This document shows positions 1 through 64,000 of a stretch of 64,000 bases of DNA, in pieces. A model generated the notes under the pieces. The model ran no database searches. It was not told where the DNA came from and was given only the letters and a program-made list of their open reading frames with translations. This stretch comes from Ectocarpus siliculosus (Eukaryota > Sar > Phaeophyceae > Ectocarpales > Ectocarpaceae), in the NCBI GenBank assembly GCA_000310025.1, contig FN648512.1, positions 103,095 through 167,094 of the forward strand, in the 5' to 3' direction. The position numbers and the translations under genes were made by a program. Each line of letters starts with the position of its first letter. The stretch's first letter is position 1.

Positions 1-1498
1 AAGGATTTATGCTGCCCGGGGGCAAGTGCCCGCGCCGTATTTCGTGTCTGGCTGCCTTCGCTCTGACTGAAGATGCGTCCCCGAACTTGGCTCTCTTGAT
101 GGTGTTTTACCCAAACGATATCATCCTTCCTGACCCTGCCTTTTTTATGTTGCGGTGGTAAACAGTTGGAGGGGCTGCGCCTGGAGAGATTCGAAAGCAG
201 ATCGCGCCCACATGGACTAAAACCAAGGCGGGGGTTTGACCAAGAGGAGTCTTCTTTTTTGTCATTGACGGTATGGCCGCCTTCTCTGCGACAACTTGAG
301 TTTGGGGATGGGTTCACCGTGCGGATCGCCACGCTCAAATGTCCGCCCTCCCTACAACAGCTTTCGATTGGGCATTGGTGCGACGAGCATATTGCCAGGG
401 TCAGTTGGACGATGTCTCTGCAGCAGGCATCATTCAGTGGAAACTTCGATCAGACCATCGCCGAAGTCATGTGGCCGGCCTCCCTGCAGCAGCTTTCGTT
501 CGGGGAAAGGTTCAATCAGCCCATCGCCAAAGTCGTATGGCCAGCGTCCCTGCAGAAACTTTCGTTTGGAGACTCGTTCAACTGGCCCATCGCCGGAGTC
601 GTGTGGCCGGTCTCCCTGGAGCAGCTTTCTTTCGGAGATTGGTTCAACCAGCCCATCGCCGGTGTCGTATGGCCGGCCTCACTTCGGCAGCTCTCGTTTG
701 GGAATAGGTTCAACGAGCCTATCGCCCTAGTAGTGTGGCCGGTCTATCTGCAGGAGCTTTCGTTCGGAGATTCTTTCAATGAGCGCATCGCCGAAGTCTT
801 GTGGCCGGCCTCATTAAGGTAGCTGTCGCTCGGCCGGTGTTTTGACCAGCCTATTTCGGGGGTCATGTGGCCGACCTCCTTGCAGCAGCTTTCCTTTGGC
901 TGGTCGTTTCGACAGTCCATCGTTGGAGTAGTTTGGCCAGCCTCACTGCGGCAGCTATCGTTCGGGTTCTACTTCGACCAACCTCTCGCCGAAGTCGAAT
1001 GGCCGGCCTCCCTTCGGCAACTTTCGTTCGGTTTGTGTTTCGACCAGCCCATCGCCACAGTCGTATGGCCGGCCTCCCTGCAGCAGCTGTCGTTCGGAGA
1101 TAGATTCAACCAGCCCATCGCCGAAGTCGTATGGCCAGCTTCCCTGCAGCAGCTTTCGTTCGGGGATCAGTTCGAATACCCTCTCGCTGAAGTCGTATGG
1201 CCGGCCTCCCTGCAACGCCTGTCGTTTGGGGACGACTTCAACCAGCCCATCGCTGAAGTTTTATGGTCGGCTTCCTTGCGGCAGCTTTCGTTCGGGGATT
1301 GGTTCGACTACCCTATCGTCGTCGTCCCTGCAACGCCTGTCGTTTCGAAACGACTTTAACCAGCCCATCACCAGTGTGGTGTGGCCAAGCTCCTTGCGGC
1401 AGCTTTCGTTTGGGAAACGGTTTTCCCAGCGTACAGATGGAGTCGTGTGGCCGGTCTCCCTTCAAACAGTGACGCGAATAGGGGTTTCTCTGCTGTAA
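1..1498 (+). pseudogene. FNIP-repeat protein copy A, broken and cut by the window edge
   Basis: The frame from about position 166 encodes 22-residue units of the form WPxSLxxLSFGxxFNxPIxxV, the pattern of the FNIP leucine-rich repeat family (solenoid proteins, usually thought to bind partners). It is nearly identical to copy B at 3816-5303 on the other strand. Three lesions are visible. An in-frame TAG ends the frame at 820-822, where B has a Gln codon. A 14-base deletion near 1315-1335 shifts the frame, so the repeats resume in another frame (seen from about 1340) and end at 1498 with the same GVSLL tail as B. The N-terminal region of B (the segment with RIDDQTP) is not found upstream, where 1-165 looks unrelated. 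Copy A also has one repeat unit (about 733-798) that B lacks. The two lesions make a pseudogene likely, though splicing around them cannot be excluded. Confidence 0.7.
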
Positions 1499-1830
1499 TG
1501 GCGCAATCATCGTGTTTTCTCTCGGGCTTCGCTATAATAGTTGTGAAAACGTGGAGAGGCTACGGATCAAGCGCATTGTTCCTGACCATGAGTAACCACA
1601 CGAAGGTTCGCCAAGCTACGGTTGCACCTGCGCCCGAAGTGATTTTGTAGCATGATCGAATGCGTCTGAGTACGAATACAATGCCTTGACGGGTGTAATT
1701 TTTTCGGGGGGTACATCGGTGCTGAGAGGGAGGGCATATTCTCACTTCTAACTGGTAATATAGCTTTCACTTGTGAACATCCTGGTTTTCAAGAAGTAGA
1801 ACGACCTTTTCATTAGATTGATAGTCTACA
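166..1830 (+). repeat. Left arm of the A/B inverted repeat
   Basis: This arm matches the reverse complement of about 3490-4975. The match covers the FNIP reading frame and continues past the stop codon into non-coding flank. For example, the stretch near 1555-1640 (GCATTGTTCCTGACCATGAG) corresponds to 3700-3730 read on the minus strand, and the region around 1690-1800 corresponds to about 3520-3600. The arms are tail to tail, about 1.65 kb apart. A transcript reading through both could fold into a long hairpin. Confidence 0.75.
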
Positions 1831-3489
1831 CCTTTGGCGACTATGGGACCCTACGCAACTCTGCGTTTTCAGTAGCACGACACGGTCGTCAAATTGTTAG
1901 TGAAAGTTAAGCCAATATTCTGTGACATTCCAAAGGAAAATGGTACGGGTCGATGAGGAGAGTGAGGTTCGTCCGCGGATACACGGTCTTGACGTGTCCC
2001 CTCATTCATTCCTGCGCACGACATTCATTGGCATGGAAAACGGAAGAAAGCGCTACTTCACGGTACGTCATAACTCGCAACATGTACCCCGCAAGCAACA
2101 CCGTTGGTCTCCCACGAGCCACGGCTCTTCAGCAACACCAGGACAGTACAAGCGTTCGAAGGCTCATAGAGAAAAGAGGAACACGAAAGACTTTCTATCG
2201 TACTCTTGATGCAGGAGCAGCGAGGCAGCAGAATGAGAACTCCGTGAGACCTTTCTTTTTGGAAGACCCCAGAAAACCAAACCAAGACAACCCAACCAAC
2301 ACGCCACAACAAGAACTCAAATACAACCGTAGATCTGGGAGATGTTCCGAATTCTTCCGTGCACAATAAACTACTGGTACAGTTTATTCGGTCTTCGACA
2401 ACAAACTTTCATTTTTTTTTGTGTCTCCTGTCGTAAGGGCCGCTCCCCCAAAAATCTCCCCTGGCAGAGTCCAATCTGGCCAATCTTGCGTTCATATCTC
2501 CTCCCCATAAGAACACGGCGTTCAAGTCGATCACAGTACCGTAGGTAGGCAGTGCTTGCGCCCCTGAGCCTTGTTCTCTGACACAAATATGTCACGCGCT
2601 TGCTCTGCCTCACGTCGAAGTTCTGTGCAACTTTCCTCTTGCCCATCGCACCCTTACGCCGTTGCGGCCGTGTTTTTGACCAACGCCATCCACCAATGTA
2701 TGGCTCAGGATTCAGGACACGATTGTCTCATGAGCTCGCTATTCCTATGGTTCCCTGTTATACAGAAGCGGTTTGCTGCTTGTCGTCCGTGTCCGGCAGC
2801 GTCGGTCAACCGGCAAGATTGAGAAGTTGGTCGTCCTGCTGCGGACCTCTGGTAGAATACACTTGGCCTCGCGTGTGTGCGAGTGTCTTAATTACATTCA
2901 ACAGTCTTAGCATCGACCACGCTTAACCGGCTGACCAATGTAACGGCGTCCGTCTCAGTGCGACTGAAAAAAAACGTGACAGTTAACGCCTTTAGGCGAT
3001 GTTCTGCGGACTTCAAGGCAGGAGCAACGGCGGCAACTGAGGAAGAGAAAAATACACGTGTCTGCCCCGAGGCTGGTACTTTTTACTTGTCGTGGTTGTT
3101 TTGGTTCTCCCCGGGTATCGTTGGCTCCCATCATACGCCCTCATTGTGCGACCACCACTCTCTCCGCTTGTTCTCTACCACTCACACCTTTGGGTTGATA
3201 TTTGTTTCGCCGGCTTCCTTGTAGCGTGGACGATCGGCTAGGTCGGAAATATTACTCTATGCCAACCTCTCTTCCTTCTTCCTGTTTCCGTTCGTCCATA
3301 ATCTCCCACTTCTTCCTCTTTCTCATCCAAGCCAGCGTCATGCTGGTTTCCGCCAGCAGCATAACGCTGTCTTGGTCAACCTCCTCGTTCGATGTCCTCT
3401 CCTCGTTCATTTGCAACCAACTAATGCGTGAGTGTTGTCCCATATTTTCTGGTCAAATGCGAACAACCGTCAAAGACAAGGTGAATCCC
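1831..3489. other. Spacer between the A and B arms, no gene seen
   Basis: Open frames here are short and overlap in several frames without recognisable motifs or a consistent set of splice sites. I see no RNA gene or repeat. The segment is the loop of the A/B inverted repeat. Confidence 0.4.
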
Positions 3490-4975
3490 TCTGAGATGAT
3501 GAGGGAAGTCGTTCTCCTTCTTGAAAAGCCAGGATGCTCAGAAGTAAAATTTGTATCATCGAGAATACTCCCTCCCTCTCAGCCCAGATGTATCCCCCCC
3601 CCCCTCGACAAAAATTGCACCCGTCAAGCTTTTGCATTCCTATTCAAGCGCTTTCGATGAGACACTCGAGGCGCAGGTGCAACGGTATCTTGGGGAACCT
3701 TCGTGTGGTTCCTCATGGTCAGGGACAATGCGTTCGATCTCTAGCTATTCCCTGTCACCACGTTTTTCAATAATAGCGACCCCACTCTCGAGAAAAAACA
3801 ACGATACTTGTGCGACTACAACAGAGAAACCCCAATACGCGTCACCGTTTGAAGGGAGACCGGCCACATGACTTCATCTGTACGCTGGGAAAACCGTTTC
3901 CCAAACGAAAGCTGCCGCAAGGAGCTTGGCCACACCACACTGGTGATGGGCTGGTTGAAGTCGTCCCCAAACGACAGGCGTTGCAAAGAAGATGGCCATA
4001 CTACTTCTGTAATAGGATAGTCGAACCAATCCCCGAACGAAAGCTGCTGCAAGGAAGCCGGCCATACGACTTCGGCGATGGGCTGATGGAATCTATCTCC
4101 GAACGACAGCTGCTGCAGGGAGGCCGGCCATACGACTGTGGCGATGGGCTGGTTGAAACACAAACCGAACGAAAGTTGCCGAAGGGAGGCCGGCCATTCG
4201 ACTTCGGCGATAGGTTGGTCGAAGTAGAACCCGAACGATAGCTGCCGCAGTGAGGCTGGCCACACTACTCCAACGATGGACTGTCGAAACGACCAGCCAA
4301 AGGAAAGCTGCTGCAAGGAGGTCGGCCACATGACCCCCGAAATAGGCTGGTCAAAACACCGGCCGAGCGACAGCTGCCTTAATGAGGCCGGCCACACTAC
4401 TAGGGCGATAGGCTCGTTGAACCTATTCCCAAACGAGAGCTGCCGAAGTGAGGCCGGCCATACGACACCGGCGATGGGCTGGTTGAACCAATCTCCGAAA
4501 GAAAGCTGCTCCAGGGAGACCGGCCACACGATTCCGGTGATGGGCCAGTTGAACGAGTCTCCAAACGAAAGTTTCTGCAGGGACGCTGGCCATACGACTT
4601 TGGCGATGGATTGATTGAACCTTTCCCCGAACGAAAGCTGCTGCAGGGAGGCCGGCCACATGACTTCGGTGATGGGCTGATCGAAGTTTCCACTGAATGA
4701 TACCTGCTGCAGAGACATCGGCCAACCGACCCTGGCAATATGCTCGTCGCACCAATGCCCAATCGAAAGCTGTTGTAGGGAGGGCGGACATTTGAGCGTG
4801 GCGATCCGCACGGTGAACCCATCCCCAAACTCAAGTTGTCGCAGAGAAGGCGGCCATACCATCGATGACAAAAAAGAAGACTCCTCTTGGTCAAACACCA
4901 GCCTTGGCTTTGGCCGACGTGGGCGCGATCCGCTCTTGAACCTCTCCAGACGCAGTACTTCCAAATGCTTCCACT
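3490..4975 (-). repeat. Right arm of the A/B inverted repeat
   Basis: Reverse-complement partner of 166-1830. It contains the FNIP units of copy B and about 330 bases of 3' flank. Similarity is high in the flank as well as in the coding part, with small indels in a C-rich tract near 3594-3606. This points to a recent duplication of a segment rather than selection on the protein alone. Confidence 0.75.
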
Positions 4976-5303
4976 GCCTATCGCCTGCATTTAGAACAAA
5001 ATCATTCATCTGGCCATAAACCCACGTCAAACGGAGCGCCAACACGACCGGCACACGGCTCGAGATGCAAACCTCAGGATCCCACAAGCTGTGCGGCGTC
5101 TGATCATCGATACGCACGTGCCAGGTCGGGACACTTCGGCACGCGGAGCAAAACGCCAAGCACACACATTGCAGCTGCAGGGTAGACTTGTACCAGTGCC
5201 CCCCCCTCCCGCCGTAAGCTTGGTGCAAGGTGATGGCGAAGGCGTCAAGAAACCGAGACCCGCCTGAACTTCGTCGACGAACCAGACGGAAAAGCGTGGA
5301 CAA
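3816..5303 (-). CDS. FNIP-repeat (leucine-rich) protein copy B, longest intact frame
   Basis: A continuous minus-strand frame of about 495 codons. The first third is a non-repeat region containing RIDDQTPHSLWDPE and LRLTWVYGQMNDFVL. It is followed by about 15 units of 22 residues (66 bp each) with WPxSL, LSFG and FNQPI signatures, and a short tail ending GVSLL. The unit pattern fits the FNIP repeat, known from Dictyostelium and other protists and from giant viruses; binding partners are unknown. No ATG opens this frame. A plausible splice acceptor (TTCAG) lies just above 5263, so the start is probably in an upstream exon and the true exon is likely 3816-5263. It is the least damaged of the three copies. 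Whether it is expressed cannot be told. Confidence 0.65.
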   Translation of the reverse strand: MSTLFRLVRRRSSGGSRFLDAFAITLHQAYGGRGGHWYKSTLQLQCVCLAFCSACRSVPTWHVRIDDQTPHSLWDPEVCISSRVPVVLALRLTWVYGQMNDFVLNAGDRQWKHLEVLRLERFKSGSRPRRPKPRLVFDQEESSFLSSMVWPPSLRQLEFGDGFTVRIATLKCPPSLQQLSIGHWCDEHIARVGWPMSLQQVSFSGNFDQPITEVMWPASLQQLSFGERFNQSIAKVVWPASLQKLSFGDSFNWPITGIVWPVSLEQLSFGDWFNQPIAGVVWPASLRQLSFGNRFNEPIALVVWPASLRQLSLGRCFDQPISGVMWPTSLQQLSFGWSFRQSIVGVVWPASLRQLSFGFYFDQPIAEVEWPASLRQLSFGLCFNQPIATVVWPASLQQLSFGDRFHQPIAEVVWPASLQQLSFGDWFDYPITEVVWPSSLQRLSFGDDFNQPITSVVWPSSLRQLSFGKRFSQRTDEVMWPVSLQTVTRIGVSLL

Positions 5304-6069
5304 AACGAAAGTAGTATAACAACGGTTTAAAGGAGACCGGTTCCTTCACCAGACGAAATACTGCCTCAAACGTTACAACACCACCTCATCCCATGGAGCT
5401 TGCCCAAATCAGATGTGAATTCACGTTGCCCCAAGAGCAAGCAAAAGCACTACCACGCCAGGCAACGAAATGCAAAAAGGAGGCAAAAAACATGCAGCCA
5501 TGTCGTGGTACGACAAAGCCTCGTCCCGAACTCTACAATGCTAGCCAGTCCTGCATATGGTGCTGGAGAAGAAGCACAAAGCTTGGATCTACGCAAGCGC
5601 AGTTCCACCATGCTCGGGTCAAACGTTGAGGCGCTCCTCGTTGACTCATTCCCGTTCATTTACAACGTAAGCTCGATGTGCGTAACGAATGTTGACCAGG
5701 ACAATGATGTACAATAAAAGCGTGCAATCTCCTGCACCACAGCGTGTCTCAGGTGTACAACAGCTTCCTAAATATTACTATTTAGAAGTAGTCACAACTC
5801 GAAGGAAGTAAAGAGGTTCTGAATCTTGCAGGAAGGCTACTTTTTGAGCATACATGCCAAAAGATTGAGGATCTATGTCGTTTTCCTGAGGGTTCGTTTT
5901 CCTGAGAGAGTGGTGGCTAACCACAAGGTATACACGAAACTGTGGACGTACTCTACATCAGGGTGGGAGAGCGACAACCATGTCCAGCAGAGACAATTGC
6001 TTGCTGATCGACACAAGAGAGGGGCAATACACCCACTACGCAGCAACGTGGGCGTGAGAAAGGACATCG
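5304..6069 (-). pseudogene. Degenerate upstream exons of the B gene region
   Basis: Read on the minus strand, parts of this stretch match plus-strand sequence upstream of copy C (about 12680-13550). The clearest match is 5935-6075 to 12690-12870, including an exact 17-base inverted match (5992-6008 to 12770-12786). The shared frame contains ANDVL, AHVAA and VSISKQLSLL. In the left copy it is interrupted by a TAG at 6038-6036, where the right copy has Trp. A second patch around 5630-5700 shares a GNEST motif with the right copy. I do not recognise the protein family. Confidence 0.4.
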
Positions 6070-6802
6070 TTGGCAATCGGGTGCAACTCCAAGAAATCCA
6101 CCAATCAGGAGGATATATTTTCTGCTACCCCCAAGATTCTCTCGTGTATTGCGTTCACCAAGGCCTCAGAGCTCCTCCTGTTTCTCGTCAACAAGATCAT
6201 GGCTCTCACAAACGTCGGTCGCGCACAAATACTAACTAACAGCTTGCCAAGGAATCACGGGAAGGCAATCCTAACACATTCTCGAGGTGATTTCTACAGT
6301 CGAACGTACCTGGATGCGGTGATCGCTCGCCATTGTTGGCTTTGTCGTTGTCGATTACGCCACCACCGCTGCTATCGCTGGGAGGCTTTCCACCGCTACC
6401 CTTGGACACCAGGGAAGAGGAGCGGTAAGGTGGCGAGCCCCAGCAATCCCCGCAGTCGCTGGGTGAAGGACCGGGAGGCGAACGTTCCCTCGAAGCTGGT
6501 GGGTCTGGCGAGGTTGGGGCGATCACTCTGGACGTATCTAGCGTGACCATTGCTCTAGCGTCACTTTCACGGTCTCGGTTTCTGGCGTTCCCTGGCTGTT
6601 GAAGGACGAGCTCATCTGGGACAGGGGCAATAACCAAAAGGGCACACATGTGAATGCGCACCGTCTGAACCAGGCTACCGCACGGAGGGACAAGGAGAAG
6701 GTTGTGAACAACACGCCTAGCGGACGCACGGAAATGTTTCGTCGTGGTACAGCATAACAACTGACACGGTGCTGCGTAATGCTGTGCTAAAGAAGGCATC
6801 AA
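6070..6802 (-). pseudogene. Conserved Ser/Pro/Gly-rich frame, left palindrome copy
   Basis: The minus-strand frame 6802-6236 encodes a low-complexity protein segment with GPSPSDCGDCWG, SKGSGG and NNGERSPHPGTF. It matches the plus-strand frame 12167-12565 in the right arm of the palindrome. A further matched piece at 6090-6210 reads RAMILLTRNRRSSEALV on the minus strand. The opposite strand also stays open in both copies, so strand assignment rests on agreement with the FNIP genes, which run the same way. No family is recognised. Confidence 0.35.
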
Positions 6803-8700
6803 ATGAAAAACCGTTCGAACTTGTGCCGCAAGGCTTCATGGAAACACGAAGCCAAAGACTGCAGGTCCAGACTTCGCTTGATGTTCTGCGACTATCCTCT
6901 CACAGGGATTCCTTCCGGTTCGCGTGTGTGGCCGGTTTCGAAAGCTGCCATGCACCGAGAGGTATGAATGTTGCCCAATGATTCATGTCCGTACAGCGTT
7001 TCCGTGTCCATTGATTAGCGAAGCGCTCGTATTCAAAAGACACCACTTTGCTGTAACGAAGGTTTCCAACAATACGCTGGAAAACCCACCCCTTCACTGC
7101 CGACCCAGGCTGGCCACGAAATATTCTCTTCTGACCTCTTGTCGAATGTGTGTGTGTGTGGATGTTCGCCCCACAACATCTGGCGCCAGTTCACGTTCAA
7201 TTCGGTTCATACGTTTGACGTCCCAGCCAGCCGGGGTCACCCAGAGGAATGCCACACCGGAGCTCCTTTTCATTTTTTTGCTCCACCTTTCCTTCTGCTG
7301 CACTTGCCTTACGGTAGTGATATGCTGAAAAGGGTTCAGCCGCCCCTTCCCGACGTCGACCGTAGAGTCGAACAGTTTTGTCTAAGCTCACAGAATTTTC
7401 CGATTTCCGCTGCAAATTGCGGCAAAGAAAACTCTCCGCACAAAAACCCGAACCCACAACCAGGTACTAAATAGGTTGTGAGGTTATTCTCTAGACCAAC
7501 CAGGGAACCGGTCAGTGTATTGTTGTTGTTGCTTTTGTCTTCGCACAAAAAACCGTTCCATGTATGGACATAATCGAGGCGAGAGTTCCATATGTAAACC
7601 AACCCTACCTGGGAGCGTTCTGAGTGGTACCCCAACGGCGTCCCTTCCTCTCAATGTCGAGAAAATAATTACTAGATGAGGGCACTACCGTATTTTATCA
7701 CGAGCTTCGGGAGATAAGCGCACCACGCCTGTGCCGAGGTGTTGCATCCACCAGAGCTTGACCTTGTCTGCAGCTCCCCAAAACAGGCAACGTACGTGTA
7801 GTGCGAGCTTGAGCTGCACACTGTGTTTAGCACAACAGATTGAAGTCAAGAACGGCCGTCGAGCTAGAGTGCGAGCGAGAGAGAGAGAACGAGAGAGAGA
7901 GAAGAGAGTTTCCGCTGAGGCACGCTTCTCACGAGGTCGTAGCTGTACGGCTCTCGGCCCATGCTTGTTTTCGGAGGGACTCCAATGCTCATGAACCCCG
8001 CCAGCGGTCGTTTTGAGTCGACATTCGTTCACGCTTCACCTACAGTAGTCCGTGATGATTCAGTCTCCATCGAGACAAGAGGGTATCGGTAGGAAGAGCT
8101 GTCCTCACCGCGATTCTCTCGCCGCCGGGGAGGGTACAGTCGCGTCAGGGCTACGTGCAGAAAGGGCAGACCGGTACGAGCCTTTTTGAAAACCTTGGCA
8201 GTCTCTTGGTGGTGGAGGAATCGAGCTTGGGATGTAGTCGAGGGTATGTGTGCACCACCACGGCGGCGCGGTACGCAGAAATGGTGTCGTCTGGAATGGT
8301 TGGACTTGCTCACCGGCGATCGCCGCGAGGCGGGTTTTCGAGGCAGTCTGAAAATTGGAGGCATGCTACAGTATACACCTACGCACAATATTTAGGTTTA
8401 CCTATATCCCCCCTCCGGGTTGCGGGCAGTTCGTATGGACCTATCTCTTAGACTATCACACCCTAGAATACTCGGAAACCCGCGTCCGCACTCATTAATG
8501 AATAGAAACTCTGTGACCAGCTCACGTTGGGTGGTGAGCAAGAAGAATTGCCTCTCTTTCCCATGTTCTTGAAGTTGGGCAAAAAAAAACAAGTTTGGGA
8601 GACGGACCCTCTTCCCCGATATCCGACGTTAGTAAAGCGTGTACTGTCTAACTCCAGGCTTGAAGCCCGTGCGCCCTCTACGGTAGCGTCAACCAGCGTG
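6803..8700. other. Palindrome left arm, no gene seen; GA-rich tract at 7875-7908
   Basis: No frame with recognisable motifs. A (GA)n tract at 7875-7908 and its flanks resemble, in inverted orientation, the (TC)n tract at 11257-11314 and its flanks, which is consistent with the palindrome described in the findings. Otherwise featureless to me. Confidence 0.35.
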
Positions 8701-9720
8701 GGCCCGACTTGGGTCGTTGCATGCTGCACGTCTCCACCAACAAAGAGGGTGTACTTTCACCTCTTCCCTTTTCTCGGACACACCGTAGCAGGCTGGGACC
8801 TTCGAATGTGGCCGACCGTACACACACCTCCATTCCCGCATCTTACCTGTGTTGGTGCAGTGAGACTGTCGTCCAAGCAATGGGCGTGAGCAACTCGTCC
8901 CCATGGAGGCCCGAAGTGTCGGAAGAGAATTGTCGCGGGAGTAACAAGTTTGGGAGTAAAGCTTTTGTACGATATTCCGCCGCGGGTTGACCTACGAGGA
9001 CCCTCCAGTGCAGCTACAGCAGTGGTGCGACGGGAAACTTTGAGAAAGATGGCGGCTGACGGGCAGCGATAGAAGGGAGGTGCTCTGTGCCGGGAAGAGT
9101 AAACGTGTACACTCTACACTAGAGGTCTTGCCGCCCGCGATTGTCCCGCGAACTTGTCCTAGCGTACCCTGTTTCTGGGAAGAGGCGTTGCTGCTTGTCA
9201 TCCACGCCCACCGGGGTCGGCCAATCAAAGAGGTTGACGATGCTCATCCCTGCCCCGGACCCCGGACCTCTCGTAGTGTAGAGTACCATCGCAAACACGT
9301 TTGCTCTTCCCGGCACAGAGCGCTTGTCCCCTCTATCGCTGCCCGTCAGCCGCCACCTCTTCCAAAGTTTCCCGTCGCACCACAGCTAGCTGCTAGCACT
9401 GGAGAGGGTTCCTCGTGGGTCAGCCGGCGGCGGAATATCGCAAGCTTTCCAAGGTTTCGGCCAAAATTCTCTTCCGACTTTTTGGGCCGCGATGGGGACG
9501 GGGACGAGTTGCTCACGCCCATCGTTTGCTTGGGCAGCGGTCTCACTACACAAATACCGGTAAGATTCGGGAGTGAGGGTGCGTGCGGTCGCCACTTTCG
9601 ATATGATTCATGTCTGCTACGTGCAAGAGGACAAGGGTAGACGAAGTGCAAAACGCGTGCCTACACATGTTGGTGGTGGCGTGGGGTGTGGAGACGTCAG
9701 CGTTCAGCAAATCCCCGGCG
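8700..9720. repeat. Foldback repeat at the palindrome centre
   Basis: Two arms of about 430-500 bp face each other around position 9201. Exact inverted matches include 8882-8901 with 9501-9520 (20 bases) and 9051-9072 with 9333-9354 (22 bases), with good similarity between them. The unpaired middle is about 9125-9260. No long protein frame fits the region. It could be a foldback transposon, or the best-preserved core of the larger palindrome. Confidence 0.7.
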
Positions 9721-11266
9721 GCTGTAGATACACATTTCGATTGATTCTACAGCAGTGGAGGGCATGAGCTTCAAGAAGTCTTAAAGAGGTGAATTAGGCA
9801 GCTTGGTGAGGATCTCCTTCGCCAAAATAGGATGTCGGAAAGGGCTCTCTCTTGCGAATTGTTTGGGTAACTCAACAGCTTCAGCAGCGTAAACTTCAAG
9901 CACGGTGGGGGGAGAATAATGAACTAACTCAAGTTTTCTCGCCAACGGGTGCTGACACTGGATTCATGCGTACCAAGTCTAGTGGATACAGCGGTGGTCT
10001 ACAGCAAGCGTAGGTCCAGCGAACTGTCCTAAACACCATTTTTTTTTGGGGGGGGGGGGACAACAGTGAGTGGGTGACATGACAGCATTGGGTACATAAC
10101 GCGAGAGTCCAACGAATCATAGCCCCATTCTGCTGCCTGGACAAGATGGCCAGGGCCCATGCACAGCATGATCATCAACGTAAACAATTGTTGAACGTCT
10201 CCAGGCCCGACACCAAGGCGGTGCACAAGGCCGCACCAGGTGGCCATTATTTTATATATTTTCAAGAGGAATATATAGACAAGAGTGGGTACTTGACAAA
10301 AACATCCTTTGCGGAGTCCACTCGTGAAAGGGCCGAACCTCTCAGTCTCGTTCCGATACCAGGACAGCATGTGCAAGGCCCATGCACACCATCGACTAAC
10401 TTTGACATTTTAACGGAATGCCGGGGACGTCTTCAATCTGCACACCGCCTCGGCGCACATGGCCTCAACATGTGGCCCTAGTTGGGTCCGAAATTCCGGT
10501 TGGTATACCCACCGAAATCTACCAAATATTGTACGTGGAAGTATGTTTTTCATCTACCCACCTTTGTCTATATTGTGAATCACTTTTTTTGTCCGAAGTG
10601 CACCCACTCATTGTCCGTTTTCATTCGGAAACCGATCTACATGTGTATCCACACGAGTTGCCCCTCATTTTCCAAACAAATGGGAGCAGTATTATTATTT
10701 CTCCTCAGAGAGAGAGAATCAACCCACAAGTTGCTACTACCAACAGTAGCCTTTAAGAGAAGCACTAGACCACGGGGCAACTATCATAGTTTGTGTTTTG
10801 TTGAAAGCGCTGGTTGGCCCCGGTGTAACGCCACCGGCAGGATCTTGAATATCACCCGAGCAATATCACCACGTTCTCCAGTTCGTGGCTTTCACCATGA
10901 CACCAAACATGCGAAAATCGAATGGTTATTGATCGCGGTATTCGTGGAGGACATTATTTTAGTTCCCCGTGAAGCAGGTTGTAGACAGGTATCTTCAGCA
11001 GCACCCGGGTTGATGGCATACTGCCCTGCTGCGACTGTCTCCTCCCTTGGGTGAGGATCATAGTGAGCATTTCTCTTCCCACAAGCGGGCCCTTTTCGTC
11101 TCGATTAACACCGCAACCAATGAGCTAAGGAGAGTGAATAAGTCATGGCGATACAAGCGGCCTGGAGGAGGACATCGGCAGTGGGGTCTCTCCCGCCAAT
11201 ATGGGCGAAGCGGAAGCTGCACAGCTGTGACCTTGTGGGAAGCGGGGCCAACGAAACCTCTCTCTC

Positions 11267-11316
<50 letters not shown>

Positions 11317-11826
11317 GCTCGCGCGCCCTCAACGTCTAAAGCCGGGTGTGCTTCACACCGACCGGTCGACAGCTCAAACTCGAGCGTTGTGGCCTATTTC
11401 GAGGAAGTCCAGGCAATATCAAAATTCTTGTAGATACGTATGGCACTTCCAACAATGGCCTCTGCATGCACTCTTTCCTCCTGAACCTCTTGGTGACGTA
11501 CGAAGATTTAAACGGAGCTACGTGACGTGGCCCGCATCTAGAAGTTTGGTCTCGGTCTTGAGGGGGAAATAATCTTTTGAGTACCAATCATAACTTCACC
11601 AGGTAGAGTTTTTAGCATAGAGGAGGTCGCCCCGAATTTGTCATACACACACTCGAAGGCAATAGTAAACTATTTTTCGTGGCGAACACAGGCCGGCGGT
11701 GAGAGGATTTTATGGGACGTTGCAAAAGTTGTTGCGACATATAGCGGCGTCTTTGAAACTGAGTGATTTGTTCAACCAATAGTCACGCTGCCTGCACAGT
11801 ACGGTGGATGAGATTTTTTTTCCGGA
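9721..11826. other. Palindrome right arm, no gene seen; simple repeat inside
   Basis: Apart from the (TC)n tract I find no gene. The longest plus-strand frame (10482-11054) has no recognisable motif. A poly-T/poly-G run lies at about 10040-10060, and the short word GGGCCCATGCACA recurs (near 10155 and 10376). Confidence 0.35.
11257..11314. repeat. (TC)n microsatellite
   Basis: Almost pure CT/TC dinucleotide tract of about 58 bases with one GT interruption near 11273. Confidence 0.9.
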
Positions 11827-12870
11827 TCATCTCGGTGCGTTAAGGGATACGAAACCAACCATAGGCCCGATGCCGAATGTATCCCCCTGTGGGAAGGTGA
11901 TCGCAGAAGAAAAATCGGAACCAGAACTGTGATCTTTGTCTTCGGGTTGCCATGAAGATTGGCAGCACCAGTGCACGTGCTTTAGTCTTGATTCCAACTT
12001 TGACACAGCCGTATACAGCATAGTGCAAGTTGTTTCTCCCTCGTTTTCCTTGTGTCCCCTGGGCATGTTATTCCACGTTTTCCTTGTGCCCGCCGACCGG
12101 TAGCCCGGTTCAGGAACACGCGCTGACACGAGTACCCTTTTTAATTTCCCCCCGCCGCACCAGACGATGAGCTCGCCCGCCCACAGGCAGAGGACGCGAG
12201 AAACGGAGATAGTGGAGGTGGCGCTAGTGAAACGGCCGCGATTGTCCTCTAGAGTATTGGGTACATCCTCGCCAGACCCACCGGTTTCGAGGGAAGGTTC
12301 GCCTTCCGGTCCTTCGCCCAGCGACTGTGGGTATTGCTGGGGCCTGCCACCCATCCTCTCCTTTGCACGGGCGTCCAAGGGCAGCGGTGGAAAATCTCCC
12401 AGCGGCAGCAGCGGTGGTAGTGCCATCGACAACGATAGTGGCGACAATGGCGAGCGATCACCACATCCAGGTACGTTCGAGTGTAGAAATCGCCTCGAGA
12501 ATACGTTAGAACGCCTTCCCGTGATTCCTTTTGGCACGCTGTTATTTTGGTGCACGATTGATTGACGCCTGTCAGAGCCATGATCCTGGTGGCGAGATAC
12601 AGGACGAACTCTGAGGCCTTAGTGGCCGCAAGACACAAGATAATCTTGGGGGTGACATAAGTATATCCACCTGACCGTTTGTTCACTGCAGTTTCACCGC
12701 ATTGCCAACGACGTCCTTTACTACGCTCACGTTGCTGCGTGGTGGGCGTGTTGCCCCCTGCATGTGTCCATCAGCAAGCAATTGTCCCTCCTGAGCATGG
12801 CAACAGCTCGTCCCACCGTCATCTGTACTACATCAGACAAAATACGTACCAAGTGTACTTTGTCGGTGCG
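11827..12870 (+). pseudogene. Unidentified frames upstream of copy C, right palindrome copy
   Basis: Plus-strand counterparts of the frames at 5935-6802. First comes a Ser/Gly/Pro-rich segment with NGERSPHPGTFECRNRLE (about 12250-12510). A short exon-like piece with RAMILVARYRTNSEALV follows (from about 12574, after a CAG acceptor). Then comes a piece after the acceptor CTGCAG at about 12692 reading HRIANDVLYYAHVAAWW and VSISKQLSLLSM. The right copy keeps the Trp that is a stop in the left copy. These could be 5' exons of the copy C gene or of a linked gene. I do not recognise the family, and no complete model could be built. Confidence 0.35.
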
Positions 12871-13878
12871 ACCGTGGCTGATGCCGATCTATCTCTTACT
12901 CTCACTCTCACTTTCTCGTAGGTCGCGAACTTTCGAAATATTCCTTCTTCGGCTCTCTCTTTCTCCAATCACGCGCCCCCACCCCAAGTGCGCCCCCACC
13001 CCATAGGAGGGCGATGAAGCTGCAGGAAGGCAATCAAAATATTGTCAATTGTTTGGTATGCTCAACCCAGTCACGCTGGAAGGGTCAGATTATTTTTTGC
13101 TTCCTTCTTCGTGACCGACAAGAAACGGTTCGAAAACCTTGTGGTACACATCCCCCGAGACGCCTTACGATGCATTCAGCAGAACTGTTGGAAGGCTGTT
13201 GCACATCATACTCCTGGTGCAGAGTCGTTGTACACATCGATGCTTGAGTTGTAGATGATCGGGAACGAGTCAACGACGAACGTCGACGATACCTATGGAT
13301 TTCTTCTAGCTGTAGGTATTCAAGCTCTATTGTTCTTCTCAAGGATACCAACGACAAGCAGGATCCGATAGCGTGGAATGCGGAACGGCACTTCCTTGTT
13401 CCGCTGCATGACTCACCTTTGCATGCCATTGCTGAGCGTGGTGGTGTTGTTTTTCTAGTGATGCGACATGGAATCACCTCTGGCCTGGGCGGGCTCCAGC
13501 CATTCATCGGTTTGTTGTTTTCGGGTGCCCCGAGATATCGTTTCTCCCCCATTGTTCGATCGTTTGTCGGGCCTGTGAGCACTTACATCCGTGAGACTTC
13601 CTTAAGATTTTTACGTTTTCGTTCTGAGGTTGGCTGTGCTCTTCCAGTGAAACCGTGTTACACTCTAGTTGTGTGCACCGTTGAGCTTGGGAAATGTCGC
13701 AACTGGTAGATGCCAGCCAGCTGTGCGGCTGACCCTGCTGCTTGCATATGTCTTCATCTTGTGCGACCCCTTGAAACTACGCTCTATCAAATCCTCTCCG
13801 GAGGGATCCCGTGTAGTTGTTTGAACTTGCGTCTTGTTTCACCGCCTTCGCTGCGCGTTTCGCCGATGAATTTCAGGC
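12871..13878 (+). pseudogene. Coding-like patches between the palindrome exons and copy C
   Basis: Two protein-like patches are visible on the plus strand. One, near 13095-13250, contains FFVTDKKRFENLVVHIPRD. The other, near 13330-13560, contains LLKDTNDKQDPIAWNAERH, then HFLVPLHDSPLHAIAERGG and GVVFLVMRHGITSGLGG. They lie in different frames with a stop between them near 13246. Both patches have weaker inverted matches at about 5390-5700. The most likely reading is eroded exons of the gene that ends in the FNIP repeats of copy C. Confidence 0.3.
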
Positions 13879-15241
13879 GTGTCTCTGTGTCTTGACGCTA
13901 TCGCCATCGCCTTGAACCAAGCTTACCGAGGGGAGGGGGAGTACTGGTACAAATCCTCGCTGCAGCTTCAACTTGCGTGCTTGGCGTTCTGCGGCGCATG
14001 CCAAAGTGTCCCGGCCTGGCACTTGCGTATCGATGATCAGACGCCGGAAAGCTTGTGGGATCCGAACGTTCGCATCTCGAGCCGTGTGCCGGCCGTGTTG
14101 GCGCTCCGTTTGACTTGGGTGTACGGCCGGATGAATGATTTTGTTCTGGATGCAGGCGATAGGCAGTGGAAGTGTTTAGAGGTGCTGCGTCTGGACAGGT
14201 TCAAGAGCAGATCGTGCCCAGATCGACCGAAGCCAAGGCCGGTGTTTGACCAAGAGGAGTCTTCTTTTTTGTCATCGACGGTATGGCCGCCTTCTCTGCG
14301 ACAACTTGAGTTTGGGGATGGGTTCACCGTACGGATCGCCGTGTTCAAATGTCCGCCCTCCCTGCAACAGCTTCCGATTGGGCATTGGTGCGACGAGCGT
14401 ATTGCCTGTCCCGGTTGGCCGATGTCGTCGCAGAAGATATCATTCAGTGGACTCTTCGATCAGCCCATCACCCGGGTCGTATGGCCAACCTCGTTGCGGG
14501 AGCTTTCCTTTGGGAATTTGTTCGGACAACCCATCGTCGAAGTGGTATGGCCATCTTCCCTTCAGCGCCTATCTTTCGGGCGCAGATTTGACCAACCTAT
14601 CGCCGAAGTCGCATGGCCGGCATCTCTCCAGCACCTTCCGTTCGGTTTGTGTTTCAACGAGGACATTGCCAGCGTCGCTTGCCTGCCTGCCTTGGAGCAG
14701 CTTTCGTTCGGAGATTGGCTCAACCGGCCCATTGCCGATGTCGTATGGCCGGCCGCCCTGCAGCACCTTTCGTTCGGGCAAAGGTTCAATCAGCCCATCA
14801 CCGGGGTCGTGTGGCCAGCTTCCCTGCAGGAGCTTTCATTCGGAGATTCATTCGACTACCCTTTCGCCGAGGTCGTGTGGCCGGCTGCCTTGCAGAAGCT
14901 GTCGTTCGGGAATTGGTTCAACTGGCCCATTACCGATGTCGTACGGCCGGCCTCACTTCGGCAGCTTTCCTTCGGGAAACTCTTTAACCGGCCCATTGCC
15001 GGAGTCGTATGGCCGGCTTCCCTGCAGCAGCTTTCGTTCGGGGACTCATTCAACCAACCCATCAGCAGCGTGGAGTGGCCATCTTCCCTCCAACACCTTT
15101 CGCTCGGGGATGGGTTCAACTGGCCTATTGCTGGAGTCGTTAAAGCAGCTGTCGTTCGGGAAATGTTTTTCCCAGCGCAAGGCGGAGTGGCAGGCGTTTC
15201 TTCGAAGGGTGATGCGTAGGGGAATTTCTCCGTTACAGTAG
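13879..15241 (+). pseudogene. FNIP-repeat protein copy C, frameshifted at its 3' end
   Basis: The frame to 15219 has the same plan as copy B: a non-repeat region with RIDDQTPESLWDP, then about 13 FNIP-type units of 22 residues. It is clearly more diverged from B than A is. A 14-base deletion near 15140 removes part of a unit junction. The original frame therefore continues in another phase, with LKQLSFGKCFSQRKAEW and a tail ending at 15241. A likely splice acceptor (TTTCAG) lies at about 13878, equivalent to the one in copy B, so the first coding exon is probably upstream. It may still be expressed with a different C-terminus; I call it a pseudogene because of the frameshift. Confidence 0.6.
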
Positions 15242-17109
15242 CCTGAATTATTATTTGTTCTCTGTAGGGTCCGGTTGATATGGTTCGGGTTGTTACAGCG
15301 AATATGGCGAGGGATCAACCGCAGTGTTTCTGACTACCGCATGAGGACCAGACGCGAAATTCGCGAGCTAGCGCTGTATCTGCGACTCGAGTGTATGACG
15401 TGGTCGTATGCGCAACAGTAGGAGCGCAATAGCCGTGACAAAAATGAATGTCATCGCCGTGTACGCGCAATTCCCGATGATGTTATACACCGGTTTTTGT
15501 GCGACCATTAAAGTTCTAGAAAAAATAATATTTTAAAGTTTTTTGGCACATGCTTTTATTCGGGAATCTTGTTGAAAAACACTTTTCCTGCACGCCCACT
15601 AGGGGGCGAAGGGGCTGGTGGAAGGTGGAGGCGTGGTCATTTGGTGGTCTACAACCTGGCGCTGTGCCTTCCATCGAAGCTAGGAGGATGTCAATGATAT
15701 TCACGTTGACAGAAATTGTTGCGTAGACTCTAGAGACATAGTTTATTGTCAAATGTATTCTACACAGCAGCGGCCATCGCAAGCAATTCCAACTTGTCGT
15801 TCAAGTACTCTGACTTGGCCGTTCACCTCTGGCGTGGGTCGTGCGCGTGTGTGTGGCGGGAGAGGGTCTACGTGTGTGGTAAGGGCAAGTGATAGACGTG
15901 GGTTGGCGGAAGCCTCCCCGCGAAACGTTTCTTCGGCATTTTTTTCGCGAGAAAACATTATACAGGTTTGCTCTCCAGATCGCGCCATTATTGTCGAAAA
16001 CAAAAGTTTCCAACTTTTCTCGCAACTTTATGCTCCCACACAAAAGCGGTGTCTTCTCAGAATATTTACTTCGGAGCAGCCTTTTTTCAACGAGGAGGAC
16101 GACCACCTTCTTTCAGAGAGATGTATCGTGGGTTTGAGAGTTGTCCGCATTTTGGCCACGCGTTCATCACAACATATTGTCATACCACCGGTGCCGCGGG
16201 ACCTTCCTCCTGCTTGCCTTGTGGCCGCCTAGTTTCGCCTGGCGAACGTTTTCCCGCATCTTTCTGGCGTACAAAATGCACCCAACATTCATCTCTCATT
16301 TCCGCCCGCTTACTTTTCTCGTTTCCCCCGCTCACTTTCACGAGGACTTCACCTGCGTCCTAAAACAATGCAACTACGCGACTTCTACCCCACCTTGCCT
16401 TGCGTGACACGCTCGTCCTTCTTCTCCTTCCGGTAGAGAAGCGACGCCGCACGCGACAGGTTTCCCCGCGAAATGACTCGACTATGCACGCGTACTTGCG
16501 TGGGCGTGTGTTTGAAGCGCAACAAGATGGAATTCTAGGTGGTGCTGAGGTGTCTGGCTTTCTGTACAGGGAGTGGGCGTGCGCGGCGAAAGGGGTACTA
16601 TGGCGGCATGCCGAGTGTGGCGGAGAGATGCTTCAGAGACGCATTAAAATTGAAAACGACTCACACGAGTCATGTCACAAGCCATATGCGCTAAATTGAA
16701 AAATTCTCCATCCAGATCCTCCTACGGGGTAAGTTTGTTATTTCCTCTTCGTCCAAGCCTGGCTCCTTGTGTTTCCCCCAGCGTACTCTACATTCGGCAG
16801 TTTATTACGCCAGCTAGTACCCCAACAACAGTGAAAACGGACCAAAACAACGTCAAACATCATGGCTGCTGTTGCTGCTGCTGCTGCTGCATGGCCGCTT
16901 CTCAAGCGACATTGATAGGTTTGAAGTCGACGTGTGTTCCGCACCAGAATATTCCACCTCTCTTGCGCTTCGCGAAACCACCGCCTTCAACTCAACCGCG
17001 CATCGGTTGACATCCACGCAAGACCAAACGTCTCCATTCCTCACCCCTCCCACTCCCCCTGTTATTCCGTTAAACTCTCCTCTGGCTTCCTCCGTCGAGT
17101 CACCGGCAT
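15242..17109. other. Intergenic stretch, no gene seen
   Basis: Several frames of 80-160 codons overlap here but none shows a domain motif or a matched splice set. A (CTG)n run of about 25 bases sits at 16866-16891. This is the 3' flank of both copy C and the TRM10-like gene. Confidence 0.35.
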
Positions 17110-20100
17110 TCACTCTGGACCTGCGGACTGCGAATTCCTGCGCTTAGCGTCCAGACCAGAGGAGGATGTCTCCTCCCTACACCCGTCGTCTAGCACCCGT
17201 TTCACCCCGGTTTCAATCTTCTCCTCTTCAACTCCCGCGTCCACCTTCTCGCCCCCCTCCCCGCTCTTCTCGTTGTTATCTCCCGCTGTTGTCGACCCCT
17301 CCTTACTCTCACCACCAGGGTCCGCCCCTGCTGCCCGTTCTCCCTCCTTTCCCGCTACTCCCAACTCCGGACTGTTGCGGTCGGATTCCGCAGATGTTTC
17401 GTCGGGTTTCTCCGATTTCTGTTTGCGGATAGGCATGCTGGATGGGCCTCGGTCATCACCGCCAGTCCAGTTCGCACGCTTGCGGGGAGGTAAGGCCTTC
17501 TTCTCAACTTTCTCAAGGTCGCCCCCGTTTCCCATCGCCCGGACTAGGATGTCGAACACGTGGTTTGTTGCTAGGACCTGACCAAAGAGGACGAACGCGG
17601 ACAAAGGCGGTGTTTGTCCTCAGGGGACAAATCCTCGACGCATTCCCGGGATTTGCTGTCGTGACGAGCATGGTCGTTAGACGTGAATCGGGGCGCGGTA
17701 CTTCTGTCCCCTGTCTTCTGCGCTTAGTCTATCGGATCCTATCGCGTATGGCACGGATCATGACGACAAACGAGTGGTTTCCGGGAGGCCTGTAAACAAC
17801 GAACAATCACAAATGATGGCTGCTGTGGGCAGAAAGAACAAAGAGTCCCAGAACATCCTGACGCTGTCAGCTTTGTCTGAGCAACGGGATCCAAACAGCA
17901 AATCTAACGTCAGTGTCATTGCCCCCCCACAATTTCAATAATATCAGCGAGCGAGACACAAGTGTTTCAGCCACATCACTTTCCGACAAGGGATGCCTCT
18001 TCTTGTATGGTATGAGTCCTTATCCCCCAAGGAAGCAGCGCTGTTGTCAGAGGTGGTCCATTAATCAGGGAGGGGGAGGCACAACTCCCCAAGCAATGTC
18101 AAAGCTGCCACAAGGTAATTTTCACCCGAATACATACAATTACCACGGCCACCAGGCACGCCACATTGCTTTTCGGCACGTAGACTGATGATAAACAGAC
18201 ACACAAAACGACGAAAACACAACGGCAACGCAAATACCAGTAGTTACAGGGTGGGCGTGCGGACAGCGATGAATACAGCCTGCAAGCAGAACTGCCACTG
18301 GCCCACCTTGCTGTGGGCTCCATACAAGTCTTCCTTCTTGAGAGGGAGCCTGCCCGTCACGATCTCTTGTTTCTGCAAATACGAGTCATTCAACGAGAGC
18401 GCAAAAACGAGCCGAGCCGAACAGGATAATGATCAGTACGGCTAGGGACCAGAAAAAAACGCGTTTACAACAATTCGGAGCAGTTCACAGATCAGGTCAT
18501 TGCCCCAAAACCATGAGGCATAGATGAGAATACAGCGAGACACATGTCTCTTAAGGACATTTGTCCACGCGTCTCAGCCACGGGCGAGAATCTGTGAGCA
18601 TGTGATGCCAGGAAACTGCGCCAACAATGCTCGAAATGCGGCGAACGATCCCGCAAAATTAACAGGCGTCGGTGATACGGTGGACGGCAGTTCTTTGAAC
18701 ACGCGTGCATTGGTGATAGCTTGTGTGCTTTACGACTTAGAGCTATTGAGGTATGTTGCGGCAAAAGTGTATGGCCTGCCGACCTGGCGCGGACGACTTT
18801 TGAACTTGGACACGCCCAAACCGTGTGCAACTGACGTGGGTGGAAGTCATACCGTGCGTGTGTATCGTGTGTGTGTCGGCGTTGGAAAGAAAGCAGAGTT
18901 CTTGAAACGACGAACACGACGGCGCCGACGTGCAATTACGTGGTGTACATTGCGGGGTTTCTACTTTACCTTGGCTTTCTCGTAGCACAGTCCCTTGTGC
19001 GCGTTCCTGTCGACCAGACCCCCCACGATGTACACCTTGCCCTTTTCTAAATGGGTGATGGTGGCTGGCGAATCGGCGCTAAGGTATATCAGCTCCTCTG
19101 CGGCGGCACACATCCGGGGCGATGAAAGGCATCAGCATGCACGTGATTGGAACGGGGTGCGGCGAACTTGGCTAAATTGGCGTGAGGAAAAGGTGCCGAA
19201 GTCGTCGTGTCTTCGTTTAATCTACACGCATGTGCTCTTGTGTCCTACCTTTGTCGAAGATCTCGGTGTAACAGCGCGAGTCAGTGGTCATCCCAAGCCA
19301 CGTGTCGAAACCTTGCAGCTTGTTCACCTTCGCGGTCATGATCGGTCCCATCCCGCTCAACGTCACACGACACGGCTGAGCAGCCTTCCGATTCGTGCCG
19401 TATGCGTAAAGGACCTAAAGATTTCGATCCATCCATCAAACGCGTGAATAAGGCGGCAGATTAAATACGAAACAGGAAAGGCTGCCGTCTTAATGTCGTG
19501 AACGTCGCCATCCCTGTGGTTCCCCCTCCCCCCTAGAGTATGGGTCTTGCCATGGTATTTGTTTGAACTGAACCATGCGGGCAAGAAGCTGTTGCAGATG
19601 GGTTAATGTGGAGCTTTGATGTAATCTACTCGGGGAGGGAGTATCCCCGGCGGAGGCCGCAAATAAAACGTCTTGCACACACGCGCGATGTTATCTCCAG
19701 ACCTCGCTGAACCCGCGATGGACAAGGCTTGTAGGTATATACGAGCAAGAGCTGAGACGAAAAAAGGACAGCACGTGGGGATCCCGGCCATGCCGATCCC
19801 CCATTGGCAACAACGGGTTAGGAAGAATCCCCGCCAGCGACGTTCACGCCTCGACGGATGAATCGCCCTTCGAGCGCACGTCCTACAGAAAAAACGCCGA
19901 AGCCGCGCTACACACTGCTGCTGAGGTACGGTGATGCGGGATGAAAAATCGTCAAGAGCGATGCTCAAACAAAATACCGCGGGCGGGCCTCATCGGAAGA
20001 AATTATTCCCTGTATGGGGGGAGATAAAAATGAGAGAGGGGATTATTTTCTCTTTGGCCTTCCGCCGTGGGTTCATAGTTTTGACGATTGCCGGCCGAAC

Positions 20101-21475
20101 ATGGGGCAGGAGGGAGGTTCACACAACGGGAGCGGGGAAACAAAGGGATCTGCGGCAGTGCAAACTCACGAGAAGTTGGTCACCTGCTGCACTAAGCTAG
20201 CTTGCGCCTTCTCCAGCATGAGGTCGTCGAACGCCATGTCGATGCACACGCGGTACCCGCCCTCCTTGGACAACGTTTCGAACTCCATCCGCTTCGCGTT
20301 TCGAATTCGCTGACTGACGGACCACTGTTCTTGAGGGAGGTCTTTGTAGTTCGTTCCCGCCACCGGGATTTCCTGTCCCTCTTTGCGCATCGCTTCCTCC
20401 CTTGAACGGCCCAAAAACCAAAGCCGGACAATCGAGGGCAAGAACGTCAATGTCGTACCGCAGGTGCACCCTCCAAAAAAAGCGATGTACAACCTTACAG
20501 AGTTGACGGATGGGCGCTTGTACTTCGAAACCAGGAATCGTGTATAGGTACGCATATCATCCCCCCTGTACCCTGGCCGTTTGTGACCCTCCCCGGTCAC
20601 GTGTTGCGGCAGTCTACACGCATCAAGAGACCTCTTGGCGCGTCGGCAAGAACATACGTGGGTTTTGTTAGTGTGCGCATGTGCGCATGTGCGCATGGAT
20701 GGATTCAGCTACCCAACTGAACTTCAGATACCCACCTGCACTTTATAATGTGGTAAATAGTACGTAGTAGATATTGAGGAACTTATAGTACAGTATCCCT
20801 GGGGGCGGTTCGCGGTTTGCCCACGGGGCTTGGGGCTCTGCGTAGTGCACGCATCGACACAGCGTGCTGGGTGTTCGTCCATCTTGCCGTCATTTCAATA
20901 CTTCCAAGGCAAGGGTTACACCTCAGCCAACGGAGGGAGGAAGAGGCAACGCGTAGTGGACATCCAAACACACCTTTTGTATGCCACAGGCGCAACCTAA
21001 CTGCTAGTGTAATTTAAACTACCGCATGGTACGGGTGGATTACAACGTGTACACGGTAGTAGCATTTCCAAACAGCGCCGCACCTCCGTTCTCGCTCTTC
21101 CCTCTTCTTCTCCTTGATCCGGGCTTTCTTCGCCGCCCATCCCGCCTTCCGTTTCTCTTTCCGACCCTGCCTGATTGATTGCGTTCGAGGCGGCCTTCCA
21201 TTCCCCGCTTCTCCCCCGTTCGTAGCAGCAGCAGCAGCAGCAGCAACAACAGCCGCCCCATCATCGGCGCCCAAAGCGGCACCTGTTGCGGCTGTATTCG
21301 GCGTAACATCGTTGGCGGTATTGGTGGTGCTGCCGTCGTTTAGCTCCCCATCATTGCCGCTCACGCTACCGCTCGCACGTTTTCGGCCTTCTTCAGCTGT
21401 CGTAGTCATCTCCCGAGTGGCCGGGGGGTTGTCGGAGGCTAGCGACGGCCCGGCGGTGGGTGCTTCGTCTGCCAT
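17110..21475 (-). CDS. TRM10-type tRNA (guanine-9-N1) methyltransferase, 6 exons
   Basis: Methylates G9 of tRNA with S-adenosylmethionine; a SPOUT-class enzyme of nucleus or cytoplasm. Exons by eye: 21475-21084, 20400-20184, 19414-19249, 19097-18970, 18372-18307, 17577-17110 (about 478 aa; intron phases 2,0,1,0,0). Exon 1 starts MADEAPTAG and carries the basic KKREERERR stretch typical of TRM10 N-termini. Exon 2 has CIDMAFDDLMLEKAQASLV. Exon 3 has YAYGTNRKAAQP and LSGMGP. Exon 4 has YLSADS and YIVGGLVDRN, the family's cofactor-site motif. Exon 5 has TGRLPLKKEDL. Exon 6 opens VLATNHVFDILVRA, the conserved C-terminal helix, then adds over 100 residues of charged low-complexity tail. The exon chain follows TRM10 order exactly. 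Which paralogue (TRMT10A, B or C type) is not clear. Confidence 0.9.
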
Positions 21476-22938
21476 GTGTCGCTTACTCTGACGCTACCAA
21501 AGCACTCCGATTGGGGTTGCTGAGGCACTCTCCAGACCTTCCCTCCGCTTGGGCGAGAAACCGTCAAGGAACCCACGAATACGAGACACCCGGGTAACCG
21601 CAAAGTACCCTCTGGCGGGTGTCCGGTCAACAACAACGACTCACGCAGCAGAGTCTACAGTAAGCATTTACGCATGGAGCACCGAGCATCATCTACACGG
21701 CACATCTCGGTCGTGAGAGTTGCCGGGTTCTCGATGCGAACCTGTTTCGCATTGTGTTGACCAATCAGCGTTACCCAAAAAGACGCTCTGCCCGGGATCG
21801 AGCCACCCTTGCCCCACCAACATCGCCCCACCGTACGCCCACGCACCCCGCCCCTTGGTGCTGCTGCTAGCCACCATGTTTAGATCCCGCATGGACCATG
21901 GGGGTTGGACTTCCGAAGATTGGAGAACAAAGCAAGCAAAGGTGATTGATAGTGTGGTCAGTTGAATTTTGGGGACAACCCTCCCTCTGTTCAGCAGCCA
22001 CTAAACAAGCTCGCACCCGCACACACGCACACACGCGGCAACGGGACCATGCCCCCTAGGCACCTGTGGAGAGTAGAACCCCTTCCGCATACTGCTGTTT
22101 TGCGGTTTTTGGGTTAGGCAGGCCATGGTTCCGCTGCGACAAGGATGTCGGCACCTCGGCATACCGCAGAGTACACCCCCCCTGCACTCGCCCGATATGT
22201 AGTCTAATATGTACTGTCAGCCGTCGACTACGGTACTGCTATAGCTGACCTGCTGTGCGTGGGTCGACGAAGAAAATGGACGGACGCTCGAGTGCAAACC
22301 TTGGGTAGGCAGTGCCGCTTTCCTTTTTTTGCTGCTGTGCAGGTTTGGTGCCACTGAAGCAATTGCTTGGCGACCACCTTGTCTTGTCTTGTGCTCTTTT
22401 GACCGCTCGCGCTTGGAACGAATCTCTTGCAACAGCATACGTTACGTATGCACCGATGCAACACCACATGTTCAAACCGCGCGAACCATCAATATCAGGC
22501 ATTCCAACACGGCTCTGTCACGAGAGACAATGGAGTAACCCCATTTCACTCCAATGGCAGCGGTACTGCTGTATGAATATTGTGTACTTCATGACACGCA
22601 GGGAACCATGTGGAGTGATCAAAGATGAGATTCGTCCTAAGGATTGTCCACCAAGATACGTATTGATGTGAACATGCCACCGTTGCGCAAGCGCGAATCG
22701 GTTTTTCGCTTGTCCGTCGGGTGACATGTGATCCTTTTCTCAGGAGCCGAAAAGGCCCAAGTTCCGCCATGGTGTTGTCGACACGTGCTGCCTAACGCAA
22801 TCGGGTCAAACGCCTGACCACCGCGTTTTATTTGTTCGCGTCACCCCTTCCCGCCCACCAAAAATCCTACATTCCCAGCATCGAGCCTACAGCGCCTCAC
22901 GCAAAAGCGCGGTGGCATCAGTCCTACACCGGAGGGCA
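21476..22938. promoter_or_regulatory. Shared upstream region of two divergent genes
   Basis: About 1.46 kb separates the start codons of the TRM10-like gene (minus) and the ABC transporter (plus), so both promoters must lie here. I see no TATA box or operator I would defend. Frames in it are short and overlapping. Confidence 0.4.
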
Positions 22939-25900
22939 ATGGCCTCCAACGCGTCGGCTCACGGGCTGCCCGCCCCTTTCGAGCTGCGAGGAGTGGTGCG
23001 GCGAACCGTCACCGGCGGCCTTGGTGGCACCACCGGCCACCACGCCTTGCCGCTTCATCGCGGCAGCATGCCGTTCCCGCCGCACGTAGCCGGTGGAAAC
23101 AGGGCGGCGATGGGCGCAACTCAGGTATGTATGCATGTCCGCACGCCGAACAAAGACAGCGAACGGGCTGCTGTAGACGCCAAACCGAAGAGACGAGACT
23201 TCTCGATCATTTTGGTCCCTTGCGTGTTGACGGCAGAATTGCTTTGAACGAACCCTGGCGTCCCTTGAGTGAAAGGCCGAACACGCTGTAAACCCTTTGG
23301 TTTACAGCAACAGCAGCGGCAGTGGCTATTGATTTTCCCGCGGCAGGCTGCACCAGGAACAGCACGCCGGTTAGCGGAGGCCAGGCGTTAGATGTATTCC
23401 CCAGGCGTATTCTGTAGCAACGTTTTTTCACATTAAAGTGGTAGATGTGAAGGGAATTCGGGGAAAGGCGGGAGACAACAGTAGAGGAGGGACGACTTCT
23501 ACTTGAATTGGGGTTTGGGGTTTGGTATTATACCGCCGTGTTTGGCGCGGCCGCTCCAGACCTAAGCACGTACCGTCTGCTGCATCTTGTTTTGTCTCAA
23601 TCTCCATACGTTCTTGTTCCAAGCCCCACATTTCTCTCGGTTGCCTTCTCTAGCGATTTTGGGCGGTACCGCACCGCTGCCAAGGCACACAAATGACACG
23701 ACCAACATGATGGCAGATCAAAGATAAACGGTCATCTTGTTGCGATCGTTTGTCGATGGGTGATGCGTTCGTTACCGCCAATATGTCCGGGTATCAGGTA
23801 CGAAAGTGCTTGTCGATCTCGTGGAGCAACTCGGGGATGCTAGGGAATGATGTGGTCCTGGTATCATAGACAGATACCGATCAAAGCGATAGTGGCACAA
23901 TCGTTCAAAGTGCCCGGCACACATGGGTGTATTACCATCAACCGAAGGGTGCGTGTAGTTCACGATTGTTGTATGTCACGCTTGTTGGTACTTCTGCAAT
24001 TCCTCTCTTCCATCCTACTTCGTTTCTCTCGCTTGCCCCCTCCCCTGCCCCGCCCAGGGTTTCGAAAGCAGCGGCATTCGGCGCCGCGGTGCCACCGGGG
24101 GAGCAGGAGAATCGGGGGCAATCGGAGGCGGGGGTGGGGTGGACAGCGCGCTCAGGATGGAGAAACCGGACGCGAAGCCTCAGTCGACTTTCTGGAGGCT
24201 GTGGTCGGAGGCCAAGCACGAGAGGGGACACCTCGCGGCGGCGGGAGTGTGCTTAATGGCATCCTCTAGCGCCAACCTGATGGCTCCTGCCATCATGGCC
24301 AAGTGGGCATTTTTCTTGCCGCGTCACACACCCGCACTGTTATAACCAGGACCCTCGTTGACCCTGTGCACACACTCTTGATTCTTGTTGTTGTGCGCTT
24401 TCTGCGAGTGCCAGAAGCCACGTTTCATATTTTGCGCCAGTTCGTCTTTGGGATGGAGACTGCAGATACCACCTGTGTCGCGATCATAGAGCCCCACATA
24501 CGTTTGTAGGCATGTATGGGGGAGCATGGCATGGCGGATGCAAACTCTGCGGTGGAAGCGCTCTGGCCAAAGAAGTAGGGGAACAAATATAGAGTCATTG
24601 GTATTACCGCGAGGTAATTGTCTTGTCTTGGTTGGTGATCCTTGATTCCGCGTTGTTTGCTGTTAATGCTTGACCTCGCGTACCGAGTGGGAGCGATTTG
24701 ATCAACCTGTCTGCCCCCGTTGTCAGGCATGCCACCGCCAATGCCGCACTGTGTCAGGCCTTGTGTGTAATGACGCACATGTAATGATTTTTCACAGTTT
24801 TGGGCAGTTGGTTGCGCCCACGGAAGGCGTGCGCGTCAGTTGGACCGGCACGGCAAGTGTTGGGCAGAGATAGGAAAATTTCTTTTCGTAGGCACAACGA
24901 CAACGGCAAGGCTTTGGCACAACATGGGTGGTCTCGTTGCTAGGACCAATCACGTGCCGCATCGTGGGCCAGTATCTCTTGTGGTACACTAGTAAGGAAG
25001 GCGAATTACCTACTGTGCACCGTAAGGAGTTCCTGATTCCCTCCACCGCTCTGCAAGCATGCAAGCACCTCTGCTCTTCATGTTTGGTGCTCCGTGAAAC
25101 CCTAACGCCACTAACGTTACCCCCCTTCAATCGCTCCTTCATGGTCATGTTGCACCTGTCTCTGCCTCGCGTGTGTGCTGCCACCCTGCACCCACAAAAC
25201 AAAAAGAGTCATCGACCGCGCTTCCAAGCGAGGCAGCGGGTCGGGGTCCTCGAGCTCCCTGGAGATGTGCATCGCAGGCCGACCGGTGTCCGACCGTACC
25301 TTCTTCCTGGCGTGCCTCGGGGTCTTTGCCGCCGGTTCTCTGGCGTCATGGGGCAGGGTCTACGCCCTCGCGATGGCCACCGCCGGGGTCGCGGAGAAGC
25401 TGCGCGCCAGGCTATTCGCGGCCCTTATGGTACAGGAGAAGGCGTTCTTCGACGAGAAGAAGGCGGGAGAACTCGCACCGATTCTGGCCGAGGTGCGTCC
25501 CGACGCGTTGGCTGGGGACGCTGGAAGCGGCTGTTGGTGTTCTGGTGCAGTGTGTGGGCGTTGTTGCTGTCGTAAAAGCTTTGTGTGTAGGTTTGCGTGA
25601 GATAGCCTCCTAGACCTATTTTCGAAGCTCGCGTACTCCACGACGAAGAGGATGCCACAATCCAATGGTACTTGTTCGGAAAGCTCTCGATGATTCGATG
25701 ATTCGGTTCCAACGCCGCTCTTTTCGGTACCGTCGCTGTTTCTGCTGAGTTGGAGATTCGGTCAAGGGGAGGGTATCATAGCTATCGCCTGGGTGGGGAA
25801 TACGCGAACTTTGCTGCTTTAGGGGGGCGAAACACTTCTAGCAGGCGAAGGACGTATCCGTGACGAAAACAGGCCAACATGCGTCATGAACGGTGGTGCG

Positions 25901-28900
25901 TGCTTGTCATGGTTGAGATATTCGGTGGTTGTTTGATGCACCCCTCAGCCTGCCGCTCTACTTTCCTTCCTGCCTGCTACTGTCAGGACGTGGACGTGTC
26001 TTCCACGGTGTTCACGGAGAGAATGGCGTCGGTGCTTCGGTCCCTCAACTCTTCCATCAACGCCTCCATTGCTCTCCTATCGATCTCTCCCCACCTCACC
26101 ATGGTCTCGCTGTCGACGGTGAGTGGTTCTGACTTCGGGATTTCCTCCCATTCCTTCCCATCTCACGGGTGGTGAAAACGCCATTCTTTCGCTACGCATC
26201 GTGGGCTGAGTGCAGCTGCTTCTTCTTCTGCGCGTATAGTCCTCCCGTCGCGTTTCTTGTGCTTCTAGTCCTTCCTGTAGGGACTGGTATCCTCTCTGTA
26301 TTCTTCTTGGCAACCACATGCATTCACGTCAAAGTCAACCCCATTCATGATGGTACTTGGTGATACAGCGGTGAGTTGGGGGTTGGTGCCTCGGGAAACA
26401 AGCAATGTAGGGCTGACAGCAAACAGTCGGAGCGATTTTCTGTCATCGGTGCAAAACTCTTCTCGGTCTCTCTGGAACACAATGGGTAGCGCTACAAGAG
26501 GCAGACGAAGTTGCATCTACATTGGATCGAAACGCTTCGCTCTCCTTGCCGATATTCCTGCCTGCCTCTGGACAAAGACAAAATCACGTGCAGCAGGTGC
26601 TCTAGTTCGCGGCAGAACGTCTATGTGCCCGAACACGTCTGGTTCGTATTCCACCCGGTGTTTGCTTGACCCCTCAGGTGCCGATTGTGGGATCCGTGGC
26701 CATGCTCTACTACAAGCACGTGCGCAAGTTGAGCATGAGGCTGCGCGATATGGACAGCGAGGCGCAAGCGTTCGCACAGGCTCGCCTAGCCAACGTGCGG
26801 ACGGTGCGCGCCTTTGCGAATGAGACTCTCGAGGCGCAACGGTTTCGACAGGTATTCCGGCACCCTCACTACCCTGTAGCTCGTTCCTAGTGCAGCAAAC
26901 AGTATCATACCACATTCGAATGACGTCTTGCACTAATGATCACTTCTGTTCAGAGCAGAGTGATTATTAAAGGCGTTTCCAGGAATGCGTGGAAATAGAC
27001 TTCGGGTCCGACGGTTTCAGATAAGCATGTTTCAGGAGGGGGGGACAATATGTCTAAACCTGGAAATCTGTGGGGGTACCACGACATAGTCTACTTGCAC
27101 GCCAATATTGTATTTGTAACCTCACCCCGATGTTGTCCCTAGCCTCAAGCAGCACCATACAATGTCGGAGAAGGCGGCAGAGCTTGATCGAATGGTGAAG
27201 AGACATATCGTGCAAACTATTGTAATAGTCCTAACGCCAACCTTTGACCTACTACCGGAGTGATTTGCACCCTGGATGCGAGCCTTGTCCACAACCATCC
27301 TGTGTACCCCAACCCCGGATCCTCTTCCAAATTTGTTTTCGAACTCCCCTGAAGATGCTGGAGGAAGCGTCCGAGTTGAGGGCGGGTGAGGCGGGCGCGA
27401 AGGGATTTTTTCGAGGGGGTCTCTTCGGCATGGTGGGGGTTTCACTGATGGCCGTTTTATGGGTGGGGGGGTCCCACGTGGGCGATGGAAGCATGACGGT
27501 GAGAACCTGTTGCTGCGTGAAAGCTTTCTCGTCCTTTGGTTGTCCCTGCACCCTCACGACATGTGGTGCATTCTTGCGTGCTGCCCTGCACATTTGGCGC
27601 TGATCAGCAATTCTTTCAATCCCGCAACCCCGGAGGGTTGACAGACGTTAGCATTCGCTTCGTTGTTGGAGATGTGCTTCTGCTTTACCGCAATTTTTGG
27701 TATTTAGTCGTGAAGGCTCAGCTACGGGTGTAGTCGAAACTCTCTCCTCCACAATCGGTTTTCACCCAGACGCCACCACGAGGAAAGCCCGACCATTCTC
27801 GTCCCTGACCTGGAGGGAACAACCGACAGCATTGTTCTGTGCTTCCAACATTTCAGCTTAAGTGGGAAGTAGGAAAAGCGTTTTTTAACGAGCCAACGAG
27901 TTCTCCGCGGCCCGACCAGGCTTGTAAGATTGTTGACTGGATGTCAAGCTTCCAACAGACGTCTTGTTAGTATTTCCTCGACGCGTCTCTGCGAGGGCGC
28001 TAATGTTGTAGTACTTGCGGCATTGCTAAACATACAGCTTCAGCCCACCCGTTCAACGTTGTTCTCGGCTGCCATCTTGTCGTGCCTGGGGACTCCGTAG
28101 GTCGGACCCCCTGCCCCCCTTGGCCGGTAGAACGATGGTATGGTTGGGATTACGTATGGTTGGGAGTGCGTGGGAATAATATAGCTATGTAGACTATTGT
28201 CTTACCTCAGTGCTCCAACCGCATGGTGTTTGTCGCAATACCCTCACAGGCGGGGCAGCTGACATCATTTGCCGGCTACACGGGTTGGGTTGGGCTGGGA
28301 TTCTCGGGGCTGGCCACCGGTAACGCCAACATCGCGAGGTCAGGGGTACGGGGTGGGGGGGATGGGGGGGGTTCTGACTCCCAATTTGTCCCAGCATATT
28401 TAAGCATGTTCTTGGGTCGCAGGGTTTTCCCTAGCTATGGTCTTTGCCGGCTTGCCGCACCAATGCAAAAAACCGTGCCTAGTATTTTGTAGCCAAGATA
28501 AGTCGCTCTGTGTGTCTGATTCTTGGCACTCTTGCGCATTTATTTTGTGACCACGGTCACCACAACGTTATCGTTTGTGCACCCTTGTTCTTTGCCGGTC
28601 GTAGGCATGTTGCTTCTTGTTGCATCGCGCCGTGAATGCCCTCCCTCTTTCACTAACCCTAGTGCATCAACACAATGTGATCATGAAGTTGAATCATTTA
28701 TTCTCAAGTGGGAGACCCTTGGGTTACTGGGCGGTTTCCTTGCACGGCAGAGTATGTTGTTTCTACCCTGTTACTTCCGCCTCTTTCTGTTTTTGTGCTC
28801 GCACTTGCCAGACCGACGATTCCTTCAGGTGGTAACCTAAATGAATGTTTGAGTCTTCGCGTGCTAGTCACAAGTTGACCCTCTTTCTTATTCTTCGGGT

Positions 28901-31800
28901 CCAACGTGCTTCGCCTGTGTGTTCCTGCGTTGCTGAAGGGGCCTCGCATCAGCAGAGCGCGTGTTCGCCCTAGTGGACAGAACTCCGGCAGTGTCAGGAG
29001 ACGAGGGCCTTGAACCCTCCGCGGACGTTGTCGGGGACTTGGAATTCAGAGACGTCTGGTTCCAATACCCTACTCGGGATAAGGCGAGTCGATCATTTAT
29101 TCGTTGGAAGCGTGTCGGTACAACAGATCCGCCAAGTATCGGCGACACTGGCCATTCGATCGTAAGGCTTTATTTCTGTCCCGAGCAGCTTCGAGTGTCC
29201 GATCGAGTAGGGAAGGTTGCGTGTTGCAGAGATGGAGCGGGCTTGGTGCTCCGTGCTTTGGTGGTTTTGCAAGGATAAATGTTGCGGGACCCTGGTCCGG
29301 TAGAGCTGGTGCTCCTGTAGTCAAGGGAACGGACACAGTGAATGCCGCGATGACATTATTCACATCCATCGCTAGAGCCGGCTTTGTTTGAGTACAAAAT
29401 CGGTTGTCGTTATTTGCGTCGTTTTGGTCTGCGGCAATGGAAGCCATCACCTCTGCCTAGTGGATCACCACGGAATACTATATACGGGTTCTGTGTAGTA
29501 TTCGGCCGTTTGTCCCCTACAATACCAACAAGTTCAGCGGACAGAGTGTTTGAGGTCCCTATGGAGAGCTCTGGCTTTTTGTTAGTTGTGAGAGACATGG
29601 CTACGTTGACGCGTGCGAAGTGCTTCTCTTCCGACCAACACCGGCGTTTCGATCACACCCACCAGGCTGTGCTGCAAGGGGTTAACCTACAGCTGAGCCC
29701 CGGCAAGGTGCTGGCCTTGACGGGCGCAAGTGGCGAAGGAAAGAGCACCTTGGCTGCCCTCATCACACGGCTGTACGAACCGCGGCAAGGCTGCATCACC
29801 CTGGACGGGGTCGATATCGCCACTCTCAACCCGTCATGGCTCCGAAGACAGGTCAGGATCTCAACAGCAGGGTCAAGCTACTGATGTGTGTCGAAAGCTG
29901 TTGGGCGACGATGCTCGCTCATATGTTTTATTGGTTGCCTTTGTTCTGATTCCTAAAAGTTGGTTTCTTATGGTCGATACTGCTGGATCTCAAAAGTCCA
30001 TGTTCCTTGCCTCTTCAATGTGATGTCATCCGTCCGAAAGATCGGGGTCGTGGACCAAGAGCCGGTGCTTTTTGCGGGAAGTATCGCGGACAACATCCGC
30101 TACGGCGTGCCTTTGGCTACAGACAAACAAGTCGAAGCAGCGGCAAGGCAGGTGCGTGCAGAAACGATTCTTCGTTGCTTTGGTGCAAATCTGATATTGA
30201 ACGCTTTTGAAACGCCTTGGGGAGCGTGTTGAAGATTCGACGTTACTACGATGCGCCGCGGAGTACAAGGTACGTTTGGGCAACAGTTGGTGACTAAATA
30301 TGTTCCCAAAAGGATGCTCCCAAATGATTCAAAGGGTGCAGCGGCAGGGGAAAGATTGCTGAAAGGTGCGAGGGTATCATGATCCGCCCAGAGATCTGAT
30401 GAATCTTTGTAGGTCTCTCATGACCTGTCATGCCTTACCATTCGTTTCTTTCGTTCATCAAGGATGAGTGCATCAGGTAGGAGCCCTGCTCTGAGCTGTG
30501 GACATGGGTGTCAGCACTACACTCTCTCTGACGATATTCGTGCATGGTGCTTGCATGTATATCATCAAAAACACCAGGCGAACGCCCACGATTTCATCAT
30601 GGACTTCCCCGAAGCCTACCAAACCAAAGTCGGGGACGAAGGGCGTCAACTCAGTGGTGGACAGAAGCAGGTGACACCTTTCGCGCTGAGCCTTCAACGT
30701 CAGACGTCGGTTAGGAATGGTCTTCGGTCAACATCTCGCGGTCCGTTGAGCTGCGCACGACGTCTATCGTCTGCCAGAGAGGCGTTCGTCACGACCAGGC
30801 GTAGGTTCATACTGCTCGGAACGCGTATGTTGCGATAGTGCTGGCGTGAATCTATCGTGCAGGTCGGCAAGTCGCGTGCACACCGCCCATCGGCACGTGT
30901 CTAGTGGCAAGCACCTCGCATCCTGTCGACTATATTCAGGGCCTCTTGAAGGCGTCCGGGCTTTGGTAATATACATTTTTTCATTCGCTTTCTTTACGGT
31001 CCCATGCTGCCTCCTTACCTACGTTCAGCGCGTCGCGATAGCCCGCGCTGTGCTGAAGAACCCGCCAATCTTGATCTTGGACGAGGCAACTTCGGCGCTT
31101 GATGCCGAATCAGAGCGCCTTGTGTCCGAGGCCATAGACAGGGTGGTAGCCTCTCGCACGGTGCTCGTCATAGCGCACCGCCAGTCGACGGTTAACAAGG
31201 TGAGGGCAATCGTGCAATTCTTACTGTACCAGGTCATTATCGACGGAGGCGACAACCTGTTTTGGCAGTGTTTTGGCAGTGTTGTGGCTTGGTTTCGAAA
31301 CTTTGCAGAACGTTCAAGAAAGACGCGGTAGTTCGCGGTGTTGAAGCACCTCACGCAACCATACGACAGCATTGTCTCTCACAATAATTTCCGAGGCTGT
31401 CCCCAATGTAGAGTCGCCGAGCATAACTTATCGTTTGAAAAAGTCTGTCGTGGAGAGTTGCCAAATGCCCAAGGGATGGGGTGGTTGATCTTAGGGCAAC
31501 CCCCTGACGGAGTTGCACCATAAGTTATGCATGGTTGTAGATGTTGACCGCGGTTGTTGGGCTGGCCATGTAAGGCAGCCCGAACGTGTGCAACTCCCGT
31601 GGTCTCGATGCCAATTCCGTCGCCTACCTGACCCTGACGCCTTTCTCTGTGAAACGTGTCCTTTCCTGCCATCGATTCAGGCGGACAGCGTGGCTGTTCT
31701 TCAGGGTGGAACTGTAGCTGAACAGGGCACATTCAGGGATCTCATGGCCAAGTCGGGCAGTCAGCTGGCCAGCCTTATGGACGGAAGCCGTACAGTTTAG
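22939..31800 (+). CDS. ABCB-type half ABC transporter, 13 exons
   Basis: ATP-driven membrane exporter with one transmembrane domain followed by one nucleotide-binding domain; it works as a dimer. Exons: 22939-23124, 24058-24302, 25207-25492, 25987-26118, 26678-26851, 27355-27498, 28250-28345, 28958-29083, 29666-29851, 30041-30151, 30578-30670, 31029-31199, 31681-31800 (about 689 aa). Residues about 120-420 hold hydrophobic helices and the coupling region ([17 protein letters not shown]). The NBD shows Walker [10 protein letters not shown] (about 483-491), Q-loop VVDQEP, signature LSGGQ (587-591), Walker B ILILDE (607-612), D-loop SALD and H-loop histidine (643). The Arg-rich, acid-poor N-terminus resembles an organelle presequence, so a mitochondrial ABCB8/ABCB10-like role is possible but unproven. 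Intron 8 has a GC donor. The junction 28345/28958 is the least certain. The start is the first in-frame ATG after a stop at 22732. Confidence 0.88.
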
Positions 31801-33060
31801 TTCAGCTCTCTTGGGATGTTCAAGAGACACCGTGTGGAGCAGCAGTGTTTATTTATCAAACTCCATCTACAGTAAGCCAACGTTGACGACGTGAAGAGAG
31901 CATGATGAAGGAATCACATCACCAACAACACAATGATCCAGTGTGGTCTACATGGACACAGACAATGACGGACAGTTTCGATGAGACGGGGCGCACGTCT
32001 GTGAAAGGGAAGAAGCGGAACCGCGAACTTGGGGGGTTGAACGGTGTGTACGTGTGCCACCAAGAACATATCCTCGGGGACACTCCAGACGTTGGAAGCA
32101 TGAATACGCCTGCCGCATAGGTGTGCGTGGCGTGCGGGGAGGCGCAGCTGCTGTGATTCGATGCCACGTTGGCCCAGTGCCGCGGGCGCCGACATGCATA
32201 GCGTTTGCCTCGTCGTTCGCGGTGTGTCACGTACGGACGTGCATCGCTGGGTGGCCCCACTTCTTGCCCGATCGTTGCAGATGAAACACGTGCGAAACTG
32301 TGGAACGGAAGAGCGTAGTCCTTTTGGTCAGCAAGATTGATTGTCTCGGTCTCTAATGTTGCTGGCGCCACTCGCATTCTGCCTCGCGTAGGACTTGTCG
32401 ATTCCTGCCAGCAGCTTGAGGTCGAACGGGCTGCCACAAGCTTGACAACCCGTTTCACACGGCACGGGGGGCAGGCAGGGCAGCAGCTCTCCAGCACTCC
32501 GATGTCCACCTTCCTCTCGGATTCCCCCGAAATTGGTTCGGAAGACCTGTCGATATTGTCGTCGCTACAGGAGTGTGAGTTGTCCAAGCGTGCCTAGCGC
32601 TTGGACGCGCAACACACAGCAGTAGAATCACCCTGCGAGTTGCATTTTGTTGCTTGTCGGGAATTCAAATGCAGAGGGCAGTTCACACGTGACACGAGTT
32701 ATCATGGAACTCGGGAATGAATCCCGCCCTTCCGAAGTGAACGGACAAGAAGCCCGTTCTTCGATGAACGGCAAGCTCTCCGGAAAGTGGTGCGCTAGAG
32801 CCAGCTTTGCTAAGCCTGCTGTGAGAAGGCAGAAACTCGTCTTCAGCGAACGGAGAGGGCGATCCCCGCGTCGACCAAACGCGTGAACGACAGACGTCTA
32901 CTACCGCATGGGACTTGTGCAGACGACCATTTGTAGGTGGTGGATACGGATCGGGGACGAGGGCTCGGTGTCGTCCCACTACCGACGGACATGTAGCGGA
33001 ATATACGAAATGAAAGTATAATTGACGTGTGCCTGCCGGCCTTTTACCGATCACTATGCA
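31801..33060. other. 3' flank of the ABC gene, unassigned
   Basis: Short plus-strand frames look mildly protein-like (for example the one ending SILSSLQECELSKRA at about 32597), and a minus-strand frame of 222 codons covers the same region. Neither has a recognised domain or clear exon structure. No gene is called. Confidence 0.3.
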
Positions 33061-33061
33061 T

Positions 33062-33378
33062 CTAATCGCCCCGGTTTTCTAGTGGCCAGGGTCATGGGTT
33101 CGAATCCCGGCGTAAGCGAGCATTGCTTGCAAAGTGAGTTCTTCTCTCGCTCCCGTTCCTAGCGTGGGTGGAAAGCGCTTCTGTAGTTCGTGTGCACACA
33201 GAGGGACGAGAGTGCTGCACTCTTCTCGCATTAAAAATCGAAGGCAAAGACCCCAGGAGGGGTGGGTAGGGGGCCTCAGAGAGGAACCGCTCTGTGTGAC
33301 CACGGGTTGGAGAAACAGGCACAAGTTCTGTGAGAGCTGTTTGAATTGATGACAAAAAAAAACAAAAAGGACAACAAA
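33062..33378 (+). mobile_element. tRNA-derived SINE-like element
   Basis: The 5' end carries a pol III box A-like word (TCTAGTGGCCAGGG, about 33073-33086) and a perfect box B-like word (GGGTTCGAATCCCGG, about 33095-33109). It lacks the anticodon arm and a matching acceptor stem, so it is not a functional tRNA. A body of about 240 bases follows, and the element ends in an A-rich tail (about 33353-33369). The word ATGCAT occurs at both edges (about 33056 and 33379), compatible with a short, imperfect target-site duplication. A search for further genomic copies would settle it. Confidence 0.55.
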
Positions 33379-34640
33379 ATGCATACCTAACGATCGCGTC
33401 GGTCAGTGATTTTGCTGTTGGGTGCTGTGGTGGGCTCAGAAATTCTGTATTGCGTAGTGTTTTGGTGAAACCCCGGTCAGATGGTGGTTCGTATGCGTTC
33501 ATCAACCCACACAGCTACAACAATCCGTTCACCCGTCAGAATTTCGAGTACAGCAGGGATCTCTCGAAATATGAGCGTGGGTTACCACACGTCACATTGC
33601 CTGTGGACCGCATACAGGAGGTACTCCCCGTCATCTCAAGTAAAAAACCGACCATAGTATGTTTTTGGCAGGCGTCGTTTGACAAGTTGTGGACGTGCAA
33701 CACGGTCCTAGCAGGGCACCAACGGTCGAAAACGTCAACGCGAACGTCATTGTGCACATTAGCACCTCCAGCTACGACTAAGATTCTTAGTGCGTCGCGG
33801 CTTCGGCTACATTGCTCCGCTGCTCCGTCAAGCTCAATTCACGCCCCTCAAACACAGAACAAGATTGCTATTGCTACACCTGTGAAACAACTCTCAGTCC
33901 GGGTCTCTCACGTACAAAGCACGAGGAGCCGACCACGGGATTCAGAGGTTGGTGTAAAGCGCATCTGGTCACCATCTGTTTCATGTAAGGACATTGTGTG
34001 AGTGTAAACTGCCTTGCCTATTGCCTAGTAGACTCCCGCGCCATATCCAAGGAAATATGCAATCTTTGGTGGGTACCATTAAGGCGTCCCCAACTGACCA
34101 TGTCTTCCCGTTTTCACAATTGTTATCACTCCACTTTGAAGACAGGTCATACCATTATACGGAGCGAGCGTCGGAGACTGAACGAAGACCGAATAAGAAC
34201 AGTATCGACAGGTTAGGCAGCAGGCCTCGACCGCATGAACACCTGGCACTCCCGACATTTTTCTTAACATCCATCGCCGAGGTCACCAGCACGAAATGCG
34301 ATGTCCCGAAAAAAATAATGCAAACTTGGTCGTTCGCTTGAGCAGTCTAACCGCTATCCCAGGAAAGGCGTCGATATCGTCTCCACTCGATCCATCACAC
34401 CTGCCCACGAAACAAAGCATCAACACGGGCTTCCAATGGGTCTCCAATTTGAACCCGCGAAGAGGCCAACGTCGATTCATTGGCTAGCCGGTTACCACGG
34501 TCGATGCATACAGAAACATACACACACACACTTGGCGCACGAAGCTTTTTGCCAGGGGAATTTTGATGACGAAAGAGCCTTAATTCGCCTGAAAGCTTTT
34601 CATAGTAACAGGATTCGGAGACTGTTTACCTTCGAGCTAG
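33379..34640. other. Unassigned stretch downstream of the NB-ARC-TPR gene
   Basis: A plus-strand frame of 183 codons (33450-34001) has no recognisable motif. The stretch ends near a CA-rich tract (34518-34530). Nothing supportable as a gene. Confidence 0.3.
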
Positions 34641-34653
34641 CTCGTTTCTGTCG

Positions 34654-35110
34654 ATGCGAACTCGCGATGTGTTCAAACGTCATGGGCTACTGATCGACCA
34701 ACTTCCACCAGGGCCAATCGGTTGGGATCTCTGCGACAACGACAGTAAGGGGTAATTCTTTTAGGAGTGACGGAGACGAAGGAAAGGGAAAGCGAACAAA
34801 GGAGGACGAAGACGACGATGGAGGAGGAAAACATGGAGGAATGGAAGAGAGCACAGGGTTTGAGCCATATGACCTTCCCCAAAACAAAAAACGCAGGGCT
34901 AGGGAAGAACTGCCCAGAGATTGCTGTCAAAATGATTATCAGAGGGATGGTAGCGAAAACAAGGAAGATAATGGTGAAAGTACTCCTAAACGAACTAGAG
35001 TGCAAGGTAATAGCCTTGGTAGACGCGTCCAGTATTCTTCTGTTGCTGCAGTTTCTGTCTTTGATCCGAAGGATAGTTTAGCCTCCTCCATGCTGCCCCC
35101 TCACGGGGTC
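34654..35110 (+). pseudogene. Coding-like fragment with a frame change, family unknown
   Basis: A frame beginning at an ATG (34654) reads HGLLIDQLPPGPIGWDLC and stops at 34755. The adjoining frame then reads RSDGDEGKGKRTKEDEDDD, followed by a basic NKKRRARE, a possible nuclear signal PKRTRVQ and VAAVSVFDPKDSLASSM up to about 35110. The acidic/basic composition looks coding. The break could be a frameshift or a missed intron. A gene remnant or transposon protein is possible; I cannot name the family. Confidence 0.3.
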
Positions 35111-35292
35111 CCAGTTCATGGCAGATGGAAGTGTTTTGTGTTTTCAATCGCGCTAAGACTGACGTTTTTTCATTGATCAGCCGGTTAGCGCGTTCGATGC
35201 TAAAAATAAAGATACACACACACACCAGATATTCGCGCGATGAGCAATGCACAAGGCTTCCCTACTAGACGATTCCACTGCGAATCAACCTG

Positions 35293-38200
35293 TTATTGCC
35301 CATGCTCCAGCTGGTTCTGGGTGGCAATGGTGTCAGGGTGGCTGCTCCCGAGAGCCTTCATGCGGATTGAGAAGGCCCTCTCCAAGAGAGGAACTGCTTG
35401 ATCGCGCTTCCCCTGTGAATGTACGACACATTTTGCACGGCGCGGAGACACCGCACATTCTCGGTAAGACTGCAACACAGACAAGGCGGGCAACACAGCA
35501 CGAAGAGTCCGTCTCGTCCTACGCATCCTGTCAACCACCCCCGGCGCTGCTGAAGCGTTAAGCGCGACAGCTAGAACCGGAACAACAACAATACAAACGA
35601 CGGAAGAACTCGAAACGATTGTCCAGCAAACCGGTTGCCTCGCACCTGTTTCACCATCAAGCCCGCCCGGCTGTGCAGTGTGGTCGCCACGTTGGAATGC
35701 TCAGGGCCAAGAACCTTCTCCTTCATTGCTTGACACCGATCGTACAGCGCCTCAGCCTCAGCGAGCTTGCCCTGAAATGTACGCGACAGCGCAGCAGAGT
35801 CGCACCGTCGGTCGTTTCAATTCAAATGGGAAGACCGAACGCCACCGGGGAGCATTGGCTTCGGAACTACCACGACCAGGAACTCAACCGTCAACCAACA
35901 ACCACGCGTCCAGGGCGCACCCCTAGTCCGCCCAACATCAACACCTCCACCGTACCAACGGTCCACCTCGTCTTAGGCGCCCTGTCAAGCAAGCAACGCG
36001 CCACGGTAACTAGAACCGGAACAACTACAACGACATATAACAACACAAATCACGGCAGAACTCGAAGCGATTGTCCAAGAAACCGGATGTCTCGCACCTG
36101 TTCCACCATCAAGCCCGCCCGGCCGTGCAGTGTGGTCGCCACGCTGGGATGCTCAGGGCCGAGAACCTTCTCCTTCATTGCTTGGCACCGATCATACAGC
36201 GCCTCAGCCTCAGCGAGCTTGCCCTGAAATGTACGCCACAGCGCACCAGAGTCGCACCGTCGGTGGTGTCACTTCGAATCACAAGGCCGAACGCCACCGG
36301 GGAGAAATGACTTCGGAATTACCACGACCAGTAACTCAACCGCCAACCAACAACCACGCGCCCAGGGCGCACCCCTAGTCCGCCCAACATCAACACCTCC
36401 ACCGTACCAACGGTCCACCTTGTCTCACGCGCCCTGTCAAGCAAGCGGCGGGCCTCGGCAAGTCTAACCGGAACAACTACAACGACACAAAAACAACACA
36501 AACCACGGCACAACTCGAAACGATTGTCCAACAACCAGATGCCTCGCACCTGTTCCACCATCAAGCCCGCCCGGTTGTGTAGTGTGGTCGCCACGCTGGG
36601 ATGCTCAGGGCCGAGAACCTTCTCCTCGATTGCTTGACACCGATCATACAGCGCCTCAGCCTCAGCGAGCTTGCCCTGAAATGTACGCCACAGCGCACCA
36701 GAGTCGCACCGTCGGTGGTGTCACTTCGAATCACAAGGCCGAACGCCACCGGGGAGAAATGGCTTCGGACATACCACGACCAGAAACTCAACCGTCAACC
36801 AACAACGACGCGCCCAGGGCGCACCCCGAGTCCGCCCAACATCAACACCTCCACCGTACCAACGGTCCGCCTCGTCTCACGCGCCCTGTCAAGCAAGCGG
36901 CGGGCCTCGGCAAGTCTAACCGGAACAACTACAACGACACAAAAACAACACAAACCACGGCACAACTCGAAAAGATTGCCCAACAACCAGATGCCTCGCA
37001 CCTGTTCCACCATCAAGCCCGCCCGGTTGTGCAGTGTGGTCGCCACGCTGGGATGCTCAGGGCCGAGAACCTTCTCCTCGATTGCTTGGCACCGATCATA
37101 CAGCGCCTCAGCCTCAGCGAGCTTGCCCTGAAATGTACGTCACAGCGCACCAGAGTCGCACGGTCGGTGGTGTCACTTCGAATCACAAGGCCGAACGCCA
37201 CCGGGGAGAAATGACTTCGGAATTACCACGACCAGTATCTCAACCGTCAACCAACAACCACGCGCCCAGGGCGCACCCCTAGTCCGCCCAACATCAACAC
37301 CTCCACCGTACCAACGGTCCACCGCGTCTCACGCGCCCTGTCAAGCAAGGAACGGGCCGCGGCAACTCCAACCGGAACAACTACAACGACGAAAAACCGA
37401 CACAAACGACGGCACAACTCGAAACGATTGTCCAGCAAACCGGAATGCCTTGCACCTGTTCCACCATCAAGCCCGCCCGGTTGTGCAGTGTGGTCGCCAC
37501 GCTGGGATGCTCAGGGCCGAGAACCTTCTCCTTCATTGCTTGACACCGATCATACAGCGCCTCAGCCTCAGCGAGCTTGCCCTGAAATGTACGCCACAGC
37601 GCAGCAGAGTCGCACCGTCGGTCGTGTCACTTCGAATCACAAGGCCGAACGCCACCGGGGAGAAATGACTTCGGAATTACCACGACCAGTAACTCAACCG
37701 CCAACCAACAACCACGCGCCCAGGGCGCACCCCTAGTCCGCCCAACATCAACACCTCCACCGTACCAACGGTCCACCTCGTCTCACGCGCCCTGTCAAGC
37801 AAGGAACGGGCCGCGGCAACTACAACCGGAACAACTAGTACGACACAAAACCACACAAACCACGGCACAACTCAAAACAATTGTCCAGCGAACCGGATGC
37901 CTCGCACCTGTTGCTCCAATAAGCCCGCCCGGTTGTGCAGTGTGGTCGCCACGCTGGGATGCTCAGGGCCGAGAACCTTCTCCTCGATTGCTTGGCACCG
38001 ATCATACAGCGCCTCAGCCTCAGCGAGCTTGCCCTGAAATGTACGCCACAGCGCAGCAGAGTCGCACCGTCGGTCGTGTCACTTCGAATCACAAGACCGA
38101 ACGCCACCGGGGAGAAATGACTTCGGAATTACCACGACCAGGAACTCAACCGCCAACCAACAACCACGCGCCCAGGGCGCACCCCTAGTCCGCCCAACAT

Positions 38201-41200
38201 CAACACCTCCACCGTACCAACGGTCCACCTCGTCTCACGCGCCCTGTCAAGCAAAGAACGGGCCTCGGCAACTAGAACCGGCACAACTACAAGTACAACG
38301 ACAAAAAATCAACACAAAACCACGGCACAACTTGAAACGATTGTCCAGCAAACCGGATGCCTGGCACCTGTTGCTCCAATAAGCACGCCCGGTTGTGCAG
38401 TGTGGTCGCCACGCTGGGGTGCTCAGGGCCGAGAACCTTCTCCTCGATTGCTTGGCACCGATCATACAGCGCCTCAGCCTCAGCGAGCTTGCCCTGAAAT
38501 GTACGCCACAGCGCAGCAGAGTCGCACCGTCGGTCGTGTCACTTCGAATCACAAGACCGAACGCCACCGGGGAGAAATGGCTTCGGAAATACCACCACCA
38601 GTATCTCAACCGTCAACCAACAACCACGCGCCCAGGGCGCACCCCTAGTCCGCCCAAGATCAAGACCTCCACCGTACCAACGGTCCACCTCGTCTTAGGC
38701 GCCCTGTCAAGCAAAGAACGGGCCTCGGCAACTAGAACCGGCACAACTACAAGTACAACGACAAAAAATCAACACAAACCACGGAACAACTTGAAACGAT
38801 TGTCCAGCAAACCGGATGCCTGGCACCTGTTGCTCCAATAAGCACGCCCGGTTGTGCAGTGTGGTCGCCACGCTGGGATGCTCAGGGCCGAGAACCTTCT
38901 CGTCGATTGCTTGGCACCGATCATACAGCGCCTCAGCCTCAGCGAGCTTGCCCTGAAATGTACGCCACAGCGCAGCAGAGTCGCACCGTCGGTTGTGTCA
39001 CTTCGAATCACAAGGCCGAACGCCACCGGGGAGAAATGACTTCGGAATTACCACGACCAGTAACTCAACCGCCAACCAACAACCACGCGCCCAGGGCGCA
39101 TCCCTAGTCCGCCCAATATCAACACCTCCACCGTACCAACGGTCCACCTCGTCTCACGCGCCCTGTCCAGCAAGGAACGGGCCGCGGCAACTCCAACCGG
39201 AACAACTAGTACGACACTAAGTCACACAAACCACGGCACAACTCGAAACGATTGTCCAGCGAACCGGGTGCCTCGCACCTGTTCCACCATCAAGCCCGCC
39301 CGGCTGTGCAGTGTGGCCGCCACGCTGGGATGCTCAGGGCCGAGAACCTTCTCCTCGATTGCTTGACACCGATCATACAGCGCCTCAGCCTCAGCGAGCT
39401 TGCCCTGAAATGTACGCCACATCGCAGCAGAGTCGCACCGTCGGTCGTGTCACTTCGAATCACAAGACCGAACGCCACCGGGGAGAAATGACTTCGGACA
39501 TACCACGACCAGAAACTCAACCGCCAACCAACAACCACGCGCCCAGGGCGCACCCCTAGTCCGCCCAACATCAACACCTCCACCGTACCAACGGTCCGCC
39601 TCGTCTTATGCAACCTGTCAAGCAAGCAACGGGCCGCGGCAACTCCAACCGGAACAACTACAACGACACAAAAACCGACACAAACCACGGCAGAACTCGA
39701 AACGATTGTCCAAAAACCCCGATGCCTCGCACCTGTTCCACCATCAAGCCCGCCCGGCCGTGCAGTGTGGTCGCCACGCTGGGATGCTCAGGGTCGAGAA
39801 CCTTCTCCTCGATTGCTTGGCACCGATCATACAGCGCCTCAGCCTCAGCGAGCTTGCCCTGAAATGTACGCCACAGCGCAGCAGAGTCGCACCGTCGATC
39901 GTGTCACTTCGAATCACAAGGCCGAACGCCACCGGGGAGAAATGACTTCGGAATTACCACGACCAGTAACTCAACCGTCAACCAACATCCACGCGCCCAG
40001 GGCGCACCCCCAGTCCGCCCAACATCAACACCTCCACCGTACCAACGGTCCGCCTCGTCTTAGGCGCCCTGTCAAGCAAGCAACGGGCCTCGGCAACTCC
40101 AACCGGAACAACTACAACGACACATAACAACACAAACCACGGCAGAACTCCAAGCGATTGTCCAACAAACCGGATGCCTCGCACCTGTTTCACCATCAAG
40201 CCCGCCCGGCCGTGCAGTGTGGTCGCCACGCTGGGATGCTCAGGGCCGAGAGCCTCCTCGTTGATTGCTTGACACCGATCATACAGCTCCTCAGCCTCAG
40301 CGAACTTGCCCTGTATTGTTAACCGGAGCAGCAGAGCCGCAGAGTAGGTCGCCTAGGTTTGAAGGGGGAAGAAAGACCGCCAGCGGGGAACTCTCCACTC
40401 GGGGATCGACTTCGGTTGCATTCTCAAGGTGGCGAACACAGCCCCGTACATTTTACCCAATATATATAGACCCCGCCAAAACTCGATTCCGCGATTGCTG
40501 TCTGAAATATTCCTCAGAAATCGAACGACGTGCCATCACATATCTTGCACATCTGATTATTGGCAACGATATACATTCCGCTGATCGCCCACCTGGAGTT
40601 CGAACAACCTCCCTACAGCCCAGGTCAGATAGGCAACATCTTCTGACGCTTCACTTTCTTCCGAAGGCTTCACCGTGGCTCCATACGTGCTTGCCTCCAG
40701 CTGATTGTCTCCAGACAGGTCTTCGACCGACCGCCACAAAGCCATCAGCGCATAAAACCCTCCCATCACCTCGCCAGCCTTGGCGTAGTCCTTGACCACG
40801 GACATTCGGCCAAGGTACTGTGCTTGGCGACAAGTGACGAGCCGCACCCTTTCCTTCAACTTCCGGAGCTCATCTTTCGCAAAATCAAGCACCAGGTCGT
40901 GTAGGTAGTAGGCGTGCTCTTCGACTTTCACGAGGGACTTGTCCACCAGGTCGTCCAGTAAAAGCGTTGAATCGTCATGGTCCTAGGCACACCGACGAAC
41001 CACGCAAGACAAGCAGTGAGTCTCACAAGTGGCGAATACAGACACTTCCCTGATATGCATATGAGGATCGAAAAACCCCATTCCCCCGTACACTTACCAG
41101 TTCCCACAGATGAGCGACCATGTCGACCGGGGCCCTTGCCCCCTTCGCCAGCACACCAAGCTTACGGAACCGCGTTCTAGCCGCCCCCTTGAGCCCACAG

Positions 41201-44069
41201 AAGCTGACGGCAAGAACACTTCCTACAGGATCTTGCACAAGTTCTGGCTCTTGCTGGAGTAGCGCGTGAATGCCCCTCCAAGTCTCGGCGGAGTCCGGGT
41301 CTGCTCGCGAGCTACCCATAGCACCGACGATGGCAAGGGGAAGGGGAAGAAAGCCGCAGTCCTTGGCCACCTGCGCGGGACATCCGGTTGACGTGATGCA
41401 GAAAACGATCAAAAGTCCAAAACAAATGGTAGTTCTTGCAATTACCTCCGAAGCACCGAGTGCCGTTTACAAACTCGCCCACCGAAGCATGTGCCTGTCT
41501 TGCACGAAGTTGAGACTTCTCCACAGCGCAGTCTGCGACGAGTGTCTAGTGAAGGCGCACAAGGTGGTACACGGATAGACATGTATGCAGCTGTACAACG
41601 CGCTGAGACTCACGTTTATGGTATCAAAATCTTGGAAATACATCTTCGATTGTTGTCAAACATTTGCGCGCGAATATCTGCCAGAGGAACATTTGAGTAT
41701 CGCATTCTGCGCAAAAATATATTTTCTTGTGGTTTCCTCGGAATGCATCAGAAGTGCGGCGGGAATCGTGGTCTTCTGCTACCAAACGATTTGTGACATA
41801 CAAACCAAAAATGCGTCATGGAAACTGAATGTAACGAGCTCGCACAGGGCTCCCGACAGCCCTTGATGCACTGAGCTGATGCTGTGCCCGCCAATACGTG
41901 GCGATAGCGCTTCGGGCGTGCGAGAAAAAATATTTCCGGTGTCAAAAGAGACCAAAACGTACGTCAGCGCTTCCCAACGGCAAAACGTTGGCCGCTTGAG
42001 AGGAGACGTGAGTACAAAACTATCCAGCTCTCGCCCGTTAGACGATCGATTCATGTTTTGTCTTCTTGGGGTGTCTTCTCCATCAACGACTCTCATCCGG
42101 TTGCGGGTGGGTTGGAAGTGGTCGTGCTCAGTCGGCAGGGAGGCACATCGTTGCGCGCACAAAGTTGTGGACACAACATTATTTACGGCCTATTTCTTCA
42201 CTTGAATTTAGAGGGCTTGTTCTTCCGTCCCAAAAAAGACTTTTTCAACACAACGAGTTCACAGCGACGCGTCTCCCCGCCTATTGAGTACGTCCACTGC
42301 TGAACCACGCACACACGGATGATAGCCGTTGATGAAGAAGACACCCAAGAAGACGAAACATGAATCGATGGTCTAGAGGACGAGAGCTGGATAGTTTTGT
42401 ACTCACGTCTCCTCTCAAGCAGCCGACCTTTTCCCGTTCAGAGACACAAACCACGTTTTCTCCGTGGCCTTCAAACCACCCCTGCCTGTTTGTTTTTTAG
42501 TGTACGCTTGACGAGCTCCCGCCATGTATCAGCCGGCAAAACGTTGACACGGCGACTCTAGGGTTGTCTGGATCCCTCTATGAGCTTGCTACACTAAGTG
42601 TGCGCTGCGGAGTGGTTGGTGTTGAGGACGGAAGGGGCGGTCGGCTACTAATCTCGCCGCTCTTGGAAAAGATGTTCGCGACCTGCCCCATTTCGAAATG
42701 TTTGTCGAACATTTTGTCGAACGAGCGACTTTTGCCGCATTCGAAAATCGTTGGAAAGGTTGCGGAAGATTTTGTCCCATAGGAAGTGAAACAAAACCTT
42801 GTTCGGCATATCTTCAAAATTTCCACATTTTCGCAAAGATTTGGCGACCATAAACATGGGTCTGAGCGAGAGTAAACAATCTCGACGGCAACTTCCCACC
42901 TTCAGGCCCTCGTTCGTCGGAATGGCGGCAGTTGCTCGACTTGCGTTCTTCAAGAGCTCCAAAGCCTCGGCATTGGTGAGCATCTCGACCTCCGTACATA
43001 CTCCCTGCAGGTCTCGGGGAATCACCGCAAGGTCGCGTGTAGTCACCAAGGAATGGAACCCTCCGCACAGAAACAACGGGACGATCTGTGCGTCCCACAC
43101 ATCATCAAGTACCACCAGGCACCTTAGGTTGCGCTCCTTCCGAACGCCCTCAAGGTGGCTTACGGCATGTTCGACGTCCACGAACTCGTGCGGGACCGTA
43201 TGTGGCTGGTGACTCGGAGCGTGCGCAAGGTCCCGCGCCAAGCCTTGTAGCAGGGCCATCGGGTTGCCCGTGCCAACCTGCCCCACTTGCACCCAGAATA
43301 TTCCGTCCTTGAAACTCCGGCGAACGTCCTCGCAGCGCACGACTGCTTTGGCTGCGATGGTCTTGCCCCCCCCGGGCATACCACGGAGCACATGGGCCGC
43401 ATTCGTCGCTCGATCCGTCGCCACCAAGTCCTTCACAACAGCTTTGAATAGGTCCCTCCTCTCCACAAACGCCGGCGGCAGTTGTTTGGCGTTCTTGGGT
43501 ACTCTGGCCATGTAGGCCGTTTTGGGGGGGAGCGTAGCGCGAAAGTCAGAATAAAACGCTAGGAGAGTCACCCCTTGGATGTCGTCCCAAATGTGGCGGA
43601 GCTTCACGTCGAAGTCTTGCACTTGTTTCCCGTCCCTCCGATGGCAGAGGAGTGCGGTGCATTTTCCTCTTGCCCCCATGGCTTTGGCACGCTTCGCGAG
43701 CTCGATCGTCGTGGCGACAAAATCCTTCATGGGCTTTGCGATCGGCCGCAGATTGTCCTCCTGCTTGCCGTGCTCGATGAACACACCCACGAGGAACGAG
43801 CACCAAGAAACCAGCTCCTCTAGGTTCTTAGCTACCTCGATGGCGCCTTCTGCAGCCTCGATCAGCGATGTAAAGGCCTTGCAGACGGGCGTGAGAGGGC
43901 CCACACTCGCCATGTCCAGCAGGCCAACGGTGGCCGATGCCATCCACTCCAATGCCTCTCCGACAGCCTCCGGGCAGTTGTTCCACTCATACCGGGCCTG
44001 CAGTCCTGCCTGAACAAACGCAGGCCATGGCTTCCTACTGGCGAGAAGCCGTTCGACCTCTTGAAGCAT
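35293..44069 (-). CDS. NB-ARC-TPR (STAND-class) receptor-like protein, 15 exons
   Basis: A signalling NTPase of the plant-R-protein/APAF type joined to kinesin-light-chain-like TPRs. Exons: 44069-42900, 41370-41098, 40982-40593, eleven TPR exons of 126 nt between 40310 and 35646, and a last exon 35412-35293; about 1112 aa, all introns phase 0. An in-frame TAG lies just upstream of the ATG. Exon 1 has the P-loop GMPGGGKT (230-237), kinase-2 LVVLDDVW (318-325) and LVTTRD. Exon 2 opens with a GLPL-type motif, CGFLPLPLAIVG. Exon 3 has an MHD-like YYLHDLVLDFA. The C-terminus is twelve TPRs, the last reading LLERAFSIR and HPDTIATQNQL before the stop. In Ectocarpus this class was proposed as pathogen receptors that change by exon shuffling (Zambounis and colleagues, 2012). 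A receptor role here is inference. Confidence 0.85.
35646..40310 (-). repeat. Tandem array of eleven single-exon TPR units
   Basis: Exons, in gene order: 40310-40185, 39858-39733, 39404-39279, 38952-38827, 38493-38368, 38033-37908, 37581-37456, 37127-37002, 36675-36550, 36223-36098, 35771-35646. Each is exactly 126 nt (42 residues), starts GKLAEAEALYDRCQA (GKFAEAEELYDRCQA in the first) and ends before a GTGCGAGG or similar donor. Start-to-start spacings are 452, 454, 452, 459, 460, 452, 454, 452, 452 and 452 bp. The introns between them are about as similar to one another as the exons, so the repeating unit is exon plus intron. Confidence 0.93.
41830..42585. mobile_element. Foldback element inside NB-ARC intron 1
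   Basis: Inverted arms flank a centre near 42207. The best block is an exact 33-base match, 42001-42033 against 42381-42413. Weaker similarity extends outward to about 41830 and 42585. No transposase frame is visible, so a non-autonomous foldback or MITE-type insertion is the simplest reading. It lies wholly within the 1.5 kb intron between exons 1 and 2 of the NB-ARC gene. Confidence 0.6.
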
Positions 44070-47000
44070 CTGGGGGTTCAGCGGAGACTAAGAGCGTAAG
44101 GGTTCGAACGATAGGTGGCATCGACGGCGCCATGTTCAACCACGCATAAAGGGAAGATCAAAACACGAGGCATAGGCCAAACGTTACATTCTTGCATCAT
44201 AATTCTACCATCTGCATGCGTCTCGTACCACGTGATCGTTCCCAAACATAGACGTCTCAGTTGCGTCACTGCGCCATACGTCACACGGCTCAATGAACAT
44301 AGCTTGCACCCAGAGATTTCCCCCATCTGGCGGCGGGCTCTAACCCTCTCGTGCATCATCCTTTATACTCGTGCTCTTTGTTTTTCGTTCGTTCTGTTAA
44401 TCTGAAATACCCTTTGGGTGACCACCCAACAAAATCGAACTCACCTGTCCACTACCAATGCCCAGCGTGGTCCAGCTACAATGAAGACCACCGAAGGAAT
44501 ACTAGTGGTACGTGTCAAGTGTATGACACTTGGTTGGCTTGACAGGCACTGGAGTTGACGAGCTCGTAGAAATGGACACCGCTGTTTGCCGAGCAGCACA
44601 GAGCTATGTAGCGTACCCACGTTATCGCGCGATACCGCAAGAACCCGTCGCGGCCCGAAGGAATGGTTCAGCGTGGAAGCTGGGCGTTACGTTCTTTTGC
44701 ATTGCCGGATGCTGTCCTTCGTGTAGCGGTCCTTCTCTATCATACGAGCTTTGGCTTACACAGTAGCGTTTTCTACTTTTCGTGCCCCCATTATTTCCTG
44801 CATGGCCGTTGCTGAATCGTAGGACCTTGTGTGGTTCGCTTTTTCTGAGGGCTGTATAAGCTAGAGATAAACCACACACGGTTGTTCTTATTAGCGTTTC
44901 CCTGTGCTGTAGCGCATTCGGGGTCACTCTAGCGCCAGACGCGTACACTTGGACATATGTCGGCGGAGAAAAAGGTAAACTTCCAGATGTTGTAAGGTCT
45001 GCCCCGCACTTATAGAACGCAATACGCCGCCGAATATCCGACAACGAAAATTGCCGCAATACATTGGTTGAGCCGTGCCCGCCAACGATGTTCTCGTAAA
45101 ACAAAATACATACTTCCTGCCGAGGACATTCCTGTTAACGAATTGGGGTACCACCGGAAATATAGCCTGTACCGCCAAAAAAAGCGGGACAATAAAGTAT
45201 CCTGAACATTCCAAAATGTCCTACCTCTGCGGTTACGGGTTCCGCAGTTCCTCCTGCCTGAACGCTGCCACCGCTGGAGGGAGCTCGAGCTGCCATCTTC
45301 TCCGTTGGAAACCCTGCTGGGCACTTCCTTCTCCTGCTGGTGTCTTGCTGTAGTCGCTACACCATGGAGTGTAGCCTGGCGAAATCGGTAAGTGGTAGGA
45401 TTCGTTGCGCGGGGAAACGGTCATGTCGGCGAAACGGTCGGTTTAAGTGCTCGCGAAGCCCTTAGTTATGAGGCAACAAAACACAACACGTTTTTCCATG
45501 GCGACCGATCTGCTGTCTGGTACCAGGCCACGACGTTGAGGGAACTGCGAAAAAACAACCGTTGCAACACTTTTCCTGGATGATGTTAACTGGCCAATGC
45601 AACCGTTAACCCTCACCCGCGGGTTTGATTCGCAAGTTACCTGGTACGGTGGTCACTTCGGTGTGCCGCGGTGGAAGAGGTTGGTATCGCGGCCTTTTGT
45701 TTTGACAAAGTTAGATACGCGACAATTGTTTGGGCACCCTGGTACAACAGCGGGATGGTCGTTTCTACGCCACTGAACGTGTGGCAACCGATTTTGGCAG
45801 AGTTGGCGACGTGTTCCTGCGAGAAGAAATACATCGGAAGGAGATAGTGCTACAACACACGCCTGCACCGAAAATTCTGGGAAAGTCGCTGTTTGAGACA
45901 TACATAGCAGAGTCTTGCAAGGGGAGGGTCTACAACCTAAACTTCCGTAATAGGTGTGTGTGTGCTGGGCCCGGACGGCGTCACGGAACTTTTGCAACAA
46001 ATTCCTCATGTGTCTCGTCTTCTTTGCGTAGGTTCGGTTTGATGTCATGCGTTATTTCGCGAAATTCAGCACGCACCACCAGCAAAACGCTTGCTTGGCG
46101 CGAGTGGCTGACGGATCATCGATCGTCCCAAACCGACACCAGCACTGATTGGTAAGTTCCTCTCTTCACTTCGGGGTGCTCGTCCAAGGAGGCGCGGTTG
46201 GGTTAACAGGCAACGCTGTGAAATACCCCAGCAAAGCGACTGTCGTGCGTGCGGACATACATCCATCTTATGATGCAGGGATAGACCGACTCTCCCATGA
46301 TGTGCACCACCTCGATCATAAAAAAACTGGGCGAAATGCAAAGGTCACGGCAAACAAACTTTCAACGTCTCGTCCACGTGCGGGAAACAGACCAAAGAAA
46401 GAGAGGGACCCTCCCTGCCGCAGGCCCGCTCATGCGGCCAAGCAGATTCGAGAACTCGCAAGAGTCGGGGAATGCGGAGTATTCAGGGAGCGGAGGGTAG
46501 CCCTCAGATTGGCGCGGCTCGACGAAGTGTGATACTTGTAGGATGAAGACAGAGGTGATAGTACGATCGATGTACTCAATGGCCCGTGGGTGGGCAAAAC
46601 TGCCCAAAGCTACATGACACCTGTACAAACAACCCAGGAGACCCGAAAACATTGCTCGAGTATTGATAGTGTCTCTACTACTCTATTAGGAGTACATTCA
46701 ATGCTCTCTCTCTTGACGTGTGAATGTTTAGTGGTCAAACGATCAAAGCAGGGAATGAGGTCCCATACTCGCCGCGGTGGCGGGAACACTTTGGGCTTGA
46801 ATGAAGAATCGAACAGATGCAACACTTCCCATGAAAAACACCACAAGCAGAGAGAAAGGAAAAACGAGGTCGACTGCTGTAGGTGGTGTCGCTGTGAGGG
46901 GCAAGAATGGCTCTCCGTCTAGAGATGTATGGGTGGTCATGTTTAGGACACTGACGCCAAGCACTATACGGGTATATTCCCCTCGCGCGCGATAGTCGAT

Positions 47001-50000
47001 CTCGCCCGGAAGGCAAGGGTCTTTTTGGTCGTACCCTAAGTAATCGTTGAATACTACGATTCGGTTACGTGGGCTCACGTTCGGCGTTCGCTGTGTACAC
47101 ATCTTCCGTGCACCTAATGAACGCGGATTCGTTGAAAACGCTATTGGCTGGAAAGCATTGACATCATCTTGGCCCACTAACGCCGGAGTTGCGGGACCAA
47201 CAGCACTTGAGTTGTGCCGTGAATGCCATCCACTCGCGAAACACTTTGCCACAGCCCCCCAAAAGATAGCTCGAACTCGCACATAAGGTAGAGGGTTGAA
47301 CTCAAGCGTGTTGCATCAGGTTACAGCAGTGGTCTGCTTGAGGCTGCCCTCTCCTCACTGATTTGCCCTCCTCCGCCCAAAAGGCCCAGAACGGCGAAAT
47401 TTGCACCGGCCCCAGGGCGAATAAAATTTCGACCTACTGTAAAGGAACCCCCCTGTAAAGGAACCCCCCCGCGCGCTAGAGTTGGCGTGAGAGGATTTTT
47501 ACAAATCGTTCTCTTGTTGTTTTGTCGCTCGCGCCCGTGCCCAACTAATCAAGGATCCCCGGCCGGGAAGTGCATTTCTCGCGTAGCGACATTTGTTTCA
47601 TACATACGTGCACTTCGATATCACAGATGCGGGTGGTCTGCTGTGCTGAAGAAGTGCAGTAGAAGTACCAAACAACGCCAATAACGAAATGTCTACAAGT
47701 ACCGCCAAGATGGCGGCATGGTCAGTGGCGGCGCAGGTTGTATTTATATCGCCATGTAACCGTGTGCGCGCCAACCAGTTGTTTCTTGGTTTTGCATACG
47801 AGAGTTTCGCGAAAACCTCACGACAGCACAGCAACGTCGCGCCCGAAGTGGGAATCTTTTGGATTCGGACACGACGCTTGCGATCTAAATCTGTTCGGTC
47901 TCTTGAATTTGCAGACCCCCGTGCCAAGTCAAGGCACCGTGTCGGATCAAGCACAAATCACAGCACAGCATTACGTCGCGTTTACCAACGATCCATCCCC
48001 TGTATCGTGCTGAGCAATGAATGACTTTGAAGCGGCGTCAAGTACATGCGAACTAAAGATCACTGACCTCGTGAGAAAGTACCTCGTGCATCGGCTTTGA
48101 GGTTGGCGGCGGGAGGGTAGTCAACAATTTGAAAAACGCACTCCACGGTGCCAATTCTAGCCCAAGGGGGGGGGAGTGGTCGTCGAAAAGAAGGAAACAA
48201 GCACCCCGCAAGGTGCAGTCTCCGTGGGGGACGGACACAAGGTGCCCCCCCCCCCCCCCCCTCTCTTTCTCTTCTACCATGAGCGGAGCGAAACCAGCCG
48301 TATCCTGCGAGCAACCTCACCAACTGACAGAGAATGTATATGAATAACTACGTGCGTTCGAGATCTAAAGAATCCACACACAACATACGTCCCAAACAGC
48401 GACGTACTTGAAGCCTGGCAGACTGCGATGAATTTCAGCGGGTTACGTGCGTTTTGATTATAGCAACGCACGCGGGAAAACTTGAACGAAGGCACCGGGG
48501 ACGCTGTGCCAAGCACATTTAGGTATCTGCTTGACGCCCGTATCAGGCGTTGCAAGTGTACGAAACAGATTTAGTGTTTCCGTTCTTATCTTCTTCGACA
48601 AACCGGGGACCGGCGCGAGGAACGAGCGGGAGGGTAAGCCTGAGACCCAAGAAATCAAGCCGGACACCTTCATGTATGTCAAGCAAGCAAAGCCTGGCGT
48701 GTTTGTGAAACAAGTTCACCGGTCATTAGACTACAGCAGCAGGAGCAACACTCGCAGACGGTCGGCTGCCTGCTACAAGTACTTGTTCAGCAGTAGTGTG
48801 AAGAAAAAATCAGGAGGACCTGGTGTACTTTCTAAAAAAATCTCCATCTGTCCGCACTCGTTGTGTACGCCCTCCGTGATCTCTTCTGTCTTCCTCATAA
48901 GCGTACCTACCTCCCTGAAGCCCATGTGTATATCTCTCATTCTGTGGATATTACCCCCCGTTTCCCGCTCGGGCATGGATAACAACGAAATCCTTCCCTT
49001 GCAGCAGTACTGCTGTTGTATGCATACAGCAATAGCTCCAAGGTCTTTCTTGCAGTTGTCTCAAGCTCCTTTCTTATTTTTCGGACAAACAACTGCTGCT
49101 GCTGTCAACCCAAACCTCCGCCCCGCCTAGTTTAGGCCTACCGCAACATCAATCATCGGTTGGTCTCACCGTTGCACCATGGGCTGCTGCGTTGCTCGGT
49201 ACACCACGTGCCGTTGCGTTGTATGCAATTTGTTATGTGGAATGCTGTACTGCTGCTGTAGGGGAGGAATCAGAGAGTTTGACACAAGAAGACAGAGAGG
49301 ACAAGCGGACCAAGAGAGACAGGAGTCGACGCCTATTCCGACTGCTGGGCCAATCAGCGTGTGTCGGAAAATATTTTCGGGTGTTTTTTTTTTTTTGGTG
49401 CAGGGAGGAGGGACGATTCTAGACCGCCACACGTGAACACGCACCAAGTCACACTTGGTCACACCCCAAAGTCGCACCGCTGTGCTGCCCTAACGCGAAC
49501 CAGCGTACCTTCTGGGCCCCAACCTCGCTACCCCCGACACCCGCAGGGGTACTCTCTTGTTATTTTACGGCTGTGATCTGCGCGTGCTACCTTGAGCTCT
49601 GTTGTCCACCTCAACATTGCCAGTCAGGTGAGTGTTGAATTGTTCTCGTTTTTCGCTGTACACGCTACGTGAGCTGGGGAAGCGTCGTCAGCAGCGACGG
49701 GATGGCCGGAGTAGATAACGCCGCTCTGCTGTTCGTTTGGGGGGGTAGTTTGATAGCACCAGGCCTGTAGCGATGCCTAGGGGCAAGAAGCTTAGCGGCA
49801 TTGTCGTGGGAAAAGCATCATCAGGCGGGAGGCATCAGCGGTTGTGTCATCATCATTCAATATTTCTGCGGCCCTTCGGCATAAATACGTCAACGGTCGA
49901 CAGCCCAGCCTCGAAGCTGGACACTCCTCTACGGTACAAGTATGTAGAAGCGACAGGACAACGGGAGAGCTGCTGACACACCCGAATCTAGTAGTTCCAC

Positions 50001-51278
50001 CAGCCTCTTAAAATGCACCGCCTTGCAGATTGTTTAGTACTGGAAGGTCGTGCGGACAACAAGTTTACTGGGGGTAGGTTGCTGTGCACCCCTCATCTGA
50101 TCCCCGGTGCGTTGCAAGATCAGGACATCAGGTAACACCCCGAAGCGGAGACATCTCCATTATCCTGCATGGTCGCTCGAGCATGTGTCGATTTGCTTGT
50201 AAATCGGCCAGAAACAGGCCTTGGTCGTGTTTGGTGGGCAACGCGTCGGTGGATGATTCGATGTTTACTTGCCCTCGTCCAAGCTATGCCAGCTTCGGCA
50301 AATACGACAGACCAGAGGTTATCTCTGCCTTACTCTTGATATTCCCGAGAGGTCGTATCGTGAACACTCCAGCCATTACCGCGCGGGCCGGTAGGAGGAC
50401 TGCCGACGTTGGGATCAGGATCCTGAGAGGAACAATCCCACAGCAGACGACACACACTTTCTTGTGTGTTGTTAAAGCGATGGTCACAGGTCAAAACCGT
50501 CTGGCTCTCTAGATTGCGGGTTCGAATCTCTCGGTTACAACACCGAGGCGTGAGTAGCCAGCCCATAGACTCTGCATTCAGCAGTTGTCCCAAGTAAAAT
50601 CAAGGAGGTGGAGACTACCGCGTAACGATCGAAGCTAAGCACTGGCGGGGGACAGGTGGATAAAAAATAGGTGCTGTCCCCCTCTTCCTCGTCTGCGACC
50701 TCACCTACTGCGCCAAAACGTTTACGGAAAGGTGTAGACTCCCGCCCAGAATACGTGGGACGAAGCACACACACACGAAATACCCCAGCCCTATGGAACG
50801 TTACGAAGTCAGGGGGAGGCTATATCTTGTGTATCAGGCACGTTTGCATGCGTCCGACCATCAGCATGTGAAGCACGACACAGTACAAGCAGTAAGGGAT
50901 CGCCAGCACCAGAACTCTGCTCTTCCTACATACAATGTATGACGTTGTTGACCTGGGAGAGCGTGCTAGCAGAGCGCGTGTTCACCGCAGAATGCTGTGG
51001 CGTTTTTCGGGCCCCATCATCTGGCGCAGAGTTGCAGGGGGGCTAGCAGACCCGCTAGCTTGTGAGATAAGCGCCCTCGTGACGACTGAGGGAGTGGTGA
51101 GCGGCTGTAGAGCATGTGGTCATTCCCGCAAGCTGGGCTCATATCAATGCAGCGTAGTTACCGTGAGGAGTGGCGAAACAACTGTTCAACCTTTAGCCCT
51201 CTCTATTTATCTACTTGCTGTCTGTCGATGGATTATTTCCCCCGCTGTCTTTGCCATGCTCCTTTCGATGTCACAGGC
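44070..51278. other. Long gene-poor interval
   Basis: About 7.2 kb between the start codons of the NB-ARC-TPR gene (minus) and the bromodomain gene (plus), so it must include both promoters. Frames of 130-200 codons occur on both strands (for example 46743-47282 minus, 48531-49130 plus) but overlap one another and show no domain motif I trust. Small features: a C-run at 48247-48262, a duplicated TAAAGGAACCCCCC word near 47441-47470, and a tRNA-like relic near 50.5 kb. Confidence 0.4.
50478..50545 (+). pseudogene. tRNA-like relic (possibly arginine tRNA-derived)
   Basis: The stretch contains CGTCTGGCTCTCTAGATTGC followed by GGGTTCGAATCTC, which resembles the anticodon arm and box B of a tRNA-Arg. 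The D arm and acceptor stem do not pair and the T stem is imperfect. It could be a decayed tRNA gene or the head of an old SINE. Confidence 0.25.
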
Positions 51279-54200
51279 ATGGCGTCCAATGTCTTCCCCG
51301 GCGGCAACTCCTCGTGGGGAAGCAAACACCTCCCGCTCAGTCCTGCAGCACTGGTTGGTGCGCCAGAGTCAACGCCACCTCAAGTCTCTAACGAAGGCTC
51401 CGAGAGTGGCGCGAAAAGTGGGCGGAGCATTGCGCCGAACGCTCCTGGCACAACGGCAGCAGCCGCGGCGGTCGGGAACAATCGCCATGGACAGCACCCC
51501 CTGTATCTCCAACCCCTCAACCCCTTTCATCCCCTGGCTGGGGCTGGCGCCGGTTTGCTGCATGGGAAGAGCGGCGATGACGGTCGTGGCGTTGGAGATG
51601 TGGGGCTCAAGCACCCTGATGCCTTGAAGATGATATTGCTTGAGGCGGAGATCACCAACGCGCGATCGCATAATTTGCACCTCCACCATCACGTGGCTTT
51701 CTTGGAGACTCAGATGAGCGGCCAGCTGGGCCTCATCGCCGTTCTGCACAACAAGATCAGGGCCTTAGAGGCCGACCTGAAGTCAGCCAAAGCAGCTACT
51801 ATTGCGGTTGGGGCGACGCCAAATACCTCCAATCCAACAGCAACTTCCTGCGACTCGGCCGACGCATGCCCACCTCAGCCGTCAAACCCGGTACCAGCGG
51901 AGGAGCTTGTTCAGCATCGGGCGGCGCGTCCTGATCCCGAAAAAGAAGGCACCGCTGGGAAGTACGCCTTGTGTGATCTCCGCCCGCACGACGGTTACCG
52001 AGCAACAGCTGCGGAATCGGATAGGCATGGAGGGAGCGACGTGGCGGCACCAGTGAGCGCTGAAGTGGCGCAGAGAACCGTGGCAGCGCCTCTTACGTTG
52101 TCCCCGCAGAACGAAGAAGATTCTGCTGTAGAAAGTTTCCCACGTGCGGCTGAAGCGAAGCTAGCCCCTTCTGCGGACCCTCCGGCGCCAGGATCTCCTT
52201 CCTCGGCACTTGCTGCAGCCGCCGTCCATCAAGCCGAGAGTGTGGGTGGCGAAAACGATGGTTCTATTGCCGCGGCCCCAACAACGCCACGACATTCGTT
52301 GAGGGATTTCTGGGCCGACAGCGGCAGCAACGACATCGACAACTCTCCCCCGTCCAGCAACACGAGGAACAAACGCCACCAAGGTGAGCCTCCACCGCTC
52401 GTGGCAGGATGGAACCCAACTCGATACCGCCAGATTGCACCCTGTGCATGACGCCGCTTGAACCATCCGTTGCCGTGCTGTTGTGTTCAAGTTTTAAGAT
52501 CCATCCTATGCCAGAACCGTCTAGTATTCGTACTGGCCCAACTGACGCGCACGTCTGCCGTGGTCGCAGGCTGACCACCTTTCATCGGGTTACGCAAAAT
52601 CAAGGAGGCGTGAAGAACCCAAACCAAGTCTTCATTCGCAATGGTTACGCTGGTGTGCGGATTCCGCAATATCTATATTGCCCGTTCTTGTTTTCGCGGA
52701 ACGTGATGGACCAACGCACATTTCCACGCTTGTCTGCCACGGCGTACGTAGTTGCATATCTTGGACCGGCCTGGTACACGCAGGTTGTTCATTTCCTGGA
52801 ACACAGAGTCCCGTCCCAACCTTATCGTGACAATGCTCCCGTTTGGACTAAAGGAGGGTGTTTGTTACTAGAGACCAAACGCTGCTGCTCACGGGCGGAT
52901 GTTTCGTGGATTCCCTTCTTCGGAAAGTCGTGTTGTTGGTTACTATGAGTTCCGGGCACCAATCCGAAAATAATTTCATGAGCCCCCGGTGTTGTTTCAG
53001 TGTTTCGAGCTTCTACAGTGTTCGATTGTCTCGGCGTATTTCGGCCCACATGTATCGTGGCGTGGACAAGACGTTCGGCGTTGGGGTCCATAGTTTTTCG
53101 AAGTTCCAATGCGAGGCCGTTTTATTTTCTGTGCACGTGTCTCCTTCGTGAAGGCATATGCCTTTTATTTTTTCATTTAGTAAATCTCGGGCTTCTTCGC
53201 ACTTTATACTCCATCCTCCGGGTTGCAGCTGTGGACATAACTTGTTGCGTTGGCGTTGGCTGCCGCGCCCTTAAACTACCTCGCTGGACTGTATTATCCC
53301 AAGAAGCGGTGTTTGACGGGGGGCGGTGGACGTCGGAGGCAGGAAAACACCATTTCGCAAACCTTCCCGTCCTGACTCGTTTGTCTGTGTGCTGTGCTGG
53401 ATTGTTGCCGCTTGTCCCAACAGCAGCGCAGCAGGAGAAGCAGGAAGCACCTTTGCCATTAGCCCTGCAGGACGGGAAACCATCTGAGCCCTTGCAAACA
53501 GCAGCGGTCGACACGGATGTAACGCCTGCCTCGCAAGAGGGGAAAAGTTCTCCTACTGGAAACAGTGGCCCAGCCGCGGCTGAGTCCCTATCCCCGGCTG
53601 AGCCGCAGGCAGTGCTTCTGCCGGTACTGCGACAGATCACGGAAGGCAGGGAAGGTGCGGAGGACAGAAGCAGCCACTTGATGGACTGTGCTTCCTGCCA
53701 GCACAGTTTGCCGGAGGGTGATCCGATCGGTCGGTGCGAGCGATGCCCGCGCAGCTTTTGCTCGCAGTGCCTGGAGCGCGGCCTGGTTGAGCAAGGCGTG
53801 GAGCTAGAGGCGTTGGGCCAGGATTGTCGCAGTCTGCTGAATGGTAAGCAAGGCGACATTTCCATCGCCCGGTGCCCGGAGTGCTTTCGCGGCAAAGATA
53901 ACGAGTTCGCTCCACCACCGCCGGGAGGCGCGCCGATGGACCACCTCCTGAGCGAGCTGCTTCGGCACGACCTGTCGCTCTGCTTCCGTGAGCCCGTTGA
54001 CATAGTCAAGCACCCGGACTACGTGGAATCGATCGGGCGTAACGCCATGATGGACCTGGGAACAATGCTAAGCAAGCTCCAGGGCAAGAGATACCCTCGG
54101 CGTCGGGGCCCCGGGCAGTTTCAGGAGGATCTGAACAGGATCTGGAGAAACTGCCGCAGGTTCGCTGGGTGCGACGAGCTCGGGCGGCCACACTACGGCA

Positions 54201-55066
54201 ATACCGTGCCGGGCATAGTGCGATGCGCCCTCACCTTGGAGGCCATGTCCGACAAGTTCATCTCTTCGTACATGTCCGACAACCAAGAGACTGCAGCGTG
54301 GCAGGTAAACATGCCCGTCTATTTCATTCGCAGTGTTTAAGTCGTCTTCTGGCCTGGGGCACAGAAGTCAATCAATACTGTACCCCCGCCTCCCAACCCC
54401 AATAGTGCTTTGACGGGCTTAATCCGGGTTTTGTGAATCGCTGTTTGTTCCCGACCTATGTTGGACGCTCTTTTCGGGGCACCTAGGCCTGATTGCCGAT
54501 ATCGCTCGTTTTCCTCTTCCCCCCCCCGCCACACCCTGCAGGAGTCTACGTGGGATTTCCACCGGCAAAGGCAAGAACGGGAAAACGCGGAAGCCAGGCG
54601 CAAGCAGCTCGGGCATCCGGACGTTGATGGTGGCAAAGAGGAGCTGAAGCCACTCGCCCCTGGCGGTGGCGACATGCGGCTCGTTGCAGCTGTCCAACAT
54701 AATTCCAGTGAAACCGACTCGGAACAGAAGTGCAACATGCAAGAAAAAGAAAGCCTGGCAGGCGAAAGCGCGGGACGTGCGTCAACGGCGGCTTCGCAGC
54801 AGTCAGCGAACGAGATCGTCGCTTCAGTAGGTTGTAAAAGAAGCGCATCGAAGTTGGCAGCGGTGGCAGAAGAAGGAAGCGTACAGCACCGGCGATCCCG
54901 AAGAGCTGCAAGCATTTCTTTGGAATCTACTGCCACGAGTCTCGGGGGGGGGGATCCCCCTACGCCAAGAGTCACGCGCCGTCCAGCGGGCAAAATGCAA
55001 CGTCATCAACCGCCTTGGAGCCCCCTCGATAAGTTGTGCGATCTAGCAACCGCGTTCCAGAAATAG
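51279..55066 (+). CDS. PHD-like zinc finger plus bromodomain protein, 3 exons
   Basis: Nuclear chromatin reader; bromodomains bind acetyl-lysine. Exons: 51279-52383, 53424-54304, 54542-55066 (about 836 aa; phases 1 and 0). Exon 1 starts MASNVFPGG just after a possible acceptor, is Ala/Pro-rich, and holds a coiled-coil-like stretch (LKMILLEAEITNARSHNLHL). Exon 2 has a zinc finger from about residue 457 with CASC, CERC, FCSQC and CPEC. The bromodomain follows at about 545-655, with LSLCFREPVDIVKHPDYV, MDLGTMLSKLQ and an Asn-containing helix (FQEDLNRIWRNCRRFAG). Exon 3 is charged, with KRSASKL and a basic segment before the stop. The fifth zinc ligand is Cys, not the His of a classical PHD finger. 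Placing exon 1 in this gene rests on a fitting phase-1 junction, and an extra 5' exon is possible. Confidence 0.85.
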
Positions 55067-57397
55067 ATCTATCGAACATAACGTGTTCGTTGGTTATACC
55101 TTGATCGTTGTGGGCCATATTTGGCCACCCCTAACCAGTTTGGTGTATATTCGTGGTGTAGCCATTGTTGTGAACCTGGTATGTCGTAGATGGTAAATTG
55201 TTTGCGCCCGTACAAGGTTTGTCGAGTCGCGTCCGGGCTGTGTACGTAGTCATGAACAGAACAAGTATGCATGCGACAGACCGCGGCGCTTTTTTTACGC
55301 TTGATCTGCCAAGCATTGATGTTGTTAAGGTGACGGCGGTGATGTCCAACCCGCGATAGGTGGTGATGAATGGTTATCAGGGAGATGTTAATTGTGGTCG
55401 ATCGATATGAACGAGTCAGGTCAGGCGGTAGGGTGGACTGCGCGCACACCGGCCATTCATGTTGGTTGTTGGAGAGATTTCGGCATGTGACATACGGCCA
55501 TTGTACACGTTGGAGTATTGTTTTTGTAGCTTGTGGTCGAAGAGAGGGTTCAAAGAACGCTGTATCATGCCCAATTATAAAAGATTCTTGTTTGCAAGGG
55601 AGGATAACCAACGTTTGGTTGAAGTTGTAAGTTTGCCTGTACACAGGCGCATGTTGTCCAGGGTGCGCCTGCGGTTTAGTTCGACGTGATTGTACAGCAA
55701 CTGCTGCCAAACAAGAGAACAGTTTCGGCGGGAGAATCACGTGACTGGGTCCGGCGCATCTCCCCTATACGTCTCAGCAGCCCGACCCAATCCATACACC
55801 ATAAATATATATTTTGTGTTCATCGTAGCTTTGGTGTTGTCGACGGGGGAAAAGGAAACACGACGAGAGCTCTGCAGCCGATAAAGTCAAAGTTGTTGTG
55901 ACCGGCGGGAACCGCGGATGGAGTCTAGTGCGGGCATTGGTCCCCTGTAGCAGGACGTGCTTGGTTTCCTGCACTCCCGAGTATTGTACGTAGTGTTTGT
56001 GTGTCGGAGTAACCACAACGTCCTTGGGATCTTGTTTGGCTTTGTCGTTTTTATTCGGGTTTCGGCGTACTCTTACGAAGTAGGCGGTTGATTGTGATGT
56101 TTGGGTGAGGCTGTTGAGGAAATCGGTTGACAGAGTGTAAGTCCCTTCCCACGGGAAGACAGTGCGCCTGAGTGGCGATGAGAGGTTCGACAGGAATAAA
56201 CAAAGGAGAATAGCCCCAAATCGAGAGTTGTTGTGAATAATAGTTTTTTTTTGTACGAGACACTCACCTCCGTCGATCAGTATCCATCCGTGGTCGTAGG
56301 TTCGTGATATGCAGATGACGGGCGATCGTCGCACTTTTCATCTTAAGAAAAAACTCAAGCAGCACGCGATTGACCGTTGACGTTTCCTTGCGGGTTTACG
56401 CAAACGAGGCTCTGTGCAACTGCCTGGGGAACACACGATACTTTCGAGGTGCCTCGAAGGACGGCATTCATAGCGGAGAAACTCTTTTATCAAGACGACG
56501 ACGTTCGATTATTGCAACACCAAGGGTCTCGAATTATCAACGATTGTAAGAGACGGAAATGAGTGAGGCTGGAGTTATCAGGTGACTGACAGGGCAGCCA
56601 ACCCTCTCGAAGAGTCTACTGAGGGTGAAATAAAACTCATCGTGAGAGATCTCGCTGTTGCTGCCTTGAACGTTTCACTCCGTGTGTCAAGACGGAAACA
56701 ACAGCAAGTTCCCACAGACCAAGCGCGGACAGCGTGTTCCTTGGTCGAGATCGAACGGGAGCTTGGGCCGTGGTTGTTGTGGACCCAGCGTCCAGACGGA
56801 GCATCAATGCGTTCGGAAGCCGCCAGCGGTGTTCCTGCTGGGGACGAGAATCACTTGACTCAAGTTCGTCAACGCACCTCGTTCACGGAAAGCTTCTGTT
56901 TAAATGCCCCCTTTTCTATAGCTACTGAGGATGAAGACTGGAACTTCACCTCCCCAACCTATGTAAAAAAGCATCTCCAATGTACCAATGTATTCAAAGA
57001 TAAGACCAACGTTGTGGCCGCGTGCCTACCCTGACCGCACGAACCTCTAAGTAGACACAAGTTCTCCACAGAGCAAAGGTACCCGCTCCCCAACGCGAAA
57101 GTTCCCTCAGTTCGGGACAAGCAACGGCCAACCCAAACGCTCACACGGGTCCCCAAAAGCCCACATCCGGAATAAAACAGTCCTTCCCACGATCAGATCA
57201 TACAAAACACTTGGAAAACGCAAGCCTAGTCTGCATTTTGTTGACGTTTAGTTTTGCGGAACGGGCTTTTCGTGACGCAGACTGGAATCAGCGAGGGGAA
57301 AAAAAAACAATCCACACAAGGGTCGCCCATCAGCGAAAGTCACTACTCACGCATTCACTCAAAGTGATGTCACATGCAGGTGGGTGTTCGCGCTACA
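55067..57397. other. Region between convergent genes, unassigned
   Basis: Lies between the 3' ends of the bromodomain gene (plus) and the Maf gene (minus). Minus-strand frames of 223 codons (55740-55069) and 186 codons (56334-55774), and a plus-strand frame of 150 codons (56582-57034), have no motif I recognise. The first probably overlaps the 3' UTR of the bromodomain gene. Confidence 0.35.
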
Positions 57398-59131
57398 TCA
57401 TGCCTTCCCGTCTCGGATGACCTCTGCTAAACGTCTCGAGAAGGCGTGCATCGGGAACCCCATCACGTTAAAGTAGCACCTGTGAAGACAGGCGCAGAAG
57501 GCAAGAGCGGAGGGGTCTGTGAAGTTGAGCCAATCATCCATGATTCATAATCCGTGCGTGAATCATGCAAGACCTTCTAACCGCTACGCAAACGTTGACG
57601 CACCACACTTGAAAAAAAAATCACTTCATATGCCCACTCACCCGTCCACCTTGCGCACGAATTGTCCACCTTCCCCCTGTATGCCGTATGACCCAGACTT
57701 GTCCATCGGCTCTCGTGTCCTGCGTCAGCGTTTCATCGATACAACAGCATGATGGGCGAACGTAACATGGCCATCTCATTCTGAACGCGAGCTTGACAGT
57801 GTATGGACCGCAGCGTGAGTGTTTCATGACAGTGAACCAGTGTATCCAACACAGCTCGGTCCCTTGCCAACACACTTGAACATAAAGACGTTGCAAAAGT
57901 CAAAACGCCGTTCATTCGGACGGCTTAATTGCTCACCGAATATAAGCGCGAATCTCCTCGGCCGATAGTGCCGTGAAGAGCACTTGGGTCGTCTCGCAAA
58001 AGCTCACCGCCGCTTTGTCCTTGCCCAGTTTGCTGGTAAAAATGCTTACGCCCGAGTGCACCAGGTGTCGTCGACCGCTCAAAGAGCTGAGCATCGAGAA
58101 CGCGTGCTCATCATCCCTCGGCTTCTCTAGGATAACGCCGTCCAACTGGTAATGAAAAGCACAAGATTGCAATAGTAAAACCATTTGGATACCACGCAAG
58201 AGTACACTACGGAGATAGATGTTTCAAAGAGCATTGCCAGAAAACCACCGAGGACAGCACCATCGAGCGGTCCTATTCGACCACTACTGCTGTTCCGTTA
58301 CAACTGCTGCTGTAGGCATCATCCTACACCCGGTTACAAGCGATGACAGCTCTCACATCAACAATTGTGTCCGATCCCACCACCACGATGGGCTCTGCTC
58401 CCTCGCCTTCTGCATCCAGCAACGCGCGACTTGCCACCTGTTTCAGCAAGCGAAACGAACAAGTGTTTTTTTCCAACTTTCACCGCGCCAAGAGTGCGGT
58501 ACAGCCATGCGATGCTCCCTCATCCCGCTTGGTTCCTGCGTTGCTCTTACTTGCCAAGCCGCTCTTACCCGCACCAAGGCTCAAAATCCTCGTCAAGTCA
58601 CTGCGTGGAACAACCACCGCATGCTGTGCACGCACGACGTGCGGTTCGACTGACTGCTGTGATGCACGGAGATTAGAGAGGTCGTGATGCTACCGGCACA
58701 GCGGTCGCTTTTCTATGTGCGCTTTTCTATGTGGGTCAGAGCGGAGTCGCAATCCCCCTCTTCAGGGATTCATGCAACGTCTCAACTTACAACGTTTTTT
58801 TTTGTGCTCTCCTCCCCCCGTCGTACCGTTTGTGCATACCTCTCTCGCTTTGCCTTCTGCGTTGGCAATCGCATAGTCCCTGGGGTCCTTGAAAGATGAC
58901 TTGTCCAGATTCTCCTCAAACTCGGAGACGACCACACGAACGCGATCCTGCGGAACAATCACCCGCATACCGACCCGTGCAGGGCAGTTGAGGTTGGCTG
59001 CAAGCACCTAAGGAGCGCGGACAAGTGTCGAATGAGAGAAGCCTTGTTGTTCTTACCGCCAGTCCCATCATGCCCACGATCTCCAGGCGTCTTGGACTCT
59101 GGCTGGCGAGCACCAGGTCACACTTGGACAT
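57398..59131 (-). CDS. Maf-family nucleoside triphosphate pyrophosphatase, 6 exons
   Basis: Hydrolyses non-canonical or methylated nucleoside triphosphates to the monophosphate and pyrophosphate, a house-cleaning role. Exons: 59131-59057, 58947-58840, 58437-58357, 58145-57937, 57719-57642, 57479-57398 (210 aa, typical for Maf; phases 0,0,0,2,2). Exon 1 starts MSKCDLVLASQSPRRLEI with the Maf phosphate-binding SxxPRR motif. Exon 2 has SEFEENLDKSSF and YAIANAEGKA. Exon 3 ends VVVGSDTIVD with the catalytic Asp. Exon 4 has ILEKPRD, LSGRRHLVHSGVSIF and LSAEEIRAYI. Exon 5 has EPMDKSGSYGIQGEGG. Exon 6 reads GCYFNVMGFPMHAF before TGA. All family blocks are present and in order, so the model is firm. 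Exon 4 lacks any added C-terminal methyltransferase, so this is a stand-alone Maf rather than an ASMTL fusion. Confidence 0.9.
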
Positions 59132-60368
59132 GAAGTCACCTTGGGCGAGCAGTGTCCCTCCTGCTGTTGTGGCCACGTCGGCAGCCGCGGCAGGCGGCCT
59201 CGCCTGAGCGCTACAGGAGGCATGGGAACGGAGGAGGCAACATCACGCGGCGTTACACACATTCGCGATGCCATTTTAGAACGAAAGCACGCACATATAA
59301 GTGGAAGAATTCCAGGTACGAATCTTGAGATGGCGGCGTAGGCATGGTTCCCCGCACACAACCACAGCCTCGCGGAAAACGTCAAGGTCTGCCGGATGAT
59401 GGCAGATGGTGTGATGGACCACAGCCTTGTAGACTAGGAAAGTGCAACGCTGCATCGGGTGCAAGCTACTGCTGTAGCTCGTAGCACCCGAGCCACCAGG
59501 AGGCTTATTGATCCCTTAACACACCAATAAGTACGTCATCGCCAACGGTGATGGAACGTAGGATGATGGTGTGCCAGGTAGACTCGAGGCTACAAGTATA
59601 AAGGGAAGAGACAGCGAAGGCGGCGGCGGCGGGACCCTCGCGCTCAATCCTCGAAGCTCCGGCAACCGAAGCGGTCACAGGGAACGGCCCATTCGTCTCT
59701 ACCAGCAGCACGTAGCTGCAACCGCCTCCCCAGCACCGGCTCTTCTGTGCTACGGTGTTCGTGAACGACCTTACAGCAGTAGATCGCGAAGGCACCTCCC
59801 CCCATGCACTGCTCCGCAAAGTCAACATATCCACGCCACTCATGAGAGCACCCGCTGACCTTGTCATTCTGAAAACTGACGAACTCCTGGCCGCTACGCG
59901 CGGAGACGCAGTGGATCTCAAAAAAGCTCGGCTCTCCCTTCCCAGCAGTATCGCTGCCGCTGCTGCCCTGAGCGCAACGGGCACCATGGGAATTTCAATT
60001 TCAAACGAGGCAATGTAGGCATCATCGACCGCCGCGTGGTGCGGCGCAATTCCGATGCATCCATGAATCGGCGGCGCCCCTGCCAATACGCCCCCCTGCA
60101 CACCGCATCATCGTCGTGTACGGCAGTGTCACGGGCCGGGCACCGTAGGACAGCAGCAGTGTTGTTCCTGCCGCAAACAAGACCAACCCTGCCACACGTG
60201 CGTCACAAGACCCAATCAGGGGAGGAGATAGTCTCGAACGGTGTTTGCAAGCCTTCACGCCGGCCTTGCGCTCGAAACGCACCCGCCAGGTTGTGGCTCG
60301 TGGTAGGTCTACGGCTGTCACATTAGCGTGATTTATTCGTGAACGCAACGTAGCCAAATAGCAGCACC
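59132..60368. other. Divergent intergenic region with an ambiguous frame
   Basis: Separates the start of the Maf gene (minus) from the PDH E2 gene (plus). A plus-strand frame near 59780-60018 looks coding (NISTPLMRAPADLVILKTDE, then SLPSSIAAAAALSATG) and ends in TAG. A 198-codon minus-strand frame covers the same bases. I cannot decide which, if either, is translated; an additional small gene here is possible. Confidence 0.3.
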
Positions 60369-63300
60369 ATGCACACTGCCGCAATGAGACGGGCAGGCAT
60401 ATTCGCAGCGAGGCCACTGCTGGCAACGCGGAGGGTTGCTGCGTCTCGGGCGATGCATTCGGTCCCTGCCCACGGCGCGCAGGGTCGAGGAGCTTTTTGG
60501 GTCGCTGCTAGGGATGCTCGGAAAGAGAGGTAAGGTTCTCTGTCCTGGCAGTTGGGGGCAGCATCAGGGAAGTTTGAGGGACGCTGCGTAGGCAGCCCCG
60601 CTGCAGCAGTACAGACGTAGGGACCAGAGATTGCTTCGCCAGGGAGCGCTGACAGAGTGCTCAAGGAAACACGAGCGCTGTGAAAGCGTAGGTTGAGAGA
60701 GAAACTGGCTAGCAAACACACACAGCACCGCCGCGTGTTGCATTTTTGTGCTCAAAAGATCACGGAGCCGTCGCTCCTGAGTCGTCTCATGTGTGCGACA
60801 AACCGTTTTTATATGCTTGTGTGCCGTATCTGATGTGCATAGTAGTTTCGGCCGCAGCCTGTTCCCGGAGAGGTATACAAGTGCGTGGTGAGGTTCGATA
60901 TCGTGCAGACCACGGTTTGTCGATGCAGCAGGGTGAAAGCTGCGTGACGGCTTGGTTTTGCTCTTGGTGCGGGAGACGAGTGACGAGTGCTCGGTGGACG
61001 AAAAGATGGGTTGCACTCTTCGTCGCTACATAGCCTGGCACCGCTGTTTATGTGATCGATCGCGGCACTATTTCTTGTTGCATGGCGCCGTTCGTGCACA
61101 GACAGGCAGTAGCTAGAGGTGGCGGTACACTTTCGGGCACGAGCACCTCACGAGTAGCGCCACCATTGGATGCATCCCATGCTTGCGCGCACCACGCCCT
61201 CGCCCGTTTTCAACGAAGTCGTTATCGTCGTGCCTTTGTCTCCAGCAGGCATACCGGGGGTGTCGAGGGGATTAGCTCTAGGGGTGCAGGGGCCCCCAGG
61301 CCACGGAATTTAGTGGTAAGTGTGGGCGTAGTGCACAGTGTACAGTGTACGCGTGTGGGCATTGTTGCGCTTCTGGCACACTTGTGTGACTAATCTCGAC
61401 AGGCGTTCAATAAACTTGGCGCCATTTTCCATTTTCAAGGGAGGAGCGTCCGCGTGAACGACCTCGCTACTCGCTACAGACCCGATCAAAGGCTTTAGAG
61501 CCAAACCCGCCGCATTTTTTTTTGTAGATGTAGGTACCCAATAACTCCCATTGATAAACTAGAATGCACATTTCCTAAAATCTTTCAAACTGCAATTGCT
61601 ATCCGCATTCGCCGCGTGTGGATTTGCTGGGCGGCCTGGTTGCGTGTTTTCCTCGCCTACGGTGGGGAAAACTGTGGTACCTGCATGTCTCGCCGGAACG
61701 CCGCTCTTTCCAGGCTGTATCGCGACGCCACTTTAGCTCCGGACTGCCGGACCACGACGTCGTCGGCCTGCCCGCCCTCTCTCCGGTACGGAAACGCCGA
61801 CGGCTTTGATGCCCAGTGCCTCTCCGGTTGTGTCTTGCATTGCGTTAAGGTTTCATTGTGCAACAACAGCAGTTACAGAAGTAAAGGTCGCTGCAGTAGT
61901 TCCCGACCTCTCTCCGGTACGGTAACGCCGACGGTTTTGATGCCCAGTACCTCTCCGGTTGTATCTTGCATTGCGTTAAGGTTTCATTGTGCAACAGACA
62001 GCAGTTACAGCAGTAGTTGAGGTTTACAGTAGAGGTCCCGATATATGTCGCAGCCTAATGACCGACAATATGTCACGGCGTTATTCGGGACCCGCGCCGT
62101 CTTGGGGGAAGGTCCCTGAGCAGCAATTTTGTTCAGTACTTTTAGTAGGCTACTACTGTTGTCCTACTATAGGCTGTGGCGGGATAGTCGTAGATTGTCT
62201 ACAGCAGCAGGGTCAACCAACTGGTACATTAGAAGCAGCAAAGCCACGGGTTGATAAAGTCGCACACTTCCATTAGCGTTAGCATTTCAGGGGCCAGGCG
62301 TTGCTGTTTTGAACCAGTCTCGCTACAAGTACATGGTCGGTCATGGTTTGGTTCCGAATGCATGGGGGGGTCGGCTGCCCCCCCCCCCCCCGTGCTGCTG
62401 TCCCTCGCAAATGTAACTCCTGGCTGTCCTCGGCTTATCTCCGCACCGCCATTGCTTTTTGTTGGCAGACAATGGAGACGGGAACGATTACGGAGTGGCT
62501 TGTTAAGGAGGGCGATGCTTTTGCTGCGGGGGACATCATCTGCATGGTGGAGACCGATAAAGTGAGCTCCATCCCTCGCCCTAAGCTTTAAAAATAGCCA
62601 GCTAGACATGCGTCTCTGAGAAGGAAGGCCGGACGATCTGTAAGTAGTGTTCGACTTGTGGTTGTGCATGCACAAGCAACGGTCAAGTCACTTTTAGAGG
62701 TGGGTGCGGTTGATTTTAGTTTCTGTACTGTAGCGTTTCGGAATTGTCTCATTCCCTGGGCAAAGAGAAAATATGCTTTTGCTCTTTGTTTGGTCGTCCT
62801 TGCTTGGCAGCAGTGTTTGGAACTTGCTCTGGTTGGTGCGACGCAGGCAACACTGGCAAGGCCGCATCGAGTTTGAGGCTGACGGCAGAGCATGGGAGTC
62901 CCAAAACGCCCCAGCTTGATGTTCGGTTTCCGTGATGCCTTTGTGAATGCTATAGATGCCATGTTCAGACCGTTGGTGGTGGGTGCTGCTGTGCGTCTGT
63001 TTGCAAGGGTACGCATGGCTGATTCCTCACACTCCACGAGGGTGATGGCAAAGCTTTGATGTTCTGATGGTGAAATCTTTAGAGCTAGGCGGTCCGCAAC
63101 GTTTTTCGCCGGCTGTGACTGGACTTCCGGCACGTGAGCTTCTCTTACAAACACGATGACAACGTCGTTCTTGTGGTAGAGAATGACACTCTACGACTGG
63201 TACTCGGAGCCCTCGAATCGTATCCTTCTTTTGTGCCCTCCGTTGTACAGGGTGTAGGCGTAATAATTCTGGAGCACTCATGCGTAGCTTGTGGCATAGA

Positions 63301-64000
63301 AACGTAAATGGTAGAACGAATAAGCGTGATGCAGGGTACTCTATGAAACACCGCTGGCGCGGAATTTTTCGGCATTCTCTCTCAAGCGTTCGTTTTGTTC
63401 GGAGTGATGTCTAGGAAGGGTGTTCCGTCTCCACCAGGCGATTTGCCCGGGTCCCGGTGGCTGAGAAAATATTGAATGGGTGACCCCAAAGCCTGGTCCG
63501 GTGAAAACCCGGCGTGGTCAGTCCCGGCTTCGTAGGGATTCGAGGTAGCCAATGGTCCAATGACTACGGCATGCACGGCTATGAGTACACACACACACAC
63601 CTGACTGCCAAGTCACGCAAAAAATGAGTACACCCCCGCCCCCCTCCCTCACAGGCAACCGTTGACTTCGAGGCGCAAGACGAGGCCGTCCTGGCCAAGA
63701 TCCTGGTTCCCGCCGGAACCCCCGATGTCGCCGTGGGCACCCCGATGATGGTCCTCACGGAGAGCACCGACGATGTGGCGGCCTTCAAAGACTTCTCGGC
63801 GGGGGCCCCGGAGACTGAAACGGCGGCGCCAGTGGCGGCGCCAGCGGCGGAGGTGGTCGTCGCGGAAGAGCCGGCGCCTGCGGCGCCTGCGGCGCCGGAG
63901 GCAGCGGCGCCAGCCCCCGGGGGTAGGGTGGCAGCGAGCCCGTTGGCGAAGCACGTGAGTTTCAGGGGGAGGGGGGGGGGGGGGGGGGGGGGCGACTCCA
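60369..64000 (+). CDS. Pyruvate dehydrogenase E2 (dihydrolipoyl acetyltransferase), 5' part
   Basis: Acetyl-carrying core subunit of the mitochondrial pyruvate dehydrogenase complex; only the N-terminal part is in the window. Exons: 60369-60529, 61246-61315, 61714-61785, 62469-62561, 63655-63954 (phases 2,0,0,0), with more beyond 64000. Exon 1 gives an Arg/Ala-rich presequence ([17 protein letters not shown]). Exon 3 has [20 protein letters not shown]. Exons 4-5 complete a lipoyl domain: [18 protein letters not shown], the lipoyl-lysine motif ETDKATVDFE split across the junction, then [19 protein letters not shown]. An Ala/Pro linker follows, then VAASPLAKH, the start of the peripheral-subunit-binding domain. 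An alternative 5' end starts at ATG 61083 and runs straight into the 61315 donor. A plastid E2 is possible, but the presequence and RRHFSSG site favour mitochondria. Confidence 0.83.
61776..62024 (+). repeat. Tandem duplication across the PDH E2 exon 3 donor
   Basis: Two copies of a 131-bp unit lie head to tail (61776-61906 and 61907-about 62024). Each begins with the last bases of exon 3 and its 5' splice site (CCTCTCTCCGGTACGG). Copy 2 therefore carries a second potential donor at 61917. Confidence 0.8.
63971..63992. repeat. Poly-G run
   Basis: Uninterrupted run of 22 G just inside the next intron of the PDH E2 gene. Length in the assembly may be unreliable. Confidence 0.85.

Follow-up and report, generated by a model that had tools for sequence, protein, structure and literature searches.

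The NB-ARC-TPR gene studied here carries an array of TPR exons that, on our reading, grew locally, while five sister arrays elsewhere in the Ectocarpus siliculosus genome (A-E) exchanged pieces with joins around a core lying inside the exon; we give this joint reading a probability of about 0.72. The gene lies in a window of 64,000 nucleotides (contig FN648512.1, positions 103,095 to 167,094), where it occupies positions 44069-35293 of the minus strand and looks complete, with AG/GT splice borders throughout. Its exon lengths (1170, 273, 390, eleven times 126, and 120 nt) are each a multiple of three, so that every intron is in phase 0, and they sum to a protein of about 1112 residues. The features of the locus are as follows:

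44069-42900, minus strand: exon 1, 1170 nt; N-terminal helical domain (residues ~1-200) and start of NB-ARC, with P-loop GMPGGGKT; donor GTGGGA
41976-42438, no strand assigned: MITE-like inverted repeat in intron 1; 95-nt arms, 91% complementary, plus inner arms
41370-41098, minus strand: exon 2, 273 nt; NB-ARC continued (GFLPLPLAIVG); acceptor GCGCAG, donor GTAAGT
40982-40593, minus strand: exon 3, 390 nt; winged-helix-like end of NB-ARC (YLHDLVLDF) and linker
40310-35646, minus strand: TPR exon array, eleven exons of 126 nt; introns between them of 326-334 nt, spacing 452-460 bp
40310, 39858, 39404, 38952, 38493, 38033, 37581, 37127, 36675, 36223, 35771, minus strand: starts of the TPR exons, each AG-126 nt-GT
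35645-35413, minus strand: last intron, 233 nt; 61-64% identity to the other ten
35412-35293, minus strand: last exon, 120 nt; divergent TPR-like end and stop (HMM E 2e-7)

The domain content agrees with this gene model. The NB-ARC domain matches PF00931 at residues 209-377 (54 bits, cut-off 23.5), and the C-terminal repeats match TPR_12 with 168 bits, scored on three units joined with the last exon, as well as TPR_10. Exon 3 scores 18.7 bits against APAF-1-like_WHD from Pfam, under the cut-off of 27, and a search with 41370-41023 alone returned no Pfam match; the end of exon 2 was placed by hand count on the sequence. Because the methionine at 44069 is directly preceded by AG, an upstream exon is possible. 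The preliminary description of this DNA had proposed that each TPR is one exon of exactly 126 nt between phase-0 introns, which holds for 11 of 11 exons, and that the NB-ARC part is likewise split at phase 0 only, which the three NB-ARC exons confirm. Its assignment of the locus to the brown-algal NB-ARC-TPR type is borne out by PF00931, the one-TPR-per-exon layout and the phase-0 exons. Exon 1 has 34 genome matches including itself, many of them to the NB-ARC part only, and five others match at 44-46% over nearly the whole exon. We conclude that the window gene is a further member of the known NB-ARC-TPR family, with a homogenised array private to its locus. The same window holds a local cluster of another repeat-protein family, with FNIP-repeat open frames at 100-819 (plus strand), 3819-5345 (minus strand) and 13870-15216 (plus strand), each with 4-6 stretches scoring 128-196 bits, and a bromodomain in the open frame 52982-54337 (plus strand).

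From its domains, the protein is predicted to fold into a helical N-terminus, an NB-ARC switch and a TPR superhelix built from eleven nearly identical repeats of 42 residues. It is likely an NLR-like receptor that would bind a ligand on the TPR coil, switch by nucleotide in the NB-ARC domain and signal from the N-terminal bundle, and an immune role may follow from this layout. No Pfam family was convincing for the N-terminal domain, and a structure model of exon 1 from the single sequence was unusable (pLDDT 34.6). A profile built from 8 sequences found MLKL, a four-helix bundle, in all six top places of a PDB search, at weak scores (E 0.015-0.034), and an N-terminal four-helix bundle was reportedly described for the brown-algal family by Teng in 2023. 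According to the accessible sections of PMC10197012, bundles of the MLKL type make membranes permeable during cell death, and HeLo relatives of them occur in fungal NLRs.

How did the array of the window gene arise? Tandem-repeat analysis (TRF) describes a single array at 35587-40313 with a period of 452, 10.4 copies and 93% matches, and the repeating piece of 452 bp is an exon plus an intron. Mean identity among the units is 94.2% for the exons and 92.2% for introns 1-10, and this high identity of exons and introns alike points to local duplication and homogenisation. Since the units were copied from one ancestor, 126 nt eleven times over is not eleven independent observations. The most divergent TPR exons include the first and the last ones. 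Indels occur in the introns and in none of the eleven exons, which are also free of stops. Replacements are most frequent at residues 16-17, 34 and 39-41, and pN/pS is 1.02 (pN 0.058, pS 0.057), a value that fits diversification plus constraint or, equally, relaxed selection. By eye, 53 informative columns reveal a mosaic in which units 4-6 have a common exon end while units 4/5 and 3/6 have common intron variants; these columns hold too few events to place joins within the window array.

The preliminary description had called these exons interchangeable and shuffled. One part of this claim stands, because gain or loss of a 126-nt phase-0 unit would preserve the frame. The other part, an exon trade with other genes at this locus, does not: when a single 452-bp unit was compared with the genome (30 matches, best candidates only), full-length matches came from its own array alone. 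Among the matches listed, exons elsewhere reach at most 82% (81.6% over at least 100 bp for the best), the match extends into no more than about 33 nt of the neighbouring intron, and no unit is shared between the window gene and another locus. The sequence is most simply read as the product of local events, unequal crossing over and/or conversion, which account for it better than an exchange with other genes: the array would grow in place as they act on the 452-bp exon-plus-intron unit, and would stand apart from other arrays.

We fetched 41 genome stretches for comparison, four of which contain runs of N. The genome has many TPR units of this kind (592 candidates, 150 of them scored), and the AG-126 nt-GT phase-0 form was found in 209 of 232 strong full-length units from the first 31 loci and the window, whose 11 are included (TPR matches with E <1e-6 covering HMM positions 4-38). 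The fixed 126-nt TPR exon pattern thus exceeds chance. Such symmetric exons of fixed length at so many loci are what classical exon shuffling would produce, in which recombination within introns moves whole 126-nt exons between or within genes. We consider this explanation unlikely, because the unit of the window is private to its own array among the matches listed and because, where arrays have highly similar pieces in common, linkage is best in the introns and poorest in the last third of the exon, which disfavours it for A-E. Strong full-length units deviating from the AG-126 nt-GT form were counted at L001 (5/21), L002 (5/14), L003 (4/13) and L007 (1/5); several of these have no donor at the usual place, which, judged from the sequence, should break or truncate the frame unless the exon is skipped. 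At a further locus, L022 (C16:824900-827000), TPR-like matches lie on both strands of 2.1 kb (6 and 8), most of them ending early at HMM positions 23-37.

The sister arrays lie on three contigs:

A, C2:8.304 Mb
B, C2:8.810 Mb
C, C2:8.84 Mb
D, C6:3.467 Mb
E, C10:2.56 Mb

Exon 1 is open in A, B and C; D may be a pseudogene, as its NB-ARC matches fall in two pieces. Highly similar pieces recur in all five arrays, with identities of up to 100% (over 264 bp), and their order differs from array to array. Inspection of the raw units revealed identical exon bodies with different tails and introns, and the reverse, the switch lying inside the exon at a short core; a common piece therefore spans the 3' end of one exon, the intron and the 5' part of the next exon. 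One such segment of 289 bp runs core to core, from exon position 92 to 116. When the six arrays A-E plus F were cut from core to core, 90 cassettes were obtained, of which the 85 of at most 700 nt fell into 39 clusters (linkage at 88% identity or more; the 5 longer ones were left unclustered and scored as 'gap'). Fourteen multi-copy types cover 60 of the 85 clustered cassettes, and one type, c3, has 7 copies at 3 loci with 6 different right neighbours. Tandem short cassettes of ~85 nt are also present. In A-E we did not find the whole exon as the shuffled unit with intronic joins: the flanks lose their linkage within the final third of the exon, around the core, and keep it across introns. As the common pieces join inside the exon and not in introns, we conclude that the exon is not the shuffled unit in A-E. 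A different kind of array was seen at L011 (C27:3070300-3077200), where exons of two types take turns and the pattern repeats every two exons, at 709-746 bp; a near-identical partner in the same locus exists for 91% of its units, and in another locus for none.

The join site was probed by five tests, which use overlapping data and are not independent of one another, the core and A-E having been chosen after viewing the raw units. The cut-point scan and the test by adjusted mutual information (AMI) of left and right flanks do not presuppose the core, because both scan all positions; array F was excluded from these two and from the test for crossovers within the core. In the cut-point scan of 63 A-E segments, near-identical partners were found for 19 (11 pairs) when the cut was made at -30, the minimum, and for 38-39 (59-62 pairs) when it was made at exon position 78-120, the maximum; at 95% identity the values were 10 versus up to 34. 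The AMI between flanks in A-E was 0.83 at -40, 0.68 at 0, 0.14 at the core (93) and 0.82 at +140. It was also low, 0.15-0.26, over exon positions 70-110, and both this zone (~70-110) and the plateau of the cut-point scan (78-136) are broader than the 24-bp core. At the 66 cores of A-E whose spacer is 8 nt long, 15 left and 25 right flank types occur in 46 combinations. Within the core, no crossover site could be placed firmly: a side is seen at one variable position, 16 (p 0.0025), out of 15, and 9 positions are invariant.

Linkage between flanks was measured by a bridge test on 60 units of L001, L002, L003, L007 and L020 (1770 pairs). Pairs with both flanks alike numbered 24 across the core against 16.5 expected, 136 across the exon start against 33.5, and 118 in the intron against 13.3. 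In a wider set of 17 core-bearing loci with 140 units (E up to 1e-5, covering HMM positions 6-30), linkage across the core was 43 against 18.1, a value reached by 0 of 300 permutations, and in the remaining arrays it was strong (54 against 3.9). Since the 17-locus value is above chance, the near-equilibrium across the core is specific to the five loci. The lowest ratio of observed to expected in the wider set lies at position 67 (1.20) and not at the core; the right flank there is the conserved core itself. Segment matches among L001, L002, L003 and L007 (at least 93% and 60 bp) begin at exon position 92-120 in 71 of 165 cases and end there in 56 of 165. Many borders fall downstream of the exon, mostly in introns (102/165 ends and 65/165 starts), a point in favour of exon shuffling; only some of these were seen at intronic half-cores. 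For this count 165 of 170 borders were placed per side, those at the edge of a locus or ahead of its first unit being left out.

The core is a 24-bp inverted repeat inside the exon, CTCAACAAC-8 nt-GTTGTTG, coding LNNRAGLL. It is absent from the window array. In A-E its codons 32-39 are nearly frozen at silent sites, with codon entropies of 0.12-0.70 (L32 0.24, A36 0.39, G37 0.20, L38 0.21, L39 0.24), against 1.18-2.25 for L, A and G codons elsewhere in the exon (L9 2.11, L21 2.25, A15 1.87, G1 1.68). Frozen codons occur outside the core too (E18 0.12, Q42 0.00), and arrays other than A-E are less frozen at most core codons. The core could be a dedicated signal, an inverted repeat with an 8-nt spacer that a putative enzyme cuts or pairs, or a hairpin-prone break site, acting in germline or soma. 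Such a signal would agree with the 9-nt arms, which are perfect in some of the copies (8/14 units of L002, 6/13 of L003, 4/21 of L001), with a DNA hairpin of -11.1 kcal/mol (z -6.1; the window equivalent has -1.9, z +1.0), and with the occurrence of the core, at one mismatch or fewer, at 145 genome places against 0 for a reversed-pattern control. All 29 fetched loci that hold the core also contain TPR units, a count biased by the choice of loci by TPR or core, and intronic core copies take part as well. However, the motif also encodes conserved TPR residues, and its quality did not correlate significantly with sharing between loci across 32 arrays (rho 0.27, p 0.13). Good cores at L024 and L031 go without sharing, and L020 shares with a poor mean core (0.68), which counts against a decisive role of the core altogether: it is not enough for sharing, nor is it clearly needed. 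We regard a dedicated signal as quite improbable. No more credence goes to its fullest form, in which each TPR exon of an active array carries the core as its own recombination signal, programmed breakage or pairing there, in germline or soma, brings cassettes of different loci into new combinations, and loss of the signal, as in the window, leaves a clonal array outside the pool.

Homology would be enough. When A-E exons of different type are compared in register (2412 pairs), the core holds the longest exact run in 61% of the pairs; runs of at least 18 nt are found in 16.7% of these pairs and runs of 24 nt in 10%. Between window and A-E exons, none of 876 pairs has an in-register exact run of 18 nt or more (the longest is 17 nt), and between the window and other arrays 0.4% of 2430 pairs do. 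These run lengths suggest that short-homology recombination accounts both for the joins in A-E and for the isolation of the window array. As judged from sequence, ordinary recombination of this kind would suffice to explain the joins at the A-E core, where it would act through short shared homology, possibly aided by the core hairpin. The core copies in introns have either exon tails or intron ends joined to them; together with the exons lacking a donor, this suggests that the recombination is blind to gene function and that selection in the germline would sort its products.

Two further explanations for the joins are very improbable in our view. The core-to-core piece might be a transposon-like mobile cassette bounded by short terminal inverted repeats, and the 8-nt spacer a duplicated target site. 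Cassettes do start with GTTGTTG, finish with CTCAACAAC and often have the 8-nt spacer (66 cores in A-E), and the short ones stand in tandem, but the spacer is largely one coding sequence throughout, and when about two short cassettes were searched, most of the 56 matches fell on stretches that had been fetched as TPR arrays. One match, C2:8805043-8805098 (84%, 56 bases), lies in L034, which holds no TPR unit that passes the filter, at ~5 kb from array B. Alternatively, the joins could be assembler chimeras formed at 24-bp repeats, given that they sit at the longest shared words and that the sequences are gapped. Against this, A-E lie within sequences of 3.9 to 9.3 Mb, the cassette copies are diverged and joined in many ways, and the 30-nt flanks of the four N runs are without a core.

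One TPR per exon is a feature of brown-algal NB-ARC-TPR genes. Their architecture was reportedly described by Zambounis in 2012 and by Teng in 2023, and the literature on the family is said to describe intron-based exon shuffling. Lamprey variable lymphocyte receptors are assembled from repeat cassettes through short shared sequence inside the coding repeat, in a somatic and deaminase-linked process. The A-E arrays resemble them in joining cassettes inside a coding repeat; they are known here from one assembly, with nothing somatic seen. In its accessible sections, PMC11378527 presents the brown-algal NB-ARC-TPR genes as candidate immune receptors with TPR exon shuffling. The window gene has the NB-ARC plus TPR layout of this family with one TPR per exon, but differs from the family as described in that its array is homogenised and private to its locus. 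The same sections describe the brown-algal LRR-ROCO genes, which are alike in having one repeat per symmetric exon of fixed length in a diversified array and differ in having LRRs, 72-bp phase-2 exons and ROC-COR in place of NB-ARC; alternative splicing of their LRR exons is reported there too, and the paper prefers alternative splicing as the simpler source of diversity (PMC11378527). Our COR search for this comparison gave one match. The Tetrahymena LRR genes with 90-bp exons, to judge from the accessible sections of PMC6564038, are similar arrays of symmetric exons of fixed length, for which unequal crossing over between or within genes was proposed; they differ in phase (2), in repeat type (LRR), in evidence at the level of whole exons and in a retrotransposon proposed as helper. 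The titles and abstract openings surveyed on the NB-ARC-TPR family and recombination contain no mention of exon-internal joins, nor do the accessible sections of PMC11378527, PMC6564038 and PMC10197012. What is new to us, and open to test, is the exon-internal join site in the sister arrays.

The building of receptors by recombination in brown algae has been an open proposal since 2012, and now that the join positions are located it becomes testable. Fixed-length phase-0 exons alone are no proof of intron-mediated exon shuffling: in the sister arrays recombination appears to cut through the exon, sometimes giving exons without the usual splice donor.
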